Source of the DNA: Nocardioides iriomotensis
Lineage (GTDB): Bacteria > Actinomycetota > Actinomycetes > Propionibacteriales > Nocardioidaceae
Length of the DNA: 64,000 bases
Reading direction: 5' to 3'
Assembly (NCBI RefSeq): GCF_004168035.1
Contig: NZ_SDPU01000032.1
Coordinates: 62,001-126,000 of the forward strand
The notes under the pieces are model-generated. The model saw nothing but the letters and a program-made list of their open reading frames with translations. It was not told where the DNA came from and did not search any database. Position numbers and translations under genes: made by a program. The stretch's first letter is position 1. Each line of letters starts with the position of its first letter. Shown piece after piece: positions 1 to 64,000 of this stretch.

Positions 1-882
1 GTCCGCCCGACCATCGGCCAGGCGCTCGGCCCGGCCGTCGCCGGTGCCGCCGTCGGTGCGGTGTCGTCCGGCTTCGCCGTGATGATCGCGGCCGCCGCGA
101 TGGCGCTCGGGCTCGTCGCCCTGGCGTTCGTGCCCGCGACGCCGGTGCGCCGCGACCTCACGGACCTGCCGGCGTCCGACCCGGTGCGCGCCGCGCTGTC
201 CGACATGCACGAGGGCTTCGTCTACATGGTCCGCACGCCGTGGCTGCTCGCCACGCTGCTGTTCGCCAGCCTGATGATCCTGGTGATCATGGGCCCCTTC
301 GAGGTGCTCATCCCGTTCATCGTCAAGGACGGGCTGGGCGGCAACGCCGGCGACCACGCCCTGGTGCTCGCCTCGTTCGGCATCGGCGGCGCGGTCGGCT
401 CGCTCGCGATGGCGTCGTTCAGGATGCCGCGGCGCTACCTGACGGTCATGAACCTCATGTGGGGTGTCGGCTGCCTCCCGCTCGCGTTCATGGGATTCGC
501 CACCGCCGTCTGGCAGCTCGTCGCGGCCGGGTTCGTGCTGGGCGTCATGTTCTCCGCGCCGATGGTGATCTGGGGGACCCTGCTGCAGCGCCGGGTGCCG
601 CCGCACCTGCTCGGCCGGGTCGCGTCGCTCGACTTCTTCGTCTCGGTCTCCCTGATGCCGGTGTCGATGGCGGTCGCCGGACCGGTGTCGGAGGCGATCG
701 GCCTGCGCACGACGTTCGTGGTCGCGGGGCTCGCGCCCGCGGTGGTGGCGGTGGTCGCGATCCTCTGGGCGCGGCTGCCCCAGGACGAGATCGCGCACCC
801 GCTGCGCGACGACGAGGACGGCGAGAGCACCGGGGACGGCGCCGAGACCCCCGCGGGTCTGGACCCCGCCACCGTCGAGTGA
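1..882 (+). CDS. MFS exporter, C-terminal part (5' end outside window)
   Basis: The reading frame is open from the first base, so this is the C-terminal 293 codons of a longer gene. It shows at least six hydrophobic segments, including runs around residues 22-44, 80-105, 115-140 and 155-185 of the visible part, and ends in a charged Asp/Glu-rich cytoplasmic tail. The pattern fits the second half of a 12-helix major facilitator of the MFS_3 (EntS-like) type, which exports small molecules by proton antiport at the membrane. The substrate cannot be told. The next gene starts 12 nt downstream on the same strand. Confidence 0.85.
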   Translation, partial: VRPTIGQALGPAVAGAAVGAVSSGFAVMIAAAAMALGLVALAFVPATPVRRDLTDLPASDPVRAALSDMHEGFVYMVRTPWLLATLLFASLMILVIMGPFEVLIPFIVKDGLGGNAGDHALVLASFGIGGAVGSLAMASFRMPRRYLTVMNLMWGVGCLPLAFMGFATAVWQLVAAGFVLGVMFSAPMVIWGTLLQRRVPPHLLGRVASLDFFVSVSLMPVSMAVAGPVSEAIGLRTTFVVAGLAPAVVAVVAILWARLPQDEIAHPLRDDEDGESTGDGAETPAGLDPATVE

Positions 883-894
883 TGGGCTGAGGTC

Positions 895-1272
895 ATGCCG
901 GACGAGCCCACCACGGTCGACGCGTACGTCGCCGGCGTCACCGACGACCAGCGGCCCGCGCTCGCCGCGCTGCGCAGCCTCGTCCTCGAGCTGCTGCCCG
1001 GGGCGGAGGAGCGAATCAGCTACAGGATGCCGACCGTGACGCTCGAGGGCCGGCCCGTGCTGCACTACGCCGCCTGGACGAAGCACCTGAGCCTCTACCC
1101 CGTGCCGCGCGGCGACGACGACTTCGAGGCCGTCGTGGCGCCGTACCGCGCCGCCAAGGACGCCGTCCACCTGCGCTACGACCGACCCCTGCCCACCGAC
1201 GTCGTCACCCGCATCGTGCGGCTGCTCGCCGAGCGGCACGCCACAGCCCGTCCACAACCGACCCGACCCTGA
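895..1272 (+). CDS. DUF1801 (YdhG-like) family protein
   Basis: This 125-residue soluble protein matches the DUF1801 pattern: an N-terminal helix (DEPTTVDAYVAGV), a helix ending in LLPGAEERISYRMPT, then the strand pair VLHYAAWTKHLSLYP and a C-terminal RIVRLLAERH helix. Family members are sometimes called iron chaperone or YdhG-like, but no reaction is established. A second DUF1801 member lies at 2178-2540, so two divergent copies occur within 1.3 kb. The start is ATG 895, with only a short GAGG-like sequence before it. The gene is followed after 10 nt by a VOC-family gene and is probably co-transcribed with it. Confidence 0.8.
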   Translation: MPDEPTTVDAYVAGVTDDQRPALAALRSLVLELLPGAEERISYRMPTVTLEGRPVLHYAAWTKHLSLYPVPRGDDDFEAVVAPYRAAKDAVHLRYDRPLPTDVVTRIVRLLAERHATARPQPTRP

Positions 1273-1282
1273 AGGAGTCCTC

Positions 1283-1714
1283 ATGGCCCGGCTCAACCCC
1301 TACATCGGCTACCTCGACAACGCCCGCGAGGCGATGGAGTTCTACCAGTCCGTGTTCGGCGGCGAGCTCGCCGTGAACACCTTCGGAGAGTTCGGCGCCG
1401 CGAGCGGCGGCCCCGAGGCCGACAAGGTCATGCACGCCCAGCTCGAGACGCCCCAGGGCTACACGCTGATGGCCTCCGACACCCCCGAGGGCATGGAGCA
1501 CAAGCCCGGCAACAACATCTCGGTCAGCCTCAGCGGCGCCGAGGGCGACGGCCTCGACGAGCAGTTCGCCAAGCTCGCGGAGGGCGGCACCATCACGATG
1601 CCGCTGGAGAAGCAGATGTGGGGCGACACGTTCGGCATGTGCCTCGACAAGTTCGGCATCTCCTGGATGGTCAACATCGCCTCCCCCGAGAACGCCGCCG
1701 GCTCAGGCTCCTGA
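1283..1714 (+). CDS. VOC family protein, PhnB-like
   Basis: The 143-residue product begins with LNPYIGYLDNAREAMEFYQSVFGG, the hallmark start of PhnB-like vicinal-oxygen-chelate (glyoxalase/bleomycin-resistance fold) proteins, and continues with MHAQLETPQGYTLMASDTP and a WGDTFGMCLDKFGISWMVN end. PhnB-like proteins are single-domain, usually dimeric, and mostly of unknown substrate. The ATG at 1283 follows an AAGGAG ribosome site with 5 nt spacing, which fixes the start. It probably forms a small operon with the DUF1801 gene upstream. Its last 12 nt overlap the convergent membrane-protein gene on the other strand. Confidence 0.85.
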   Translation: MARLNPYIGYLDNAREAMEFYQSVFGGELAVNTFGEFGAASGGPEADKVMHAQLETPQGYTLMASDTPEGMEHKPGNNISVSLSGAEGDGLDEQFAKLAEGGTITMPLEKQMWGDTFGMCLDKFGISWMVNIASPENAAGSGS

Positions 1715-2083
1715 CCGGCGGGCGGCGCTGACGGCGGCGGCCGCTCCCGTGGCGGCCCCGCCGGCCACCAGCAGCTCGACGCCCGCACCCGTGAACGCGT
1801 GCACAAGGCAGGCCGCGGCGAGCACGCTGCCCCACCCCGCGCCGGGACCGCAGCCGAGGCGCCGCCAGACGCGGGCCGCCACGACGCCGACGACGATTGC
1901 GACCGGCACCAGCGCGGCGAGCGCCGCCATCCCGGTCGTCGCGCAGGCGAGGCCGTCGGCGCAGTCAGAGCCCGGTGTCCACCAGGCCGCGAGCAGCGCG
2001 AAGCCCGCCGCGAGGCCGACACCGACCCCGGCGGCGCGCACGAACAGGCGTGAGTCGACGTCGACGGCCGTGGGCTGGTCCAT
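1703..2083 (-). CDS. Small integral membrane protein, unknown function
   Basis: The ORF encodes about 126 residues if started at ATG 2083. An upstream in-frame start at 2119 would add 12 residues. Three to four hydrophobic stretches are visible: LFVRAAGVGVGLAAGFALLAAWW, then a segment after GMAALAAL, and a C-terminal Ala/Gly-rich pair. A DCADGLACATTG loop with two cysteines sits between the first two helices. No family is recognised. It is convergent with the PhnB-like gene and divergent from the DUF1801 gene at 2178. The codon pattern resembles that of its neighbours, which supports it being a real gene. Confidence 0.55.
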   Translation of the reverse strand: MDQPTAVDVDSRLFVRAAGVGVGLAAGFALLAAWWTPGSDCADGLACATTGMAALAALVPVAIVVGVVAARVWRRLGCGPGAGWGSVLAAACLVHAFTGAGVELLVAGGAATGAAAAVSAARRSGA

Positions 2084-2177
2084 GGACCCAGCCTGCGAGA
2101 GGACCGCGGCGCCCCGCATCCGCCGGCGTACTCAGGTCGGGGGTGACGGTCGCGCCGCGTCGCGCCATGATCGGGCC

Positions 2178-2540
2178 ATGACCGACAACCACGACGCCGC
2201 GGTCGACGCCTGGTTCGCGGACTACGACAACCCGCAGAAGGACCTGGTCCTCGCGGTGCGCGAGGTCGTGCTCGGAGCCGACCCGCGCGTCTCGGAGACG
2301 ATCAAGTGGAAGGCCCCGACCTTCATGTACCGGGGCAACCTCGCGTCGTTCTACCCGAAGTCCAAGCAGCACGCCTCGCTGATGTTCCACACCGGCGCGA
2401 CCCTGCCCGACCCGACCGGTCTGCTCGAGGGTGAGGGCGACACCTCGCGTGTCGCCCGGTTCCTCGACGCCGACGACCTGGCGGCGAAGGCCGACGCGCT
2501 GCGCGGCCTCGTGCACGCCTGGATCGAGCAGCGCGGCTGA
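2178..2540 (+). CDS. DUF1801 family protein (second copy)
   Basis: The 120-residue product carries the DUF1801 core, with VREVVLGADPRVSETIKWKAPTF followed by YRGNLASFYPKSKQHASLMFH. The SETIKWKAPTF block corresponds to SYRMPTV in the copy at 895-1272, but the two are strongly diverged. The frame is open upstream from 1749, but that part is low-complexity and antisense to the membrane protein, so ATG 2178 is chosen. The function is unknown. Family members are small cytoplasmic proteins often found beside VOC and dihydrofolate-reductase-like genes, as here. Confidence 0.8.
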   Translation: MTDNHDAAVDAWFADYDNPQKDLVLAVREVVLGADPRVSETIKWKAPTFMYRGNLASFYPKSKQHASLMFHTGATLPDPTGLLEGEGDTSRVARFLDADDLAAKADALRGLVHAWIEQRG

Positions 2541-2608
2541 GCGATGAGTTCCGGGCACCAGCGAGGTCAGACCGGCACCACCACCGACACCCACCGCAGG
2601 AGCGCACC

Positions 2609-3169
2609 ATGGGCCGCATCGTCTCCAACTTCTTCATCTCCCTCGACGGCGTCGTCGAGCGTCCCGACCAGTGGCACTTCCCGTACTTCGACGACGAGAT
2701 GGGCGCGGTCATCGGCGCGGGCATGGAGACCGCGGGCGCGTTCATGATGGGCAGGACGCTGTACGGCGAGTGGTCGGAGTACTGGACCAGCACCGACCAG
2801 GACCAGGACTTCGCCGGCTTCATCAACGCCATCCAGAAGTACGTCGTCAGCAGCAGCCTCACCGACGCCGACGTCAGCTGGAACAACACGGCGCTGATCA
2901 CCGGCGACGAGGACACCGTCCGCGCCGGCATCCAGTCGGCCAAGGACGCCACCGACGGCGACATCCAGATCTCCGGCAGCCCGACGCTGGTCCGGTCGCT
3001 GCTCGCGATGGGCCTGCTCGACGAGCTCGCGCTCCTGGTCCACCCGATCGCGGTCGGGTCAGGTGAGCGGCTGTTCCAGGACACCCCGACGTACCCCCTG
3101 GAACTCACCTCCCACCGGGCTCTCGGCTCGGGCGTTCTGCACCTGACGTACGCGCCGGTCCGGTCCTGA
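2609..3169 (+). CDS. Dihydrofolate reductase family protein (RibD C-terminal-like)
   Basis: The 186-residue product starts MGRIVSNFFISLDGVVERPDQW, the typical first strand and loop of RibD-C/DHFR-like proteins, followed by the MMGRTLYGEWSEYW segment, the strand KYVVSSSLTD, and DGDIQISGSPTLVRSLL with LVHPIAVGSGERLF near the end. Family members bind NADPH and reduce pterin- or pyrimidine-like substrates, but the real substrate of this paralogue group is unknown. The ATG follows AGGAG with 8 nt spacing. This is unlikely to be the housekeeping folA or ribD, because no thymidylate synthase or riboflavin gene is near. Confidence 0.85.
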   Translation: MGRIVSNFFISLDGVVERPDQWHFPYFDDEMGAVIGAGMETAGAFMMGRTLYGEWSEYWTSTDQDQDFAGFINAIQKYVVSSSLTDADVSWNNTALITGDEDTVRAGIQSAKDATDGDIQISGSPTLVRSLLAMGLLDELALLVHPIAVGSGERLFQDTPTYPLELTSHRALGSGVLHLTYAPVRS

Positions 3170-3209
3170 CCGGTTTGCCCTCGATGTGACAACGGCGGGC
3201 GGGTCTGCC

Positions 3210-3215
3210 TACTTT
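3210..3215 (+). promoter_or_regulatory. Putative -10 box (TACTTT), leaderless start
   Basis: TACTTT ends 6 nt before ATG 3222, and a GTGACA -35-like hexamer lies 18 nt upstream at 3186-3191. No ribosome-binding site fits between box and start, so the transcript probably begins at or next to the start codon. Confidence 0.45.
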
Positions 3216-3221
3216 GTCGCG

Positions 3222-4037
3222 ATGACCTCGCACAGACCCGTCCGTCACGTTCGTCGTCTTCTCGTTCCGCTCGTGGCGGCGGGAACCGCCGCCGCGCTCA
3301 CCCTGGGCATCGCCCCGGCCTCGCAGGCCCACCACGCGGACCCACCCGGCCCGGTCAACGCGCAGACGACGTACGACTGGGGCAAGCCGATCTGGCAGGA
3401 CGACTTCGTCGGCGGGCTCAAGGACATCTGGCGCACCAGGTCGCCACACGGCAACGTGCGCAACCAGCACGGCATGCTCACGCTCAACACCGGCAAGCGT
3501 GGCTCGGTCAGCGCCAAGCTGAAGGGCACCGGCCACGAGACGGGCCGCTGGGAGATCCGGCTGCGGTCGCGCCAGTACGGCCACGACCACGGCCACTACA
3601 AGGTGCGCACCGAGCTGGTCCCCGCCGCGAAGCGCCCGCAGAACTGCGGCGCCCGCAACGTCGCGCTGAACAGCTACACGCTCGGCGGCAACCGCGCGCA
3701 CCACTACATCCGCTCGCTGCCGGCCAACCAGTCGACCTCGCACACCGGGCTCAACCTCGGCAACGACCGCTGGCACACCTTCGCGGTCGAGGTCACCGAG
3801 AAGCGGATCTCCTGGTTCGTCGACGCGCACGTCATCTCCACCGAGACCCGCCCCGAGGCCCTGTCGAACGTGCCCTACACCGTGCGCTTCACGATGCTCG
3901 CGCCCAACGCGGACAAGCGGATGAACCCCTCGCGGATGCAGATGGACTGGCTGCGCTACTTCACCCTGCGCAAGCCGAACTCCCAGTCGGTCGAGGCGCC
4001 GCTGCCGCGGTCCGGCTCGTACGCCGACGCCTGCTGA
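3222..4037 (+). CDS. Secreted GH16-like / concanavalin A-like protein
   Basis: The 271-residue product has a signal peptide: basic RPVRHVRRLL, a hydrophobic run, then ASQA with predicted cleavage before HHADPP. The mature part has the jelly-roll features of GH16-type lectin/glucanase folds: IWQDDFVGGLKDIWRT, GMLTLNTGKRGSVSAKL, TGRWEIRLRSR, RWHTFAVEVTEKRISWFVDAHVI and a C-terminal MQMDWLRYFTL strand. The usual catalytic E-x-D-x-(x)-E signature is not present where expected; the equivalent region reads KVRTELVPAAKRPQNCG. It may bind carbohydrate without cleaving it. A GTG start at 3186 is possible, but ATG 3222 puts the signal peptide at the N-terminus. Confidence 0.75.
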   Translation: MTSHRPVRHVRRLLVPLVAAGTAAALTLGIAPASQAHHADPPGPVNAQTTYDWGKPIWQDDFVGGLKDIWRTRSPHGNVRNQHGMLTLNTGKRGSVSAKLKGTGHETGRWEIRLRSRQYGHDHGHYKVRTELVPAAKRPQNCGARNVALNSYTLGGNRAHHYIRSLPANQSTSHTGLNLGNDRWHTFAVEVTEKRISWFVDAHVISTETRPEALSNVPYTVRFTMLAPNADKRMNPSRMQMDWLRYFTLRKPNSQSVEAPLPRSGSYADAC

Positions 4038-4062
4038 GGAGAAAACCACTCGCAGCGCCCGG

Positions 4063-4094
4063 TCGGGCCGTGCCACGCTCGTGGCACGGCCCGA
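4063..4094 (+). terminator. 14-bp perfect hairpin (terminator or attenuator)
   Basis: Bases 4063-4076 pair perfectly with 4081-4094 around a 4-nt GCTC loop. The hairpin lies 25 nt after the GH16-like stop codon and just before the leader ORF of the ribosomal-protection gene. No U-tract follows, which is common in actinobacteria. It could end the upstream transcript, act in the leader of the downstream gene, or do both. Confidence 0.7.
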
Positions 4095-4121
4095 TCGTCG
4101 TCTCACCAGGAAGGCCCACCG

Positions 4122-4235
4122 ATGCGAGCAGCTACCACGCCCCGGACCCTCATCCGTCCCACCGTGGAGCTGCTCCTTGGCAACGACCCCTTCCTCGACA
4201 CCCTCCCTGAACCTGGGCATCGTCGCGCACGTTGA
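4122..4235 (+). CDS. Possible 37-residue leader peptide ahead of the ribosomal-protection gene
   Basis: ATG 4122 has the best ribosome site in the region, AGGAAGG at 4108-4114 with 7 nt spacing. The frame reads 37 codons to TGA at 4233-4235, overlapping the first part of the resistance-type gene in another frame. The peptide starts MRAATTPRTLIRPTVELLLG and resembles no family. Short leader ORFs control tet(M), so a ribosome-stalling role is plausible here. It could instead be a chance ORF. No expression evidence is available from the sequence. Confidence 0.4.
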   Translation: MRAATTPRTLIRPTVELLLGNDPFLDTLPEPGHRRAR

Positions 4236-6156
4236 TGCCGGCAAGACCAGTCTGACCGAGCGCCTGCTGTACGACGCGGGCGTGATCGACGCGCCCGGCA
4301 GCGTCGACGCCGGCACCACCCGCACCGACTCGATGGACCTCGAGCGGCGACGCGGCATCACCATCCGCGCCGCCGTCACCTCCTTCGACATCGGCGACCT
4401 GGCCGTGAACCTCGTCGACACGCCCGGCCACCCCGACTTCATCGCCGAGGTCGAGCGGTCGCTGACCGTGCTCGACGCCGCCGTGCTCGTGCTGTCGTCC
4501 GTCGAGGGCGTGCAGCCGCAGACGGTGGTGATCTGGCGCGCGCTGCAGCGGATCGGCGTGCCGACCGCGCTGTTCGTGAACAAGGTCGACCGCTCGGGGT
4601 CCGACGTCGCCGCCGTGGTCGACCAGGTGCGCCGCCGGCTCACGCCGCACGTCGTCCCGCTCGCCCGGCCGGTCGCGGAAGGCACCCGGGACGCGACCGT
4701 CGCGCCGGTCCCGCTCGACGACGACGCGGTCGTCGAGGCGGTGGCGGACGTCGACGACCGGGTCCTCGCGGGCTGGGTCGACACCGGCCGGCCTCCGACC
4801 GACCGGGTGCGGTCCACGTTGCGCCGCGGCACCCGGGAACGCACGCTCACGCCGCTGCTGTGCGGGTCGGCGCTCACCGGCGTGGGCGTCCCGCTGCTGC
4901 GCGACCTCGTCCACGACGTGCTGCCCCGCGCCCGGGAGCGCGGCGGCGCCGTGTCCGGCACGGTGTTCGCCGTCGACCGCGACGAGCGCGGCCGCCGCGC
5001 GTGGGTGCGGCTGTGGTCGGGCGAGGTGCACGTGCGCGACCGGCTGCGGATCGCCGGCGCCGCCCGCCCCGTGCCCGTGACCGAGGTCGGCGTCAGCGCA
5101 CCCGGCGGGGTCGCGGTCCGGCGCTCGGCCGGGGCCGGCCAGATCGTCGCGCTCCGCGGACCCGAGGCGCGGATCGGCGACGTCCTCGGCCGGCCGCCCC
5201 GGCGGCGTACCCACCGGTTCCCGCCGGCGACCCTGCAGGCGCTCGTCGAGCCGGAGGACCCGACGCAGCGCGGCGCGCTGTTCGCGGGGCTGACCGAGCT
5301 GGCCGAGGAGGACCCCCTCATCGACCTGCGCATCGACGACGTCGACGGCGAGGCCGCGCTGAGCCTGCACGGCGAGGTGCAGAAGGAGGTGGTCGGCGCG
5401 CTGCTCGAGGAGCGGTACGGCGTCCGGGCGCGGTTCGCGCAGACGTCGACGGTCTGCATCGAACGGGTGGTCGGCACCGGCTGCTCCACCGACCTGATCG
5501 GGCAGCGCGGCAACCCGTACCTCGCCGGCATCGGCCTGCGCGTCGAGGCGGCCCCGGTCGGGCACGGCGTGGAGTTCTCGCCGGGTGTCGAGCGCGGCAA
5601 CCTCCCGCCGGCGTTCGTCGCGGCGACCGAGGAGGGGGTCCGCGCCGGCCTGCGCCAGGGCCTCCTCGCCTGGGAGGTCACGGACTGCGTGGTCACGATG
5701 ACCTCGTCGGCGTACTTCCCCCGGCAGAGCAAGCCGCACCAGAAGTTCGACAAGTCGATCTCGACGGTCGCGGGCGACTTCCGGCATCTCGCGCCCGTCG
5801 TGATCGCGGCGGCGCTGGCCCAGGCCCGCACCCAGGTGTGCCAGCCCGTGGACCGGTTCGACCTCGACCTGCCCGAGCAGGCGCACGGCCAGGTCGCGGC
5901 GCTGCTCGGCCGCCTGGGGGCGGTCGTGCTCGAGGCGGCGTCGACTCCGGGCTACACCCGGCTGGCCGGCGACCTGCCCACGGCCCGGGTGCCCGCCCTC
6001 GCCGCGCGGCTGCCGGACCTGACCGGTGGGGAGGCGGTGCTGGTCACCCGGCTCGACCACTACGCGCCGGTCACCGGCGCGCAGCCGCCGTCACGGCGCC
6101 GTCGCGGTCCGGACCCGGGTGACCGGGAAGCGTGGTTCCGCGACGTGCCGCGCTAG
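4177..6156 (+). CDS. Ribosomal protection GTPase, Otr(A)/Tet(M)-like
   Basis: The roughly 659-residue protein is an EF-G-like translational GTPase of the tetracycline ribosomal-protection type. Visible motifs are the P-loop AHVDAGKTSL, switch I with ERRRGITIRAAV, the G3 motif DTPGHPDF and the G4 motif NKVD, followed by EF-G domains II-V, including the C-terminal VTMTSSAYFPRQSKPHQKFDK region typical of Otr(A). Such proteins displace tetracycline from the 30S subunit. The frame is open from 4081, but that part overlaps the hairpin. TTG 4177 has GGAG 7 nt upstream and lies just before the conserved LNLGIVAHVDAG block. Whether it confers resistance or is a housekeeping paralogue cannot be told. 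Confidence 0.88.
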   Translation: MATTPSSTPSLNLGIVAHVDAGKTSLTERLLYDAGVIDAPGSVDAGTTRTDSMDLERRRGITIRAAVTSFDIGDLAVNLVDTPGHPDFIAEVERSLTVLDAAVLVLSSVEGVQPQTVVIWRALQRIGVPTALFVNKVDRSGSDVAAVVDQVRRRLTPHVVPLARPVAEGTRDATVAPVPLDDDAVVEAVADVDDRVLAGWVDTGRPPTDRVRSTLRRGTRERTLTPLLCGSALTGVGVPLLRDLVHDVLPRARERGGAVSGTVFAVDRDERGRRAWVRLWSGEVHVRDRLRIAGAARPVPVTEVGVSAPGGVAVRRSAGAGQIVALRGPEARIGDVLGRPPRRRTHRFPPATLQALVEPEDPTQRGALFAGLTELAEEDPLIDLRIDDVDGEAALSLHGEVQKEVVGALLEERYGVRARFAQTSTVCIERVVGTGCSTDLIGQRGNPYLAGIGLRVEAAPVGHGVEFSPGVERGNLPPAFVAATEEGVRAGLRQGLLAWEVTDCVVTMTSSAYFPRQSKPHQKFDKSISTVAGDFRHLAPVVIAAALAQARTQVCQPVDRFDLDLPEQAHGQVAALLGRLGAVVLEAASTPGYTRLAGDLPTARVPALAARLPDLTGGEAVLVTRLDHYAPVTGAQPPSRRRRGPDPGDREAWFRDVPR

Positions 6157-6293
6157 GAGGTGGCGGTGCGGGGCGTCTCGCAGACCGGGAGCGGGGCGCC
6201 CTCGCAGCACGAGGACTTGAGGTGGCAGCGCGGGCACAGCCAGCGGTAGGAGGTGCCGTCGTACACGTGTCCGCAGCCGTCGCACTCGATCAT
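6153..6293 (-). CDS. 46-residue zinc-ribbon protein
   Basis: The product starts MIECDGCGHVYDGTSYRWLC and carries CxxC at residues 4-7 and CPRC at 20-23, a classic zinc-ribbon spacing, plus a CC pair at 29-30 and another Cys at 38. It would bind zinc and may contact nucleic acid or a partner protein, but no role is known. The stop codon overlaps the stop of the Otr(A)-like gene tail to tail (6153-6156). The cysteine pattern strongly argues for a real gene despite its size. No convincing ribosome site precedes ATG 6293. Confidence 0.65.
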   Translation of the reverse strand: MIECDGCGHVYDGTSYRWLCPRCHLKSSCCEGAPLPVCETPRTATS

Positions 6294-6420
6294 GCGTCCA
6301 TGGTCGGCCCCCGACCGGTCGGCGGACGGCCGACCCGCCGGGGTCATCCGGTATAGCCGGGGTGGGTCATGTGTCGACATTTCCCGGACGTGCGGCCGAG
6401 CGCTGCCGCAGCCTGGTCGT

Positions 6421-7197
6421 GTGACGTCCCCCGCTCCCGCACACCGTCCCGCGCGCCCGTGGCAGGTCGCGCTGCGCACCGTCTGGCTGGCGCTCGCCGC
6501 CCTGGTCGCCGCCGTCGGCACGAGCGCCGCCTTCGTCCGGCCGGGCCCCGTGGTCGCCTGCGTGGTCGCGGGGATGCTCGGCCTGGTCGCCGGCGGCTTC
6601 ACCTTCGCGTTCGGTCGCGAGGACATGTCGGGACTGTGGCGCGGGCTGCGCGTCGGTGCCTGGGTCGCCGGTACGACGGTGGTCGCCATCGGCCTGGGCC
6701 GCCTGGTCGGGGCGTGGAGCGCGCTGGTGCTCGGGCTGCTGGTCCTCACCTCGCCCCTGGTCCCGATGGTCGTGCGGTCGTTCCGCAACCGGAAGACCGG
6801 CGACCTCGACCCCGAGCCGGAGCGTGAACGTCGCGCCGACGCACGGGACGTCCCGGTCGTGGTGGTCGAGCAGACCCACGGCCAGGTCGACATGACGGAG
6901 TTCGAGATCGCACTGCTCGACACCGAGCAGGAGCCGATCACGGACGCGCCCGAGGAGGAGGCGCCGCTGGCGGGCCTCGACCTCGACGACCTCTGCCGGC
7001 TGTGGCGCCGGACGTCGGTGCTGCTGCGGCAGAAGCTCGACTCCCGGCGGCTCGCCGAGGTGCTCGACGCCCGTCAGCACTGCCTCGACGAGCTGCTCCG
7101 TCGCGACCCGGCCGGCACCCGCGCCTGGCTCGACGCGGCCGGCACCCGGGCCGACGACCCGCGACCGTTCCTCACCGAGGAGCCCGAGTCGATCTAG
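6421..7197 (+). CDS. Membrane protein of unknown function
   Basis: From GTG 6421 the product has 258 residues. Four hydrophobic segments fill residues 15-110 (around WLALAALVAAVGTSAAFV, VVACVVAGMLGLVAGG, AGTTVVAIGLGRLVG and ALVLGLLVLTSPLVPMVV). A cytoplasmic acidic linker follows (EQEPITDAPEEEAPLAG), and then a soluble helical C-terminal domain with LCRLWRRTSVLLRQKLDSRRLAEVLDARQHCLDELLRRDP. The tail resembles uncharacterised actinobacterial membrane proteins but no named family is recognised. The frame is open further upstream, but that part is antisense to the zinc-ribbon gene. Confidence 0.7.
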   Translation: MTSPAPAHRPARPWQVALRTVWLALAALVAAVGTSAAFVRPGPVVACVVAGMLGLVAGGFTFAFGREDMSGLWRGLRVGAWVAGTTVVAIGLGRLVGAWSALVLGLLVLTSPLVPMVVRSFRNRKTGDLDPEPERERRADARDVPVVVVEQTHGQVDMTEFEIALLDTEQEPITDAPEEEAPLAGLDLDDLCRLWRRTSVLLRQKLDSRRLAEVLDARQHCLDELLRRDPAGTRAWLDAAGTRADDPRPFLTEEPESI

Positions 7198-7216
7198 CGC
7201 GGCTCCCCGGGGGCGG

Positions 7217-10200
7217 TCAGCCGACCGTCACCGGCTCGCGCTGCTCCCTTGGCTGCCCGGCGGGCGGCAGGAGCTTCGCCAGCCCGGCGCCCTCCACGTC
7301 GACGTCGGGCAGGATCCGGTCGAGCCAGCGCGGCAGGTACCACGCATGCCTGCCGAGCAGGTGCATGACCGCCGGCGTCAGCGTCATCCGTACGACGAAC
7401 GCGTCGACCAGCACGCCGATCGCGAGCGAGAACCCGATCGCGCGGATCATCGTCAGGTGCGAGAAGACGAAGCCCGCGAACACGGCCGTCATGATCAGCG
7501 CCGCGGCCGTGACGACCGGGGCGGCGTGCCGGAAGCCGGACCGCACCGCTGAGCGCGCGTCCTCGCCGTGGGCGTACGACTCGCGCATCGCCGACACCAG
7601 GAACACCTGGTAGTCCATCGCGAGGCCGAACAGGATGCCGGTGAGCAGGATCGGCAGGAAGCTCATGATCGGTCCGGGTGTCGCCACGTCGAAGACCTGG
7701 CTCAGCCAGCCCCACTGGTAGACCGCGACGGTCGCGCCGAACGAGGCCGCCAGCGACAGCAGGAACCCGAGCGTCGCGACGACCGGCACCACGACCGAGC
7801 GGAAGACCAGCAGGAGCAGGACGAGCGAGAGCCCGACGACGATCGCGAGGTACGGCGGGAGCGCCTCGGACAGCTTCTCCGACACGTCGATCTGCGCGGC
7901 CACCTGGCCGGTGAGCGAGATCGTCGACCCGGTCTCGTCCGCGATGCGCTGCTTGTCGGCCCGCAGGTCCTGGACCAGCTGCTCGGTCGCGGCGCTGGCC
8001 GGGCCGTCCTCCGGGATCACCTGCAAGATGCCGATGGCGTTGTCGTCGTCGACCCGGACCGGCACCGCGGCCCGGACGCCGTCGGTGCCGCGGATCGCGT
8101 CGGCGACGTCGAGGTTGGCCTCGCGCGCGCCCTGCCTGTCGAGCCCGGCCGGGAGGTCGGCGACGACGAGGACCGGGCCGTTGTAGCCACCGCCGAAGCG
8201 GTCGCTGATCGTGTCGTAGGCGGTCTTGGCGCTGGAGCCGGGCGGCTCCGCCGAGCCGTCGGGCAGTGCGGTGCGGAGAGAGCCGGCCGGGACCGCGACC
8301 ACGCCGAGCAGCGCGACGGTGGCGAGGGTGGTGAGCCAGGGGTGCCGCGTCGCGACCCGGCTCCAGCCGCGGTCGGCGGTGGCGTCGGCGGCGTCGGCGG
8401 CGTCGGCGGTGGCGGCGGTGGCGGCGGTGGCGGCGGTGGCGGCGGTGGCGACCGTCGTCCCGGCGGCGGCCTTGCGCCACGCCCGCCTGCTGACCAGGCG
8501 GCGGCCGATGAAGCCGAGCATGGCCGGGGTGAGGGTGAGGGCCATCAGCACGGCGACGGCGACGGTGAACGCGGCGGACGCGCCGAGCACGGTCAGGAAC
8601 GGCAGGCCGGGAACGGCGAGCGCGGCGAGCGCGATCACCACGGTCAGCCCGGCGAACACCACGGCGTTGCCGCTGGTGCCGATCGCGCGGCCGACCGACT
8701 CCTCGAGGTCCATGCCGCGCAGGATCTGCCGGCGGTGCCGGTGCACGATGAACAGCGAGTAGTCGATGCCGACCGCGAGGCCGAGCATCAGCGCCAGGGC
8801 CGGGGTGATCGAGGCCATGTCGATCGCGCTCGAGAGGGCGAGGGTGCCGCCGACGCCGGCGCCGACACCGAGGATCGCCATGAGGAGCGGCAGGCCGGAG
8901 GCGATGAGGGTGCCCAGCATGACGAGCAGGACGATCGCGGCGACGGCGAGGCCGATGACCTCGGCGGGCCCGAAGATCGAGCTGATGTCCTGGACGATCT
9001 CCTTGGAGTAGGAGACCTCCACGCCCTCGTCGGCGGGGGCGCCGGCCACGTCCTGGATGTGCTCGCGCTGCTCGGCGGTCAGCGCGTCGGTCTGGCCGAC
9101 GAAGGTGACGCTGGCGGCGGCGGTCGTGCCGTCGGCGGAGACGAAGCGGAGCCCGTCGGACGCGGCGGCCTGCCGCTCGCCGAACGCCAGCTTCTCCTCG
9201 CCCTCGGCGATCCGGTCCTCGGCGCGCGCCAGGCGCCGCTCCGCGCGGGGCAGCTGGGCGGACCTCTCCTGCAGCGTCGCCTCGCCCCGGTCGAGTCGGG
9301 CCCGGCCGGACTCGACGCGGGCGGTGCCGGCCTCGAGCCGGGCGCGCGCGTCGGCCAGCTCGGTGCGGCCGGCCTCGAGCTCCCGGCGCTTGGTGTCGAG
9401 GGTCCGCTGGGCCTGCGCGATGCGCGCGGCACCGCTGTCGAGCCGGGCGTCGGCGCGACGGAGCTCGGCGAGCCCGGCGCGGCCCTCCCGGACCTGGGCG
9501 CGGGCGGCGGTGATCGCCGGGGCGATCTGCTCCTTGCCCTGCACGCCCAGCGAGGCGGCGAGCCGGGCGTAGCCGTCGTCGATCTGCTTCTGCGCGTAGG
9601 CGCGCGAGACCGGGTCCATGCTCTGGTCGGCGTCGAGCTGCGCCTGCTGCCGGTTGAGCTCCTGGTACGCCGCCGTGGCCTGGTCGAGCCGGACGTCGGA
9701 GCGGTCGAGGGCCCGGTCGGCCTGGGCCAACGTCGAGACACCGAGACCGCTGAGCAGCTTCGCCTTGCCGGCGTCGTACTGCCGGCGGCCCTGGGCCAGC
9801 TGCTTCTTCTTGGCGTCGAGGGTGCGCTGCCCGTCCGCGAGCCGGGCGGCACCGTCGCGGAGCCGTGCCTCGCCGGCCGCGAGCCGTGCGCGGCCGTCGG
9901 CGAGCCGGGCCTCCGCGTCGTCGAGCCGGTCGCGGCCGGTGGCGACGTCTTCGCGTCCGGCGGCCAGCCGCTTCCGCCCGTCGGCGAGCCGGGCCTTCCC
10001 GTCCCGCACCTGCTGCGTGCCGGCGGAGAGGTCGTCGCGGGCGTCCGCGAGGCGCTTCGGGGCCTGGTCGAGCCGCCGCTGCAGCGCGAACGGGTCGTTG
10101 ACGCTGCGCACGCCCTCCGTGGAGGCGAGCTCGGCGAGCGCGTCCTTCACGGCCCGGCGCTGCGTGACCGTGAACTCCGTCCCGTCCTTGGTCGTGTAGA

Positions 10201-10420
10201 CGACCGAGCCGGTGCCGCCGGCGGCGGAGGGCAGCTCCTCCTGGAGCCGGTCGAGGGTCCGCTGGGTCTCGGTGCCGGGGATGGTGAAGGTGTTGGACAG
10301 CGTGCCCATGAAGGCCGCGGCACTGCCGCCGATCGCGACGAGGACGGCGAGCCAGCCGGCCACGAAGGCCCAGCGGCGGCGGTAGGCGAGCCGGCCGAGC
10401 CGGTAGAGGAAGGAGGCCAC
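7217..10420 (-). CDS. MMPL-family RND exporter with long coiled-coil insert
   Basis: The 1067-residue protein has the layout of MMPL transporters: one N-terminal helix (RRWAFVAGWLAVLVAI), a large extracytoplasmic loop, five or so helices around residues 480-640 with the GIDYSLFIVHRHRR motif, a second loop, and a C-terminal helix bundle containing the GLAMDYQVFLVSAMRE repeat of that motif. The first loop holds a long coiled coil of RLADGRARLAAGEARL-like units (about residues 110-410), as in YhgE/MMPL hybrids. Such proteins export lipids or drugs by proton motive force. The GTG start lies 1 nt behind the TetR stop codon, so the two genes are translationally coupled. TetR probably controls it. 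Confidence 0.9.
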   Translation of the reverse strand: MASFLYRLGRLAYRRRWAFVAGWLAVLVAIGGSAAAFMGTLSNTFTIPGTETQRTLDRLQEELPSAAGGTGSVVYTTKDGTEFTVTQRRAVKDALAELASTEGVRSVNDPFALQRRLDQAPKRLADARDDLSAGTQQVRDGKARLADGRKRLAAGREDVATGRDRLDDAEARLADGRARLAAGEARLRDGAARLADGQRTLDAKKKQLAQGRRQYDAGKAKLLSGLGVSTLAQADRALDRSDVRLDQATAAYQELNRQQAQLDADQSMDPVSRAYAQKQIDDGYARLAASLGVQGKEQIAPAITAARAQVREGRAGLAELRRADARLDSGAARIAQAQRTLDTKRRELEAGRTELADARARLEAGTARVESGRARLDRGEATLQERSAQLPRAERRLARAEDRIAEGEEKLAFGERQAAASDGLRFVSADGTTAAASVTFVGQTDALTAEQREHIQDVAGAPADEGVEVSYSKEIVQDISSIFGPAEVIGLAVAAIVLLVMLGTLIASGLPLLMAILGVGAGVGGTLALSSAIDMASITPALALMLGLAVGIDYSLFIVHRHRRQILRGMDLEESVGRAIGTSGNAVVFAGLTVVIALAALAVPGLPFLTVLGASAAFTVAVAVLMALTLTPAMLGFIGRRLVSRRAWRKAAAGTTVATAATAATAATAATADAADAADATADRGWSRVATRHPWLTTLATVALLGVVAVPAGSLRTALPDGSAEPPGSSAKTAYDTISDRFGGGYNGPVLVVADLPAGLDRQGAREANLDVADAIRGTDGVRAAVPVRVDDDNAIGILQVIPEDGPASAATEQLVQDLRADKQRIADETGSTISLTGQVAAQIDVSEKLSEALPPYLAIVVGLSLVLLLLVFRSVVVPVVATLGFLLSLAASFGATVAVYQWGWLSQVFDVATPGPIMSFLPILLTGILFGLAMDYQVFLVSAMRESYAHGEDARSAVRSGFRHAAPVVTAAALIMTAVFAGFVFSHLTMIRAIGFSLAIGVLVDAFVVRMTLTPAVMHLLGRHAWYLPRWLDRILPDVDVEGAGLAKLLPPAGQPREQREPVTVG
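8372..8451 (-). repeat. In-frame GC-rich tandem repeat inside the MMPL gene
   Basis: A run of 6-9 bp units, mostly GCGGTGGCG on the + strand, encodes alternating Ala/Thr and then Ala/Asp residues in a cytoplasmic loop between two helices of the exporter. Unit gain or loss in multiples of 3 would keep the frame. This is a low-complexity linker rather than a separate element. Confidence 0.8.
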
Positions 10421-10421
10421 G

Positions 10422-11102
10422 TCAGCTCTCTCGGTCGGGGGTGCCCGGGTGCGGGGTCGTCAGGTTGCGGAGCGCGGGGAAGCCGTCGCGGAGCTGCTCG
10501 AGCGCGACCATGAGGAGGCGCTGGAGGTCGGCGAGGGCGGCGGCGGAGCGGTGGTCGTCCGGGTGGCGCTCGGCCCAGGACTGGAACGCCGCGCGGCCGG
10601 CGCCGACGACGGCGTGGACGTAGACGGCGAGCTCGAACCCGGCCTCCGCGGGGACCCGGGCGCTCATCGCCTCGTGGATCTGGGCGGCGCACTGGTCCCA
10701 CGCCTCGAGCTGCAGGCGGGCGAGCTGGGGGTTGCCCTGCGCGAGCACGAACACGTCGGCGACGGTGGCCAGGCCCTCGCTCTCCCCCGCCAGCGCCGCC
10801 AGCGCGTCGACCGCGGCGATGGTCGGCGGCAGGTCGGCGGGGAGCTCCTCGAGCCCGGCCGCGGCCCGGTCGAGGAACGCGGTGAGGGGCGCGTTGAGCA
10901 CGGCCTCGACCGAGGGGAAGTAGTTGAACAGGGTGCGGCGCGAGACGCCGGCGGCGTCGGCCACCTTCTCGGCGGTCAGCGCGTCCGCGCCCTCGTCCTG
11001 CAGCAGCCGGCGCGCGGCGCCCGCGATCGCGGCGCGCGTCGCCGCCTTGTTCTGCTCGCGCCGCCCCGGGGTGGCGCTCGTGCTCGTCCTCGCGCTCGGC
11101 AT
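10422..11102 (-). CDS. TetR/AcrR family regulator
   Basis: The 226-residue protein has an N-terminal helix-turn-helix (about residues 20-66, with LTAEKVADAAGVSRRTLFNYFPS as the recognition unit) and an all-helical ligand/dimer domain. It most likely represses itself and the MMPL exporter, which begins 1 nt after its stop. A 23-bp palindrome lies directly upstream of ATG 11102, over the predicted -10 box. The ligand is unknown. TetR proteins paired with MMPL exporters often respond to the exported lipid or drug. Confidence 0.92.
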   Translation of the reverse strand: MPSARTSTSATPGRREQNKAATRAAIAGAARRLLQDEGADALTAEKVADAAGVSRRTLFNYFPSVEAVLNAPLTAFLDRAAAGLEELPADLPPTIAAVDALAALAGESEGLATVADVFVLAQGNPQLARLQLEAWDQCAAQIHEAMSARVPAEAGFELAVYVHAVVGAGRAAFQSWAERHPDDHRSAAALADLQRLLMVALEQLRDGFPALRNLTTPHPGTPDRES

Positions 11103-11103
11103 G

Positions 11104-11126
11104 AAACTTACACTACGTGCAAGTTT
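11104..11126 (-). promoter_or_regulatory. 23-bp palindromic TetR operator
   Basis: The arms AAACTT and AAGTTT flank CAC-N3-GTG around base 11115, with only one non-matching pair in 10. A further AAACTTTGCAC-like half site lies just upstream on the same strand at 11134-11144. The palindrome abuts the TetR start codon and covers the -10 box, as expected for autorepression. Confidence 0.8.
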
Positions 11127-11139
11127 GCTCGGTGTGCAA
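11110..11139 (-). promoter_or_regulatory. Promoter of the TetR-MMPL operon
   Basis: On the minus strand TTGCAC (11139-11134) and TAGTGT (11115-11110) are separated by 18 nt, and the -10 box ends 7 nt before ATG 11102. The spacing predicts a leaderless mRNA. The -10 box is inside the operator. Confidence 0.6.
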
Positions 11140-11181
11140 AGTTTCGGGCGTCTCGGTCGGTGCGAGCCGCGTCACGCCGGC

Positions 11182-12291
11182 TCAGCCCGGCACGTGCGCG
11201 AGGACGGCCTCCTCCACGATGGCGAGCAGCACCTCGACCTGGATGCCCTGCCGGCTCAGGTCGTCGAGGCTGACCTCGCTGGTGGTGACCACCACCAGGT
11301 CGCGGTCGGGCACCACCACGAGCAGCTGACCGCCGTACCCGATCGCCTCGGCGACGGCGTCACCACCGACCTCGTCGGTCCACCACTGGTAGCCGTACCC
11401 GGTGCGGAGCCCGCCGACCGCGACCTGCGGGGAGGTGGCGTCGTCCAGCCACGAGCCGGACACCAGCTGGACGCCGTGCCAGATCCCGTCGGCCAGCACC
11501 AGCCGGCCGATCTCGACCAGGTCGCGCGGGCGCAGCTTGAGCCCCCACCAGCCCGTGTGGACCCCCTGCGGGTCCCGCGGCCAGGCGAACGCCGCGCGCT
11601 CGTAGGCCCCGGTGTTGGCCCGCGTGGCCTCGGCCTGCATGGCCGGGCGCGTGTCGATCTCCAGCGGGTCGAACAGCCGCGACCGGGCGAAGTCCAGCAC
11701 GGACATGCCGCTCGCCTGCTCCACGATCGCGGCGAGCAGGTGCGCGGTGCCGTTCGAGTAGACGAACCTCTCGCCGGGTGGGCCCTTCGGCGCGCGCAGG
11801 ATCGTCCGCACCCAGTCCTGGCTGTCCATGAACTCCGGCCCGAGCGGGCCCAGCCCGGCGGGGAAGCCGCCCTGCATGGTCAGGAGCTGGCGGAGGGTGG
11901 TGCGCGCGACCGCCGGCGGCATCGCGACCGCATCCCCGGGCAGCAGTCGCTCCAACGGTTCGTCGACGCTGTCGATGAGGCCCTCGTCGACCGCGATCCC
12001 GACCAGCGTCGACACGACGCTCTTCGTCACCGACTGCAGGTCCCAGGTCGTGGCCCGGTCCGCGCCGTAGTACTTCTCGAGCAGGATGTCGTCGGACGTG
12101 GCGACGACGATCGCCCGCACCTCGTCGAAGTTCGACGTGTCCCGCGCGAGCTTCCTGAGGTCCGCGCGCATCGCGGCGACGTCGGGCCCGGTCGACCCGG
12201 CCGACGGGTCGCTGCCCGAGCAGCCGAGCAGCACGAGCGCGGAAGCCACGAGCAGTGCGGGGAGCCTGGTCCTTCGTCGCCAGTCCGGCAT
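11182..12291 (-). CDS. Serine hydrolase lipoprotein, class C beta-lactamase fold
   Basis: The 369-residue product is a lipoprotein: basic WRRRTRLP, a hydrophobic segment, and lipobox LLGC with Cys24. The catalytic motifs of the beta-lactamase/esterase family are present, with S87-V-T-K90 and Y178-S-N180; the third motif appears as GYGGQ in place of KTG/HxG. Such proteins act outside the membrane as esterases, D-aminopeptidases or carboxypeptidases, and true lactamase activity is not implied. The frame is open much further upstream, but GGGGAG 7 nt before ATG 12291 and the signal sequence fix the start. Confidence 0.88.
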   Translation of the reverse strand: MPDWRRRTRLPALLVASALVLLGCSGSDPSAGSTGPDVAAMRADLRKLARDTSNFDEVRAIVVATSDDILLEKYYGADRATTWDLQSVTKSVVSTLVGIAVDEGLIDSVDEPLERLLPGDAVAMPPAVARTTLRQLLTMQGGFPAGLGPLGPEFMDSQDWVRTILRAPKGPPGERFVYSNGTAHLLAAIVEQASGMSVLDFARSRLFDPLEIDTRPAMQAEATRANTGAYERAAFAWPRDPQGVHTGWWGLKLRPRDLVEIGRLVLADGIWHGVQLVSGSWLDDATSPQVAVGGLRTGYGYQWWTDEVGGDAVAEAIGYGGQLLVVVPDRDLVVVTTSEVSLDDLSRQGIQVEVLLAIVEEAVLAHVPG

Positions 12292-12422
12292 GGCACGCTC
12301 CCCTCCGGCTCCCGTGAGCGCCGCTCCCCCCGCGCTCCGAGCGTGGTCCCCGCCCCGCCGTCGGGCAATAGCCCCAAATGCGTAGCCGTGCGTAGGCGAG
12401 CCCCGGCGACCCGGGCCGCCCG

Positions 12423-13184
12423 CTACGCCGCGCGGCGGCGGTAGACGCCCCTTGCGAGGGCGTAGGCGAGGACGAGGATGCCGACGCACCAGGCGAGCGC
12501 GGTCCAGATGTCGGCGCTGACCGGCTGGCCGGCGAGGAGCGCGCGGATCGTGTCGACGATCGAGGTCACGGGCTGGTTCTCCGCGAAGGCGCGCACCGGT
12601 CCGGGCATGCCCTCGGTGGGCACGAAGGCCGAGCTGACGAACGGCAGGAACACGATCGGGTAGGAGAACGCGCCCGCGCCGTCCACGGTCTTCGCGGTCA
12701 GGCCGGCGATGACGGCGATCCAGGTGAGCGCGAGGGTGAACAGGGCCAGGATCCCGATCACCGCGAGCCACGCCAGCACTCCGGCGCCCGAGCGGAACCC
12801 CATCAGAAGGGCGACGGCCACGACGACCGCGAGCGAGATCAGGTTGGAGACGACGGACGTGAGCACGTGCGCCCACAGCACGCTCGACCGGGCGATGGGC
12901 ATCGACTGGAACCGCTCGAAGATGCCGCTGCTCAGGTCGGTGAACAGCCGGAACGCGGCGTACGAGATGCCCATCGCGATGGTGATGAGCAGGATCCCGG
13001 GCAGCAGGTAGTCGACGTACCGCTCCGAGCCGGCGTCGATCGCCCCGCCGAACACGTAGACGAACAGCAGCATCAGCGCGATCGGCATGATCGCCACGGT
13101 GAGGACCGTGTCCAGGCTGCGGGTGATGTGGCGCAGGGACCGGCCGAGCAGGACGGTGGTGTCGCCGACGAAGTGCGTGCTCAT
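12423..13184 (-). CDS. ABC-2 type exporter permease, DrrB-like
   Basis: The 253-residue protein has six membrane helices and the ABC-2 signature region near the C-terminus (SSAFVPTEGMPGPVRAFAENQPVT), as in DrrB/NodJ permeases. It forms the channel of an ATP-driven exporter with the ATPase encoded just upstream. The ATG overlaps the ATPase stop codon (ATGA), so the pair is translationally coupled. It is the last gene of the PadR-DUF1048-ATPase-permease operon. The substrate is unknown; DrrAB relatives export drugs or lipids. Confidence 0.9.
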   Translation of the reverse strand: MSTHFVGDTTVLLGRSLRHITRSLDTVLTVAIMPIALMLLFVYVFGGAIDAGSERYVDYLLPGILLITIAMGISYAAFRLFTDLSSGIFERFQSMPIARSSVLWAHVLTSVVSNLISLAVVVAVALLMGFRSGAGVLAWLAVIGILALFTLALTWIAVIAGLTAKTVDGAGAFSYPIVFLPFVSSAFVPTEGMPGPVRAFAENQPVTSIVDTIRALLAGQPVSADIWTALAWCVGILVLAYALARGVYRRRAA

Positions 13185-13990
13185 CGTTGCTCCTCCAGGG
13201 TGATGACGTCGGCCGGCTCCGAGTCGGGGTCGGTCCCGACGATGGCGAGGAAGACGTCCTCGAGGCTCGGCTGCTTCTCGACGTACTCGACGGTGGCGGG
13301 CGGGAGGAGCCGCTTGAGCTCCGCGAGCGTCCCGTCGGCGATGATCCGTCCGCCGTGGAGGATCGCGATCCGGTCGGCGAGCTGTTCGGCCTCGTCGAGG
13401 TACTGGGTGGTGAGCAGGACGGTCGTGCCCCGCTCGGCGAGGGCTCGGATGCCGGCCCAGACGTCGAGGCGGGCCTGCGGGTCGAGGCCGGTGGTGGGCT
13501 CGTCGAGGAAGATCACCGGTGGGTCGCCGATCAGGCTCATGGCGATGTCCAGGCGGCGGCGCATGCCTCCGGAGTACGTCGCCACGCGGCGCTCGGCCGC
13601 GTCCGTGAGGCGGAACCGCTCGAGCAGGTCGTCGGCCACGACGCCCGGGTCGGGGAGGTGCCGCAGCCGGGCGACGAGCACGAGGTTCTCGCGCCCGGTG
13701 AGGATCTCGTCCACGGCGGCGAACTGCCCGGTGAGGCTGATCGACTCGCGCACCTCGCCGGGCCGGGCGGCGACGTCGAAGCCGTCGACCGTGGCCGTCC
13801 CGGCGTCGGACCTCAGAAGGGTCGAGAGGATCCGCACGACGGTGGTCTTGCCGGCGCCGTTGGAGCCGAGCAGCGCGAAGACGCTGCCGCGCGCCACGTC
13901 GAAGTCGACGCCCCGCAGCACCCGGAGGTCGCCGTACGACTTCACGAGCCCCTGCACCCGGATGGCGGGGGCGGCGACCGTCGCGGTCAT
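13181..13990 (-). CDS. ABC exporter ATPase, DrrA-like
   Basis: The 269-residue protein has Walker A GSNGAGKT (residues 42-49), the Q-loop region SLTGQFAAVDEILTGRENL, signature YSGGMRRRLDIA, Walker B VIFLDEPTTGLD and the H-region LLTTQYLDEAEQLADR. A C-terminal extension (ATVEYVEKQPSLEDVFL) is typical of DrrA-type ATPases. It powers the permease encoded downstream. Its start overlaps the DUF1048 stop and its stop overlaps the permease start, both as ATGA, so expression is tightly coupled. Confidence 0.94.
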   Translation of the reverse strand: MTATVAAPAIRVQGLVKSYGDLRVLRGVDFDVARGSVFALLGSNGAGKTTVVRILSTLLRSDAGTATVDGFDVAARPGEVRESISLTGQFAAVDEILTGRENLVLVARLRHLPDPGVVADDLLERFRLTDAAERRVATYSGGMRRRLDIAMSLIGDPPVIFLDEPTTGLDPQARLDVWAGIRALAERGTTVLLTTQYLDEAEQLADRIAILHGGRIIADGTLAELKRLLPPATVEYVEKQPSLEDVFLAIVGTDPDSEPADVITLEEQR

Positions 13991-14358
13991 GACCGGTCCG
14001 CCTCGTCCTCGGCGCGCTCGATGGCGTCGGTGAGCCGCTGCTTCTCCTTGTTGATCCACGAACCCGCGGAGTAGTTCGCGAGGAACGTCTCGGCGAACTC
14101 GACCGGGTCGTCGCCGACGACGTCGCGGATCGGGGTCTCGTTGGCCGCGCTCTGCTCGAAGAGCTCCACGAGGTCCTCGAGCATCCGGATCGCGAGCTCC
14201 CCGTCGGCGATGCCCGAGGCGTGCATCGCAAAGCGCTCGACAGCCTCGTCGGCCGCACGGTACGGCTCCGGCAGCTGCTTCACCCGGGCCTTGTAGCGCC
14301 GGTAGCGCTTCTTCTGGTCGAGCGAGCCCGTGACCTTCTCCAGCCAACCCATGCTCAT
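13987..14358 (-). CDS. DUF1048 family protein
   Basis: The 123-residue helical protein contains YRRYKARVKQLPEPYRAADEAVERF and ends with ANYSAGSWINKEKQRLTDAIE, the pattern of DUF1048. Such genes are regularly found between a PadR regulator and a DrrAB-type exporter, as here, so it may assist regulation or the exporter, but no activity is known. The start overlaps the PadR stop codon (ATGA). A second ATG two codons later could also be used. Confidence 0.88.
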   Translation of the reverse strand: MSMGWLEKVTGSLDQKKRYRRYKARVKQLPEPYRAADEAVERFAMHASGIADGELAIRMLEDLVELFEQSAANETPIRDVVGDDPVEFAETFLANYSAGSWINKEKQRLTDAIERAEDEADRS

Positions 14359-14690
14359 GACTGCTTCCCTTCCGTCCGGAGCTGCTCCAGGCGTTCTGCG
14401 AGGAAGCTCCAGGTCCTCCAGAACTCGTCGAGGTGGTCACGACCCTGGGTGTTGAGCGAGTAGACCTTGCGCGGCGGTCCCTTCTCCGACGGCACCTTCT
14501 CCACGTCGACGAGACCGCGCTGCTCGACCCGGACGAGCAGCGCGTAGACGGTGCCCTCGGCGATGTCGGTGAAGCCCTTGTCGCGAAGCCAGGCGGTGAT
14601 CTCGTAGCCGTAGGCGGCGCGGCCGGCCAGGATCGCGAGAACGATCCCCTCCAGCGTCCCCTTCAGCATCTCCGTGACCTGCTTGCCCAT
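14355..14690 (-). CDS. PadR family transcriptional regulator
   Basis: The 111-residue protein is a compact PadR: LKGTLEGIVLAILAGRAAYGYEIT for the first helices, GTVYALLVRVEQRGLVDVEK for the recognition helix and following strand, a wing around GPPRKVYSLNTQGRDHL, and a short C-terminal dimer helix. It heads a four-gene operon with the drug-type ABC exporter and probably represses it until an inducer binds. A GGAG site lies 9 nt before ATG 14690. A long inverted repeat upstream is the likely operator. Confidence 0.92.
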   Translation of the reverse strand: MGKQVTEMLKGTLEGIVLAILAGRAAYGYEITAWLRDKGFTDIAEGTVYALLVRVEQRGLVDVEKVPSEKGPPRKVYSLNTQGRDHLDEFWRTWSFLAERLEQLRTEGKQS

Positions 14691-14712
14691 CGACGCCCGC
14701 TCCTCTCGATCA

Positions 14713-14758
14713 ACTACTCAGTGTCAGTGACTACCAGTAGATAGTAACACTGAATAGT
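14713..14758 (-). promoter_or_regulatory. Inverted-repeat operator of the PadR exporter operon
   Basis: Arms 14713-14726 and 14745-14758 pair at 12 of 14 positions (core TCAGTGT/ACACTGA), separated by 18 nt. A TACTAT -10-like hexamer for the minus strand lies inside this region. The position just upstream of the PadR start fits autoregulation. Confidence 0.6.
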
Positions 14759-14806
14759 GGCGCGAGCGCAAGCGCCGGAAGCAAGTTCGCCGGGATGGCG
14801 CACGAG

Positions 14807-14844
14807 GAGGCCGCAGGTCAGCGTTCCGCTGCTCCTGCGGCCTC
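14807..14844 (-). terminator. 11-bp hairpin behind the FAD oxidoreductase gene
   Basis: Bases 14807-14817 pair perfectly with 14834-14844, with a 16-nt loop. It lies 63 nt past the stop codon of the FAD oxidoreductase and can act for that transcript. There is no U-tract. Confidence 0.55.
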
Positions 14845-14906
14845 GGGCCTGCCCACGACGGCGCGGCGGTCAGGGCGCCTGCCGGCGCCTACCGAGAGGG
14901 TGTGCG

Positions 14907-16358
14907 TCAGTCCCGGGACCCGTACGACGCGGGCAGGATGTTGTTGTTCCGGCGGAAGAAGTTGTCCGGGTCGTAGTGCGCCTTGATCTCCTCGAGCCGC
15001 TGCAGGTTGGCCTTGTCGAAGGCGCTCTCGACGCCCACCGTGACCGCCTCGTCGGCGACGCCCGTGAAGTTCAGGTACAGCGAGCCCGTGCCGCGCTCGT
15101 GCACCTCGGCCCACGCGCCGCGCACCCAGGCGATCACCTTGTCGTCGTCGCGCGGGTCGTCCCAGTTGCCGTCCATCGACACCATCCAGTTGGCGGACCG
15201 CTCGCTGTAGGCGGTCTCCTCCACTCCGACGCGGTTGATCGCGCCGCCCATGAGGAAGGTGACCACGAACGTCCGCTTGCTCGGCCGGCTGCGGGCCTTC
15301 GTCACGAGGATGTCGATGATCTCGTCCGTCAGCTCCTCGACGTACGTCGCCTTCCAGTAGCTGCGCAGCGTCCCGCGCCGGAAGAACTCGTCGAAGGCGC
15401 TCTGGACCCCGCTGAACGGCAGCGGACCCGAGATGTCCACGAGCGGGGTGCCGATGTCGCGCAGCGGCTGCAGGACCCGCATGCCTTCGTCCGGATCACC
15501 GGAGTAGACGGCGCCGGTGACGACGAACGGCGTGTCGTGGATCTCCGGTGGCGTGTGCTCGCTCGGCGGCAGCGTCGTGCACCCGATGAGTGCCGACACC
15601 TCGTCGGGCGCCGTCGCGGCCCAGTCGCGGAACCGTCGATAGACGTTCTCGGCGTCCTCGACGGGATGGAACACCCCGGCGAAGGCCACCGTCGGGCCCA
15701 CGGGGTGGCAGCGGAAGGTGAACGACGTGACCACGCCGAAGTTGCCGCCGCCGCCGCGGAGGGCCCAGAACAGGTCGGGGTTCGTGTCCGCCGAGGCCGT
15801 GCGTACCTGCCCGTCGGCGCACACGACCTGGGCCGCGAGCAGGTTGTCGACCGCCATCCCGTGCTTGCGGCGGACCCAGCCCTCGCCGCCCCCGAGGGAG
15901 AGACCGGCGACGCCGGTGTCGGAGACGATCCCGGACGGAGCGACCAGGCCGAACGCCTGGGTCTCGTGGTCCAGATCGCCGATGAGCGCACCACCCTGGA
16001 CGCGGACGGTGCGGGCCTCCGGGTCGACGTCGACCCCGTTCATCCGGGCGAGGTCGAGGAGCAGGCCACCGTCGACGCTCGACAGCCCGGCGATCGAGTG
16101 CCCGCCGCCCCGGACCGCGACGAGCAGCTGGTGCTCCCTGGCGAAGTTGATCGCGCTGACCACGTCGGCGGTGCCGGTGGGCCGGACCACCAGGGCCGGC
16201 TTCCCCGGGTGCATCGCGTTGTACGGCGGTCGGAGCCGGAGGTACTCCGCGTCCCCGGGGGTCAGCACGTCACCCCGGACCGCGGCGCGCAGCTCGTCGA
16301 GGCTCTCGTCGCTGATCTCCACCTCGGTGTTCGTCAGGGTCGCCATGGTCACGGTCAT
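14907..16358 (-). CDS. FAD-dependent oxidoreductase, PCMH/BBE type
   Basis: The 483-residue protein has the PCMH FAD-binding domain with RGGGHSIAG, where the His is the usual covalent FAD site, and VSDTGVAGLSLGGGEGWVRRKHGMAVDNL. The C-terminal BBE region ends LYLNFTGVADEA...YDPDNFFRRNNNI. Family members (6-hydroxynicotine oxidase, berberine-bridge-like) oxidise alcohols, amines or sugars with oxygen. No secretion signal is seen, so it is cytoplasmic. The cysteine that would give a second FAD bond in bicovalent relatives is not seen in the AGLSLGGGEG block. ATG 16358 is preceded by GGAG with 6 nt spacing. Confidence 0.9.
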   Translation of the reverse strand: MTVTMATLTNTEVEISDESLDELRAAVRGDVLTPGDAEYLRLRPPYNAMHPGKPALVVRPTGTADVVSAINFAREHQLLVAVRGGGHSIAGLSSVDGGLLLDLARMNGVDVDPEARTVRVQGGALIGDLDHETQAFGLVAPSGIVSDTGVAGLSLGGGEGWVRRKHGMAVDNLLAAQVVCADGQVRTASADTNPDLFWALRGGGGNFGVVTSFTFRCHPVGPTVAFAGVFHPVEDAENVYRRFRDWAATAPDEVSALIGCTTLPPSEHTPPEIHDTPFVVTGAVYSGDPDEGMRVLQPLRDIGTPLVDISGPLPFSGVQSAFDEFFRRGTLRSYWKATYVEELTDEIIDILVTKARSRPSKRTFVVTFLMGGAINRVGVEETAYSERSANWMVSMDGNWDDPRDDDKVIAWVRGAWAEVHERGTGSLYLNFTGVADEAVTVGVESAFDKANLQRLEEIKAHYDPDNFFRRNNNILPASYGSRD

Positions 16359-16486
16359 CGCAGGCTCCTTCTCCGCGCAGGGGTGGACCGGCCAATTAAC
16401 GACACTAGGCAGGCGCGTCGCGGCAAGGAATGGCCTGGCTGGGCGGTTCGCGCCGCCCAGACGGCCCGGCGCCCGGGGCGGATCTG

Positions 16487-16870
16487 TCAGCCCGCGGGCG
16501 TGAACAGCTCGACGAGGTTGCCCGCCGGGTCGGCGAGCAGGATCTGCCGTCCGCCCGGCCCCTCGACGAGGTCGCTGCGGAAGGACAGCCCCGCGTCGCG
16601 GTGGTGCTCGATCTCGGCGTCGAGGTCGTCGACGACGAGGTGGATCCGGTTCCGGCCGGCCGTCGCGGCGTCCGGAGGGGTCGCGCGGGCGCCGGAGCTG
16701 GCCGGCCCGGACAGCAGCAACCGCAACGAGCCACGCCTGACGTCGGCGAACGCGGGCAGGTGCTCGCTGTGCAGGGTGAAGCCGAGGTGGCCGGTGTAGA
16801 AGTCGATGGCGGCCTGCACGTCGTCCACGATGTAGCGGACGCTGACGACGTCGTCGTCCATGTCGGTCAT
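16487..16870 (-). CDS. VOC family (glyoxalase-like) protein
   Basis: The 127-residue single-domain protein has the two beta-alpha-beta-beta-beta halves of the VOC fold: VSVRYIVDDVQAAIDFYTGHLGFTL and NRIHLVVDDLDAEIEHHRDAG with ILLADPAGNLVELF at the end. Family members bind a divalent metal and act on varied small molecules or bind antibiotics. It starts 6 nt after the SRPBCC gene and probably belongs to the same transcript. The target is unknown. Confidence 0.85.
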   Translation of the reverse strand: MTDMDDDVVSVRYIVDDVQAAIDFYTGHLGFTLHSEHLPAFADVRRGSLRLLLSGPASSGARATPPDAATAGRNRIHLVVDDLDAEIEHHRDAGLSFRSDLVEGPGGRQILLADPAGNLVELFTPAG

Positions 16871-16876
16871 GGCGTG

Positions 16877-17329
16877 TCAATCCCTTCGACCATCGGGTCG
16901 AGACTCGACGTACGTCTTGAGCCCTACCCAGTTGCGCCGTTCCCAACGCGGGCCGACCAGTGCCAGCACCGGCGACAGCACCCGCATCGGACCGACCAGG
17001 GACATGTCCCAGTCCCACCTCAGGCGCGTCCCGCCCTCGACCTCGTCGAAGTCCAGCGTGCCGTCGACCCGCAGGTACGACGACCGCACGACGTTGTGCA
17101 GCCGGTGCGGTCGGTCGTACTCCACGATCTCCAGGGTCATCTCGCCCCGGGCACCCATCCCCTTGGGCTGCGCGACGAACCGCGCGCCGGCCTCGACCGG
17201 CCCCGCGCTCACCTTCTCGGCGCGGGCGATCCGTGGGTTGTAGCGCGGTTCGTTCCGCTCGTCCGCGACGAGGTCGAAGACCGCCTCGACCGGAGCGGCG
17301 ATCACGACCTCGCCGGCGATGCGCGTCAT
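16877..17329 (-). CDS. SRPBCC family protein
   Basis: The 150-residue protein starts with IAGEVVIAAPVEAVFDLVADERNEPRYNP and contains GTLDFDEVEGGTRLRWDWDMSL, both typical of the START/Bet v1-like SRPBCC fold with a hydrophobic ligand cavity. The C-terminal helix around RRNWVGLKTYVESR is also typical. It may bind or process a hydrophobic metabolite. It lies between the secreted PKD gene (9 nt upstream) and the VOC gene (6 nt downstream) in a likely three-gene operon. Confidence 0.85.
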   Translation of the reverse strand: MTRIAGEVVIAAPVEAVFDLVADERNEPRYNPRIARAEKVSAGPVEAGARFVAQPKGMGARGEMTLEIVEYDRPHRLHNVVRSSYLRVDGTLDFDEVEGGTRLRWDWDMSLVGPMRVLSPVLALVGPRWERRNWVGLKTYVESRPDGRRD

Positions 17330-17338
17330 CGTCCCCGG

Positions 17339-18988
17339 CTAGTTGAGGGACAGCGCCACGTCGTCGGCGTAGTACGACGTCCCAGGGGCGGCGCTGTAGA
17401 CGGCGGTGGCCAGCTCGAGGGACGAGCCGGGCGCCGTCGGCACGAGCGTGGCGCTCACCTGCTGCCACGAGGTCGAGAGGGTCACGCCCACGACCTTCTC
17501 GGAGAGCTTGGTGCTGCCGCTGTACTCACGCAGCCGGAGGTACAGCTTGGCGCCCGGGGCGTCGGCCCGCACCCAGACGCTCCCGGAGTAGGTGCCGGCC
17601 GCGGTCGAGGCGACGACGTTCGGGTTGTCGTTCAGCGTCTCGGTGACGGTCGTGGTGCCGGTGTTCGTGAGGCGTGCGGCCCAGGAGCCGGAGTGACCGC
17701 CGGCGACGCGCTCCAGCGCGACCGCCGCGGCGTTGTTGGTGTCCCAGCCGGCCAGGTTCGTCTCGAAGCCGGGATTGGGCACGAGGTTCTGACCCGAAGG
17801 CGGCGGCGTGACGGAGCCGACGGTGATCTGGCGGGTCGCGCTGGTGGACCCTCCGGCGTTCGACGCGGTGAGCCTGACGTTGTACGTGCCGGGGTCGGTG
17901 AAGGTGTGGGTCGGGTTCTGCGCGGTGGAGGACTGCCCGTCACCGAAGGACCAGCTCCAGGCCGTCGGCGACCCCGTCGAGGTGTCGGTGAACGAGACGG
18001 CCAGCGGTGCCTGACCGGAGGTCGGGTTGGCCGTGAACGACGCGATCGGTGCGGGCCCCGGCGAGGCGCCGCCGGAGACGTTGAACACGAAGACGGCGTG
18101 GCTCTTCGGGTCGCCGGCTGCCCGGTGGTCGTAGCCGTCGGAGACGTAGAACCGGTCGTTGATGAGCGCGGCCGCCCGCGCGTCGAGCATGCCGAACTTC
18201 GTCAGGTCGAACGTCCAGCCCGGCACCAGCGTCTTGGTCGCCCAGTCGACGCGGCTGAGCTGCGCGGGGCTGCGGGCGACGAAGAGGTCCGAGCCGTCCG
18301 CGGAGAAGTCGAACCCCTGGATGCCGGTGAGCCCCGACACCTGGAACGTGGAACCCACGGCGTTGGTGGCGTAGTTGTAGGTGCGGATGGTCTTGCTGAT
18401 GCCGACGTAGAGCTTGTGGTCGGCGGGGTTCCAGTCCGCGGCGGTGAAGTCGCTCCCGGTCGGCAAGGGCTGGTAGGAGTCCAGCTGCAGCGACCCGTTG
18501 CGACGCGTGAGCCGGAACACCGTCGGCAGCACGGTGGACGTGCAGCAGGAGCCACTGAACGCGTAGAGCGTGTCCGTCGCCCGGTCGTACGCCAGGCTCT
18601 CGAGGTCGCGGTTGCGGTCCGTGCCCGCCGTCGCGGTCCCGGAGAAGATCGTGGTCGCCGCGAGCTGGCTCCGCGTGATCGTGCGCTTGAGGGCACCGGT
18701 GTCCGGGTTGACCTCGTAGATCATGCGACCGTCGTCGTCGACGAGCCAGAGCGAGTTGTCGCGGGCGACGTACGCCGAACCCTCGTCGTCTTTCACCGAC
18801 ACCGCCGAGCCCACGAACGGGGTCGTGACCAGGAGGTGGTCCAGGCTCAGCTCCGGAGTCGACGTCACCGGCAGCGCGGCCAGCGCGTCGGACGCGAGTC
18901 CGGCGCCGGCAGCGAGCACGAGTGCGACGAGCACCCCGAGCGTCAGCAGGCGGCGCAGGGGCTGGCGGGACAGGACGAACGACGACAT
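17339..18988 (-). CDS. Secreted PKD-domain protein with beta-propeller-like N-terminal part
   Basis: The 549-residue protein has a signal peptide (RRLLTLGVLVALVLAAGAG, cleavage near ALA). Residues 35-300 are rich in propeller-like repeats (DNSLWLVDDDGRMIYEVNPDTG, YDRATDTLYAF, WNPADHKLYVG, FSADGSDLFVA). A PKD domain follows with FTANPTSGQAPLAVSFTDTS and WSFGDGQSSTAQNPTHTF, then a C-terminal carbohydrate-binding-like domain beginning NLVPNPGFETNLAGW. It is probably an extracellular adhesion or polymer-binding protein. No catalytic motif is visible. ATG 18988 has GGAG 7 nt upstream. Confidence 0.82.
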   Translation of the reverse strand: MSSFVLSRQPLRRLLTLGVLVALVLAAGAGLASDALAALPVTSTPELSLDHLLVTTPFVGSAVSVKDDEGSAYVARDNSLWLVDDDGRMIYEVNPDTGALKRTITRSQLAATTIFSGTATAGTDRNRDLESLAYDRATDTLYAFSGSCCTSTVLPTVFRLTRRNGSLQLDSYQPLPTGSDFTAADWNPADHKLYVGISKTIRTYNYATNAVGSTFQVSGLTGIQGFDFSADGSDLFVARSPAQLSRVDWATKTLVPGWTFDLTKFGMLDARAAALINDRFYVSDGYDHRAAGDPKSHAVFVFNVSGGASPGPAPIASFTANPTSGQAPLAVSFTDTSTGSPTAWSWSFGDGQSSTAQNPTHTFTDPGTYNVRLTASNAGGSTSATRQITVGSVTPPPSGQNLVPNPGFETNLAGWDTNNAAAVALERVAGGHSGSWAARLTNTGTTTVTETLNDNPNVVASTAAGTYSGSVWVRADAPGAKLYLRLREYSGSTKLSEKVVGVTLSTSWQQVSATLVPTAPGSSLELATAVYSAAPGTSYYADDVALSLN

Positions 18989-19190
18989 GGACGGCTCCCG
19001 ATGTGCAGGCAGGGCCCTCGTTGGGCCGCTCACCAGTGAAGGTCCGGCGTCGCTGGGCTGCCTCGTCCCTTGTGCTGAGGTCGCGTACGTCGCTTTCTGG
19101 CCGATCCGTCCGGTGTACGGGCTATTGACGACGCACGTGGTGCCCAGGTCGCGACGGCCGAAAAAGCAGGCGTGCCGTCCTCGGCGGGGG

Positions 19191-19438
19191 TCATCCGCTC
19201 AGCTTGTCCCCGATGACGGCGTCGAGCCGGCCGGCGAGTCCGGCGAGGGCCGCTCCAGGTCGTCGGCGACGACGAGGTCGTCCAGCACCTCGGGCCGGAA
19301 GCCGCCCGCGCCGTACACCAGGCCGATGCCTCGCTCGGCGAGTCCGCGGCCGACGTCGTAGGAGCGGCGCGCCACCTCCGGGTCGACGCCGGGACTGGAG
19401 CCGCAGAACACGGCGACACGTCGGATGGCACGGCTCAC
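19191..19438 (-). pseudogene. LOG-family (Rossmann nucleotide-binding) pseudogene
   Basis: GTG 19438 opens a frame whose first 40 residues (AIRRVAVFCGSSPGVDPEVARRS then LAERGIGLVYGAGG) match the N-terminus of LOG/TIGR00730 proteins, the cytokinin-type nucleoside-5'-monophosphate phosphoribohydrolases. The frame then jumps directly to FRPEVLDDLVVADDLE, a C-terminal family segment, so roughly 100 residues including the PGGxGTxxE active-site motif are missing. After DDLE a single-base deletion shifts the frame; the ancestral end, ending in LAGRLDAVIGDKLSG, is still readable in the next frame to the stop at 19191. The gene is dead by both criteria. Confidence 0.75.
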
Positions 19439-19545
19439 GGGGCCGAGTCCAGGAACGGGGCAGGGCCGGCGACCCCGGGCCTCGCGCAGGTCTCGACAGC
19501 CGCGGTCGTGCGCGCTGTGCTGGTCCCGAGGGAAAGGGGTGGACC

Positions 19546-19761
19546 ATGAGCGACACCACCGGCAGGTACCTGAGCCCCGGCGTCTACGTCGAGGAGGTCT
19601 CCAGCGGGTCGAGGCCGATCGAGGGGGTCGGGACCGCCGTGGCCGCGTTCGTCGGCCTGGCGGAGGCGGGGCCCGTCGTCCTGGTGCTCCGGACGGTCGC
19701 GCTCGCCGGGCTCGCGGTCCTGGTCGTGACCGTGCTCCGCCGCCGGCGCTCGTCGCACTGA
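19546..19761 (+). CDS. Truncated contractile-tail sheath N-terminus fused to a membrane helix
   Basis: The 71-residue ORF begins MSDTTGRYLSPGVYVEEVSS and continues GSRPIEGVGTAVAAFVGLAEAGP, a near-consensus N-terminus of phage/eCIS tail sheath proteins. After residue 44 it diverges into a hydrophobic helix (VVLVLRTVALAGLAVLVVTVL) closed by RRRRSSH. A normal sheath is several hundred residues, and no other tail gene is present nearby. The upstream GAGGGAAAGG ribosome site is well kept. It is either a deletion remnant that picked up a membrane-protein tail, or a small membrane-anchored protein that keeps the sheath linker arm. Confidence 0.6.
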   Translation: MSDTTGRYLSPGVYVEEVSSGSRPIEGVGTAVAAFVGLAEAGPVVLVLRTVALAGLAVLVVTVLRRRRSSH

Positions 19762-19787
19762 ACGCGCAGGCGCCGCGCCGCCCGGGC

Positions 19788-20006
19788 TCAGCGCCTGGCC
19801 AGCAAGGCGACGCCCCGGGACGCGCCACCGGCGGCCGGGCTGACGCCGTCGGCAGACCAGTCCCAGCGGTCTCGGCCGCCATCACGGCGACGGCCCGACC
19901 AGACCTGCCGTACGCCGACCCACGGGTGGCGTCGCGTCGCGCCTGAGGCCGGTTGCGGGCGCCTACGGTTGAGGTGCAGGGCATGGCTGTGGAGCGCGTA
20001 GTTCAT
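19788..20006 (-). CDS. Possible 72-residue ORF behind the GlxA-type gene (doubtful)
   Basis: ATG 20006 overlaps the stop of the AraC/GlxA gene as ATGA and the frame runs 72 codons. The product is Arg-rich and low-complexity, with WVGVRQVWSGRRRDGGRDRWDW in the middle. No family is recognised. The coupling-like overlap is the only support. The rest of 19762-20002 shows nothing else. Confidence 0.25.
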   Translation of the reverse strand: MNYALHSHALHLNRRRPQPASGATRRHPWVGVRQVWSGRRRDGGRDRWDWSADGVSPAAGGASRGVALLARR

Positions 20007-21022
20007 GAGCTGATCCGTTCGAGATGGGCCGGCTGCGCGGGTCGTGACGCTTCTGACGCGGCGTGCCGGGCGATGGAGGTCGTGGTGCGGAATCGGTCTC
20101 GGTACTCCGAGGGCGCGATGCCGACCAGCCTGTGGAAGGTGCGGCGCAACGTCTCGGCGGTGCCGAAGCCGTAGCGCCGGGCGATGGTCTCCAGCGGGTC
20201 GTCGCGTTCCGCGAGGGCACGCTGCGCCGCCTCGACGCGCACCCGCTCGACGTACACCGCCGGGGTGAGACCTGTTTCCTGGGTGAAGCGCCGCTGCAGG
20301 TGTCGTGGGCTCAGCCCGGCGAGCGACGCCAGGTCGTCGATCCCGTGCCCGACACCGGGGTCGAGGTGGATGGACTCGACGACGCGACGCATCACGTCGC
20401 TCTCGGGCTGGGTGGACCACAGGGGCACGCTGAACTGCGACTGGCTCCCCGGCCGGCGCAGGAACATCACCAGCTCCCGGGCGACGTCGAGCGCGGTCTG
20501 GGGTCCGAGATCCGCCTCGACGAGCGCCAGTGCCAGGTCCATGCCCGCTGTCACGCCGGCCGAGGTCCAGATTCGCCCGTCCTGGATGAAGATGGGGTCG
20601 CGGTCGACGATGACGGCCGGGTACTCCCGTGCCAACCGCTCCGCTTCCCTCCAGTGCGTGGTCGCGTGGCGACCGTCGAGCAGCCCGGCCTCGGCGAGGA
20701 TGAACGCGCCGGTGCAGACGGAGGCGACCCGGTCGGTCCTGCCGGCGGCGGTGGCCACCCAGTCGACGACGCTGCGGTCGTACCTCGCCTCGGGCACGTC
20801 CTCCCCGCCGACGACCAGCAGCGTGCCGCGCAGGCTCGGATCCAGGCTCGCCACCGAGCTGTCCGCCTGGATCGTCAGACCCGTGTCCGAGCGGATCGGA
20901 CCGGCCGTCGGGGCCACGACCGCGAGCTCGTACCCGGCCTCACCGAAGACCTCGAACGGGCCCGCCAGGTCCAGGGCGTCGAAGCCGTCGAAGATCACGA
21001 AGGTGACTGCGGGAGACGTCAT
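20003..21022 (-). CDS. GlxA-type regulator (DJ-1/PfpI domain + AraC HTH)
   Basis: The 339-residue protein has an N-terminal DJ-1/PfpI amidotransferase-like domain (VTFVIFDGFDALDLAGPFEVF, TLLVVGGEDV, and the nucleophile-elbow region ASVCTGAFILAEAGLLDGRHATTHW) and a C-terminal AraC domain with two helix-turn-helix units (IDDLASLAGLSPRHLQRRFTQETG and LETIARRYGFGTAETLRRTFHR). Members regulate amine, betaine or unknown metabolism genes. The Cys in SVCTGAF is kept, though most such domains act as sensors. The gene is divergent from the hemolysin III gene. Confidence 0.93.
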   Translation of the reverse strand: MTSPAVTFVIFDGFDALDLAGPFEVFGEAGYELAVVAPTAGPIRSDTGLTIQADSSVASLDPSLRGTLLVVGGEDVPEARYDRSVVDWVATAAGRTDRVASVCTGAFILAEAGLLDGRHATTHWREAERLAREYPAVIVDRDPIFIQDGRIWTSAGVTAGMDLALALVEADLGPQTALDVARELVMFLRRPGSQSQFSVPLWSTQPESDVMRRVVESIHLDPGVGHGIDDLASLAGLSPRHLQRRFTQETGLTPAVYVERVRVEAAQRALAERDDPLETIARRYGFGTAETLRRTFHRLVGIAPSEYRDRFRTTTSIARHAASEASRPAQPAHLERISS

Positions 21023-21230
21023 GCCTCCACCGTGCGCCCGGGGACTGCGTGTCGGCTACGACAACCGCCCCACAGATCGCGCCATCGACGACTGCTCTCG
21101 GCTCCGATGCCCTGTTTGTGCCCACCTCCGGCTGGTAACTCCCAGGAGGTCAACGACGACCAGGCGCTCCCGATCCAGGCGCCCCCACGTCGATCACCAC
21201 CGGGGGGCCGGACACAGGGAGGGCGACGCC

Positions 21231-21923
21231 TTGGCTCACATCACGACCTCGCACCCGTCGCGGATGCTGGAGCCGCGGCTGCTGGAGGACGCGATCCCGC
21301 GGCTGCGGGGGTCGCTCCACGCGATGGCCGCCCCCCTGTCGGTCCTGGCCGGGATCGTCCTGGTCGCGCTCTCCCCCACCCCGGCGATCCGGATCGGGTC
21401 GGCGATCTTCGCGGTCTCGGCCGTCGTCCTGTTCACGGCCTCGGCGACGTTGCACCGGGGCGGTTGGTCCGCACGCACCAACGCGATCCTGACGCGGCTC
21501 GACCACTCCAGCATCTTCCTGCTGATCGCCGGCAGCTACACGCCCTTCACCTTGCTGCTCCTCGACGGCGCCGCCCAGGCCACGCTGCTGTGGGTGGCGT
21601 GGGGAGGGGCCGCGGCCGGGATCGCCTTCCGGGTGCTGTGGAGCACCGCCCCGCGCTGGGTCTACACGCCGGTCTACATGGCCCTGGGCTGGGCCGCGGT
21701 CGTCTTCGCCGGGGACTTCGTCCGCAACGGCACACCGGGCGTCGTCCTGCTGCTCGCCGCGGGCGGGCTGCTCTACACGGTCGGCGCCGTGGTCTACGGC
21801 GTACGGCGACCGAACCCGTACCCCTCCTGGTTCGGGTTCCACGAGGTGTTCCACGCCCTCACCGTCGCTGCGTTCGCCGCGCACTACACGGGGATCTCGA
21901 TCGCCACCTACGCGCTGCGCTGA
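21231..21923 (+). CDS. Hemolysin III / PAQR family membrane protein
   Basis: The 230-residue protein has seven hydrophobic helices and the family motifs: a Ser/His pair in SATLHRGGW, DHSSIFLLIAGSYTPF, and the C-terminal FGFHEVFHALTVAAFAAHY with three histidines that coordinate zinc in PAQR receptors. The bacterial role is unsettled: membrane lipid homeostasis, or hydrolase activity as in ceramidase-like relatives. A GGGAGGG ribosome site at 21217-21223 with 7 nt spacing selects TTG 21231 as start, although the frame is open for 1 kb upstream (antisense to the regulator). Confidence 0.9.
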   Translation: MAHITTSHPSRMLEPRLLEDAIPRLRGSLHAMAAPLSVLAGIVLVALSPTPAIRIGSAIFAVSAVVLFTASATLHRGGWSARTNAILTRLDHSSIFLLIAGSYTPFTLLLLDGAAQATLLWVAWGGAAAGIAFRVLWSTAPRWVYTPVYMALGWAAVVFAGDFVRNGTPGVVLLLAAGGLLYTVGAVVYGVRRPNPYPSWFGFHEVFHALTVAAFAAHYTGISIATYALR

Positions 21924-21924
21924 C

Positions 21925-22293
21925 TCACCGGCCGGCCAGCTCCGTCATGTAGAGCGGGTTGCCGTCGGGGTCGGCGAAGAAGGCCAGCTTGAGCCGGGCG
22001 GCGTCGTCGACGACCGGTCCCTCGAGCGTCACACCGCGCTCCTCCAGCGTCGCGATCACCTGTTCGATCGGCTCGTCGACGGTGAACCCCACGGTCACCG
22101 CACCGACCGTGCCCGGCGTCGGACCGTGCGCGGTGGCGGGGTGCAGGCCCAGCTGGAGCCCGTCTCCGGCGTCGATGCTGGCCCAGTGGTCGCCCGCACG
22201 GAACAGCAGCCGCAGACCCAGGGTCTCGGTGTAGAACGTCACGGCCCGGTCCATGTCCGCGACATAGATGGTCGCGTTGCCACCCTTGAGCAC
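21925..22293 (-). CDS. VOC family (glyoxalase-like) protein
   Basis: The 122-residue product contains GGNATIYVADMDRAVTFYTETLGLRL and the closing KLAFFADPDGNPLYMTEL, both typical of VOC proteins. GTG 22293 is chosen because the conserved fold starts two residues later. A GGAGG motif lies about 11 nt upstream. A longer frame to 22329 exists but adds a non-conserved N-terminus. It is convergent with the hemolysin III gene, with stop codons 1 nt apart. Substrate unknown. Confidence 0.8.
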   Translation of the reverse strand: MLKGGNATIYVADMDRAVTFYTETLGLRLLFRAGDHWASIDAGDGLQLGLHPATAHGPTPGTVGAVTVGFTVDEPIEQVIATLEERGVTLEGPVVDDAARLKLAFFADPDGNPLYMTELAGR

Positions 22294-22370
22294 GGGCCCA
22301 TTGTCCTCCCGGTGTGACGTTCCGCCCACCGAGCCGCTCTAGATGGGTACGCCGAACGCCCGCGCAGACT

Positions 22371-22376
22371 TACAGT
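22371..22376 (+). promoter_or_regulatory. Putative -10 box (TACAGT), leaderless start
   Basis: TACAGT is followed by exactly 6 nt and then ATG 22383, with no ribosome site between. It would drive the two-gene MEDS operon. Confidence 0.5.
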
Positions 22377-22382
22377 GATTCC

Positions 22383-23255
22383 ATGATCCCGGGGTCGGAG
22401 CGCACGCCGGTGGACCTCGGCTCGCTCGAGCCGGGCACGCACCTGTGCGCGTTCCACCGCGACGAGAGCCAGCTGGCCCGGCTCGCGGAGACCTTTGTCG
22501 GGCACGGCCTGTCGGCCGGGGACCAGCTGCTGTACGTCGCGACCGACGAGCAGGCAGACGCGCTGCTGGGCGTACTGCCGGACCACGTGCACACCGCCGA
22601 CGCCGCCGATGCCCTCGCCACCGGCCAGCTTCTGGTCCGCACGTTCGCGGACGCGTACGGCACGCGGCGGCCCGACGACCTCGGCACCGTCGCCGACGGG
22701 TTCCGGGCCGCGGCCGAGCTGGCCCGCAAGGACGGCTTCCCGGCGCTCCGGGTCGCCGCCCAGATGGACGGGCTCGCCCCGCTCCTCGGGTCCGCCGAGG
22801 AGGTGCTCCGCTGGGAGCGGATGTCGACGGGGCTGCAGCACGACCTGGGGGTCACCTCGGTGTGCCTCTACGACGTCGACCGGCTCGACGAGGAGCACAT
22901 GACGTCGCTCGCCGGTGAGCACGACGGACTCTCTCCCGAGCGCGCGGAGACTCCGTTGGCCAGCTTCCTCGCGGTGGATGAGCCGTGGGGGCTGCGGATC
23001 AGTGGCGAGGTCGACCTCTCCAACCGGGACCTGCTCCATCGGGTGCTGGTGGCGCGGGCCGAGGTGATGCCACGGCTGCACCTCGACGTCCGGGGGCTGA
23101 CCTTCGCGGACATCGGCTGCCTCCTCCGGCTTCACGCCGTCGCGGACGACCTGCCCGACGACGGCTGGCTGCTGCTGGACGGCGGCCCGGCCATCCTGCG
23201 CCACGCCCTCGACGTCTGCGGGCTGGGGCACCCGCGGTTGCGGCTGGCGCCATGA
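22383..23255 (+). CDS. MEDS sensory domain + STAS domain protein
   Basis: The 290-residue protein has an N-terminal MEDS (DcmR-type sensory) domain, seen as LEPGTHLCAFHRDESQLARLAETFVGHGL, LLYVATDEQADALLG, and a WERMSTGLQHDLGVTSVCLYDVDRL block near residue 150. A C-terminal STAS domain follows (LRISGEVDLSNRDLLHRVL then LHLDVRGLTFADIGCLLRLHAV). STAS proteins act as anti-anti-sigma factors that are phosphorylated on Ser/Thr. Here the expected DSSG-type site reads ADIGC, so the phospho-acceptor seems missing. It overlaps the next gene by ATGA. That gene encodes the same sensory domain with a kinase-like domain, so the two probably partner. Confidence 0.85.
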   Translation: MIPGSERTPVDLGSLEPGTHLCAFHRDESQLARLAETFVGHGLSAGDQLLYVATDEQADALLGVLPDHVHTADAADALATGQLLVRTFADAYGTRRPDDLGTVADGFRAAAELARKDGFPALRVAAQMDGLAPLLGSAEEVLRWERMSTGLQHDLGVTSVCLYDVDRLDEEHMTSLAGEHDGLSPERAETPLASFLAVDEPWGLRISGEVDLSNRDLLHRVLVARAEVMPRLHLDVRGLTFADIGCLLRLHAVADDLPDDGWLLLDGGPAILRHALDVCGLGHPRLRLAP

Positions 23256-24214
23256 CCAGCTCGATGACCGCCTCCCCGGCCACGCACACCGGCCTGTTCT
23301 ACGGCAGCGACGGTCAGTACTCCCGCGAGGTGGGCCAGTTCCTCCGCGCGGGGCTCGAGCAGGGACATCGGAGCCTGGTCATCGCGCCCTCGAGCCGGGT
23401 GGACCTGCTGCGCGCCTCGCTGGGGCGTGCCGCGGCCGAGGTCAGGTTCATGGACGACAGCATCGGCTACGCGCCGCAGTGGAACGCCTACCGCGTGCTG
23501 CTCGACTTCGCGGCCGAGTCGCCCGGCGTCCGGTCGCGCGTGGTCGCGGAGCAGACACTGGCCGCCCGAGTCCCGGCCGAGGTGCTCGACTACCGCCGGC
23601 TCGAGGCGGCGGTCAACCTCGTCTTCGCCGACAGCCCCGTCGACGTTCTCTGCCCGTACGACGCCGGCTCGCTCCCGGCGCACCTGCTCGAGATCGGGCT
23701 CCGCACGCACGCGACGGTCCTGGCCGACGGCGACACCTCTCCGAACTCCCGCTTCGACGACCCGGCCGCGCTGCTCGCCGGCCTGTCCGCGGTGGTGCCG
23801 CCACCCCCGGACGCCACCACCGTCGACTGCTCGGGTCCGGCCGACGTCGCCCTGGCCCGGCGACTGGTGCGCACGCGAGGCACCGAGGTCGGGCTCGATC
23901 CCGAGGTGGTCGCCGACGTCGCCATGGCCGTGACCGAGGTGCTCACCAACGCCCTGCTGCACGGCGCGCCACCCACCCTCCTGCACGTGTACCAGGCGGG
24001 GCCCACCTGGGTCTGCCACGTGCACGATCGCGGTCGGGGGCCGGTGGACCCGCTCGCCGGCCTGGTCCCGCCGACCGAGCCGTCGGACCACGGCTATGGC
24101 CTGTGGCTGGCGCGGCAGCTCTGCACCGCGGTGGACGTCGGCCACGACCGGACCGGCACCCATGTCCGGCTGCACATGAGGGTCCCGCCCGGGAGCTCGG
24201 GCGCGCAGCGCTGA
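23252..24214 (+). CDS. MEDS sensory domain + RsbW-like ATPase (anti-sigma kinase)
   Basis: The 320-residue protein repeats the MEDS architecture (THTGLFYGSDGQYSREVGQFLRAG, then SLVIAPSS and VDVLCPYDAGSLP) and ends in a GHKL ATPase domain with N-box AVTEVLTNALLHGAPP, G1 HDRGRGPV and G2 DHGYGLWLARQL. Proteins of this build are serine kinases that hold sigma factors, like RsbW. The operon has a matched antagonist upstream but no sigma factor within several kb, so the target is encoded elsewhere or is not a sigma factor. Confidence 0.88.
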   Translation: MTSSMTASPATHTGLFYGSDGQYSREVGQFLRAGLEQGHRSLVIAPSSRVDLLRASLGRAAAEVRFMDDSIGYAPQWNAYRVLLDFAAESPGVRSRVVAEQTLAARVPAEVLDYRRLEAAVNLVFADSPVDVLCPYDAGSLPAHLLEIGLRTHATVLADGDTSPNSRFDDPAALLAGLSAVVPPPPDATTVDCSGPADVALARRLVRTRGTEVGLDPEVVADVAMAVTEVLTNALLHGAPPTLLHVYQAGPTWVCHVHDRGRGPVDPLAGLVPPTEPSDHGYGLWLARQLCTAVDVGHDRTGTHVRLHMRVPPGSSGAQR

Positions 24215-24248
24215 CTGGTCCAGCCGGGCCCGCGGTCCGCGCGTCCGA

Positions 24249-24254
24249 TACATT
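24249..24254 (+). promoter_or_regulatory. Putative -10 box (TACATT), leaderless start
   Basis: TACATT is followed by 8 nt and then GTG 24263, without a ribosome site. This fits a leaderless transcript of the CtlX-like gene. Confidence 0.45.
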
Positions 24255-24262
24255 CGCGCCAC

Positions 24263-25294
24263 GTGAGTGCCCAAGCCCCTTCCGCAGTCATCCTGGTCCG
24301 CGCCGAGCGGTTCGTGCCCAACCCGGCGACCGCGGCGGACAACGCCTTCCAGCACGACGCCCCGGCCGGGCAGTCCGTGGACGTGACGTCCGCCAAGGCG
24401 CTGGCCGAGATGGACGCCGTCGCGACCGCTCTGCGGGCCGCGGGTGTCCGCGTGCACGTCTTCTCCGACGAGGACCACACGCGGCCCGACAGTGTGTTCC
24501 CGAACAACTGGTTGTCGACGCACGCCGGCGGCTACGTCGCCGTCTACCCCATGTACGCGTCGAACCGTCGCCACGAGCGTCGCGCCGACGTGCTGGAGCT
24601 GCTGAAGTCGTCGTACCGGGTCCAGGCGATCGTCGACTACTCGGGCCTCGAGCCGGACGGCATCTTCCTCGAGGGCACCGGTGCGATGGTGCTCGACCAC
24701 GTCTCCCGCGTCGCCTACACCGCCGTCAGCCACCGGGCCGACACCCACGTGCTGGAGCGGTTCTGCAGCGACTTCAACTACGAACCGATGGCGTTCGAGG
24801 CGGTCGACTCCGACGGCGTGCCGGTCTACCACACCAACGTGATGGCGTGCGTCGGGACCGACGTCGCGCTGATCGCGCTGGGCATGATCCCCGACGAGCA
24901 CCGTCGCGAGCAGGTGCGTGAACGGCTGACCGTCAACGGCCGGAAGGTCGTCGAGCTCACCGAGCAGCAGGTCCAGGAGTTCGCCGGCAACGCCGTCGAG
25001 CTGTGCGGCCGTACGCCGGACGGTCGGCGTCGCTACATCATGGCCATGTCCGCCCGGGCCCGGCGCAGCCTGCGTCCGGACCAGGTCGCGGCCATCGAGG
25101 AGTCCTGCGAGATCGTCGCCGTGGACATCCCGACGATCGAGCTCGCGGGCGGGTCGGTGCGCTGCATGATCGCGGGCGTCCACCTCGACCGCCGTCCGAC
25201 GCAGGAGCCGGAGCCGCTCACCGAGGCGGTCGAGGCGATCAACGAGGCCCACCCCGTGACCGCCGACGGCCAGGACGTCCTCGTCGACGCCTGA
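24263..25294 (+). CDS. ctlX: CtlX-like guanidino-group hydrolase (amidinotransferase fold)
   Basis: The 343-residue protein belongs to the arginine deiminase/amidinotransferase superfamily. Diagnostic blocks are PDSVFPNNWLSTH, DGIFLEGTGAMVLDH, YHTNVMACVGTDVAL and the nucleophile region ELAGGSVRCMIAGVH with the catalytic Cys. This matches the CtlX group named from citrulline-utilisation clusters, but here no ctl cluster is present, so the substrate (citrulline, arginine or a methylated form) is open. It is cytoplasmic and stands alone, with a likely leaderless start. Confidence 0.85.
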   Translation: MSAQAPSAVILVRAERFVPNPATAADNAFQHDAPAGQSVDVTSAKALAEMDAVATALRAAGVRVHVFSDEDHTRPDSVFPNNWLSTHAGGYVAVYPMYASNRRHERRADVLELLKSSYRVQAIVDYSGLEPDGIFLEGTGAMVLDHVSRVAYTAVSHRADTHVLERFCSDFNYEPMAFEAVDSDGVPVYHTNVMACVGTDVALIALGMIPDEHRREQVRERLTVNGRKVVELTEQQVQEFAGNAVELCGRTPDGRRRYIMAMSARARRSLRPDQVAAIEESCEIVAVDIPTIELAGGSVRCMIAGVHLDRRPTQEPEPLTEAVEAINEAHPVTADGQDVLVDA

Positions 25295-25300
25295 CCGCGG

Positions 25301-25759
25301 CTACGAGCGGCCGTGCTGGCCGTCGGGGTGGAGCATCAGGTCGACCAGGGCGTCGACGTCCAGGTGCGCCGTCTCCGCCCCGGCCGGGACCGTGTCGAGC
25401 ACGCCGCGCACGAACGCGCCCACCTCGCGGGCAGGGAGCATTCCGACGAGTGACCCGTCCGGGGAACGCAGCTCGATCACGACGACCGCGCGCCCCGCGT
25501 CGTCGAGGGACGGCGAGACCATCACGTCGCCCTCGCCCACGGGCTCGTGGAGCCCCCCGACGAGCAGCTCGCGGCCGAACGTCCAGCGCACCGCCGCCGG
25601 GCCGACGTACAGGTCCAACGCCACGGCCCAGGGATCGGCGGGGTCGTAGGACAGGGAAACAGCGATCCACCGCCGCTCGCCGTCGGGGAAACCCAGCCGT
25701 TCCATCGTCAGGTGTGCCTCGACGACGTCGAGCGTGGAGGAGTTGTGGTGGGAGTGCAC
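25301..25759 (-). CDS. SsgA-like sporulation/cell division regulator
   Basis: The 152-residue protein shows the SsgA family core: VSLSYDPADPWAVALDLYVGPAAVRWTFGRELLVGGLHEPVGEGDVMVSP followed by ELRSPDGSLVGMLPAREVGAFVRG. SsgA-like proteins help recruit FtsZ and guide septum formation in actinomycetes. Occurrence in a Nocardioides-like genome would point to a division role without sporulation. GTG 25759 has AGGA about 6 nt upstream. It lies convergent with ctlX and downstream of an XRE regulator on the same strand, 107 nt apart. Confidence 0.88.
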   Translation of the reverse strand: MHSHHNSSTLDVVEAHLTMERLGFPDGERRWIAVSLSYDPADPWAVALDLYVGPAAVRWTFGRELLVGGLHEPVGEGDVMVSPSLDDAGRAVVVIELRSPDGSLVGMLPAREVGAFVRGVLDTVPAGAETAHLDVDALVDLMLHPDGQHGRS

Positions 25760-25866
25760 GAAATGTCCTTTGCTGCTACTTGCGGGTTCCCACGTAGAAC
25801 GACGAGACGCCCCTCATGACTCCCACCTGGACTGCGATTCGTGTCACCGCTCGGCGGTCGGCCCGC

Positions 25867-27450
25867 CTACTCCCGGGCGGCCGCGACGACGTACTCCGGC
25901 TGCTCGGACCACCAGCGGACCGCATCGACCCACGCGCCCGGCGCCGGTGACCCCTCCTCCCCCACGACCTCGTCGAGGAGGCCCTGCCGACCCAGCAGGT
26001 AGGCCCACGCCTCCCACAGGCTCGGCGTGGCCGGGCGGACGTCCGTCATCGCCTCGTGGACGGCCGTGCGGACGGCGGCAGCGGCGGCGCGCCGGTCGCT
26101 CTGCGTCAGGGCGGCGTTGCCGACCGCCCAGCTCGCCTCGATGGCGGCGTCGGGACCGAGGTCGAGGGATCCCTTCCGTGCAGCGATGGCCAGAAGGGTG
26201 TCGATGTTCCCCGGTTGGGCCAGGCAGACCAGCGCCGCCAACGTCTCGTGGACGCGCACCATGTCCCGGGCGGAGGCGGCGTCGACCAGCTCGCTGGTGT
26301 AGGCGTCACCGAAGGCCGGACCGTGCGGCGCGACCATGAGCAGCTCCAGGGCGTGGGAGCGTCGGTCGTCGTTCGTCTCGAGCGTGACCATGTGCAGCAG
26401 CCGCATCAGGTCGGGGTCCTCGGCTGCCTCGGGCCCGAGGCTCTGGCGCAGATGGGCGAGGACACGACCCCGCAGTGCGGCCACCAGCTTCGGGTGCATC
26501 GGGCCGTCACCGGCGACGATCGAGGCGACGGTCAGCTCCTCGGGCGCCATCCGCATCCGTGCCGCGATCCGCTCCCGCGAGGCCGGTGTCAGGGCGAGCA
26601 GCACGTCGGCGGCGCTGCGCCGGACCCGGTAGGGCTGCTCCTGGTCCGTCGCCAGCTCGTGGGCGCGCCGGGCCAGCGCGTAGGCGTCGTCCGGTCCGGC
26701 GCGACGCTCGCGAAGAAGCGTGGCGGTCGCGAAGAGGGCAGCCCTCGCGGCGTTCGGCGAGACCGGTTCCCGCAACGCACCCAGCAGCATCGTCGCCGTG
26801 CCGGGGTGATCGAAGTAGGCCAGCATGGACGCCGCCTCGGCGTACACCTGCGCGGACGGATCGGTCAGCAGGTCACCGGCCACCTCGAGCGCGGCATCGC
26901 GCCCCCGCGGGTGCCCGCTGAGGCGGGCGACGGCCTCGGTGCGGCGCAGGTACGGCGCACCGACGCCGGCCGCGCACTCGGTGAGGAGGCGGCTGAGCAG
27001 GCTGCGCCAGACGCTCCTCGGCGCCAGGACGTCCGGGATCTCCGCGACCGTGGCGGACAGGAAGTCCCAATCGGCCCCCGTCATCACCTCACCGGTGAGG
27101 CAGGCGTCGAGCAGCGGCGCCACCCCGGCCACGCGGTCCTCGGGCAGAGGTCGGGTCAGACGCGGCGTGTGGACACGGGGCCGCTCGTGGCGGTACACGA
27201 GGTCGACGGCCGTGACGAGGTTTCCGACCGGGATGCCGCACAGGTCCTCGTAGCGACGGACGAGGTCGTAGGTCGGCTCGGTGTGCCCGGACTCCCATCG
27301 CGAGACCTGCGACCGGTGCACGGCCGGGTGGACGTCGTCGCCCTGGGCGAACCGGCTCGCGGTCGTCCCGCGGCTGGTCGGGGAGTAGACGCGCGCAGAG
27401 CGCAGCAACCAGGCCGTCCCCGCCAAGACCATGGCGCGAGTATCCGACAC
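25867..27450 (-). CDS. XRE-family regulator with long HEAT-like helical C-terminus
   Basis: The 527-residue protein begins with an XRE-type helix-turn-helix (about residues 15-80; SQVSRWESGHTEPTYDLVRRYEDLCGIP is the recognition part). It continues with about 400 residues of repeated helix pairs (for example VYAEAASMLAYFDHPGTATMLLGALREP and SAADVLLALTPASRERIAARM), typical of HEAT-like scaffolds. It may bind DNA and sense a partner protein. GTG 27450 with AGAGGGG upstream is preferred over ATG 27432. It lies directly upstream of the SsgA-like gene, so it may control that gene. Confidence 0.8.
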   Translation of the reverse strand: MSDTRAMVLAGTAWLLRSARVYSPTSRGTTASRFAQGDDVHPAVHRSQVSRWESGHTEPTYDLVRRYEDLCGIPVGNLVTAVDLVYRHERPRVHTPRLTRPLPEDRVAGVAPLLDACLTGEVMTGADWDFLSATVAEIPDVLAPRSVWRSLLSRLLTECAAGVGAPYLRRTEAVARLSGHPRGRDAALEVAGDLLTDPSAQVYAEAASMLAYFDHPGTATMLLGALREPVSPNAARAALFATATLLRERRAGPDDAYALARRAHELATDQEQPYRVRRSAADVLLALTPASRERIAARMRMAPEELTVASIVAGDGPMHPKLVAALRGRVLAHLRQSLGPEAAEDPDLMRLLHMVTLETNDDRRSHALELLMVAPHGPAFGDAYTSELVDAASARDMVRVHETLAALVCLAQPGNIDTLLAIAARKGSLDLGPDAAIEASWAVGNAALTQSDRRAAAAAVRTAVHEAMTDVRPATPSLWEAWAYLLGRQGLLDEVVGEEGSPAPGAWVDAVRWWSEQPEYVVAAARE

Positions 27451-27667
27451 GACCCCCCCTCTGCAGAGCTGTTGCACGAGCCCGGCGCGCCGCGCAACAC
27501 CGGGCTGTCGCCACCAACCGCCACTCTAGAGTTCCGTTGTCCGGCCGGATGCTCGACGCGTTTCGTGGCGTCGGCTGCGTCGCCGTTCATCAGGTGCGGG
27601 GGACTTGATGAGCGGAGGGGCTGGCCGCCGATGCTCCGGCTCAGCGGCCAGCCCTGCGCGACGCTCC

Positions 27668-27673
27668 TAGCAT
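27668..27673 (+). promoter_or_regulatory. Putative -10 box (TAGCAT), leaderless start
   Basis: TAGCAT is followed by 6 nt and GTG 27680 of the methyltransferase gene. No ribosome site is present. Confidence 0.5.
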
Positions 27674-27679
27674 GATCGG

Positions 27680-28447
27680 GTGGCCGACGACAGAGCCTCC
27701 GAGATCGCGCTGAACCGTGCGCTGTGGGCCGTCCTGAACGAGCGTTTCACCGACGCCGCCGCCGAGGAGATGTGGGCCCGGCCGGAGGCGGTGTGGGGTC
27801 TCTTCTCCGTCGCGGAGCGGGACCTGGGGGTCCTCGGGGACGTCCGCGACCTGGACGTGCTGGAGCTGGCCTGCGGTACGGCGTACTTCTCGGCGTGGCT
27901 CGCCCGCGCCGGAGCGAGCGTGGTGGCCGTCGACCTGTCCGGTGATCAGCTGGCCACCGCGCGGCGGATGCAGCGGCGGCGGGGTCCGGTCTTCCCCCTG
28001 GTCCAGGCGGATGCGGAGCGGGTCCCGTTGGCGGCGGGGCGGTTCGACCTCGTCGTGAGCGAGCACGGAGCGGCCGCGTGGTGCGACCCCGCACGCTGGC
28101 TGCCGGAGGCGGCCCGGCTCCTGCGACCGGGCGGACGACTGGTCTTCCTGACCAACAGCCACCTGTCCGCGCTGTGCGTCCCGGCCGGAGAAGGCGTTGC
28201 CGAGGAACGACTGGTGCGCGGTCAGCGCGAGGCCTACCGGGTGCAGTGGGACGGAGGAGGGATCGAGTTCCACCCCTCGCACGGGGACTGGGTCCGGCTG
28301 CTGCGCCGGGCCGGCTTCGTCGTCGACGCGATGCACGAGCTCTACGCGCCGCCGGACGGCGGGGACCATCCCTTCTACGAGATCGTGTCGGCCGCGTGGG
28401 CGGCCAGGTGGCCGGCCGAGGAGCTCTGGGTGGCCACGCGAGGGTGA
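27680..28447 (+). CDS. Class I SAM-dependent methyltransferase
   Basis: The 255-residue protein has motif I VLELACGTAYFSAWLARAGASVVAVDLS, the post-I acidic end, motif II FDLVVSEHGAAAWCDP and motif III ARLLRPGGRLVFLTNS, the standard pattern of Methyltransf_11/25 enzymes. The acceptor substrate is unknown. GTG 27680 fits a leaderless mRNA. Its stop codon overlaps a GTG in frame with the following GH15 gene (GTGA), so the two may be co-translated. Confidence 0.88.
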   Translation: MADDRASEIALNRALWAVLNERFTDAAAEEMWARPEAVWGLFSVAERDLGVLGDVRDLDVLELACGTAYFSAWLARAGASVVAVDLSGDQLATARRMQRRRGPVFPLVQADAERVPLAAGRFDLVVSEHGAAAWCDPARWLPEAARLLRPGGRLVFLTNSHLSALCVPAGEGVAEERLVRGQREAYRVQWDGGGIEFHPSHGDWVRLLRRAGFVVDAMHELYAPPDGGDHPFYEIVSAAWAARWPAEELWVATRG

Positions 28448-28509
28448 CGCTCGCCGTCCACCGGTTCCGGGGGAGGCCGGGCGCCACCGGCCCTTCCCAC
28501 CCTGGGTGG

Positions 28510-30417
28510 GTGGCACGAAGCCAGGCCGCGGGCGCGAGCCCGTTTCCTCCCATCGCCGAGTACGCGTTCCTGTCCGACTGCGAGACGAGCTGCCTGATCG
28601 CCCCCGGCGGTGAGGTGGAGTGGATGTGCGTACCTCGGCACGACTCGCCCAGCGTGTTCGCGACGATGCTGGACCGCGGCGCGGGCTGCTTTCGCGTCGC
28701 GCCGTACGGCGTCCGGGAACCGACCTCGCGCCGTTACCTGCCCGGCAGCCTCATCCTCGAGACGACCTGGCAGACCGAGACCGGGTGGATGATCGTCCGG
28801 GACGCCCTGGTGATGGGTCCGTGGCACCACGTCGACGAGCGGGCGGCCCGCTACCGCCGGGTCCCCACCGACTACGAGGCCGAGCACTGCCTGCTCCGCA
28901 CGATCCGCTGCGTCAGCGGCAGCGTGGAGCTGTCCGTGCTGTGCGAGCCGGTCTTCGACTACGGCCGAGGGCGAGCCGGCTGGGAGTACGACGGCGCCGG
29001 CTACGGCGAGGCACGCGCGACGTCCGTGGACGACGCCGCGGGGACGACGCTCCGGCTCACCACCGACCGTCGCCTCGGTATCGAGGGGTCGGCCGCGCAC
29101 GTCCGCAGTCGCATGGTGGAGGGCGAGCAGGCGTTCGTCGCGTTGTCGTGGGCTGCGATGACGCCGGCCCGCACCTGGGCCGAGGCCATGCAGAAGCAGT
29201 GGCAGACCACGGAGTTCTGGCGGCAGTGGATCTCCATCGGCTCGTTCCCCGACCATCCCTGGCGGGAGCAGCTGCAACGCAGCGCGCTGACCCTCAAGGG
29301 GCTGACCTACGCGCCGACCGGGGCGCTGATCGCGGCCGCCACCACGTCGCTCCCGGAGGCGCCGGGAGGTCAGCGCAACTGGGACTACCGCTTCGCCTGG
29401 ATCCGGGACTCGACGTTCGCCCTGTGGGCCCTGTACACGCTCGGGCTGGACCGGGAGGCCAACGACTTCTTCGCCTTCATCCGCGACGTCGCGGCCGAGG
29501 ACGACCTGCAGCTGATGTACGGCATCGGCGGCGAACGAGAGCTGACCGAGACCGTCGTCGCCGAGCTCGACGGGTACGACGGTGCCAAGCCCGTGCGGAT
29601 CGGGAACGCGGCCGTGCACCAGCGCCAGCACGACATGTGGGGCGCGATGCTCGACTCGGTGTACCTCCACGTCAAGTCCCGCGACCAGCTCCCCGAGACC
29701 CTGTGGCCGATCCTGCTGCGACAGGTCGAGCAGGCGGCGGCGCACTGGCGGGAGCCCGACCGAGGCATCTGGGAGGTTCGCGGGGAGCCCCAGCACTTCA
29801 CCTCGTCCAAGCTCATGTGCTGGGTCGCCCTCGATCGCGGCGCCAAGCTGGCGCAGCTGCACGGGGAGGCCGAGTACGCCATGAAGTGGCAGGCGATCGC
29901 CGCCGAGATCCACGACGACATCTGCGCCAACGGTGTCGACGACCGCGGGGTCTTCGTGCAGCGGTACGGCGCGACCGCCCTCGACGCGTCGCTGCTGCTC
30001 GTGCCGCTCGTGCGGTTCCTCCCGGCCGCCGACCCACGCGTCCGCGCCACCGTCCTGGCCATCGCCGACGAGCTGACCACCAACGGACTCGTGCTGCGCT
30101 ACCGGGTCGAGGAGACCAACGACGGCCTGCCCGACGAGGAGGGCGCCTTCACCATCTGCTCGTTCTGGCTGGTCTCGGCCCTCGTCGAGATCGGCGAGGT
30201 GGGACGCGCCAGTGCGCTGTGCGAGCGGCTGCTCGCCTACGCCAGCCCGCTGGGCCTGTACGGCGAGGAGATCGACCCCACCAGCGGTCGCCACCTCGGG
30301 AACTTTCCCCAGGCGTTCACGCACCTGGCCCTCATCAACGCGCTCATGCACCTCATCCGTGCTCGCGAGCGCCAGGTCGCCGGTCAGTTCACGCCCGCGC
30401 ACCGGACCGGACGCTGA
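28510..30417 (+). CDS. Glycoside hydrolase family 15 protein (trehalase/glucoamylase-like)
   Basis: The roughly 635-residue protein begins ARSQAAGASPFPPIAEYAFL, the conserved start of actinobacterial GH15 proteins, followed by a beta-sandwich half and an (alpha/alpha)6 barrel. Barrel motifs include QRNWDYRFAWIRDSTFALWAL and, later, EEGAFTICSFWLVSAL with the catalytic Glu pair region, and LGNFPQAFTHLALINA. Members hydrolyse trehalose or alpha-glucans in the cytoplasm. GTG 28444, which overlaps the methyltransferase stop, is an alternative start adding 22 residues. GTG 28510 matches the family N-terminus better. Confidence 0.9.
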   Translation: MARSQAAGASPFPPIAEYAFLSDCETSCLIAPGGEVEWMCVPRHDSPSVFATMLDRGAGCFRVAPYGVREPTSRRYLPGSLILETTWQTETGWMIVRDALVMGPWHHVDERAARYRRVPTDYEAEHCLLRTIRCVSGSVELSVLCEPVFDYGRGRAGWEYDGAGYGEARATSVDDAAGTTLRLTTDRRLGIEGSAAHVRSRMVEGEQAFVALSWAAMTPARTWAEAMQKQWQTTEFWRQWISIGSFPDHPWREQLQRSALTLKGLTYAPTGALIAAATTSLPEAPGGQRNWDYRFAWIRDSTFALWALYTLGLDREANDFFAFIRDVAAEDDLQLMYGIGGERELTETVVAELDGYDGAKPVRIGNAAVHQRQHDMWGAMLDSVYLHVKSRDQLPETLWPILLRQVEQAAAHWREPDRGIWEVRGEPQHFTSSKLMCWVALDRGAKLAQLHGEAEYAMKWQAIAAEIHDDICANGVDDRGVFVQRYGATALDASLLLVPLVRFLPAADPRVRATVLAIADELTTNGLVLRYRVEETNDGLPDEEGAFTICSFWLVSALVEIGEVGRASALCERLLAYASPLGLYGEEIDPTSGRHLGNFPQAFTHLALINALMHLIRARERQVAGQFTPAHRTGR

Positions 30418-30609
30418 GCTCGTTCCGTCTGGTCACGACCCCGTGGCCCCGAGGTGTCATTGTGGGCCGCGGTGGCCGGGACTAGCGTTCCAAGACGGAT
30501 GGCCGGCTCGTCGACCCCATGTCGACGTGCGGCCGCGCCCGGGCACGTCAACGGTCGTCTGTCACCGCGCCAACCGCTGGCGCGGCCGGTGAGCCGAGAC
30601 GAGTCGCTC

Positions 30610-30912
30610 ATGCCGTACGGAATCGTGCACCACTTCCCCGGGGGAACCAGAGAGCAGTACGAGGCGTCCCTCGCGGCCGTCCACCCCGGCCCGGACAAGC
30701 TGCCCGACGGCCAGGTCTTCCACGTGGCCGGCCCGTCCGCCGACGGCTGGACGATCATGGCCGTGCACGACTCGCGGGAGAGCTGGGAGCGGTTCCGCGA
30801 CCAGACCCTGATGCCGGCGATGGAGGCCGGCATCGAGGGCGGCTTCACCGGCCAACCCGTGGAGACCACCTTCGAGGTGCACACGCTGCTGCCGGCACCG
30901 ACGAACGGCTAG
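30610..30912 (+). CDS. Small ABM-like (dimeric alpha-beta barrel) protein
   Basis: The 100-residue product (MPYGIVHHFPGGTREQYEAS, then PDGQVFHVAGPSADGWTIMAVHDSRESWERFRDQTLMPAM) has the strand-helix-strand spacing of dimeric alpha-beta-barrel proteins such as antibiotic biosynthesis monooxygenase-like domains. The frame is open 156 nt further upstream, but the fold starts at ATG 30610. No ribosome site is clear. Function unknown. It precedes a membrane-protein gene by 38 nt and may be co-transcribed with it. Confidence 0.7.
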   Translation: MPYGIVHHFPGGTREQYEASLAAVHPGPDKLPDGQVFHVAGPSADGWTIMAVHDSRESWERFRDQTLMPAMEAGIEGGFTGQPVETTFEVHTLLPAPTNG

Positions 30913-30950
30913 TCGTCCCACCGGCCGCGGCCACGAGGGGACGCGTCGCC

Positions 30951-31577
30951 ATGCCCGAGTCAGCCCTGTCCCGGCTCGCCGGCCCCTGCGGGCTGGCCGC
31001 CGGCGTGCTCATCGTCGCCGCCCAGGCCGTGATGCTCCCGTTCGATCCGACGGACCACGTCGGCACCTCGACAGCCCCGGCGTTCCAGATCGGTGGCGTC
31101 GTCTACCTTGCCGGTTTCGTCGCGCTCCTCCTCTTCGCGGTCGCCTCGCACGGCTGGCACGAGGAACGCTCAGGCACGTTCGGCGTCGTCGCCACGGTCG
31201 CCGCCCTCGTCGGCACCTTCATGCTGGGCGGCGACCTGTGGTTCGAGACCTTCGCCATACCCTGGCTCGCCGACCAGGCTCCCGGCGCGCTCTCCACCGA
31301 ACCCACGACCCTGCTCGCCCTCGGCGCGATCGCGAGCTACCTGCTCTTCGCGATCGGCTGGCTCCTGTACGGCGTCGCGGCCTTCCGTGCCCGGGTCTTC
31401 CCGCGCTGGATCGCCGTGATGGTCGCCGTCAGCGGCGTCCTGGGCTTCAACGCCCTGCTGTCGCCGTGGGCCATACCGCTCGGGCTGTCGGTGCTGTGCC
31501 TCGGCGTCTGGATGATCCGCCCGCAGCCGTCGACGGCCGCCCGGCCGGTCTCCGCCTCGCCGCAACCGCGGCCCTGA
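30951..31577 (+). CDS. Six-helix membrane protein, unknown function
   Basis: The 208-residue protein has six hydrophobic segments, around residues 8-28, 44-65, 74-95, 118-140, 148-168 and 171-188, a short acidic/aromatic loop (GGDLWFETFAIPWLADQ) and a Pro/Ser tail. It resembles uncharacterised DUF4386-like or PAP2-less membrane proteins in layout, but no family can be assigned safely. GAGGGG lies 10 nt before ATG 30951. It is convergent with dnaB. Confidence 0.7.
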   Translation: MPESALSRLAGPCGLAAGVLIVAAQAVMLPFDPTDHVGTSTAPAFQIGGVVYLAGFVALLLFAVASHGWHEERSGTFGVVATVAALVGTFMLGGDLWFETFAIPWLADQAPGALSTEPTTLLALGAIASYLLFAIGWLLYGVAAFRARVFPRWIAVMVAVSGVLGFNALLSPWAIPLGLSVLCLGVWMIRPQPSTAARPVSASPQPRP

Positions 31578-31611
31578 CGGGGGTCGTGCCGTCCCTGCTT
31601 TGCCGCTCGGG

Positions 31612-33036
31612 TCAGCCGTGCGCCATGTCGACGAACCGGCTGTAGTGACCCTGGAACGCCACCACCACGTCGCGGGTCGGACCGTTGCGGTGCTTGGCGA
31701 CGATCAGGTCGGCCTCGCCCGGACGGGTCGACTCCTTCTCGTAGACGTCCTCGCGGTGCAGCAGGATCACCATGTCGGCGTCCTGCTCGATGGAGCCGGA
31801 CTCACGCAGGTCGGACATCATCGGGCGCTTGTCGGAGCGCTGCTCGGGACCGCGGTTGAGCTGCGAGAGTGCGATGATCGGCACCTCGAGCTCCTTGGCG
31901 AGGAGCTTGATCTGGCGGGAGAACTCCGAGACCTCGAGCTGGCGGGACTCGACCTTCTTGCCCGACGACATCAGCTGCAGGTAGTCGATCACGATGAGGC
32001 GCAGGTCGTGGCGCTGCTTGAGCCGGCGGGCCTTCGCGCGGATCTCCATCATCGTCATGTTGGGCGAGTCGTCGATGAACATCGGCGCCGAGGAGACCTC
32101 GCCCATCTTGCGGGCGAGCTTGGACCAGTCCTCGTCGTTCATGTGGCCGTTGCGCATGTGGTTGAGCGGGATCCGCGCCTCGGCCGAGAGCATGCGCATG
32201 GTGATCTCGTTGCGGGTCATCTCCAGGCTGAAGATGACGCTGGTCAGGCCGTGGTGGATCGAGGCGGAGCGGCAGATGTCGAGGCCCAGCGTCGACTTAC
32301 CGACCGCGGGGCGGGCGGCGACGATGATCATCTGGCCGCCGTGCAGGCCGTTGGTGAGCTCGTCGAGGTCGGCGAAGCCGGTGGGGACGCCGACCATCTC
32401 GCCGTCGCGGTTGGAGATCGCCTCGATCTCGTCGAGCGTCGCCTCCATGATGTCGCTCAGCGGCGCGTAGTCCTCCGACGCGCGCCGGTCGGTGACGCCG
32501 TAGACCTCCGCCTGGGCGCGGTCGACGACGTCGTCGACCTGGCCCTCGCCGGCGTACCCCATCTGCGCGATGCGGGTGCCCGCGTCGACCAGCCGACGGA
32601 GGATGGCCTTCTCGCGGACGATCTCGGCGTAGTAGCCGGCGTTGGCGGCGATCGGCACGCTCGCCGACAGCGTGTGGAGGTACGGCGCGCCACCGACCTT
32701 GACCAGGTCGCCCCGGCGCTGCAGCTCGGCGGCCGTGGTGATCGGGTCGACCGGCTCGCCGCGACCGTAGAGGTCGACCATCGCGTCGTAGATGGACTCG
32801 TGCGCCGGGCGGTAGAAGTCCGTGCCGCGCACGGACTCGATCACGTCGGCGATCGCGTCCTTCGAGAGCAGCATCGAGCCGAGCACGCTCTGCTCGGCGT
32901 CGTTGTCCTGCGGCGGGGTGCGGTCGGCGTACCCGCTGGCGCCGCGACCCGGCTGGGCGACGTCACCGAGGGCGGCGAAGTCGTCCGCGGAGGGGGCGAA
33001 GTCGCCGTCGTAGCCACTCGTTGGTGCGGTGCTCAC
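31612..33036 (-). CDS. dnaB: Replicative DNA helicase DnaB
   Basis: The 474-residue protein has an N-terminal helicase-loader/primase-interaction domain (PPQDNDAEQSVLGSMLLSKDAI) and a RecA-like C-terminal domain with Walker A ARPAVGKST near residues 241-249, Walker B LRLIVIDYLQLM, and the DRRE-type PMMSDLRESGSIEQDADMV motif. It unwinds DNA ahead of the replisome as a hexamer. No intein interrupts the P-loop. GTG 33036 with GGGAG 9 nt upstream is the start, because the longer frame upstream is not conserved. It sits near rplI with a MATE gene between, as in Streptomyces. Confidence 0.97.
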   Translation of the reverse strand: MSTAPTSGYDGDFAPSADDFAALGDVAQPGRGASGYADRTPPQDNDAEQSVLGSMLLSKDAIADVIESVRGTDFYRPAHESIYDAMVDLYGRGEPVDPITTAAELQRRGDLVKVGGAPYLHTLSASVPIAANAGYYAEIVREKAILRRLVDAGTRIAQMGYAGEGQVDDVVDRAQAEVYGVTDRRASEDYAPLSDIMEATLDEIEAISNRDGEMVGVPTGFADLDELTNGLHGGQMIIVAARPAVGKSTLGLDICRSASIHHGLTSVIFSLEMTRNEITMRMLSAEARIPLNHMRNGHMNDEDWSKLARKMGEVSSAPMFIDDSPNMTMMEIRAKARRLKQRHDLRLIVIDYLQLMSSGKKVESRQLEVSEFSRQIKLLAKELEVPIIALSQLNRGPEQRSDKRPMMSDLRESGSIEQDADMVILLHREDVYEKESTRPGEADLIVAKHRNGPTRDVVVAFQGHYSRFVDMAHG

Positions 33037-33237
33037 GCGTTGGGGCTCCCCTGTCGGCGGCGGCGGAAGATGCTGGTGGAACAGTCCCGGCAGGCACCGA
33101 CAGTTCCGGGCCGAGGCTCCGGGTGCCGATCCCCTCGACCGGTCGGGTGACGGCAAGGTGGGGGCACCGGTGACCGTGGGTCCGGCGGGTGCGCGATCGC
33201 AGACATTACGGGCGCGGACCACGGGAGCGGAAGCCCG

Positions 33238-33378
33238 TTGTCCACAGGGCCTGGGGACAACTGTCGCGACGGTGTGGAACACGCCCACGAGGCATGTGCA
33301 CAGGGTGGGGACACCGCTGTGGACGGGTCTCCTTGTGAACGTTCCACAACCCGCTGACCTGCGACGATGTCGTCCACG
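33238..33378. promoter_or_regulatory. Cluster of DnaA-box-like sites upstream of dnaB
   Basis: A perfect actinobacterial DnaA box TTGTCCACA lies at 33238-33246. Related sites follow: TTGTCCCCA on the minus strand (33252-33260), TGTTCCACA minus (33273-33281), CCGTCCACA minus near 33319-33327, TTGTGAACG (33333-33341), and TCGTCCACG near 33370. The 564-bp gap 33037-33600 otherwise holds only the dnaB upstream region and the MATE-gene promoter. It may be a DnaA-binding control region rather than an origin. Confidence 0.5.
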
Positions 33379-33588
33379 GAGTGTGCACGGAAGAAACCTT
33401 CGTTCACGTCTCGTTCACCGGATGGGTCATCCGCGGTAGCCCGGGCGGGGGCGCCGGGACCTCCTCCGTTCGGCTCGACTATGCACAGAAGAGGACTAGT
33501 TCTACACAAGCGGCGCGGCTCGTCCCGCGGGCCGGGCCACCGTCCGTGATGTGACACAGGCGTGAGGCGCTGTGGTCCTTACCTCGCC

Positions 33589-33594
33589 TAGGCT
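33589..33594 (+). promoter_or_regulatory. Putative -10 box (TAGGCT), leaderless start
   Basis: TAGGCT is followed by 6 nt and GTG 33601 of the MATE transporter gene. No ribosome site lies between. Confidence 0.5.
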
Positions 33595-33600
33595 CTGACG

Positions 33601-34947
33601 GTGACCTCCGACCAGGGGATCGTGCCGCCCCGGACCCCGGCCCGGCCCGACCGCGAGATCCTGCGGCTCGCGGTCCCGGCCTTCCTCGCCCTGGTCGCGG
33701 AGCCGATGTTCCTGCTCGCCGACGCCGCGATCGTCGGGCACCTCGGCACGCCGGAGCTGGCCGGCCTCGGCATCGCCGGGGCGGTGGTGCAGACGGCCGT
33801 CGGCCTGTGCGTGTTCCTGGCCTACGGCACCACGGCGTCGGTGGCCCGGCGGATCGGGGCCGGCGACACCCGCGGCGCGTTGGCCCAGGGCATCGACGGC
33901 GTCTGGCTGGCGGTCCTCATCGGGTCGGTCACGACGCTGGCCGGCCTCGCTCTCGCCGGCCCCCTCGTCGCCCTCTTCGGCCCCGACCCGGTCGTCGAGG
34001 AGCACGCCACGACGTACCTGCGCTGGGCCTTCCTCGGCGTCGTCCCGCTGCTGGTCATGATGGCCACGACCGGCATCCTGCGCGGCCTCCAGGACACCCG
34101 GACCCCGCTGGTCGTCGCGGTCGCGGGAAACCTGGTCAACATCGTCCTCAACGTCGCCCTGGTCTACGGCCTCGACCTCGGCATCGCCGGCTCGGCGATC
34201 GGCACCGACCTGGCCCAGCTCGCCTCCGCCGCCGCGCTGGTCTGGGTCGTCGTCCGGGCCGCTCGCCGCGAGGGTGCCCCGCTGCGCCCGGACCTGCCCG
34301 GAGTCCGGCGCGCCGCCCGGGCCGGCGTCGCGCTGGTCGTGCGCACGCTCACCCTCCGCGCGTCCCTGCTCGTGATGACGTACGGCGCCGCGACGCTCGG
34401 CGCGGCCGCGACCGCCACCCACCAGCTCGCGATCACGCTGTGGACCTTCCTGGCGTTCGCGCTCGACGCCGTCGCGATCGCGGGCCAGGCCATCACCGGG
34501 CGGTACCTAGGCGCCGCCGACCTCGACGGCACCCGGGCGATGACCCGGCGGATGGTCCAGTGGGGCCTGTGGTCCGGCGTGGCGACCGGGATCGGGCTCG
34601 CCGCGCTCTCGGGCGTACTCGGTCCGCTGTTCACCGCTGACCCGGCGGTGCACGACCTGCTGGTGCCGGTGCTGCTGGTGGCCGCGGTCTTCCAGCCGGC
34701 CGCCGGGGTGGTCTTCGTGCTCGACGGCGTGCTGATCGGGGCCGGCGACGGCAGGTACCTCGCCTGGGGCGGGGTCGTCGTCCTGGCCGTGTTCGCACCG
34801 GTCGCGTGGCTGGCCGTCGCGCTCGCACCGCCCGGGCACGGGCTGACCTGGCTCTGGGTGGCGTTCGGGGTGGCGTTCATGGGCAGCCGCACGGCCGTGC
34901 TGCTGCACCGCGCCCGAGGCACCCGGTGGATGGTGACCGGCGCCTGA
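33601..34947 (+). CDS. MATE family efflux transporter (DinF-like)
   Basis: The 448-residue protein has 12 hydrophobic helices in two related halves, with RLAVPAFLALVAEPMFLLADAAIVGHLG in the first half and MATTGILRGLQDTRTPLVVAVAGNLVNIVLNVALVYG after it, both typical of DinF-type MATE exporters. It would expel cationic drugs or metabolites using Na+ or H+. A MATE gene between rplI and dnaB is also found in Streptomyces, so it is part of the conserved block rather than an insertion. The likely mRNA is leaderless. Confidence 0.93.
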   Translation: MTSDQGIVPPRTPARPDREILRLAVPAFLALVAEPMFLLADAAIVGHLGTPELAGLGIAGAVVQTAVGLCVFLAYGTTASVARRIGAGDTRGALAQGIDGVWLAVLIGSVTTLAGLALAGPLVALFGPDPVVEEHATTYLRWAFLGVVPLLVMMATTGILRGLQDTRTPLVVAVAGNLVNIVLNVALVYGLDLGIAGSAIGTDLAQLASAAALVWVVVRAARREGAPLRPDLPGVRRAARAGVALVVRTLTLRASLLVMTYGAATLGAAATATHQLAITLWTFLAFALDAVAIAGQAITGRYLGAADLDGTRAMTRRMVQWGLWSGVATGIGLAALSGVLGPLFTADPAVHDLLVPVLLVAAVFQPAAGVVFVLDGVLIGAGDGRYLAWGGVVVLAVFAPVAWLAVALAPPGHGLTWLWVAFGVAFMGSRTAVLLHRARGTRWMVTGA

Positions 34948-34957
34948 ACGCACGCCC

Positions 34958-34963
34958 TAGGGT
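34958..34963 (+). promoter_or_regulatory. Putative -10 box (TAGGGT), leaderless start
   Basis: TAGGGT is followed by 6 nt and GTG 34970, and there is no ribosome site. The box lies between the MATE stop codon and the next start. Confidence 0.5.
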
Positions 34964-34969
34964 GTCCGC

Positions 34970-35482
34970 GTGACCCCGATGCAGCGCGTGGCGATGGGCC
35001 TCGTGCTCGTGCTGCTCGACGCGTCCTTCAACGGCTGGGACCTCCTCGCCGACCCCCTCGGCTGGGCCCTCGTGCTGGCCGGTGTCCTGCCGGTCACCGA
35101 GCTGCTCGGCGGCCGGGTGGCGCTGACGGCGGTGCTCGCGTTCGTGACGTCGCTCGTCGTCTACCCGCCGGCGGTCGTCGAGGCGCTCGACCCGGCGGTC
35201 GCCTGGGCGCTCTCGCTGCCGCACCTCGCCTTCGTCGTCCTGCTCTGCCTCGCGCTGGCGGAGCGGCTCGCCGACTTCGCGCGGCGGTTCCGGGTCGTCG
35301 CCGTCGTGATGGTCGTCGTCGGGCTGGCGCCCGTGCTCGTGCTCGGCGCGGACCTGCTGGTGCTGGCGGGGGCCCTCGCCTTCGTCGCGGTCGTGACGCA
35401 GTGCTACCTCGTCTACCTGCTCTTCCGGGTCCACCGACTCGTGCCCGGCCCAGGGATGGCCGAGCCCGCGGTCGAGGGATGA
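34970..35482 (+). CDS. Small membrane protein, unknown function
   Basis: The 170-residue protein has about five hydrophobic segments: an N-terminal VAMGLVLVLLDASFNGWDLLADPLGWALVLAG region, VALTAVLAFVTSLVVYPP, LPHLAFVVLLCLALAERL, VVAVVMVVVGLAPVLVLGADLLVL and AFVAVVTQCYLVYLLFRVH. The first part resembles a widespread unnamed actinobacterial membrane-protein family. No function is known. It follows the MATE gene by 22 nt but may have its own leaderless promoter. Confidence 0.7.
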   Translation: MTPMQRVAMGLVLVLLDASFNGWDLLADPLGWALVLAGVLPVTELLGGRVALTAVLAFVTSLVVYPPAVVEALDPAVAWALSLPHLAFVVLLCLALAERLADFARRFRVVAVVMVVVGLAPVLVLGADLLVLAGALAFVAVVTQCYLVYLLFRVHRLVPGPGMAEPAVEG

Positions 35483-35485
35483 CGA

Positions 35486-35515
35486 GAGGGCCGCCCCCGA
35501 GCGGGAGCGGCCCTC
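35486..35515. terminator. Bidirectional hairpin between the membrane gene and rplI
   Basis: GAGGGCCGC at 35486-35494 pairs perfectly with GCGGCCCTC at 35507-35515 around a 12-nt loop. It begins 4 nt after the stop of the membrane-protein gene and lies 36 nt beyond the rplI stop on the other strand. Confidence 0.65.
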
Positions 35516-35551
35516 GTCGCAACGCTGTGCTGTCAGCGCGATGTCAGCCGG

Positions 35552-35995
35552 TCAGGCGGACACCACGTTGAGGTTGACGGTCGCGTCGACGTCGTCGTGC
35601 ACCTTCACGGTCACCTGGTGCGCGCCCAGGGACTTGATCGGGTTGCCGACGATGATCTTGCGCTTGTCCACCTCGGCACCGGCCGCGGTGATCGCGGTGG
35701 CGATGTCGTTGACGGTGACGGCGCCGAAGAGGCGGCCGCCCTCGCCGGCACGGACCGGCAGGTTGAAGGTCGTGCCCTCGAGCTTCGCCTTGACCTCCTG
35801 GGCGTGCTCGACGTCGCGGACCTCACGGGTGGAGCGAGCGGCCTTGATCGAGTCGATCGTGCGCTCGCCGCCCTTGGTCCAGCGGATCGCGAAGCCGCGG
35901 GGGATCAGGAAGTTGCGGCCGTAGCCGTCCTTCACCTCGACGATGTCGCCGGGGGCACCGAGGCCGCCGACCTCCTGGGTCAGGATGAGCTTCAT
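35552..35995 (-). CDS. rplI: 50S ribosomal protein L9
   Basis: The 147-residue protein opens [20 protein letters not shown] and [16 protein letters not shown], the signature of L9, followed by the long connecting helix ([21 protein letters not shown]) and the C-terminal domain with [18 protein letters not shown]9 binds 23S rRNA near L1 and reaches toward neighbouring ribosomes. It is the last gene of the rpsF-ssb-rpsR-rplI operon, 17 nt after rpsR. Confidence 0.98.
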
Positions 35996-36012
35996 CAGGT
36001 GTTCCCCCTCTC

Positions 36013-36249
36013 TCAGCGAGCCGTCGACGTGTAGGGCAGCAGCGCGACCTCACGGGCGTTCTTGACCGCGGTGGCCACGTCGCGCTGGTGCTGGACGCAG
36101 TTGCCGGTCACGCGACGCGCGCGGATCTTGCCACGGTCGGAGATGAACTTGCGGAGCAGCGTCGTGTCCTTGTAGTCGACGTACGACACCTTCTCCTTGC
36201 AGAACTGGCAAACCTTCTTCTTCGGCTTGCGGAGTACTGGCTTGGCCAT
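36013..36249 (-). CDS. rpsR: 30S ribosomal protein S18
   Basis: The 78-residue protein contains the S18 core [27 protein letters not shown]. It keeps a zinc-ribbon-type set of cysteines (VCQFC near residues 14-17 and TGNCVQH), so it is the zinc-binding C+ form; actinobacteria often carry a second zinc-free copy elsewhere for zinc starvation. S18 pairs with S6 in the 30S platform, and S6 is encoded in the same operon. Confidence 0.97.
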
Positions 36250-36341
36250 TGTGGTGCTTCCTCTCTCGAAGCCCGGCTCACGCCGGAATGGTCATCAGTG
36301 GAATGGACTGTTCAGTTGTGCTGATCGGGCCCGGGGCTCGG

Positions 36342-36953
36342 TCAGAAGGGAGGCTCCTCGTTGGAACCGCCGGACGCCCACGGGTCGTTGGACTGGCCAC
36401 CGCCCTGACCGCCACCCTGGTTGCCGCCCCAGTTGCCGCCGGAGCCGCCGGAGCCGCCGCCCTGGTTGCCGCCCCAGCTGCCGCCGGAGCCGCCACCCTG
36501 GGTGCCGCCGCCCTGGCCGCCACCGCTGGCGGCCCACGGGTCGTCGGACCCGCCGGAGAACCCGCCGCCGCCCTGGCCGCCACCGCCGCGGGTGGTCTTC
36601 TGGACCTTGGCGGTGGCCATCTTCAGGCTCGGGCCGACCTCTTCGACATCGATCTCGAAGACGGTGCGCTTCTCGCCCTCGCGGGTCTCGTAGGAGCGCG
36701 CCTTCAGCCGGCCCTGGACGATCACCCGCATGCCGCGCTGCAGCGACTCGGCGGCGTTCTCGGCCGCCTGCCGCCACACCGAGCAGTTGAGGAACAGGGT
36801 CTCCTGGTCCTTCCACTCGTTGGTCTGCCGGTCGAACTGACGCGGCGTCGACGCAACGGTGAAGTTGGCCACCGCCGCACCCGAGGGGGTGAAGCGGAGC
36901 TCGGGGTCGGCGGTGAGGTTGCCGACGACGGTGATCGGGGTTTCGCCTGCCAT
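36342..36953 (-). CDS. ssb: Single-stranded DNA-binding protein
   Basis: The 203-residue protein has the OB fold ([29 protein letters not shown], and [30 protein letters not shown]) in residues 1-115. A long Gly/Gln/Asn/Trp-rich linker with GGNQGGG-like repeats follows, then the acidic tip NEEPPF that docks partner proteins. It protects ssDNA in replication and repair. It lies second in the ribosomal operon, which is usual for the main Ssb of actinobacteria. Confidence 0.97.
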
Positions 36954-37089
36954 GCCAGGCCTCCTGGTCTCGAGTAGCTACTCAGCTGGTGCTTCCAGAG
37001 TGACCGGGGGAAACGGTCCGGGACGGCCCCTGGTCGCTCCCCGGATTACTACCAGGGATCGGGGACGTCGTTGCCGGGGACCGGCAGGG

Positions 37090-37380
37090 TCAGCGCGCGT
37101 CGGGCCGGATGACCTTGGTGCGCAGCACCGACTCGTTCAGCCCCAGCTGACGGTCGAGCTCCTTCACCGTGGCCGGCTCGGCCTGCAGCTCGATGACGGC
37201 GTAGATGCCTTCGGCGTTCTTGTCGATCTCGTAGGCGAGACGACGACGTCCCCAGACGTCGACCTTCTCCACCGAGCCACCGTCCTGACGGACGACGTTG
37301 AGGTACGTGTCGAGCGAAGGCGCGACAGTGCGCTCTTCGAGATCGGGGTCGAGGATGACCATCACTTCATAGGCACGCAT
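37090..37380 (-). CDS. rpsF: 30S ribosomal protein S6
   Basis: The 96-residue protein starts [21 protein letters not shown] and has [33 protein letters not shown], the canonical S6 ferredoxin-like fold. It heads the rpsF-ssb-rpsR-rplI operon. An AAGGAGGTGA ribosome site precedes ATG 37380. The 136-nt gap before ssb holds no gene. A leader hairpin upstream may serve S6:S18 feedback control. Confidence 0.97.
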
Positions 37381-37411
37381 AGCGGTCTTCACCTCCTTCG
37401 GACTCAAAGCG

Positions 37412-37430
37412 GCCACGGCGTTTCCGTGGC
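37412..37430 (-). promoter_or_regulatory. Leader hairpin before rpsF, possible S6:S18 control element
   Basis: GCCACGG and CCGTGGC pair perfectly (37412-37418 with 37424-37430) around a 5-nt loop, 31 nt before the rpsF start codon. The mRNA segment after it reads into a CCGAAGGAGG stretch at the ribosome site. S6:S18 leaders are known in several bacterial phyla, but the exact bulge motif is not confirmed here. Confidence 0.35.
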
Positions 37431-37626
37431 AGGAGGGCTGTGCGTAGTAGCCGGCCCGCACCCGCAGCACATCCTGGGGTCGAGCCGGACGACGTCCCAG
37501 CGTAACAGCGGCCACCGGGACCGGAGAAATCGTCGTCCACAGGGCTCTGCCGCCCCCGCCGCACCCTTACCGCCGCCGCCGCGGGGGTACGGCGGGGGTC
37601 CGACGCACCGACCCCGAGGAGGACCC

Positions 37627-38109
37627 GTGGCCCACGAAGACGCCGCCAAGATCGCCGGCCTGATCGACGGCATCCGGATCGCCATGCTCACCACCCAGGA
37701 CGACGGGCGGCTGGTCAGCCGGCCGCTCGCGACCCAGGACGTGGAGTTCGACGGCGACGTGTGGTTCGTGACCGAGCGGTCGGCGCCCTGGGTGAGCCAG
37801 CTCGGGGCGCACCCCGAGGTCAACGTCGCCTACGCGGGCAGCAGCTCGTGGGTGTCGCTGGCCGGGACGGCGCGCGTCGTGGACGACCCGGACCGGCTCC
37901 GCGAGTACTGGAGCGCCTTCACCGACGCCTGGCTCGAGGGCGGCCCGGACAACCCCGACAACGTGCTGGTCCACGTGGCCGCCCACTCGGCGGAGTACTG
38001 GGACTCGCCCGGCGCCAAAGTCACCCAGGTGCTCAACCTGGTGAAGGCGAAGGTCACCGGCGAGCGCTACGAGGGCGACAACGAGGTCGTCGACCTCGAC
38101 CGCCCCTGA
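37627..38109 (+). CDS. Pyridoxamine 5'-phosphate oxidase-like (general stress 26 type) protein
   Basis: The 160-residue protein has the flavin-reductase-like split barrel: KIAGLIDGIRIAMLTTQDDGRLVSRPLA, VEFDGDVWFVTERSAPWVSQLGAHPEVNVAYAG and SSSWVSLAGTARVVDDPDRLREYWS. This is the general-stress-protein-26 type of PNPOx-like proteins that bind FMN or F420. GTG 37627 has AGGAGG close upstream. It is divergent from rpsF. The cofactor and substrate are unknown. Confidence 0.88.
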   Translation: MAHEDAAKIAGLIDGIRIAMLTTQDDGRLVSRPLATQDVEFDGDVWFVTERSAPWVSQLGAHPEVNVAYAGSSSWVSLAGTARVVDDPDRLREYWSAFTDAWLEGGPDNPDNVLVHVAAHSAEYWDSPGAKVTQVLNLVKAKVTGERYEGDNEVVDLDRP

Positions 38110-38138
38110 TCGCCGACAAGAACGTCGGCGCACCGGCC

Positions 38139-38144
38139 TAGGGT
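38139..38144 (+). promoter_or_regulatory. Putative -10 box (TAGGGT), leaderless start
   Basis: TAGGGT is followed by 6 nt and ATG 38151 of nfo. No ribosome site is present. Confidence 0.5.
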
Positions 38145-38150
38145 GGCCCC

Positions 38151-38945
38151 ATGAGCGTCAAGATCGGTGCCCACGTCGACCAGACCGACCCCCTCGCGGA
38201 GGCCCGGGCCCGCGGCGCCGACCTCGTGCAGTTCTTCCTCGGCGACCCGCAGGGCTACAAGGGCCCCGAGGTCCGGTACGCCGGGGGCCCGGAGGCCCTC
38301 CGGGACGACGCGGCGGCGGCCGGCATCGACCTCTACGTGCACGCGCCGTACATCGTCAACGTCGCCACCACCAACAACCGCATCCGGATCCCGAGCCGCA
38401 AGCTGCTCCAGCAGCACGTCGACGCGGCCGCCGCGATCGGGGCCAAGGGCCTGATCGTGCACGGTGGCCACGTCAACAAGGACGACGATCCCGAGAAGGG
38501 CTTCGACAACTGGCGCAAGGCGGTCGAGGCCACCGACCTCAAGCTGCCGATCCTGATCGAGAACACCGCGGGCGGCGACAACGCGATGACCCGCTACCTC
38601 GACCGGATCGGCCGGGTGTGGGAGGCGATCTCGACGGCCGAGGGCTTCGACCAGGTCGGGTTCTGCCTCGACACCTGCCACGCCCACGCCGGCGGCAACG
38701 ACCTGACGACCGTGGTGGAGCAGATCCGCAAGATCACCGGCCGGATCGACCTGGTGCACGCCAACGACTCCCGCGACGAGTTCGACTCCGGCGCCGACCG
38801 GCACGCCAACCTCGGCGCCGGCCACATCGACCCCGAGCTGCTGGCCGGGGTGGCCCGCGAGGCCGGGGCGCCGTTGCTCGTCGAGACCCCCGGCGGCGCC
38901 GCCGAGCACCAGGCCGACTTCGCCTGGCTGCGCGAGCACCTCTGA
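38151..38945 (+). CDS. nfo: Deoxyribonuclease IV (AP endonuclease)
   Basis: The 264-residue TIM-barrel protein has the endonuclease IV metal-site motifs: KIGAHVDQTDPLAEA, YVHAPYIVNVATT, GLIVHGGHV, LPILIENTAGG, GFCLDTCHAHAGG, DLVHANDSRDEFDSGADRHANLGAGHI and LLVETPGG. It cuts abasic sites in base excision repair using a trinuclear zinc site. It stands upstream of the femX-like gene and has its own probable leaderless promoter. Confidence 0.95.
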   Translation: MSVKIGAHVDQTDPLAEARARGADLVQFFLGDPQGYKGPEVRYAGGPEALRDDAAAAGIDLYVHAPYIVNVATTNNRIRIPSRKLLQQHVDAAAAIGAKGLIVHGGHVNKDDDPEKGFDNWRKAVEATDLKLPILIENTAGGDNAMTRYLDRIGRVWEAISTAEGFDQVGFCLDTCHAHAGGNDLTTVVEQIRKITGRIDLVHANDSRDEFDSGADRHANLGAGHIDPELLAGVAREAGAPLLVETPGGAAEHQADFAWLREHL

Positions 38946-38965
38946 GACCGCTCGACCCCGCCCAC

Positions 38966-38971
38966 TAGCAT
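38966..38971 (+). promoter_or_regulatory. Putative -10 box (TAGCAT), leaderless start
   Basis: TAGCAT is followed by 8 nt and GTG 38980 of the femX-like gene, without a ribosome site. Confidence 0.45.
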
Positions 38972-38979
38972 CGGTCGGC

Positions 38980-40146
38980 GTGACCCCCGCTCTCACCGTC
39001 CGCACGATCACGCCCGCCGAGCACCTCGCGCACCTGCGTGAGCAGCGCTCCGCGAGCTTCCTGCAGACCCCGGCCTGGGGGACGGTCAAGGGCGAGTGGA
39101 AGGCCGAGTCGATCGGCTGGTTCGAGCGCAACGAGCTGGTCGGCAGCGCGCTCGTGCTCTACCGGCAGCTGCCCAAGGTCAAGCGCTACCTGGCCTACCT
39201 GCCGGAGGGTCCGGTCATCGACTGGACGACCGACGACCTCCAGGGCTGGCTGGCGCCGCTGACCCGGCACCTCAAGCGCGCCGGCGCGTTCGGGGTCCGC
39301 ATCGGTCCGCCCGTCGTGGTCGCCCGCTGGGACACCGCGGCGGTCAAGGAGGGCATCGCCGACGAGGCCGTGCACCGGCTCGCCGACGTCCCCCCGACCG
39401 AGCGGTCCGTCGAAGGCGCCCGCGTGGTCTCCCAGCTCCAGGAGCTCGGCTGGCGGCAGCAGGGGGCCGAGGGCGGGTTCGCCGCCGGGCAGCCGCGCTA
39501 CAACTTCCAGATCCCACTGCGCAGGACCGAGGGCCGCGACGCCGGCGAGGCGCGCACCGAGGACGAGGTCCTCGCCGGGATGAACCAGCTCTGGCGGCGC
39601 AACATCAAGAAGGCCGCGAAGGCCGGCGTCGAGGTGCGGGTCGCCCCGGCCGGCGACGAGGCCGAGCTCGCGCGGTTCCACGAGCTCTACCTGCACACCG
39701 CCGAGCGCGACGGGTTCACCCCGCGACCGCTGGCCTACTTCCGGACGATGTTCGAGGCGCTCGGCGCCGAGGAGGACGACCGGATCCGGCTCTACCTCGC
39801 CGAGCACGAGGGCGACCTGGTCGCCGCCACGATCGCGATCCGGGTCGGCGGGCACGTCTGGTACTCCTACGGCGCCTCGTCCACCGAGAAGCGCGACGTG
39901 CGCGGCTCCAACGCGGTGCAGTGGCGGATGGTCCAGGACGCCGTCGCCGCCGGAGCCGACGTCTACGACCTGCGCGGCATCACCGACACCCTCGACGCCG
40001 ACGACCCGCACGTCGGGCTGATCCAGTTCAAGGTCGGCACCGGCGGCGAGGCCGTCGAGTACGCCGGCGAGTGGGACCTGCCGCTCAACGCCGTGGTCTA
40101 CAAGGCGTTCAGCGTCTACATGGAGCGCAGGGCAGGGGGTCGATGA
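38980..40146 (+). CDS. FemX/FemAB-type aminoacyl-tRNA:lipid II transferase
   Basis: The 388-residue protein has two GNAT-like halves. The N-terminal part holds SFLQTPAWGTVKGEWKAESIGWFE and KRYLAYLPEGPVIDW. The second has LWRRNIKKAAKAGVEVRVA, the helical arm, and YDLRGITDTLDADDPHVGLIQFKVGTGGEAVEYAGEWDLPL, typical of peptidoglycan-bridge enzymes. Such proteins add an amino acid to lipid II or, in some actinobacteria, modify the stem or bridge. It overlaps the racemase-like gene by ATGA, so they likely act in one pathway. Confidence 0.9.
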   Translation: MTPALTVRTITPAEHLAHLREQRSASFLQTPAWGTVKGEWKAESIGWFERNELVGSALVLYRQLPKVKRYLAYLPEGPVIDWTTDDLQGWLAPLTRHLKRAGAFGVRIGPPVVVARWDTAAVKEGIADEAVHRLADVPPTERSVEGARVVSQLQELGWRQQGAEGGFAAGQPRYNFQIPLRRTEGRDAGEARTEDEVLAGMNQLWRRNIKKAAKAGVEVRVAPAGDEAELARFHELYLHTAERDGFTPRPLAYFRTMFEALGAEEDDRIRLYLAEHEGDLVAATIAIRVGGHVWYSYGASSTEKRDVRGSNAVQWRMVQDAVAAGADVYDLRGITDTLDADDPHVGLIQFKVGTGGEAVEYAGEWDLPLNAVVYKAFSVYMERRAGGR

Positions 40147-41192
40147 CCATGTCGCTCACGCTGTACGTCGACGGCGACCGCTGGCGGCGGCACATGAAGG
40201 AGGTGCGCGACGCGCACCCCGGCATCGTCCCGGTGGCGAAGGGCAACGGCTACGGGTTCGGGCTGGCCCGGCTCGGCGAGCTCGCGACCTGGCTGGATGT
40301 CGACACGCTGGCCGTCGGCACCTACCCGGAGGTCGCTCGGGTGAGCGCAACCTTCGACGGCACCGTCCTCGTGCTCACGCCGTGGCGCCCGCACGAGCAG
40401 CGCGCGGTGTACGACGACCACGTCATCCACACCGTCGGCCGGCTCGAGGACCTGCGCGCCCTGGCCGGGCGCAGCGAGCGGCCGCGCGTCGTGCTCGAGC
40501 GGATGACGTCGATGCGCCGGCACGGCTTCTCCGCCCGCGAGCTGCGCGAGGCCGTGCAGCTCTGGGCCCAGGTCGGTGGCGTGCGCCTGGAGGGCGTGGC
40601 CTTCCACCTGCCGATCAGCCAGGGCTCGCACCTCACCGAGGTCGACCGGCTGATGACCGACGTCGTCGCCGCCGGGATGCCGGCCAAGCGGGTGTGGGTC
40701 TCGCACCTGAGCGACACCGAGCTCGCGGACCTGCGCCACCGGTACGCCGACTTCGAGTTCCGGCCGAGGATCGGCACGGCGCTGTGGCTCGGCGACCGAG
40801 ACGCGCTGCGGGTGCGGGCGACCGTGCTCGACGTGCACCCGGTCGAGCGCGGCGAGGTGTTCGGCTACCGCAGCCGCACCGCGCCGAAGGCAGGGCACAT
40901 CCTGGTCGTCTCCGGCGGCACCGCCCACGGCATCGGCCTCGAGGCGCCCACCGGTGGCGCCTCCCTCAAGGACCGTGCGGCCCGCGTCGCCAAGGGCGGC
41001 CTCGATGCCGCCGGGTTCGTGCGGTCGCCGTACACCATCGGCGGGAAGCAGCGGCTGTTCGCGGAGCCGCCGCACATGCAGGCCTCGATGCTGTTCCTGC
41101 CCTCGGGCGCCCGGGTGCCCGAGGTGGGCGAGGAGGTCGACGTGCGGGTGCGCTACACCGCCACGTCGTTCGACGAGACCGTCATCTCCTGA
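40143..41192 (+). CDS. Alanine racemase-like PLP enzyme
   Basis: The 349-residue protein has the PLP lysine in IVPVAKGNGYGFGLARL (Lys33) and the ERMTSMRRHGFSARELREA block, matching the barrel of alanine racemases. The C-terminal beta domain is divergent, keeping a Tyr in EVFGYRSRTAPKAG but lacking the usual GYADG strand (here VVSGGTAHGIGLE). It may racemise another amino acid or act on a bound one. Coupling with the femX-like gene suggests that it supplies a D-amino acid for the cell wall. The last 40 nt overlap the GT87 gene on the other strand. Confidence 0.82.
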   Translation: MTMSLTLYVDGDRWRRHMKEVRDAHPGIVPVAKGNGYGFGLARLGELATWLDVDTLAVGTYPEVARVSATFDGTVLVLTPWRPHEQRAVYDDHVIHTVGRLEDLRALAGRSERPRVVLERMTSMRRHGFSARELREAVQLWAQVGGVRLEGVAFHLPISQGSHLTEVDRLMTDVVAAGMPAKRVWVSHLSDTELADLRHRYADFEFRPRIGTALWLGDRDALRVRATVLDVHPVERGEVFGYRSRTAPKAGHILVVSGGTAHGIGLEAPTGGASLKDRAARVAKGGLDAAGFVRSPYTIGGKQRLFAEPPHMQASMLFLPSGARVPEVGEEVDVRVRYTATSFDETVIS

Positions 41193-42649
41193 CGCGCGCG
41201 GCCGAGCCGCCGGCGGGGCAGCATCCGGGCGCTCGGCTCCATCGGGTCGTCGGTGCGGCCGTCGGCGCGCACCGGGTCGTGGTGCGGCGCCACGATGTCG
41301 CGCACCACCACGAAGACCAGCCACAGCTCGGCGAGCACCCGCACCACGATCGCCACCCAGTAGGCGTGGTCCTGCGCACCGGACGTCGCGGACGCGGTGT
41401 AGCCGCCGAGGTAGAACCACACGGCCACGAAGTAGAACGCCTCGCCCGCCTGCCAGATCAGCAGGTCGCGCCAGCGCGGCCGGGCGAGGACGGCGAGCGG
41501 CAGCATCCACAGGACGTACTGCGGTGAGTAGACCTTGTTGACCAGCAGGAAGCCGATCACGATCAGCAGCGCGAGCTGCGGGATGCGCGGCGTGCGCGAC
41601 GACACCAGGCCGAGCGTGAGCACCGCGAGGCACACCGCGCCGAACCAGATCAGCGACGCGAGGTTGATCGCGCCCGCCGACACGGCGTGGCCGGACTGCT
41701 GCCAGATCAGCCACACCGAGCCGAGGTCGGCGCCGCGGTCGTCGTTGAACGACCAGAACACCTTCCACTCGTCGAGGCCGTAGAGCACCGGGGGCAGGTT
41801 CACCACCAGCCAGGAGCCGACGGCGGCGACCGCCGCGGCGCCGAAGGCCGGCAGCCTGCCCCGCCGGATGCACACGACCAGCAGCGCCCCGAGCAGGAAC
41901 ATCGGGTAGAGCTTGGTGGCGGTCCCGACCCCGATCAGCACGCCCGCCAGCACCGGCCGGCCGCGGGACCACGCCCACAACGCGCCGGCCACGGCCGTGA
42001 CCGCGAGCAGGTCCCAGTTCACGAGGCCGGTCAGGACCAGCGCCGGGCTCAGCGCGAACGCCGCCGCGTCCCACGGCCTCCCCTCGTGGGTGCGGGCGAG
42101 GAACCAACCGGCGAGCAGGGCGAACGGCGCCAGCAGCACGGCGGTGAGCATGAAGAACAGCCACGACTCCTGCTGCACGCCGGGGAGGCTGCCGACCAGG
42201 TCGGGCACCGACTGCCGGCGCACCTCCAGGTCGGGGAAGCCGCTCAGCGCGTGGGTCGCCACGGCGGTGCCGTAGGCGAAGTAGCCGATGACGACCGGGT
42301 ACTCCAGGGTCCGCCAGCGGTCGCCGTTGTCGGCGTACGGCACGCTCAGGTCGGCGAAGCCGCGCCCCACGTAGAGGTACGGCACGTCGGAGTAGCAGAG
42401 CGCGGCGTACCGGTAGTTGTCGCCCGGCCAGTCGTCGGCGACGCACGGCGACTTCTGCACCATCGCGAGCAGGAAGCCGACGCAGGTCAGCGCCAGCACG
42501 ACGCGGACCGGCGTCCACCAGGGGTGCCCCGCGGAGTGCTCGCCGGACGGGCCGCCGATGCTCTCGCTGCCCGCGCGCACCAGCGGGTCCTCGTGCGACG
42601 GACGCACGACCGGCGGCGGGAAGCGGTCGCCGGCCCCTCGCGTCGTCAC
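41153..42649 (-). CDS. Polyprenol-linked mannosyltransferase-like protein, GT87 family
   Basis: The 498-residue protein has about ten membrane helices. An early periplasmic loop holds YADNGDRWRTLEYPVVIGYFAYGTA, an acidic motif region of GT-C enzymes, and LVLTGLVNWDLLAVTAVAGALW and NKVYSPQYVLWMLPLAVL are typical of GT87 (DUF2029). Such enzymes transfer mannose or arabinose from polyprenyl phosphate outside the membrane. A relative sits beside ponA1 in mycobacteria, and here it lies 28 nt downstream of the PBP1A gene. GTG 42649 is the start. Confidence 0.88.
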   Translation of the reverse strand: MTTRGAGDRFPPPVVRPSHEDPLVRAGSESIGGPSGEHSAGHPWWTPVRVVLALTCVGFLLAMVQKSPCVADDWPGDNYRYAALCYSDVPYLYVGRGFADLSVPYADNGDRWRTLEYPVVIGYFAYGTAVATHALSGFPDLEVRRQSVPDLVGSLPGVQQESWLFFMLTAVLLAPFALLAGWFLARTHEGRPWDAAAFALSPALVLTGLVNWDLLAVTAVAGALWAWSRGRPVLAGVLIGVGTATKLYPMFLLGALLVVCIRRGRLPAFGAAAVAAVGSWLVVNLPPVLYGLDEWKVFWSFNDDRGADLGSVWLIWQQSGHAVSAGAINLASLIWFGAVCLAVLTLGLVSSRTPRIPQLALLIVIGFLLVNKVYSPQYVLWMLPLAVLARPRWRDLLIWQAGEAFYFVAVWFYLGGYTASATSGAQDHAYWVAIVVRVLAELWLVFVVVRDIVAPHHDPVRADGRTDDPMEPSARMLPRRRLGRARQEMTVSSNDVAV

Positions 42650-42677
42650 CCGAGAACCCTACTGACCGGGCGGGCGG

Positions 42678-44978
42678 CTACTGCGGTGGCGGTGGTGTCG
42701 GCTCGGTCGTCGGCGTGGGCGACGGCGAGTTGCCGTTGCCGTTGCCGCCGCCGTTGCCGTTGCCCGGGTCGCAGAGCAGACCGGTGCAGGTCTCCGTCGG
42801 AGCCGGGGGCGACGGCGTCTCGGTCGGCGTCGGCGTCTCGGTCGGCGTCGGCGTCTGGGTCGGCGTCGGCGACGGCCGCTTGGTCGGCGTCGGCTTCGGC
42901 GTGAACGTCGGCAGCGGCTCGTGGTCGTCGTTGGTCGCCTCGAGGTTCGCCGGCTCCGGGAAGTCGAGCACGGGAGCGCCCGCGAGCGCACCCTCGGTGA
43001 TCGCGGCCCACGTGCGGGCGGGGTACTCGCCGCCGTAGAACGTCGGCAGGAAGTCGTCGAGCGGGGCCTGCCCCTTGCCGCGCACGTACATCACCGCGGT
43101 CGAGAGCTGCGGTGTGTAGCCGACGAACCAGGACGACCGGATCCGGCCGTCGTCGTTGGTGGCCGTCCCGGTCTTGCCGGCGATCGGCCGGTCGATCGTG
43201 TTGGCGTTGACGCCCGTGCCGACCGCGGCGACCTGCTGCAGCGCGTAGCTCACGTCGGACGCGACGTCCGGGGACACGACCCGGTCGGTCTCGCGCTGGT
43301 GCGCGTAGCGGGTCTGGCCGTCGGAGTTCTGCACGCGGTTGACGACGTACCAGTCCTTGGCGCGACCACCGTCGGCGATGGTGCCGTAGGAGTTGGCCAT
43401 GTCGATCGGGCTGACGATGGCCGAGCCCAGCGCGACGCCCGCCTCGGGCCGCAGGTCGGTCGAGTCCTCCGGGATGCCCATGTCGACCGCGGTGTCCACG
43501 ACGTCCTGCGGGCCGCCCTTCAGCGACAGCGTGAGGTCGACGTACGCGGTGTTGATCGACTCCTCGGTCGCCTTCAGCAGCGGTACGGCGGAGCCGTAGT
43601 CGGAGCCGCCGTCCTCGCCCTGGTTCTCGAACTCCGCGTCGCCCACCTCGAACGGCGAGTTGCCCTCGAAGGTGCTCTTGAGGGAGTAGCCGTCCTTGAG
43701 TCCCGCGGTCAGCGCGAACGGCTTGAAGCTCGATCCCGGTGCGCCGCCGGCGACCGCCCAGTTGGTGCCGCCGTTGCTCTTCAGGTAGTCCTGCCCGGCG
43801 AAGAAGCCACGCAGCGCGCCGGTGCGCGGGTCGACCGACGCGCTGGCGACGTGCAGGCCCTTGAGCCCGGTCGGCCGCTGGCCCTGCACGCCTCGGGTCG
43901 CCGCGGCCATGGCCTTGCGGGTGAACGTCGTGGTGACCCGCAGGCCGCCGCCCTGGATCTCGGCGTCGCTGAAGTCGGCCGAGCGCAGCTCGCGCTTGAC
44001 CATCTCGAGCATGTAGCCCTTCTGGCCACCGAGCGAGTCGTTGTCGACGATGCGCGGGAACTTCGGCAGCTTCACCCGCAGCTCGGCGCCCTCGGCCGCG
44101 TCGAGCTCGCCCATGTCGACCATGCCGTCGATGACGTACTGGTAGCGGCCGAGCAGCCGCTCCTTGGTCTCCTTGCCGGAGGCCGGGTCGTAGTTGTTGG
44201 GCGAGTTGAGGATCGACGCGAGCGCGGCGCCCTCGCGGACCGTGAGGTCCTTGGCGTCCTTGTCGTAGTAGGCCTGCGCCGCGGCCTGGATGCCGTAGGC
44301 GCCGCGGCCGAAGTAGATGGTGTTGAGGTAGCCCTGCAAGATCTGGTTCTTGCTCTGCTGCTGCTGGAGCTTCAGCGACAGGAACGCCTCCTTGACCTTG
44401 CGGGTCAGGGTGCGCTCCTGCGAGAGGTAGAAGATCTTGACGTACTGCTGGGTGATGGTCGACGCACCCTGGGTCGCGTTGCCCTGCGCGTTGGAGAACG
44501 CCGCGCGGATGATGCCCTTGGGGTCGATGCCGCGGTTGGTGTAGAAGGTGCGGTCCTCGGCCGCGATCACGGCGGCCTGGACGTGCGCGGGCACGTCGGA
44601 CAGGGAGACGCTGGTGCGGTTCTGCTCGGCGAAGCGGCCGAGCTCGGTCTTGCCGTCGGCGTAGTAGACGACCGTCGTCTCGGTCTGGAAGTCCTCGTTG
44701 GGGTCCGGGATGTCGGTCGACATGTACCCGTAGGCGAAGGCCGCCGAGCCGAGCAGGAAGCCGACGAAGGCGAGGATCACGCCCCACTTGAGGATCGCGC
44801 GGCCGACCCGGCGTCCGCCGCCGCCCTGGCCGCCCTTGCCGCCCTGGCCGCCCTTGCCGGCCGCGGCCGTACCTCCCCGGCTCGCGGACGCGCGCCCGCT
44901 GGTGCCTCCCGAGGTCGGTCGGGCCGCACGGCGGCCGCCGTTCGGGGCAGGGCCGTCGGCCTTGCGGTGTGCGCTCAC
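42678..44978 (-). CDS. ponA: Class A penicillin-binding protein (PBP1A/PonA-like)
   Basis: The 766-residue protein has a Gly-rich cytoplasmic N-terminus and one membrane helix (about residues 61-84). The GT51 transglycosylase domain has AAEDRTFYTNRGID (catalytic Glu141) and QGASTITQQYVK, and the transpeptidase domain has S416-S-F-K419, SIN and GKTGTA. A long Pro/Thr tail (PTPTETPTPTETP) and a Gly/Asn stretch end the protein. It polymerises and cross-links peptidoglycan. GTG 44978 has GGAG 5 nt upstream. The longer frame upstream is intergenic. Confidence 0.95.
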   Translation of the reverse strand: MSAHRKADGPAPNGGRRAARPTSGGTSGRASASRGGTAAAGKGGQGGKGGQGGGGRRVGRAILKWGVILAFVGFLLGSAAFAYGYMSTDIPDPNEDFQTETTVVYYADGKTELGRFAEQNRTSVSLSDVPAHVQAAVIAAEDRTFYTNRGIDPKGIIRAAFSNAQGNATQGASTITQQYVKIFYLSQERTLTRKVKEAFLSLKLQQQQSKNQILQGYLNTIYFGRGAYGIQAAAQAYYDKDAKDLTVREGAALASILNSPNNYDPASGKETKERLLGRYQYVIDGMVDMGELDAAEGAELRVKLPKFPRIVDNDSLGGQKGYMLEMVKRELRSADFSDAEIQGGGLRVTTTFTRKAMAAATRGVQGQRPTGLKGLHVASASVDPRTGALRGFFAGQDYLKSNGGTNWAVAGGAPGSSFKPFALTAGLKDGYSLKSTFEGNSPFEVGDAEFENQGEDGGSDYGSAVPLLKATEESINTAYVDLTLSLKGGPQDVVDTAVDMGIPEDSTDLRPEAGVALGSAIVSPIDMANSYGTIADGGRAKDWYVVNRVQNSDGQTRYAHQRETDRVVSPDVASDVSYALQQVAAVGTGVNANTIDRPIAGKTGTATNDDGRIRSSWFVGYTPQLSTAVMYVRGKGQAPLDDFLPTFYGGEYPARTWAAITEGALAGAPVLDFPEPANLEATNDDHEPLPTFTPKPTPTKRPSPTPTQTPTPTETPTPTETPSPPAPTETCTGLLCDPGNGNGGGNGNGNSPSPTPTTEPTPPPPQ

Positions 44979-45238
44979 GAGTACTCCGGAGGGACGGGGA
45001 CACGGTCGGGTGCAGGCACGCGCGCCTGGACCGGCGGAGGGCCGGTCGGCGCTGGTCCCAGCAGAGGTTGCCCGGCCGAAGGCCGGCAAAACCCCGATCC
45101 AGGGTACGGGGGCCCGCCTCGACGGTGAAAAGGCGCAGGTCAGGACGCACTTCCTCGTGCGCGCCGCCCTGGCCGCCCGGGCCGGACGGCGCGTGCCACG
45201 TCCGCGCGAGATGACTCGTTCGGGCCCTGCCCCGCGCT

Positions 45239-45288
45239 TCGATATATCGATACGATAGGTTGCTTCGATAGGCGTGCACGACATATCG
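45239..45288 (+). promoter_or_regulatory. Two operator-like palindromes before the padR-ino1 operon
   Basis: TCGATATATCGA at 45239-45250 is a perfect palindrome, and CGACATATCG at 45279-45288 repeats its core with one change, 39 bp apart. Both lie in the 326-bp gap between ponA and padR, the second only 16 nt before ATG 45305. They are likely PadR binding sites. The rest of the gap (44979-45238) holds the ponA upstream region and no ORF with support. Confidence 0.55.
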
Positions 45289-45304
45289 GAGCGAGGTGAC
45301 AGGC

Positions 45305-45943
45305 ATGACCCGGCGGGGTGAGACGCTCGAGCTGGCCGTCCTCGGCCTGCTCCACGAGTCTCCGCTGCACGGCTACGAGCTGCGCAAGCGGCTCAACGTC
45401 GTGCTCGGCTGGAGTCGGCTGCTGTCGTACGGATCGCTGTACCCCGCGCTGAAGAAGCTGCTGCGTGCCGGGTACATCGCCGAGGACGTCAGCGCGGCCC
45501 CGCCGTCGGCGAGCCGTCGGCAGCGCATCACCTACGCCCTCACCCCGGCCGGCCAGGACCGGTTCGCGACGCTCATGGCCGAGTGCGGCCCGGCGTCGTG
45601 GGAGGACGACAACTTCGACGTGCGGTTCGCCTTCTTCAGCCGCACCGACATCGCCGTACGCCTGCGCATCCTCGAGGGCCGGCGCTCCCGGCTCGAGGAG
45701 CGGCTCGCCCGCGTGCAGGCGCAGCTGGACAAGACCCAGCAGAAGGTCGACCGCTACGCCGTCGAGCTGCAGCGGCACAGCGTGGAGTCCGTCGAGCGCG
45801 AGGTGCGCTGGCTCTCCGACCTGATCAACGCCGAGCGCGACGGTGCGCTCGACGACCGGGGCGACCAGTCCCCGCCCGAGAATCCCGAGACCAGCCAGAC
45901 CAGTCCGACCGGCCAGCAGGACCAGCAGGTCGGCAGCACGTGA
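45305..45943 (+). CDS. PadR family transcriptional regulator
   Basis: The 212-residue protein has the PadR winged helix ([57 protein letters not shown]) and a C-terminal helical dimer domain ([33 protein letters not shown]), followed by a Gln/Pro-rich tail. It is next to ino1, as in Mycobacterium and Streptomyces, and probably controls inositol synthesis. ATG 45305 has GAGG about 8 nt upstream; GTG 45296 is an alternative start. Confidence 0.92.
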
Positions 45944-45966
45944 GCACACAAGCGAGGAGCAGACCG

Positions 45967-47058
45967 ATGGGAACGGTTCGAGTAGCAGTGGTGGGAGTGG
46001 GCAACTGCGCCACCTCCCTCATCCAGGGTGTCCAGTACTACCGCGACGCCAGCCCCACGGAGACCGTCCCGGGTCTCATGCACGTCGAGTTCGGTCCGTA
46101 CCACGTGCGTGACGTCGAGTTCGTCGCCGCGTTCGACGTCGACGACAAGAAGGTCGGCAAGGACCTCTCCGAGGCGATCAACGCCTCCGAGAACAACACG
46201 ATCAAGATCTGCGACGTCCCCACGCTCGGCGTGGAGGTGCAGCGCGGCCCGACGCTCGACGGTCTCGGCAAGTACTACCGCGAGACCATCGAGGAGTCGG
46301 CCGCCGAGCCGGTCGACGTCGTCCGCGCCCTGAAGGAGACCGGCGCCGACGTGCTCGTGTCCTACCTGCCGGTGGGCTCCGAGGAGGCCGACAAGTTCTA
46401 CGCCCAGTGCGCCATCGACGCGGGCGTCGGCTTCGTCAACGCGCTGCCGGTGTTCATCGCCAGCGACCCCGAGTGGGCCAAGAAGTTCGAGGACGCCGGC
46501 GTCCCGATCGTCGGCGACGACATCAAGAGCCAGGTCGGTGCGACCATCACCCACCGCGTGATGGCCAAGCTGTTCGAGGACCGGGGCGTCACGCTCGACC
46601 GGACCTACCAGCTCAACGTCGGCGGCAACATGGACTTCAAGAACATGCTCGAGCGCGAGCGCCTGGAGTCCAAGAAGGTCTCCAAGACCCAGGCCGTCAC
46701 CAGCAACCTGCACGGTGAGCTCGCCGGCAAGACCAGCGACCGCAACGTGCACATCGGCCCGAGCGACTACGTCGCCTGGCTCGACGACCGCAAGTGGGCC
46801 TACGTCCGCCTCGAGGGCCGCGCCTTCGGTGACGTCCCGCTGAACCTCGAGTACAAGCTCGAGGTCTGGGACTCCCCCAACAGCGCCGGCATCATCATCG
46901 ACGCGATCCGAGCCGCCAAGATCGCCAAGGACCGCGGCGTCGGCGGCCCGATCCACGCCGCCTCGACCTACCTGATGAAGTCGCCCCCCATCCAGCGCCC
47001 GGACGACGAGGGTCGCGCCCAGCTCGAGAAGTTCATCAGCGGCGAGATCGACCGCTGA
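45967..47058 (+). CDS. ino1: Inositol-3-phosphate synthase (myo-inositol-1-phosphate synthase)
   Basis: The 363-residue protein has the NAD-binding start [20 protein letters not shown], and [53 protein letters not shown] and the Lys/Asp-rich [22 protein letters not shown] segment of actinobacterial Ino1. It makes inositol phosphate from glucose-6-phosphate for phosphatidylinositol and mycothiol. ATG 45967 has GAGGAG with 7 nt spacing. It follows padR by 23 nt and is probably in the same operon. A strong hairpin follows the gene. Confidence 0.97.
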
Positions 47059-47161
47059 GGCAACCAGCACAGGCAACCACTGGCGGGAAGTGACCCACAG
47101 AGGTCACCACACACCCGCCAGGACGTCGCGCGTGCCCGTCGAGGACGCACGTGGAACGTCG

Positions 47162-47221
47162 AGCGAGAGGCCACTCAGCCTGCACACCGCACGCGCGCAC
47201 CGGGCTGAGTGGCCTCTCGCT
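47162..47221. terminator. 19-bp perfect hairpin behind ino1
   Basis: Bases 47162-47180 pair perfectly with 47203-47221 around a 22-nt loop. It lies between the convergent ino1 and APH-type kinase genes, so it can serve both directions. Its core GCGAGAGGCCA is repeated in a second hairpin at 55399-55455. Confidence 0.8.
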
Positions 47222-47282
47222 ACCAACAAGTCTGACCTCGGGACCGCGCGACAGAGGCGCTCGTCCTCCCGGCGGTGGTGGG

Positions 47283-48188
47283 CTATACCTCGTCCCGGAA
47301 CTTCCGGATGTACTCCACCCTCCGCGCGTTCAGGTCGCCGAGGTACGGCCGGCTCTCCAGCACGGCCAGCGCCCAGCACCACTGGCGCAACCGGTCGGCG
47401 TCGAGCTCGGGGCGCAGCGCGAGCACCTCGTCCTGGCAGGACGTCAGCGCGTGGTCGCGCGGGCACTTCACGACGTACAGCGCGACGTCGTACATCGCAG
47501 GGCCGACGGCGGGCAGCGGGTCGACGACCGCGAGGCCGGCGTCGGAGACGATGAGGTTCTTGGGCTGCAGGTCGCCGTGCAGCAGCACCGGGTCGCCGTC
47601 GGCGAGCGTGTCGACGAGGGCGGCCAGGATCTTCTCCGCCGCGTCGACGTCGGCGAGTGCCTCGTCGTCGGAGACCTCGGCGAACCGGTCCCGCGCCCAG
47701 GCGACACGGCGGGCCAGGTTGGCGTCGAGGGCAGGGAAGAGGTACGGCGCCGGGTCGGCGCGGTGCAGCCGGTCGGCGAGGTCCAGCACCTCGGGCAGCG
47801 TGTAGCTGCCCTGCCCGACCCAGCCGAGGAAGTTCATCAGCATGACGCTCTGCTCGGGCTGCTCGCGCAGCACCCGGGCCGCGCCGTCGCCCTGCCAGGC
47901 GTGCAGGGCCGCGATCTCGGCGGCGCCGCCGGGCACGCTGGCCGGCAGCTTGAGGACGCTGTCGCCATCGGCGCCGGTGCACTTCACGCACAGCGACTCC
48001 GAGCCGCCGCTGAGCACCTGCTCGGGCTCGAGGTCCCAGGCCTCGAAGAGCTCCTCTGCCCGCTCGACCGCGTCGGCGAGCCAGCGCTCGGCCTGCTCCG
48101 AGCCCAGCCCGTAGGCGAGGTTCTCGCGCAGCGAGTCCGGAATCGCCGGTACCGCATGTCCCACTGGTCGCCCCCCAGACGCCCTCAT
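47283..48188 (-). CDS. Aminoglycoside/hydroxyurea-type phosphotransferase (APH fold)
   Basis: The 301-residue protein has the APH(6)/hydroxyurea kinase features: SESLCVKCTGADGDSVLKLPA in the N-lobe, the catalytic loop GDPVLLHGDLQPKNLIVSDAG, and AVVDPLPAVGPAMYDVALYVV for metal binding and lid. It would phosphorylate a small hydroxyl-bearing compound in the cytoplasm. Whether an antibiotic is the true target is unknown. ATG 48188 and GTG 48164 are both possible starts, neither with a clear ribosome site. The MFS gene starts divergently 45 nt away. Confidence 0.85.
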   Translation of the reverse strand: MRASGGRPVGHAVPAIPDSLRENLAYGLGSEQAERWLADAVERAEELFEAWDLEPEQVLSGGSESLCVKCTGADGDSVLKLPASVPGGAAEIAALHAWQGDGAARVLREQPEQSVMLMNFLGWVGQGSYTLPEVLDLADRLHRADPAPYLFPALDANLARRVAWARDRFAEVSDDEALADVDAAEKILAALVDTLADGDPVLLHGDLQPKNLIVSDAGLAVVDPLPAVGPAMYDVALYVVKCPRDHALTSCQDEVLALRPELDADRLRQWCWALAVLESRPYLGDLNARRVEYIRKFRDEV

Positions 48189-48232
48189 CGTGGCCCGAGC
48201 CCTTGTCTGAACAACGAGCGAACGGTGAAAGC

Positions 48233-49546
48233 ATGCACGGTATGCGTGCGGCCCGCCACCTGAACCACCTCTTGCGTGGTCAAGGTTTCCGCAAGCTGTT
48301 CCTGGTGCGGGTCAGCAGCCAGCTCACGGACGGCGTGTTCCAGGTGGCGCTCGCGGCGTACGTCATCTTCTCTCCCGAGCAGCAGCCCTCGCCCTCGGCG
48401 ATCGCGGCCGCGCTGGCCGTCGTGCTGCTGCCGTTCAGCGTGCTCGGCCCGTTCGTCGGCGTGCTCCTGGACCGCTGGTCGCGGCGCCAGGTGCTCGCCT
48501 GGTCCAACTTCGTCCGGGTGGGCCTGGTGGCCCTGGTGGCCGCCGCGGTCCAGCTCGACTGGCGCGGCCCGGCGCTGTTCGGGCTGATCCTGGTCTGTCT
48601 GTCGGTGAACCGGTTCCTGCTCGCCGGCCTGTCCGCGGCGCTGCCCCACGTGGTCGAGCCCGAGGACCTGGTCACGGCCAACGCGGTCACCCCGACGGCG
48701 GGGACGCTGTCGTTCCTCGTCGGGCTGGGGCTGGGGTCGCTGGTGCGGACGGCGTACGTCGCCGCGCTCGGCCGGGTCGTCGAGCCGCACCAGTTCGACG
48801 CGAACGTGGGCGTGCTGCTCACCGCCGCCGCGCTGTACGGCGTCGCGGGCCTGCTCGCGCTGCGCATCCCGCGCGACGACCTCGGCCCGGACTACGACCC
48901 GGACCGGCCGGCCGTGCGTGAGGCGGCGCGGCACGTGGCCGCCGGTCTCGTCGACGGGCTGCGCCACCTCGGCGAGCGGCGCGCGGCGGCGTACGGCCTG
49001 GCGACGATCGGGGCGCACCGCTTCTTCTACGGCATGTCCACGGTGTCGCTGATCCTGCTGTACCGGAACTACTTCCACACCCCCGACGAGACCGACGCGG
49101 CGTTCGCCGGCCTGTCGATCGCCGTGCTGGTCAGCGGCGTCGGCTTCGTCACCGCCGCGTTCGTCACCCCGGTCGTCACCGACGTCGTCACCCAGCGCAC
49201 CTGGGTGCTCACGCTGCTCGTGACCGCGGCCGTCACGCAGGTGTTCCCGGGGGCGCTGTTCACGGAGCCGGCGCTGCTGGTGTCGGCCTTCTTCCTGGGC
49301 GTCGCCTCGCAGGGCATCAAGATCTGCGTGGACACGTTCGTGCAGACGCACGTCGACGACGCCTACCGCGGCCGGGTGTTCTCCCTGTACGACGTCATCT
49401 TCAACGTCGCCTTCGTGGCCGCGGCTGCGGTGGCGGCGGCGGTGCTGCCGCCCGACGGCAAGTCCTACGCCGTCGTCGCCGCGATCTCGGTGGGCTACCT
49501 GCTCACCGCGCTGGGCTACGCCCGGGCCGAGGGGCTGCGGGAGTAG
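48233..49546 (+). CDS. MFS transporter
   Basis: The 437-residue protein has 12 predicted helices. Visible marks are FRKLFLVRVSSQLTDGVFQVALAAYVIF at the start, the A-like motif GVLLDRWSRRQVLAWSNFVR, a central hydrophilic loop (PRDDLGPDYDPDRPAVREAARHVAAGLVDGLRHL), and EDLVTANAVTPTAGTLSFLVGLGLG. This is the MFS_3 (EntS/macrolide-efflux-like) type. ATG 48233 is chosen at the conserved N-terminus; the ORF runs ten codons further upstream. An MFS gene lies near ino1 in relatives too. The substrate is unknown. Confidence 0.9.
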   Translation: MHGMRAARHLNHLLRGQGFRKLFLVRVSSQLTDGVFQVALAAYVIFSPEQQPSPSAIAAALAVVLLPFSVLGPFVGVLLDRWSRRQVLAWSNFVRVGLVALVAAAVQLDWRGPALFGLILVCLSVNRFLLAGLSAALPHVVEPEDLVTANAVTPTAGTLSFLVGLGLGSLVRTAYVAALGRVVEPHQFDANVGVLLTAAALYGVAGLLALRIPRDDLGPDYDPDRPAVREAARHVAAGLVDGLRHLGERRAAAYGLATIGAHRFFYGMSTVSLILLYRNYFHTPDETDAAFAGLSIAVLVSGVGFVTAAFVTPVVTDVVTQRTWVLTLLVTAAVTQVFPGALFTEPALLVSAFFLGVASQGIKICVDTFVQTHVDDAYRGRVFSLYDVIFNVAFVAAAAVAAAVLPPDGKSYAVVAAISVGYLLTALGYARAEGLRE

Positions 49547-49740
49547 CGGGAGCAGCCGGACGAAATTTCCCGGAGCGGACGTATCAGGGCCGACCGGACC
49601 CGCTCCTCGCTGACGTGACCACCTCCCAGGAGCCCGCCGCCCACCCTCAGGGGCCGCGGACCCGTCGGTCACGCCGGCGTCGTGGGGGCGCGATGCCGGG
49701 GACGTCCGGCCGGCTCGTTCAGGGGGCGGCCCAGGCCGGT

Positions 49741-49778
49741 GTCCGTCGGAGCCCGCACGGGGGCGGGCTCCGGCGGAC
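49741..49778 (+). terminator. 16-bp hairpin between the MFS gene and the subtilase operon
   Basis: Bases 49741-49756 pair with 49763-49778 (15 Watson-Crick pairs and one G-U) around a 6-nt loop. It isolates the four-gene protease operon from the MFS transcript. The 341-bp gap 49547-49887 otherwise holds a possible TATCCT -10 box at 49821-49826 and no credible gene. Confidence 0.65.
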
Positions 49779-49887
49779 GGTTCTCCCACCGGAGCACTGA
49801 CGCCGGGCGCACGACGGCTTTATCCTCCGGAGCAGTCCGGTCGGGCCCGTCGAACGCAGGCCGACCATCGAGAAGAGAGCGACCGAC

Positions 49888-51591
49888 ATGCAGGAGCCCA
49901 CGTCGGGTCCGCAGCCCCCCGAGTCCGGGAGCGCGCCGGCCCGGTCGCCGTTGTCGACGACCCCGCCCTACCTGCGGGAGTACCCGCGCCAGTACCTCAA
50001 CGTCCGGGTCCTCGACCCGTTGACCGCCTACCAGGTCATGGACCAGGCCGACGTCCAGCCGTCGGCGTTCGTCGCCGACACCCTGCTGGTCCGCGGCTTC
50101 CACGAGGAGACCGCGTCGGCGCTCGCCGAGGTGGCCGCCGAGGCCGGCTTCGCGCTGCGCTGGGACCCGCGGGGGGAGCGCGAGCTCGAAGTGCTCGACG
50201 GCGCCGACCTGAGCGACGAGGAGCGCGAGCGGGTCCGCGACATCTGGGTGCGCCGGGTGCGCCTGGTCCCGGCCGACCCGCGCGACCCGGTCTTCCGGCC
50301 GATCGACACGTGGCGGCTGCTGCAGGCCTACCGGGTGAAGGTCGGCGGCCGCCGCTCGCCGCGCCACGCGGACGTCGGGCTCGAGCACCCCGCCGTCGCC
50401 GACCCGGCCACGTCCGGCCACCCGATCACGGGCGGGCACCCCATCACGGGCGGCCACCCGATCACCGGCGGGCACCCGATCACGGGTGGGCACCCCATCA
50501 CCGGTGGCCACCCCATCACCGGCGGGCACCCGATCACGGGTGGGCACGCCATCGGCCAGTACGTCGAGCCCGGCTGGGGCGGCCGGCAGCCGGTCTCCTG
50601 GCTGGGCGCCGAGCCCGCGCCGTCGTACCCGCTCGACGGGTCCGTGCCGCGCCCGGTGGTCGCGATCCTCGACACCGGCGTCGGCGAGCACGACTGGCTC
50701 GAGGGCGACGTCGTCGAGCACGACCTCGAGGTCCTCGGCCTCGAGATCGGCGTCGACCCGGCCTCCGCGCAGGGCGACCTGCTCGGCGTCAGCGACGAGA
50801 TGGTGGGCGAGCTCGACCAGGACTCCGGCCACGGCACGTTCATCGCCGGCCTCGTGCGGCAGGCCTGTCCCGAGGCGCAGATCTACGACATCCGCACCTA
50901 CGGCAACGACGGCCAGGTCGCCGAGTCCGACCTGCTCACCTGCCTGCAGCGCCTCGCGCTGCGTCAGGTCCTGGCCCGCAACGGCGTGGGCGGGTACACG
51001 CCCGTCGACGTGGTGTCGCTGTCGCTCGGCTACTACCACGAGCAGCCGGGGGACGCCGCGTTCGACCGTCTGCTGCTCGGGCCGATCCAGCTCCTCGGGC
51101 GCTACGGCGCCGCGGTCGTGGTGTCGGCCGGCAACGACGCGACGTCCCGGCCGAGCTTCCCCGCGGCCTTCGCGCCGTACGACGGGGGCATGGTGGCCGA
51201 CGACGAGCAGGTCGTGCCCGTGAGCACCGTCGGGGCGCGTAACCCCGACGGCACGATCGCGCTGTTCAGCAACGACGGCCCGTGGGTCGGCTACCTCCGG
51301 CCGGGCGCCTCGCTGGTCAGCACCTTCCCCCGCACCTACGACGCGTCCGCGAACCCCAGCCACGAGGTCGTCACGGCCGGTGGCGAGGTGCGGGCGTCCT
51401 TCGACCCGGACGACTTCTCGTCCGGCTTCGGCGTCTGGAGCGGCACGTCGTTCGCGGCGCCGGTCCTGGCCGGGGAGGTCGCGGCGGCTCTCGCGGCGGC
51501 GTACCGTTCCGGCGACACCGATCTCTCCACCAGCGCTGCGGTATCCCGGGTGCGCGCGTTGCTGCGGGGGCTGAAGGGCAGGGAGCTGTGA
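49888..51591 (+). CDS. Cytoplasmic S8 subtilase with GHPITG repeat linker
   Basis: The 567-residue protein has no signal peptide. Residues 25-170 form an uncharacterised N-terminal domain (YLREYPRQYLNVRVLDPLTAY onward). Seven GHPITG repeats (residues 177-218) and a decayed eighth follow. The subtilisin domain has Asp262 (VAILDTGVGEHDWL), His315 (DSGHGTFIAGL), Asn416 (VVSAGND) and Ser521 (SGTSFAAPVLAG), so the triad is complete. It probably acts inside the cell. It heads a four-gene operon, overlapping the sigma-factor gene by GTGA. The target is unknown; the CHAT protein, the adaptor or the sigma factor are candidates. Confidence 0.9.
   Translation: MQEPTSGPQPPESGSAPARSPLSTTPPYLREYPRQYLNVRVLDPLTAYQVMDQADVQPSAFVADTLLVRGFHEETASALAEVAAEAGFALRWDPRGERELEVLDGADLSDEERERVRDIWVRRVRLVPADPRDPVFRPIDTWRLLQAYRVKVGGRRSPRHADVGLEHPAVADPATSGHPITGGHPITGGHPITGGHPITGGHPITGGHPITGGHPITGGHAIGQYVEPGWGGRQPVSWLGAEPAPSYPLDGSVPRPVVAILDTGVGEHDWLEGDVVEHDLEVLGLEIGVDPASAQGDLLGVSDEMVGELDQDSGHGTFIAGLVRQACPEAQIYDIRTYGNDGQVAESDLLTCLQRLALRQVLARNGVGGYTPVDVVSLSLGYYHEQPGDAAFDRLLLGPIQLLGRYGAAVVVSAGNDATSRPSFPAAFAPYDGGMVADDEQVVPVSTVGARNPDGTIALFSNDGPWVGYLRPGASLVSTFPRTYDASANPSHEVVTAGGEVRASFDPDDFSSGFGVWSGTSFAAPVLAGEVAAALAAAYRSGDTDLSTSAAVSRVRALLRGLKGREL
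50416..50556 (+). repeat. Seven 18-bp tandem repeats encoding GHPITG
   Basis: Seven consecutive 18-bp units run from 50416 to 50541, followed by a partial unit that encodes GHAIG. The copies differ from each other only at synonymous positions (GGC/GGG, CCG/CCC, ACG/ACC, GGC/GGT), so all seven peptides are identical. This is a coding repeat, not a CRISPR array. Confidence 0.95.
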
Positions 51592-52208
51592 TCGCTGTGC
51601 AACCCGAAGGAATGACGCTGGTGGGCCGGGCCACCGAGGCGTTCACCCGGTTCCGCGACGGGGACCGGCCGGCGCTCGACGAGCTGGTCGCGACCGTGAC
51701 GCCGCTGCTGTGGCGCACGGTCCGGGAGACCGGTCTCGACGTGGCGGCGTCCGAGGACGTCGTCCAGACGGTGTGGCTGGCGCTGCTGCGCAAGGCGGAC
51801 TCCATCCGCGAGCCGGGCACCGTCGTGAAGTGGCTGATCACGACCGCGCGCCGCGAGGCGTGGCGGGTGTCGAAGCGGGTGCGCGCCGAGGCCGGCCGCA
51901 CCGGCGGGGTGCTCGGCGTCGACGACGAGGAGCAGCTCGACCTGCCGGAGCAGCGCGAGGCGCTGCCCGACGAGACGGTGTTCCGCACCACCGAGCAGCG
52001 CCGACTGTGGGAGCACGTCCAGCTGCTGCCGCCCCGGTGCCGCCAGCTGATCAGCGTGATCGCCTTCGCCGACCGGCCCGACTACTCCCACATCGCGGAG
52101 TCGCTGGGGATGCCGGTCGGCTCCATCGGACCGACGCGGGGCCGCTGCCTCGCCAAGCTCCGCGCCCAGCTCTCGAGCGACCCCGAGTGGGAAGGACAGC
52201 TGTCATGA
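51588..52208 (+). CDS. Sigma-70 family (ECF-like) RNA polymerase sigma factor
   Basis: The roughly 206-residue protein has sigma region 2 (FTRFRDGDRPALDELVATVTPLLWRTVRETG, SEDVVQTVWLALLRKADSIREPGTVVKWLITTARREAWRVSKR) and region 4 (LWEHVQLLPPRCRQLISVIAFADRPDYSHIAESLGMPVGSIGPTRGRCLAKL), with a charged linker between. There is no region 1 or 3, as in ECF factors. GTG 51588 overlaps the subtilase stop codon; GTG 51597 is an alternative start with better spacing from AGGGAG. Its partner may be the small protein encoded next, which starts by ATGA overlap. Confidence 0.92.
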   Translation: MIAVQPEGMTLVGRATEAFTRFRDGDRPALDELVATVTPLLWRTVRETGLDVAASEDVVQTVWLALLRKADSIREPGTVVKWLITTARREAWRVSKRVRAEAGRTGGVLGVDDEEQLDLPEQREALPDETVFRTTEQRRLWEHVQLLPPRCRQLISVIAFADRPDYSHIAESLGMPVGSIGPTRGRCLAKLRAQLSSDPEWEGQLS

Positions 52209-52717
52209 ACGACGACGTCACGGGCTCCGACGCCCCCCTCGACGACAGCGACGTCGCGCTCCTGGCCCGGGTCGCGACCATGCTCGACGTGGCCGACCCG
52301 GTGCCGGCCGACCTGGTCGAGCGGGTGCAGTTCTCCCTGGCCCTCGACGAGGTGTTCGCCGAGGTCGCCGAGATGACCCGGGTGCTCGACGACGCGCTCG
52401 CGGTCCGCACCGACCTCGCCGACGCGACCCGCACCGAGACCGTCACCTTCTCCGCCGAACGGCTCACCGCGATGGTGACCCTGTCCCGCGTCGGCACCGG
52501 CCGGGTGCGGATCGACGGCTGGGTCACGCCGTCGGGCGTCCGGACGGTCGCGCTGCGCATGCAGGGCCAGGACCTCACCGTGCAGTCCGACGAGAGCGGC
52601 CGGTTCGTCGCCGACGACCTGCGCGAGGGATTCGTGCAGCTCGTCTTCCACCCGCGCGAGGGCGAGGACACCGGTGACGGCGGGGGCCTGGTGGTGACTC
52701 CGCTCTTCAAGCTGTGA
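52205..52717 (+). CDS. Small two-part protein, possible anti-sigma/adaptor or protease substrate
   Basis: The 170-residue protein has an acidic helical N-terminal part (SDVALLARVATMLDVADPVPADLVERVQFSLALDEVFAEVAEM, roughly residues 14-60). Its C-terminal part is beta-rich (VRIDGWVTPSGVRTVALRMQ, then SDESGRFVADDLREGFVQLVFHP), like a carboxypeptidase-regulatory-like or transthyretin-type module. It has no membrane helix and no zinc-finger motif. Its place between the sigma factor and the CHAT protease, with an ATGA overlap, suggests that it binds the sigma factor and may be cleaved by a protease. Both points are inference. Confidence 0.75.
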   Translation: MNDDVTGSDAPLDDSDVALLARVATMLDVADPVPADLVERVQFSLALDEVFAEVAEMTRVLDDALAVRTDLADATRTETVTFSAERLTAMVTLSRVGTGRVRIDGWVTPSGVRTVALRMQGQDLTVQSDESGRFVADDLREGFVQLVFHPREGEDTGDGGGLVVTPLFKL

Positions 52718-52731
52718 GCGCCACGTTGCTG

Positions 52732-52737
52732 TAGTTT
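52732..52737 (+). promoter_or_regulatory. Putative -10 box (TAGTTT) for the CHAT gene
   Basis: TAGTTT is followed by 6 nt and GTG 52744, the same layout as other leaderless starts in the window. It would give the CHAT gene a promoter of its own inside the operon. Confidence 0.4.
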
Positions 52738-52743
52738 TCCCGG

Positions 52744-55395
52744 GTGGCGTCGGCGCGGGACGGGAACCCGACCCCCCTCCTCAGCTCGACATCCGGTCGT
52801 CGGTCGGGTGTCGCGCTCGACGCTGCCGTCCTCGACGCCGAGATCGAGCTGGCCCTCGCGAAGTTCCGTGACGGCCGACCCGCGGTCGCGACCCAGATGC
52901 TCAAGGGTGTCCGGCGCAAGGCCGAGAAGCTCCCGCCCGAGCCGGCCGTGCGCAGCGTGGTCGCCCGCACCCTGGTCAGCGAGGCGGCGCCGTACTTCGA
53001 CATGTCCGGCGACCTGCCGGGCGCGCTCGCGCTGATCGACGAGGCCGAGGCGATCGCGACCGTGGTCGCGAGCCCGGTGCTGTCCGCGAAGGTCGCCGGG
53101 CAGCGGGCCCTCGTCGTGCTGCGGTCCGGCGACACCGAACGCGCGCTCGCGCTGTTCGACGTCGCGGCCGGGCTGATCGACGGGGCGGCGCCGCGCGACC
53201 GCGCGCTGATCATGCTCAACCGCGGCGTGCTGCACCTCGAGCACGCACACCTGGCGCAGGCCGAGCAGGACCTGGAGCGGTCGGCGATCTTCTCCGAGGA
53301 GGCCGGCGACGAGCGGCTGGCCGGGATGGCCACGCACAACCTCGGGTACGTCGACTTCCTGGCCGGCCGGATCCCCCGCGCGCTGGCGGCGTACGAGAAG
53401 GCGGCGGCCAGCGTGCCACGCGGAGCCCACCCGGCGATGCTGCTGGACCGGGCACGTGCGCTGCGCGAGGCCGGGCTGCTCGGCGAGGCCGACGCGCTGC
53501 TCGCCCAGGGCGCCGTCGACGGCCGCGCGGACCGGCTGTACCAGGAGGTCGGCGAGATCGAGCTGCTCCGCGCCGAGTGCGCCCTGGCCCAGGACGACCC
53601 GCCTGCGGCCCGCCGCCTCGCCGGGTCGGCCGCGCGCCGGTTCGCCAAGCGTGGCAACGAGCGCTGGGAGCGCAAGGCGCAGCTGCTGGTGCTCCGCGCC
53701 GAGCAGGTCGCGGCGACGAGCGCGCGCAGGGTGCGCGCGCTGCCGGCGCTGGCCGGCCGCGCCGAGGCCTTCGCCGCCCGGTGCCGCAGCGAGTCCCGCG
53801 ACGACCTGGCCCGCACCGCCGACCTGCTCGCGGCCGCCTGCCGCCTGCACGCCGGCCAGACCCTCGACGCGGCACCCCGGCTGCACCCCGGCGACCCGCT
53901 GCCGCTCCGGCTGCTCACCCACGAGGTGCGGGCGCTGCGCACGGCCCGGGCCGGCGACGACGCCAAGGCACTGGCCGAGGTCCGGCGCGGCCTGGCGGAG
54001 CTCGGGTCGTTCCAGCGCACGTTCGGGTCGCTCGACCTCCGCACCGCCGGGGCGGTGCACGGTGTCGCGCTCGCCCGGCTCGGGCTCGACCTCGCGGTCC
54101 GGCGCGACAAGCCGGCCGGCGTCGTCGAGATGGTCGAGCACGCCCGCGCGGTGTCCAGCCGGCTGCCGCAGCTGCGCCCGCCGCGCGACGCCGACACCGC
54201 CCGGTTGCTCGCCGAGCTGCGCGGCGTCGAGGAGGACGCCCGCCGCCTCGAGGGCGACCCCGAGGCCGCCGGCCAGGTCGCCCGGCTGCGCCAGCGCGCC
54301 GCGCAGCTGCAGCGCGACGTCCGCGCCCGGGCGTGGGAGATCGAGGGCGACTCCGACGACCGGGCCGGCGAGGCGACTTCCGACGCGCCGCGGCTGGCCG
54401 ACCTGCGCGCGGCGGTCGACGCGTCCGGGACGCCGTTCGTCAGCTACGCCCTGCACGGCGACACCTGGGTCGCGGTGCTCGTCCGGCGCGACGGCGCCCG
54501 GCTGGCCGTGGCGGCGCCCGCCGACGAGGTGGCCGGGCTGGTGCGCCGGGTCCGGGCCGACCTCGACGCCGCGGCCACCCCGCACGTCCCGGAGGCGATC
54601 GCCGCCTCGATCCGCGGCAGCCTCGACAGCGGCCTGGCCCGGCTCGACGCGCTGCTCGTCGCGCCCCTCCGTGTCGACGGCGAGCCGCTCGTCGTGTCCG
54701 CGGCGGGACCGCTCGCCGTGCTCCCGTGGCCGCTGCTGCCCTCCCGCCTCGGCGTACCGACGGTGGTGACGCCGGGGGCAGGCACCTGGCTCCGCGCGCG
54801 TACGGCGACCCGCCCCACGCGACCGGCCGTCACCGCGCTCGCCGGCCCGGGCCTGCACGAGTCCGAGAAGGAGGCGCGCGACGTCGCCGGCACCTGGGCC
54901 GCGCCGCAGGGCGACGCCGACCTGCTGGTGGCCGACGACGCCACCACCGCGGCGGCCCGCGCGGCCCTCGCCCGGTCCGACCTGATGCACGTCGCGGCGC
55001 ACGGCACGCACCGCGCCGACAGCCCGCTGTTCAGCTCGGTCCGGCTGAGCGACGGACCGCTCTACGCCTACGAGCTCGACCCCGACGAGGGCGTCCCGTC
55101 CTGCGTGACGCTCTCCGCCTGCGAGGCCGGCCTGGCCACCCTGCGTCCCGGCGACGAGGGGCTCGGCCTCACCCACGTGCTGCTGCACGTCGGCGTCGCG
55201 TCCGTCGTCGCGGGGGTGGCGCGGGTGCGCGACGACGTCGCCGCCGCCGTCATGCGCGACGTCCACCGCGCGATGGCCGCCGGCGCGTCCTCGGCCGAGG
55301 CGCTCGCGGCGGCGCAGGCCGCCCACGCGCAGGAGGCGGCCGCGGGGTCGCCGCTGCCGCCCGCCCCGTTCGTCACGTTCGGCGCCCCCTGGTAG
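52744..55395 (+). CDS. CHAT-domain caspase-like protease with TPR-like helical repeats
   Basis: The 883-residue protein has about 560 residues of TPR-like helical repeats (for example GDLPGALALIDEAEAIATVV, MLNRGVLHLEHAHLAQAEQDLERS, MATHNLGYVDFLAGRIPRALAAYEKAAA), and a C-terminal CHAT domain. The peptidase dyad is intact: His753 in MHVAAHGTHRADSPLF and Cys793 in VTLSACEAGLATLRPGDEGLGL. CHAT enzymes are caspase-like cysteine proteases; TPR-CHAT of type III-E CRISPR and gasdermin-linked proteases are known relatives. It follows the adaptor gene by 26 nt. The helical repeats probably recognise the substrate or trigger. Confidence 0.92.
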   Translation: MASARDGNPTPLLSSTSGRRSGVALDAAVLDAEIELALAKFRDGRPAVATQMLKGVRRKAEKLPPEPAVRSVVARTLVSEAAPYFDMSGDLPGALALIDEAEAIATVVASPVLSAKVAGQRALVVLRSGDTERALALFDVAAGLIDGAAPRDRALIMLNRGVLHLEHAHLAQAEQDLERSAIFSEEAGDERLAGMATHNLGYVDFLAGRIPRALAAYEKAAASVPRGAHPAMLLDRARALREAGLLGEADALLAQGAVDGRADRLYQEVGEIELLRAECALAQDDPPAARRLAGSAARRFAKRGNERWERKAQLLVLRAEQVAATSARRVRALPALAGRAEAFAARCRSESRDDLARTADLLAAACRLHAGQTLDAAPRLHPGDPLPLRLLTHEVRALRTARAGDDAKALAEVRRGLAELGSFQRTFGSLDLRTAGAVHGVALARLGLDLAVRRDKPAGVVEMVEHARAVSSRLPQLRPPRDADTARLLAELRGVEEDARRLEGDPEAAGQVARLRQRAAQLQRDVRARAWEIEGDSDDRAGEATSDAPRLADLRAAVDASGTPFVSYALHGDTWVAVLVRRDGARLAVAAPADEVAGLVRRVRADLDAAATPHVPEAIAASIRGSLDSGLARLDALLVAPLRVDGEPLVVSAAGPLAVLPWPLLPSRLGVPTVVTPGAGTWLRARTATRPTRPAVTALAGPGLHESEKEARDVAGTWAAPQGDADLLVADDATTAAARAALARSDLMHVAAHGTHRADSPLFSSVRLSDGPLYAYELDPDEGVPSCVTLSACEAGLATLRPGDEGLGLTHVLLHVGVASVVAGVARVRDDVAAAVMRDVHRAMAAGASSAEALAAAQAAHAQEAAAGSPLPPAPFVTFGAPW

Positions 55396-55398
55396 CCG

Positions 55399-55455
55399 CG
55401 AGAGGCCAGTTCCCCACCGGTCCTGCCGGCGTGTCGTGCGCGAAGTGGCCTCTCG
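55399..55455 (+). terminator. 14-bp hairpin behind the CHAT gene, repeat-related
   Basis: Bases 55399-55412 pair with 55442-55455 at 13 of 14 positions around a 29-nt loop, beginning 4 nt after the CHAT stop codon. The stem core GCGAGAGGCCA and its partner AGTGGCCTCTCG are shared with the hairpin behind ino1. Confidence 0.7.
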
Positions 55456-55511
55456 ACCTCCTCCCGACGGTCCTTGACGGCCCGGCGCATGCTGGGGCCA
55501 GGAGGTGCGAG

Positions 55512-56153
55512 ATGAGGATCGCGGTACTGGGCACGGGGGTGGCGGGTCGCACGGTCGCCGGTCGGCTGGCCGAGCTGGGTCACGACGTGCGGCACGGCAC
55601 GCGCGACCCGGCGGCGACGCGGGGGCGGGAGGACTGGTCCGACGTACCGGGGACGACGCTGGCGACGTTCGCCGACGCCGTCGCGGACGCCGACCTGGTC
55701 GTCAACGCGAGCAACGGCATGGCGTCGCTGGAGGTGCTGGCGACGGTCGCGGAGCAGCTGGCCGGGAAGGTGCTGCTCGACCTGGCGAACCCGCTGGACT
55801 TCAGCCAGGGCTTCCCGCCCTCGCTGTCGGTGAGCAACACCGACTCGCTGGCCGAGCAGATCCAGCGCGCGCACCCGGACGTCCGGGTCGTGAAGGCGCT
55901 GAACACCATGAACGCCGGGCTGATGGTGCACCCGGAGACGCTGGCGGACGCCGACCACACGGTGTTCGTGTGCGGCGACGACGAGGGCGCGAAGGCGACC
56001 GTGACGGCGCTGCTCCACGAGCTCGGGCACACCGACGTGCTGGACCTCGGCGGCCTCGACGGCGCCCGCGGCACCGAGATGGTGCTGCCGCTGTGGGTGC
56101 GGCTGATGCAGCAGCTCGGAACCGTGCACTTCCAGCTCAAGGTCGTGCGCTGA
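55512..56153 (+). CDS. F420-dependent NADP oxidoreductase-like protein
   Basis: The 213-residue protein starts MRIAVLGTGVAGRTVAGRLA, a Rossmann nucleotide site, and has DADLVVNASNGMASLEVL, KVLLDLANPLDFSQGFPPSL, VVKALNTMNAGLMVHP and a C-terminal GTEMVLPLWVRLMQQLGTVHFQLKVVR. This matches NADPH-dependent F420 reductase-like proteins, although many paralogues have other substrates. AGGAGGTGCGAG before ATG 55512 is a near-perfect ribosome site. It stands after the CHAT-gene terminator, so it is not part of that operon. Confidence 0.88.
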   Translation: MRIAVLGTGVAGRTVAGRLAELGHDVRHGTRDPAATRGREDWSDVPGTTLATFADAVADADLVVNASNGMASLEVLATVAEQLAGKVLLDLANPLDFSQGFPPSLSVSNTDSLAEQIQRAHPDVRVVKALNTMNAGLMVHPETLADADHTVFVCGDDEGAKATVTALLHELGHTDVLDLGGLDGARGTEMVLPLWVRLMQQLGTVHFQLKVVR

Positions 56154-56180
56154 CCCGCTGTACGTCGCCCTCCCGCGAGG

Positions 56181-56891
56181 TCAGGAGAAGAGGTCGCCGA
56201 TGACGGAGCCGCCGGACGAGGAGCCGCTGCCGCTCGACGGCGCGACGAACTCGTAGGGCTGGACGACGACGAAGCCGGGGCCGTGGAAGGCGTACTGGAA
56301 CGCCTCGCCGGAGCCGCCGCGCAGCATCGACTTCACGTTCATCGACGACACGACGTTCGGCACGAGATTCGCCGACCAGGCGACGGCCGCCTGCACGTCC
56401 ACGTACGTCGGCTGCTGGGCGCAGTCGAGGACGACCGGCTTCCCGACCGTGCAGAGCGCGGCGGTGCCGGTGCCGGAGATCGTCGTGTTGAACAGGCCGC
56501 CGGCCATCATGCCCGCGCCCTTGACCCGGTTGATGTCCCACGACATCGCCGCGTCGAAGGCCAGCAGGTTGCGGCCGTTGACGCTGATCGCGTCGCCGTC
56601 GAGCTCGACGAGGTAGACGTAGCCGCCCTCGTTGGCGAAGAACACCTCACCCTGGCCGGACACGCGCATCAGCGGCATGTCCTCGGAGGTGAGCACCTTC
56701 TTCAGCAGCTTCCCGACGGAGCCGGACTTCTCGTGGTCGAACCGGACCTGGCCCTGGAAGGCGACCATCGCGCCCTTGACCGCCAGCACGTCGTCGCCGA
56801 GGCTCACCCGCAGCATCTGGGTGTTCTGCAAGCCGAACCGGCCGGCGCCCTGCACCTCGAGGTTGGACTGCTCGAACAGCTCGCTTCGCAT
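56181..56891 (-). CDS. AIM24 family protein
   Basis: The 236-residue protein shows the AIM24 beta-stack pattern: LRVSLGDDVLAVKGAMVAFQGQVRF, MRVSGQGEVFFANEGGYVYLVELDGDAISVNGRNLLAFDAAMSW, GGLFNTTISGTGTAALCTVGKPVVLD. It ends in a Ser/Gly-rich tail. AIM24-like proteins are widespread and cytoplasmic in bacteria, with no known reaction; the yeast relative affects mitochondrial architecture. It is convergent with the F420-type gene. A TACGAT -10 box at 56898-56903 lies 6 nt before ATG 56891. Confidence 0.9.
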   Translation of the reverse strand: MRSELFEQSNLEVQGAGRFGLQNTQMLRVSLGDDVLAVKGAMVAFQGQVRFDHEKSGSVGKLLKKVLTSEDMPLMRVSGQGEVFFANEGGYVYLVELDGDAISVNGRNLLAFDAAMSWDINRVKGAGMMAGGLFNTTISGTGTAALCTVGKPVVLDCAQQPTYVDVQAAVAWSANLVPNVVSSMNVKSMLRGGSGEAFQYAFHGPGFVVVQPYEFVAPSSGSGSSSGGSVIGDLFS

Positions 56892-56897
56892 GGCGGG

Positions 56898-56903
56898 ATC
56901 GTA
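56898..56903 (-). promoter_or_regulatory. Putative -10 box (TACGAT), leaderless start
   Basis: On the minus strand TACGAT is followed by 6 nt and the ATG at 56891 of the AIM24 gene. No ribosome site fits between. Confidence 0.45.
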
Positions 56904-56983
56904 GGGGGCTCGAGCCCGGATCCGGCCCGGACCGGTGCGGTCCGGCGCTTCCCCCGGGCGGTACGGCGGGGGATGCTGGAGGC

Positions 56984-57820
56984 GTGAGCGTCACGACCCC
57001 GGCTCCACCCGGCGCGTCGGGTGCTCCGGCCGTCGAGCGAACCGGACACCCGCGGCTGACGGTGCTCGCCGCGGCGCTGTCGGTGCTCGGCGTGCTGGCC
57101 CTGCCGGGCGTCGTGGCCGGGCTGGCCGACCTCGCTGTGCCTGACCGGGGGTTCCCGGTCGTGTCGGAGCTGACCGACGACGCGCAGGAGGTCGTGCTAA
57201 GGACCGGCGCGGACGTCATCGGCCACACGGTGATCGTGCCCGTGCGCCCCGGCACCGGGGTCCCGGCGCTGTCACCGTCCGCGGTCGTGCCCACGTCCGC
57301 CGCGGCGGGGCCGCTGATCGACCTCGACGTGCGCGGCCTGGTCCCGATGCGCCCCGACGTCGCGCCCCCCTCGATCGACGACATCGCCGTCCGTCTGGTG
57401 CCGTGGGTGGACCGGGTGTACGCCGACGTCGGCTCGCTGTCCATCGGCTGCCTCACCGCCGACGACGGGACCTGCTCGATGGGGCTGCTGGTGCACGCGG
57501 GCGACAGCTACTACGAGTTCCCCGGCCAGGCGCCGGCCCGGTTCTACACCGGGGACACCCAGATGGAGGCCCGCACCTACGAGGTGCTCGGCGGCTACCT
57601 CGTGGTCGGCCGGATGCCACCGTCGATCGACGGGAGCGACGTGGGTCAGGTGATCGTGAGCCTGTCCGACCACTCGATCGTGCCCGCGCAGCTGTCGCAC
57701 GAGGTCGCGCCCGGCGAGGTCGTGTGGTGGTCGACCCGCGGTGGCAGCTACCCGGTGTCGGCGTCCGTGTTCGCCCGCGGCGGCGACAAGCTCGCGTCGT
57801 TCGTGCTCGCCGGCTCCTAG
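56984..57820 (+). CDS. Membrane-anchored extracytoplasmic protein, unknown
   Basis: The 278-residue protein has one N-terminal hydrophobic segment (VLAAALSVLGVLALPGVVAGLADLAV, about residues 26-52) after a basic/proline start, then a beta-rich extracytoplasmic part with SIGCLTADDGTCSMGLLVHAGDSYYEFPGQ and EVAPGEVVWWSTRGGSYPVSASVFARG near the end. Two cysteines in CLTADDGTC could form a disulphide. No family is recognised. It starts at GTG 56984 and is convergent with cca, 7 nt between stops. Confidence 0.65.
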   Translation: MSVTTPAPPGASGAPAVERTGHPRLTVLAAALSVLGVLALPGVVAGLADLAVPDRGFPVVSELTDDAQEVVLRTGADVIGHTVIVPVRPGTGVPALSPSAVVPTSAAAGPLIDLDVRGLVPMRPDVAPPSIDDIAVRLVPWVDRVYADVGSLSIGCLTADDGTCSMGLLVHAGDSYYEFPGQAPARFYTGDTQMEARTYEVLGGYLVVGRMPPSIDGSDVGQVIVSLSDHSIVPAQLSHEVAPGEVVWWSTRGGSYPVSASVFARGGDKLASFVLAGS

Positions 57821-57827
57821 ACCGGTC

Positions 57828-59303
57828 CTAGGCGCCGTCCGCGCGCTTCCGCTCCTCCCACCACGCCAGCAGCGCGGCGGTGGCGTCCTCCTCGGACATC
57901 GGGCCGTGGTCCATCCGCAGCTCGAGCAGGTGGTGGTACGCCGCGCCCACGTCGCGACCCGGCTTCAGCCCGAGCAGCGTCATGATCTGGTTGCCGTCGA
58001 GGTCGGGCCGCACCGAGGCCAGCTCCTCCTCCTCGGCCAGCCGCTCGATGCGCGACTCGATGTCGTCGTACGTGCGCCGCAGCCGGTCGGCCTTCCGCTT
58101 GTTGCGCGTCGTGCAGTCGGCGCGGGTCAGCACGTGCAGCCGGTCGAGCTGGTCGCCGGCGTCGCGGACGTAGCGGCGTACCGCGGAGTCGGTCCACTCG
58201 CCCGACCCGTAGCCGTGGAAGCGCAGGTGCAGCTCGACCAGCTTCGTCACCGCGGCGATCTCGTCGTTGGAGAAGCGCAGCGCCTTCATCCGCTTGCGCG
58301 TCATCTTGGCGCCGACCACGTCGTGGTGGTGGAAGGTGACGGTGCCGTCGTCCTGGAACTTCCGGGTCCGCGGCTTGCCGACGTCGTGCATCAGCGCCGC
58401 GAACCGCGACACGAAGTCCGGGCCGCCCCCGGGCAGCCGATCCTCCAGTGCGATCGCCTGCTCCAGCACGGTCAGCGTGTGCTGGTAGACGTCCTTGTGC
58501 CGGTGGTGCTCGTCGTGCTCGAGCGCCAGCGCGGGCAGCTCGGGCAGCACGTGGTCAGCGAGACCGGTCTCGACCAGCAGGGTGAGCCCGCGACGGGGGT
58601 ACGGCGCGCGGACCAGCTTGACCAGCTCGTCCCGCACGCGCTCGGCGGACACGATCTCGATGCGGCCGGCCATCGCCCGCATCGCCTCCACGACCTCGGG
58701 CGCCACCGAGAAGCCGAGCTGCGCGGCGAACCGGGCCGCGCGCATCATCCGCAGCGGGTCGTCGGAGAAGGAGTCCTCCGGCGTGCCGGGCGTCCGCAGC
58801 AGCCCGTGGGCCAGGTCGACGACGCCGCCGAAGGGGTCCTCGACGGTGTTGCCCGGCAGCGTCACCGCCATCGCGTTGACGGTGAAGTCGCGGCGGCCGA
58901 GGTCGCCGGTCAGGGTGTCGCCGAAGTCGACGGTCGGCTTGCGGGAGGAGGCGTCGTACGCCTCGGAGCGGTAGGTGGTGACCTCGACGTGGTACTCGCC
59001 CTTGCGGGCGCCGATGGTGCCGAACTCCCGGCCCATCCCCCAGGTCGTGTCGCCCCAGCCCTTGAGCAGGCGCTCGGTGGTGTCCGGTCGCGCCGAGGTG
59101 GCGAAGTCGAGGTCGTCGTGCAGCCGGCCGAGCATCGCGTCGCGGACCGGCCCGCCGACCAGGGCCAGCTCCTCGCCGGCCGAGGCGAACAGCGCTCCGA
59201 GCTCGTCGGTCACCGGGGCGAGCGTCGCGAGCGCCGACGCCACGCGCTGCTGCATCTCCGGGACGCTCGGCGGCGCGGGGACGGGCGTGGTGGGCTCGGG
59301 CAC
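57828..59303 (-). CDS. cca: CCA-adding tRNA nucleotidyltransferase
   Basis: The 491-residue protein has the class II nucleotidyltransferase head ELALVGGPVRDAMLGRLHDDLDFATSARPD, RRDFTVNAMAV, DPLRMMRAARFAAQLGF and ERVRDELVKLV, followed by an HD domain (RFAALMHDVGKPRTR, FHHHDVVGAKM). It adds or repairs the CCA end of tRNAs. The frame is open for 2 kb upstream as a shadow of the next gene. GTG 59303 is the start, probably leaderless. It is divergent from the DUF6049 gene, as in Mycobacterium and Streptomyces. Confidence 0.95.
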   Translation of the reverse strand: MPEPTTPVPAPPSVPEMQQRVASALATLAPVTDELGALFASAGEELALVGGPVRDAMLGRLHDDLDFATSARPDTTERLLKGWGDTTWGMGREFGTIGARKGEYHVEVTTYRSEAYDASSRKPTVDFGDTLTGDLGRRDFTVNAMAVTLPGNTVEDPFGGVVDLAHGLLRTPGTPEDSFSDDPLRMMRAARFAAQLGFSVAPEVVEAMRAMAGRIEIVSAERVRDELVKLVRAPYPRRGLTLLVETGLADHVLPELPALALEHDEHHRHKDVYQHTLTVLEQAIALEDRLPGGGPDFVSRFAALMHDVGKPRTRKFQDDGTVTFHHHDVVGAKMTRKRMKALRFSNDEIAAVTKLVELHLRFHGYGSGEWTDSAVRRYVRDAGDQLDRLHVLTRADCTTRNKRKADRLRRTYDDIESRIERLAEEEELASVRPDLDGNQIMTLLGLKPGRDVGAAYHHLLELRMDHGPMSEEDATAALLAWWEERKRADGA

Positions 59304-59311
59304 GGGAGGCG

Positions 59312-59317
59312 AGTCTA
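59312..59317 (-). promoter_or_regulatory. Putative -10 box (TAGACT) for cca
   Basis: On the minus strand TAGACT is followed by 8 nt and GTG 59303, with no ribosome site. It lies 15 nt from the oppositely directed box of the DUF6049 gene. Confidence 0.45.
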
Positions 59318-59332
59318 CCGAGGACGGGTCGT

Positions 59333-59338
59333 TAGCCT
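59333..59338 (+). promoter_or_regulatory. Putative -10 box (TAGCCT) for the DUF6049-murJ genes
   Basis: TAGCCT is followed by 7 nt and GTG 59346, with no ribosome site. Together with the box on the other strand it makes a very compact divergent promoter pair. Confidence 0.5.
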
Positions 59339-59345
59339 TGCCCCC

Positions 59346-61550
59346 GTGACCCGCCCCTGGATCGTCCGCGCTGCCGCATGCCTGGCCGCGGCTGTCGTGA
59401 CGGCCGGGACGGTCCCCTTCGCCGCGGGTACGGCGGACGCGAAGACCGGCAAGGCGCCCGCCGCCGCGCACGTCCAGCGCAAGGTCGCCGCGACCCCGCT
59501 CGGCCTGACGATGGACTCGATGACGCCGTCGACGATCCCCGAACGCGGCCGGGTCACGGTCTCCGGGACGGTCACCAACAACAGCGACGACGTCTGGACC
59601 GACCTCCAGGTCTACCTGTTCCGCTCCCAGACACCGATCACCACGCGGGCCGGGCTCGCGGAGGCGGCGCTGAGCGACCCCGCCACCGACGTCGGCCCTC
59701 GCGTCGCGACCGAGGGCCGGTTCGACGAGATCGGCGACCTCGCGCCCGGTGAGAGCACCTCGTACACCGTGTCGGTCTCCCGCTCGGACCTCGCCCTGAG
59801 CGGGGAGCCCGGCGTCTACTGGATCGGCACCCACGTCCTCGGCGCGGTCGACGGCGTGCGCGACGGGCTCGCGGCCGGCAAGGCCCGGTCGTTCATGCCG
59901 CTGATGGACGAGGACGCCGAGGGCACCGACCTCGCCGTGGTGATGCCGCTGCGCGACCGGGTGAAGCGCGCCCCGAACGGCAGCCTGATCGGCCTCCGGG
60001 CGTGGCAGGACGCGGTGTCCGACGAGGGGCGGCTGGGCCGGATCGTGCAGCTCGCCTCGACGGCCGGCAGCGACCTCACCTGGCTGGTCGACCCCGCCGT
60101 CCTCGAGGCGATCGGCTCCGTGGCGGTCGACGACCCGTCGTTCAGCACCGCGCCAGACGGCACCGGTCCCGAGGCCGGGACGCCCGAGGAGGGCTCCCCC
60201 TCGCCGTCGCCGAGCGGGAGCGAGAGCCCGTCCACCGAGCCGACCGAGGCCGCGGACCCGGACGCCGAGGACGAGGTCGCCGAGCTGTCGCCCGAGGCGA
60301 TCACCGCGACCGAGTGGCTGCAGAGGTTCCGGTCGGAGTCGGCCGACGACTCGATGCTGGCGCTGCCGTACGGCGACGTGGACGTCGCGGCGATCACCAC
60401 CAACCGGCTCCGCCCGGTGCTCGAGGAGTCGCAGCGGCTGAGCGCGGAGACGATGGCCGCGCTGGGGCTGACCGCCCGGTCCTCCGTCGCGCCGCCCCGC
60501 GGCTTCCTCCCGGCGCGCGCCCTCGCCGCCCTCGACGCGACCACCACCGTGCTGATGACCGACCGCGCCTTCCCGACCAGGTCCGGCACCGTCGTCGGCC
60601 GCTCCAACGGCACGCAGGTCGTGCTGACCGACAGCGCGGCCGCCTCCGGCGGGCCCGGTCCGACCGACCGCCTCGACGCGCTCGCCGTACGCCAGCGGCT
60701 GCTCAGCGAGTCCGCCCTGCACGCGCTCACTCCCGAGCGCGACACCCCGTTGGTCGTCACCCTGCCGTCCCGGTTCGACCCGGGCGACGACTGGCAGTCG
60801 GCCGACTTCTTCGGCGGGCTCGACGTGCCGTGGCTGACCCGGGTCGGTGTCGGCGAGGTCGTCGAGTCGGGTCCGGCGAGCACGACGACACAGCCGCCGC
60901 TGTACCCGGCCTCCCAGCGCGCGGCCCACGTGCCGCTGGCCAACCAGCTCGCCGCCCGGGAGCTGCAGGACCTCGGCCGGGTGTACGCCGAGCTGCTCAC
61001 CGACAACGACAGCATCGCCGACCAGCTCGCCAAGGCCGGCACGCTCGCGACGTCGTACCAGGTCCGCGGCCGCACCGACGCCGCCCTCACCCGTGCGCGC
61101 GCGACGGCGGAGCGGGTGCGCCACAACCTGGCGAGCGTCGAGGTCGACGGCCCGGCGTTCGTCAGCATGACCAACGAGATCGGGCCGATCGGCGTGACCG
61201 TGGAGAACAAGCTCGACGACACCGTCACGGTGCAGCTGGAGGCGCAGACCCAGTCGGGCGACGTCGAGATCGAGAAGCCCGACCCGATCACGCTCGGCCC
61301 CGGTCAGCGCGCCCCGGTGCGCATGCGCGCTCGCGCGGCGTCGATCGGCGTGCACAACGTGACGCTCGTGGCCACCACGACCGAGGGCTCGATGCTCGGG
61401 AGCCGGGACCAGTTCACCGTGCGCAGCAGCAACATCGGCACGGTCATCTGGGTCGTCATGGGCGCCGGTGCCGCCCTGCTGGCCGTCGCCATCGTGGTGC
61501 GGCTGTTCCGCCGGGTGCGGGCCTACCGGCGCGACGGGGCGGCCTCGTGA
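59346..61550 (+). CDS. DUF6049 family exported membrane-anchored protein
   Basis: The 734-residue protein has a signal peptide (IVRAAACLAAAVVTAGTVPFAAG, cleavage near ADA), a beta-sandwich part with GRVTVSGTVTNNSDDVWTDLQVYLF, a Ser/Pro/Glu-rich insert (PSPSPSGSESPSTEPTE), a domain with DSMLALPYGDVDVAAI, a second Ig-like region (IGVTVENKLDDTVTVQLEAQ) and a C-terminal anchor helix (VIWVVMGAGAALLAVAIVVRLF). The gene always sits between cca and murJ in actinobacteria and is probably linked to envelope assembly. Its stop overlaps the murJ start (GTGA). Confidence 0.9.
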   Translation: MTRPWIVRAAACLAAAVVTAGTVPFAAGTADAKTGKAPAAAHVQRKVAATPLGLTMDSMTPSTIPERGRVTVSGTVTNNSDDVWTDLQVYLFRSQTPITTRAGLAEAALSDPATDVGPRVATEGRFDEIGDLAPGESTSYTVSVSRSDLALSGEPGVYWIGTHVLGAVDGVRDGLAAGKARSFMPLMDEDAEGTDLAVVMPLRDRVKRAPNGSLIGLRAWQDAVSDEGRLGRIVQLASTAGSDLTWLVDPAVLEAIGSVAVDDPSFSTAPDGTGPEAGTPEEGSPSPSPSGSESPSTEPTEAADPDAEDEVAELSPEAITATEWLQRFRSESADDSMLALPYGDVDVAAITTNRLRPVLEESQRLSAETMAALGLTARSSVAPPRGFLPARALAALDATTTVLMTDRAFPTRSGTVVGRSNGTQVVLTDSAAASGGPGPTDRLDALAVRQRLLSESALHALTPERDTPLVVTLPSRFDPGDDWQSADFFGGLDVPWLTRVGVGEVVESGPASTTTQPPLYPASQRAAHVPLANQLAARELQDLGRVYAELLTDNDSIADQLAKAGTLATSYQVRGRTDAALTRARATAERVRHNLASVEVDGPAFVSMTNEIGPIGVTVENKLDDTVTVQLEAQTQSGDVEIEKPDPITLGPGQRAPVRMRARAASIGVHNVTLVATTTEGSMLGSRDQFTVRSSNIGTVIWVVMGAGAALLAVAIVVRLFRRVRAYRRDGAAS

Positions 61551-63205
61551 CCGAGACGCGCGACAACGGAGCGGAGCGGGACGAGGACCGGTCCATCCTG
61601 CGCAGCAGCGCGGTGATGGCCGCGGGCACGGTCGTGTCGCGGCTCAGCGGCTTCGTCCGGGGCGCGCTGCTGGCGACGGCGCTCGGACTCGCGCTGCACG
61701 CCGAGCTGTTCAACATCGCCAACACGCTGCCCAACATGATCTACATCCTGGTCGCGGGCGGCATCTTCAACGCCGTGCTGGTGCCGCAGCTGGTGCGGGC
61801 GATGAAGAACGACCCCGACGGGGGCGACGCCTACGCCCACCGGATCATCACGCTGGCCGGACTGTTCCTCGCCGGCGTCACCGCGGCCCTGGTCGTCGCC
61901 GCACCGCTCGTGATGCGGGTCTTCCTGTCCGACACCTACTTCGAGCCCGGGTACGCCGAGCAGCTCGACTCGGTGATCGCGTTCGCGCGCTACTGCCTGC
62001 CGCAGGTCTTCTTCTACGGGATGTTCGTGCTGGTCGGGCAGGTGCTCAACTCCCGCGGCACCTTCGGCCCGATGATGTGGGCACCGATCGCCAACAACGT
62101 GGTCGCGGTGCTGGTCCTGCTCGGCTACCTCGCCGTGTACGGCACCGCCCAGGGCGACGAGCTCACCGGCGGCTACACCCCCGGGCAGGAGGCGCTCCTC
62201 GGTCTCGGCTCGACGTTGGGCATCGCCGTGCAGCTGCTCGTGCTTCTGCCCTGGCTGAAAAGAGCCGGCTACACCTACCGGCCCCGGTTCGACTTCCGCG
62301 GCGTCGGGCTCGGCCACACCCTGCGGCTCGGCCTGTGGACCGTGCTGTTCGTGATCGTCAACCAGGTCGCCTACACCGTCGTGGTGCGGATCGCGTCCAA
62401 CGGAGCCGCGACCGGCGGCACCGGCTACACCGTCTACTCGTTCGCCTTCGTCGCGATCATGGTCCCGCACTCGATCGCCACGGTGTCGCTCGCGACCGCG
62501 ATGCTGCCGCGGCTGTCGAAGCACGCCGCCGACGGCGACCTCCCGGGCGTCGCCCGCACCGTGGCGGCGACGCTGCGTCAGGTGCTGGCGCTGATCGTGC
62601 CGGTCGCCGCGCTGCTTCCGCTGATCTCCCACGACGCCGCCCGGCTGGTCTGGGGCCACGGCGCCGCGTCCGAGAGCTACGGCACCGTCGGTACGGCGAT
62701 CGCGCTGTTCGCGCCCGGCCTGGTGCTCTTCACCAGCCACTACCTCCTGCTGCGCGGCTTCTACGCCCTGGAGCGGACACGCACGGTGTTCTGGGTGCAG
62801 TGCGTCATCGCGGCGACGAACATCGGGCTGGCCCTGCTGCTCACCGCCGGCACCCCGCCCGCCGACACCGCCCCCGCCCTGGTGCTCGCGTACGGCGGCG
62901 CGTACCTCGTCGGCGTCGCCGGCTCCTACCTCCTGCTGCGGCACGTGCTCGGCGGCCTCGACACCCCGAGGCTGGTGCGGTTCCTCGTCCGGCTCGTCCT
63001 CGCGGTCGCGCTGGCCGCCGCCGTCGGCTGGGCCGTGCGGCTCGGGGTCGACGCCGCCGTACCCGACGGGGACCTCCAGGCGGTCCTGTCTGTTGCTCTC
63101 GTCACGATCTCCGGCGCGGCCGTGTACCTGCTGGTCAGCCGGGTACTCCGCATCACCGAGGTGACCGCCGTGGTCGGTCTGCTGACCGCCCGGTTGGGCC
63201 GGTGA
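61547..63205 (+). CDS. murJ: Lipid II flippase MurJ (MviN)
   Basis: The 552-residue protein has about 14 helices with the MurJ start SILRSSAVMAAGTVVSRLSGFVRGALLATALG, AELFNIANTLPNMIYILVAGGIFNAVLVPQLVRA, the FYGMFVLVGQVLNSRGTFGPMMWAPIANN segment and LFTSHYLLLRGFYALERTRT. It flips lipid II across the membrane. The gene ends before the pseudokinase, so unlike in Mycobacterium tuberculosis the kinase-like part is a separate protein. GTG 61547 overlaps the upstream stop codon. Confidence 0.95.
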   Translation: MTETRDNGAERDEDRSILRSSAVMAAGTVVSRLSGFVRGALLATALGLALHAELFNIANTLPNMIYILVAGGIFNAVLVPQLVRAMKNDPDGGDAYAHRIITLAGLFLAGVTAALVVAAPLVMRVFLSDTYFEPGYAEQLDSVIAFARYCLPQVFFYGMFVLVGQVLNSRGTFGPMMWAPIANNVVAVLVLLGYLAVYGTAQGDELTGGYTPGQEALLGLGSTLGIAVQLLVLLPWLKRAGYTYRPRFDFRGVGLGHTLRLGLWTVLFVIVNQVAYTVVVRIASNGAATGGTGYTVYSFAFVAIMVPHSIATVSLATAMLPRLSKHAADGDLPGVARTVAATLRQVLALIVPVAALLPLISHDAARLVWGHGAASESYGTVGTAIALFAPGLVLFTSHYLLLRGFYALERTRTVFWVQCVIAATNIGLALLLTAGTPPADTAPALVLAYGGAYLVGVAGSYLLLRHVLGGLDTPRLVRFLVRLVLAVALAAAVGWAVRLGVDAAVPDGDLQAVLSVALVTISGAAVYLLVSRVLRITEVTAVVGLLTARLGR

Positions 63206-63231
63206 GACAGGCGCACGTGCACCCGTAGCAT
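63203..63231 (+). promoter_or_regulatory. Putative promoter of the pseudokinase gene
   Basis: TGAGAC (63203-63208) and TAGCAT (63226-63231) are separated by 17 nt. The mRNA would have a leader of about 45 nt with an AAGGGAGG ribosome site. Confidence 0.4.
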
Positions 63232-63285
63232 GGCGAGAGACCCACGAGGGCCGAGACAGCACGAGCGAGTGCGAAGGGAGGACGT

Positions 63286-64000
63286 GTGCCAGACACACCG
63301 GTGGGACCGGGCACCGTGCTCGCCGGGCGCTTCGTGCTCGAGGACCTCGTCGCCGACACCGAGGGCGCCCGGTTCTGGCGCGCCACCGACAAGATCCTCG
63401 CCCGCAGCGTCGCCGTGCACGTGATCGACTCCTCCGACCCGCGCGCCGCGGGCCTGCTGTCCGCCGCGCGGACGTCGGCCACCGTCACCGACGGCCACCT
63501 GCTCCGCGTGCTCGATGCCGCCACCGCCGACGACGTGACGTACGTCGTCAACGAGTGGGGCCACGGCATGTCGCTCGACCGGCTGCTGGCCGAGGGGCCG
63601 CTCAGCCCGCGCCGGGCGGCCTGGGTCGCCAAGGAGGTGGCCGAGGCGATCAGCACGGCCCACCGCGCCGGGATCGCCCACGGGCGGCTGCTGCCCGAGA
63701 ACGTCATGGTCACCGAGTCCGGCTCGGTGAAGCTGATCGGCTTCGTCGTCGACGCGGTCCTGCAGGGCCGCGACACCGCGACCGTGCGTGGCGAGCAGAC
63801 GCTCGAGGAGCACGAGGCCGACGTGGTCAACCTCGGCGCGCTCCTCTACGCCGGGCTCGTCGGCCGGTGGCCGGGCACCGACGGCTCGGTGATCCCGGCG
63901 GCACCCGTGGAGCACGGCCGGCCGCTCCGGCCCCGGCAGGTGCGCGCCGGCGTGCCGCGTCCGCTCGACGCGATCTGCGAGCGGGTCCTCGGCGGCAACG
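63286..64000 (+). CDS. MurJ-linked pseudokinase, N-terminal part (cut by window end)
   Basis: The frame from GTG 63286 stays open to the end of the window (238 codons). It has a protein-kinase fold (GRFVLEDLVADTEGARFWRA, ISTAHRAGIAHGRLLPENVMVTESGSVKLIGFVVDA, EADVVNLGALLYAGLVGRWPG). Three catalytic positions are lost: the VAIK lysine is His45 (VAVH), the HRD Asp is replaced (HGR at 132-134), and DFG reads IGF (151-153). This matches the MviN-associated pseudokinase of mycobacteria, which recruits FhaA to control peptidoglycan synthesis. GGGAGG lies just upstream. Confidence 0.88.
   Translation, partial: MPDTPVGPGTVLAGRFVLEDLVADTEGARFWRATDKILARSVAVHVIDSSDPRAAGLLSAARTSATVTDGHLLRVLDAATADDVTYVVNEWGHGMSLDRLLAEGPLSPRRAAWVAKEVAEAISTAHRAGIAHGRLLPENVMVTESGSVKLIGFVVDAVLQGRDTATVRGEQTLEEHEADVVNLGALLYAGLVGRWPGTDGSVIPAAPVEHGRPLRPRQVRAGVPRPLDAICERVLGGN

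Follow-up and report, generated by a model that had tools for sequence, protein, structure and literature searches.

A repeated linker word of a subtilase co-varies with the TPR region of a CHAT protease in an ECF54-type sigma factor operon

A conserved four-gene operon

The window, a 64,000-nt stretch of Nocardioides iriomotensis DNA (contig NZ_SDPU01000032.1, positions 62,001 to 126,000), carries four consecutive genes on the + strand, SUB-SIG-ADP-CHAT, where an initial annotation made from the sequence alone had placed them. SUB and SIG, the latter with a GTG start, overlap by 4 nt, as do SIG and ADP; 26 nt separate ADP from CHAT. The features of the locus are as follows.

49581..49607, + strand: operon promoter of the class GTATCA-N16-CTCCT (matrix score 27.4)
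49741..49778, + strand: leader hairpin between the promoter and the first start codon (-38.5 kcal/mol, z -3.8)
49888..51591, + strand: SUB, cytoplasmic pro-subtilisin comprising prodomain, array linker and S8 domain (Peptidase_S8)
50416..50541, + strand: seven GHPITG words, SUB residues 177-218 (pLDDT <50 for residues 171-237)
51588..52208, + strand: SIG, ECF-type sigma factor (Sigma70_r2, 2.2e-8; sigma70-ECF, 59.6 bits)
52205..52717, + strand: ADP, two helices and a beta-sandwich, candidate soluble anti-sigma factor (model pLDDT 85.8; weak CarboxypepD_reg match in 4/31 members; adjoins SIG in 108/111 loci)
52744..55395, + strand: CHAT, TPR-CHAT protease (Pfam CHAT, 2e-22; H753 and C793 conserved)
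52852..53448, + strand: CHAT residues 37-235, N-terminal TPR, candidate word reader (co-variation with the word; profile matches TPR structures)
55399..55455, + strand: hairpin 3' of CHAT, possible terminator (-32 kcal/mol, z -3.4)

According to Pfam, SUB contains a Peptidase_S8 domain (E 2.3e-17), SIG a Sigma70_r2 domain (E 2.2e-8) and CHAT a CHAT domain (E 2e-22; 80.4 bits against a cut-off of 24). SIG also exceeded the NCBIfam cut-off for ECF sigma factors (sigma70-ECF TIGR02937, 59.6 bits against 42.9). The SUB residues D262, H315, N416 and S521 were identical in 34 of 34 aligned sequences. The CHAT dyad, H753 and C793, was identical in 29 of 35; the remaining six have a gap there, such that all 29 sequences covering the dyad retain it. 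No signal peptide was apparent in SUB on inspection by eye, in agreement with the initial annotation. The open reading frame positions, Pfam matches and alignments likewise bore out its four genes, their spacing, the complete SUB triad and the CHAT His753/Cys793 pair. It had further proposed that hairpins at 49741 and 55399 bound the operon. Both fold well (z -3.8 and -3.4), but the former is no operon boundary because a conserved promoter, at 49581, sits upstream of it. An Rfam search of positions 49450-55600 returned nothing at the gathering score.

The window ADP had no Pfam match above cut-off. Among 31 ADP members, four weakly matched a carboxypeptidase regulatory-like domain (best E 0.0024), the window protein not being one of them. 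The predicted structure of ADP comprises two helices and a beta-sandwich (pLDDT 85.8), and a fold search with it returned nothing under E 0.001. A 2022 review (PMC8999054, which cites Casas-Pastor et al. 2021 and Huang et al. 2015 for this group) describes carboxypeptidase, subtilase and CHAT proteins as the conserved genomic context of ECF54 sigma factors, for which the model sigma factor comes from Geodermatophilus. The weak domain matches fit the identification of ADP with the 'carboxypeptidase' entry of that context.

The gene set is widely conserved. At E 1e-20, a search with SUB was positive for 37 of the 120 family genomes; at E 1e-40, it was positive for 90 of 391 genomes in the order and 9 of 396 in the phylum, the source genome being counted each time. 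For 111 of the 121 SUB matches, SIG, ADP and CHAT were nearby on the same strand. The initial annotation had suggested searching actinobacterial genomes for co-occurrence of the four families, and they do co-occur. By this genomic context, as opposed to an ECF54 clade or model, the locus is of ECF54 type. Among the ten incomplete entries, CHAT was absent nearby in L221, L158 and L066 (in L066, a CHAT gene lies ~25 kb away); L143, L146, L179 and L202 are SUB-CHAT pairs only; L172 lacks ADP; and L213 and L217 are second copies within tandem duplications. The complete loci are ordered SIG-ADP-SUB-CHAT (63), SUB-SIG-ADP-CHAT (45) or otherwise (3). SIG and ADP adjoin in 108 of the 111, a constancy consistent with the two forming a regulator pair. 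In a scan of named genomes, we considered the best 80 of at least 467 loci; 59 of these were additional to the loci already collected, 56 of them with all four genes. The genera represented among the best 80 include Cellulomonas, Cellulosimicrobium, Oerskovia, Isoptericola, Microbacterium and Klenkia (L405, L411), the last of which we take to belong to the same family as Geodermatophilus. A second family sampled presumably includes Microlunatus.

The initial annotation had described the cluster as an insertion, a point examined by comparison within the genus. In G011, the operon lies between the same flanking genes as in the window. In G033, ~0.7 kb without an operon match separates the MFS and F420-type flanks, and the MFS and AIM24 genes of G046, G055 and G068 lie within ~0.1-0.7 kb of each other. 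The site was thus empty in four of the six other genus members searched and occupied in one; the flank fetched for the sixth, G062, shows neither state. A stretch of the source genome with two other CHAT genes (L084) was considered as a paralogous gene set and rejected, as it gave no SUB, SIG or ADP match.

A promoter class and its regulon

Upstream of the operons lies a recurrent promoter. Of the 111 operons, 85 carry the loose motif GTATC-N14-19-CTC in the 250 nt preceding the first gene, irrespective of which gene comes first; 100 shuffles averaged 1.2 and never exceeded 4. The strict form occurred in 46 of 111 operons and in none of the shuffles. Among the 56 complete further loci, 45 had the loose motif within 450 nt, a count without a shuffle control. 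In the window, the site at 49581 ends 280 nt 5' of the start codon and scored 27.4 with a matrix trained on other operons, the window being excluded from the training sites; the best of five shuffles scored 13.7 and the next-best site in the window 6.3. The same site is an exact match in the scan of the source genome (C26:111581).

The genome-wide distribution of this pattern follows that of the operon. The 16 operon-bearing genomes scanned contain 63 copies of GTATCA-N14-18-CTCCT, where the reversed pattern used as control gave 9. In 16 family genomes that lack a SUB match, there were 5 copies (control, 7); two of these genomes, G006 and G067, carry a related CHAT gene. Six genomes with the SUB-SIG-ADP-CHAT order account for 37 of the 63 sites (control, 1), 29 of which lie away from the operon as judged from their positions. 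Eight genomes with the SIG-ADP-SUB-CHAT order, G008 and G031 excluded, have few sites outside the locus: the same reading puts 11 of their 14 close to the operon. In 16 SUB-bearing genomes of the second family, we counted 61 sites (one overlapping site being counted twice; control, 15); in two of these genomes, G298 and G149, SUB has no adjoining SIG and ADP. A CTCTT variant was rejected as it was not enriched (3 matches in 8 genomes; control, 1). These data support the association of the promoter class and a small regulon with operon-bearing genomes.

Genes downstream of the sites were read in 40 stretches and 15 operon loci, and in 53 loci covering 50 of the 61 second-family sites and the 3 CTCTT sites. 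Recurrent products were an Orn/Arg-type decarboxylase (G040, G050, G023, G327), an animal-haem-type peroxidase (G011, G033), a DyP peroxidase (G120, G298), an M6 peptidase (G008, G187), CoxG (G000, G023), an FAD-binding oxidase (G033, G023), a PASTA protein (G269, G157) and secreted proteins. All families except the secreted proteins were identified by Pfam on at least one member; other members were joined by BLAST, and those of the DyP and PASTA families by eye. In three genomes, G023, G033 and G050, the operon has a divergently oriented HopA1-family gene next to it. Several sites, such as those at L253, L257 and L262, precede no convincing gene and may be due to chance. Of the four other sites in the source genome, three lie ahead of genes for a secreted protein, an RCK-type channel and a CoxG protein, respectively, and one, on C1, has no clear gene behind it.

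The interpretation given in the initial annotation was thus supported in part, by the conserved four-gene module and by a promoter class with a regulon in operon-bearing genomes (63 sites against 5). The defence role that it also proposed found no support: PADLOC had no match for SIG, ADP or CHAT and a weak one for SUB, and the regulon genes seen are not recognizably anti-phage. The weak SUB matches were to IetS (E 2e-5) and a generic subtilase (0.0077), on which grounds a known anti-phage system was discarded as an identification; against the NCBIfam IteS model, SUB scored 21.2 bits with a cut-off of 900.

A linker array that co-varies with the CHAT N-terminus

Residues 177-218 of SUB are seven exact copies of GHPITG, an array absent from the initial annotation. 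In the SUB model, the array is disordered (pLDDT <50, residues 171-237) and links the prodomain to the catalytic domain. From residue 56/57 to its end, the model aligns with PCSK9 and unprocessed pro-subtilisin E. The predicted prodomain and S8 fold, together with an Asp-His-Ser triad present in 34 of 34 sequences, would make SUB a pro-subtilisin. Within the source genome, GHPITG was found nowhere else, and all seven matches of a degenerate pattern fall in the array.

A tandem array occupies the same position in 119 of 121 relatives and 58 of 59 further loci, imperfect ones included, as established by script and by eye; no array was evident in L204, L209 and L358. The script missed arrays with a failed anchor or an interruption. 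For the 59 further loci, it reported 54 arrays, three with spurious periods of 3 or 4, and inspection by eye gave the 58. The words mostly differ from that of the window, with periods of 5-11 residues, mostly 6, and copy numbers as low as 2. In the 90 period-6 words with a proline, the next residue is mostly F/Y, followed by H/T, and the final two are mostly G/S/P and N/H.

The copies within an array are old at the DNA level and held identical in the protein. We compared adjacent copies in 104 arrays (515 units, 87 distinct words); the other 17 of the 121 loci comprise five exact arrays, ten imperfect ones and two without an array, by eye. There were 900 synonymous differences over 1820.5 sites and 171 non-synonymous differences over 5730.5 sites, corresponding to a pS of 0.494 and a pN of 0.030, the latter somewhat underestimated because arrays were detected via exact repeats. 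Between close relatives, a replacement can be common to all copies of an array: all three copies have Gln in L408 and Arg in L409. In the tandem duplications of L213 and L217, the two SUB-CHAT pairs of each genome have differing words; PFTSGG is common to both genomes and the other words are nearly the same (HPMYDG and HPLYDG). This pattern is as expected if words insulate parallel pairs.

The idea that the TPR of CHAT reads the word was formulated before a partial Mantel test of whole proteins at 84 loci, which was negative, with a partial r of -0.16 for CHAT. The tests of protein segments among close relatives, where alone the signal is visible, came afterwards. Close relatives were defined by a SUB catalytic distance of <0.35 among 145 loci with four genes and a scored word (111 words). 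Across 76 forty-column windows of SUB without its array, SIG, ADP and CHAT, the nine that best followed word change were all in CHAT columns 0-200 (r 0.34-0.51; best window elsewhere, 0.25), as were 28 of the 40 best single columns among the 1488 tested. This segment, hereafter CHAT_N, corresponds to residues 37-235 of the window protein, and it is here that the profile matches TPR structures of the PDB. In disjoint genome pairs, divergence of CHAT_N was greater by 0.159 when words differed (median p 2e-6). No other segment reached p <0.05 except the second half of the SUB catalytic domain (+0.047, p 0.005).

The association held on partition of the data. A scan of set 1 alone (96 loci) again picked CHAT columns 0-200, and the block so chosen gave +0.115 in set 2 (49 loci; median p 0.022, with 80% of 200 pairings <0.05). 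Scanned by itself, set 2 was noisier: CHAT columns 0 and 20 led (0.53 and 0.49), followed by SUB windows (r 0.47 and 0.41) and CHAT column 420 (0.40). The relationship was also graded. At zero to five word differences, the mean CHAT_N distance was 0.297, 0.400, 0.479, 0.531, 0.559 and 0.566, whereas the next CHAT segment started at 0.337 and did not exceed 0.482. Six differences occurred in three pairs, for which the two segments gave 0.460 and 0.397, respectively. A fast clock was rejected as the cause, since controlling for the fastest columns of the other proteins left the TPR signal in place (partial r 0.23-0.40). Four clusters of near relatives were divided: relative to SUB, the whole TPR diverged faster with word change in two of them and equally in the other two.

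Individual pairs localize the change. In two Cellulosimicrobium loci, L362 and L365, SIG and ADP are 98-99% identical overall (90-100% per 30-residue block) and the C-terminal half of CHAT is ~93% identical, yet the first 180 residues of CHAT are 39-57% identical per block, with 80-100% thereafter; the words are PYTQPL and PYTQGL. In one genus, presumably Nocardioides, L167, L171 and L174 differ from L175 in word and by 0.37-0.38 in CHAT_N, against 0.06-0.09 in the rest of CHAT. Conversely, L190 and L191 have the same word, and their CHAT_N (0.21) is closer than the rest of CHAT (0.43-0.47). Among same-word pairs there are exceptions, namely L402/L423 (CHAT_N 0.31) and L401/L409 (0.47).

Co-variation of this kind could also arise by linkage, if a contiguous block from SUB to the start of CHAT were exchanged by recombination and the array were a structural linker without a dedicated reader. 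We consider this less likely than a reader, yet a serious alternative that several observations favour. Where the two genes are adjacent, the SUB catalytic half nearest CHAT, the second, co-varies with the word too (+0.058, p 0.0034), and in loci that separate the genes CHAT_N shows no significant effect (+0.041, p 0.23; ~8 differing and 4 same-word pairs). Moreover, in close pairs whose SIG, ADP and CHAT C-terminus are nearly identical, SUB and CHAT_N diverge jointly as a block. By contrast, the prodomain, which is equally near the array, does not co-vary with the word (median p 0.74-0.96), and same-word pairs such as L190/L191 can hold CHAT_N closer than the remaining CHAT. CHAT_N is also far ahead when the segments compete: with all segments as covariates, its partial r was 0.65 (72 pairs) and 0.54 (337 pairs), the next being 0.15 and 0.13, in pairs that are not independent. 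Finally, block exchange alone leaves the identity of the copies unexplained.

It is rather improbable that the array is read by something other than CHAT, be it a partner outside the operon, the subtilase itself through repeated cleavage sites, or foreign proteases for which the array is a tripwire, with CHAT being co-regulated. The array is located where subtilisin prodomains normally get cut, and lineage-specific words would suit an outside partner or an arms race. Nevertheless, the CHAT N-terminus is the best follower of the word, and the word is absent elsewhere in the source genome; self-cleavage would need a changed specificity of the SUB catalytic domain, which follows the word little (partial r -0.09 to 0.15). 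Least credible by far is a peptide precursor, the array being a multi-copy source of a short signal that the proteases would release and the TPR would sense in an RRNPP-like or pheromone-like manner: identical lineage-specific copies, in an operon that encodes both a protease and a TPR protein, would suit it, yet SUB has no signal peptide by eye, copy number can be as low as 2, and no exporter or importer was identified, there having been no systematic search.

A proteolytic switch and its relatives

Across the loci analysed, the genes are conserved together, the array is present and under selection, word and TPR change together, and the promoter occurs in excess in operon-bearing genomes. The anatomy, in which a zymogen bears a probable docking array, a second protease most likely binds that array through its TPR, the sigma factor adjoins a candidate regulator and a promoter class of its own would provide autoregulation, supports a proteolytic switch. 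As judged from the sequences, the most likely arrangement is that the TPR of CHAT docks on the array and that the proteases control SIG through ADP.

The mechanism might operate as follows. SUB would be a cytoplasmic pro-subtilisin with a disordered linker of identical words between its prodomain and catalytic domain. The N-terminal TPR of CHAT would dock on these words, as their co-variation suggests, and the possession of its own word and matching TPR by each lineage would keep the SUB/CHAT pair private. On some trigger, one protease would activate the other; in the simplest case, CHAT would cut the linker and free the subtilase. ADP, the putative soluble anti-sigma factor, would then be removed by proteolysis. 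Freed SIG would then transcribe, from GTATCA-N16/17-CTCCT promoters that it presumably recognizes, both the operon itself and a small regulon. We assign a probability of roughly 0.5 to the reading as a whole, in which an ECF54-type locus has a TPR that docks on the array words and a protease cascade that removes ADP and frees SIG for its promoters. Proteolytic control of SIG is, by itself, plausible.

A bolder form of this docking model is possible, at somewhat less than an even chance: a bacterial polymorphic lock-and-key, in which a hypervariable CHAT TPR reads only the linker word of its own lineage. Word and reader would co-diversify while the rest of the locus stays nearly identical, in the manner of allorecognition or an arms race, and would gate an ECF sigma regulon. 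If the docking model is correct, it would provide a directly testable mechanism for ECF54-type loci, with swappable words as a built-in specificity code; the ECF54 passages of the review name no experimentally shown mechanism for such loci (PMC8999054). It would also mean that, within a signalling operon, a repeated peptide and the TPR that reads it diversify rapidly as a pair, which would be unusual in bacteria. Self-recognition, the insulation of parallel systems and an escape from inhibitors would then be candidate drivers. With the promoter motif, the regulon can be searched for across many actinobacterial genomes.

The four-gene set is already known, and the idea of proteolysis for such a gene context is already in print: the review (PMC8999054) describes the same context for ECF54 as found here and puts forward proteolysis as the mechanism. 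Its ECF54 passages mention no array, co-change of word and TPR, promoter or regulon. Among the matches listed in the open-licence literature, a coverage outside which lie the two primary ECF54 papers (which may contain a promoter), there was no report of the array, selection on it, the word/TPR link or the regulon.

Three further kinds of system share parts of this design. The Craspase or DiCASP type III-E CRISPR system, as described in PMC10028731, combines a TPR-CHAT protease, an ECF-type sigma factor with a binding inhibitor and sigma autoregulation of the locus, as proposed here. In that account, however, the CHAT protease is RNA-activated via Cas7-11 and contacts its substrate through the CHAT domain, and the operon described here includes a subtilase. 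CHAT scored 17.3 bits against the Csx29 family model NF041237, for which the cut-off is 300. In fungal HET-Q1/HET-Q2 allorecognition, according to PMC10989679, cytoplasmic proteases of the subtilase or CHAT kind, which often carry TPR or other repeats, are encoded in tightly linked polymorphic pairs. Those proteases target a gasdermin and bring about cell death, whereas the present operon encodes a sigma factor instead; none of its four proteins matched a gasdermin in Pfam, NCBIfam or PADLOC. The SUB model shares its prodomain and S8 fold with PCSK9 and bacterial pro-subtilisins; the linker of SUB carries a tandem word array.

A final likeness concerns the proposed reader. In RRNPP receptors, the TPR binds a peptide that has been exported and re-imported. 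As proposed here for CHAT, the TPR of those receptors reads a short, lineage-specific peptide; in the present operon, by contrast, the peptide is repeated and part of a protease linker, and no exported pheromone was seen. The word array with its selection, the co-change of word and TPR, and the promoter with its regulon go further than the known gene set.

Genes adjoining the operon

Several genes lay beside the operon of subtilase (SUB), ECF-type sigma factor (SIG), 170-residue protein (ADP) and TPR-CHAT protease (CHAT). At three loci, a HopA1-family gene was transcribed divergently from the operon, with a separate copy of the promoter motif (GTATCA-N16/17-CTCCT class) upstream of it:

L068:4975-5604, minus strand, HopA1-family gene
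L069:10124-10819, plus strand, HopA1-family gene
L070:4831-5550, minus strand, HopA1-family gene

At three further loci, a small gene encoding 105-109 residues was located 3' of CHAT, again with a promoter motif of its own:

L086:5920-6234, small gene after CHAT
L151:2588-2914, small gene after CHAT
L155:2593-2916, small gene after CHAT

The product looked chagasin-like by eye alone; Pfam searches with two of the three members returned one weak match, under the cut-off.

In the window, an AIM24 gene occurred immediately past the operon:

56181-56891, minus strand, AIM24 gene

In genome G050, the promoter motif precedes an AIM24 gene that lies elsewhere, away from the operon (L271:3486-4220).

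Enzymes downstream of promoter-motif sites

A peroxidase and metallopeptidases (M4, matrixin-like and M6) were found downstream of promoter-motif sites at L258, L277, L284, L287 and L339. By eye, these enzymes seemingly lacked signal peptides, an apparent absence that is unusual for enzymes of these types.

Other arrangements of CHAT genes

Loci L213 and L217 each comprised two SUB-CHAT pairs. The word, the peptide repeated in the SUB linker array, was unlike between pairs, and each was preserved or nearly preserved from one genome to the other. In the organism's own genome, two more CHAT genes were spaced ∼4 kb apart (C47:61000-80000; L084), a stretch that contained no match to SUB, SIG or ADP.

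A related but distinct system was present at L098-L101 (genomes G028, G119, G062 and G095), in which CHAT was accompanied by a divergent subtilase encoded on the other strand. The linker array was absent from the subtilases of all four loci, and that of L101 possessed a DPDR repeat at its N-terminus. Relatives of SIG and ADP were also present at two of the four.
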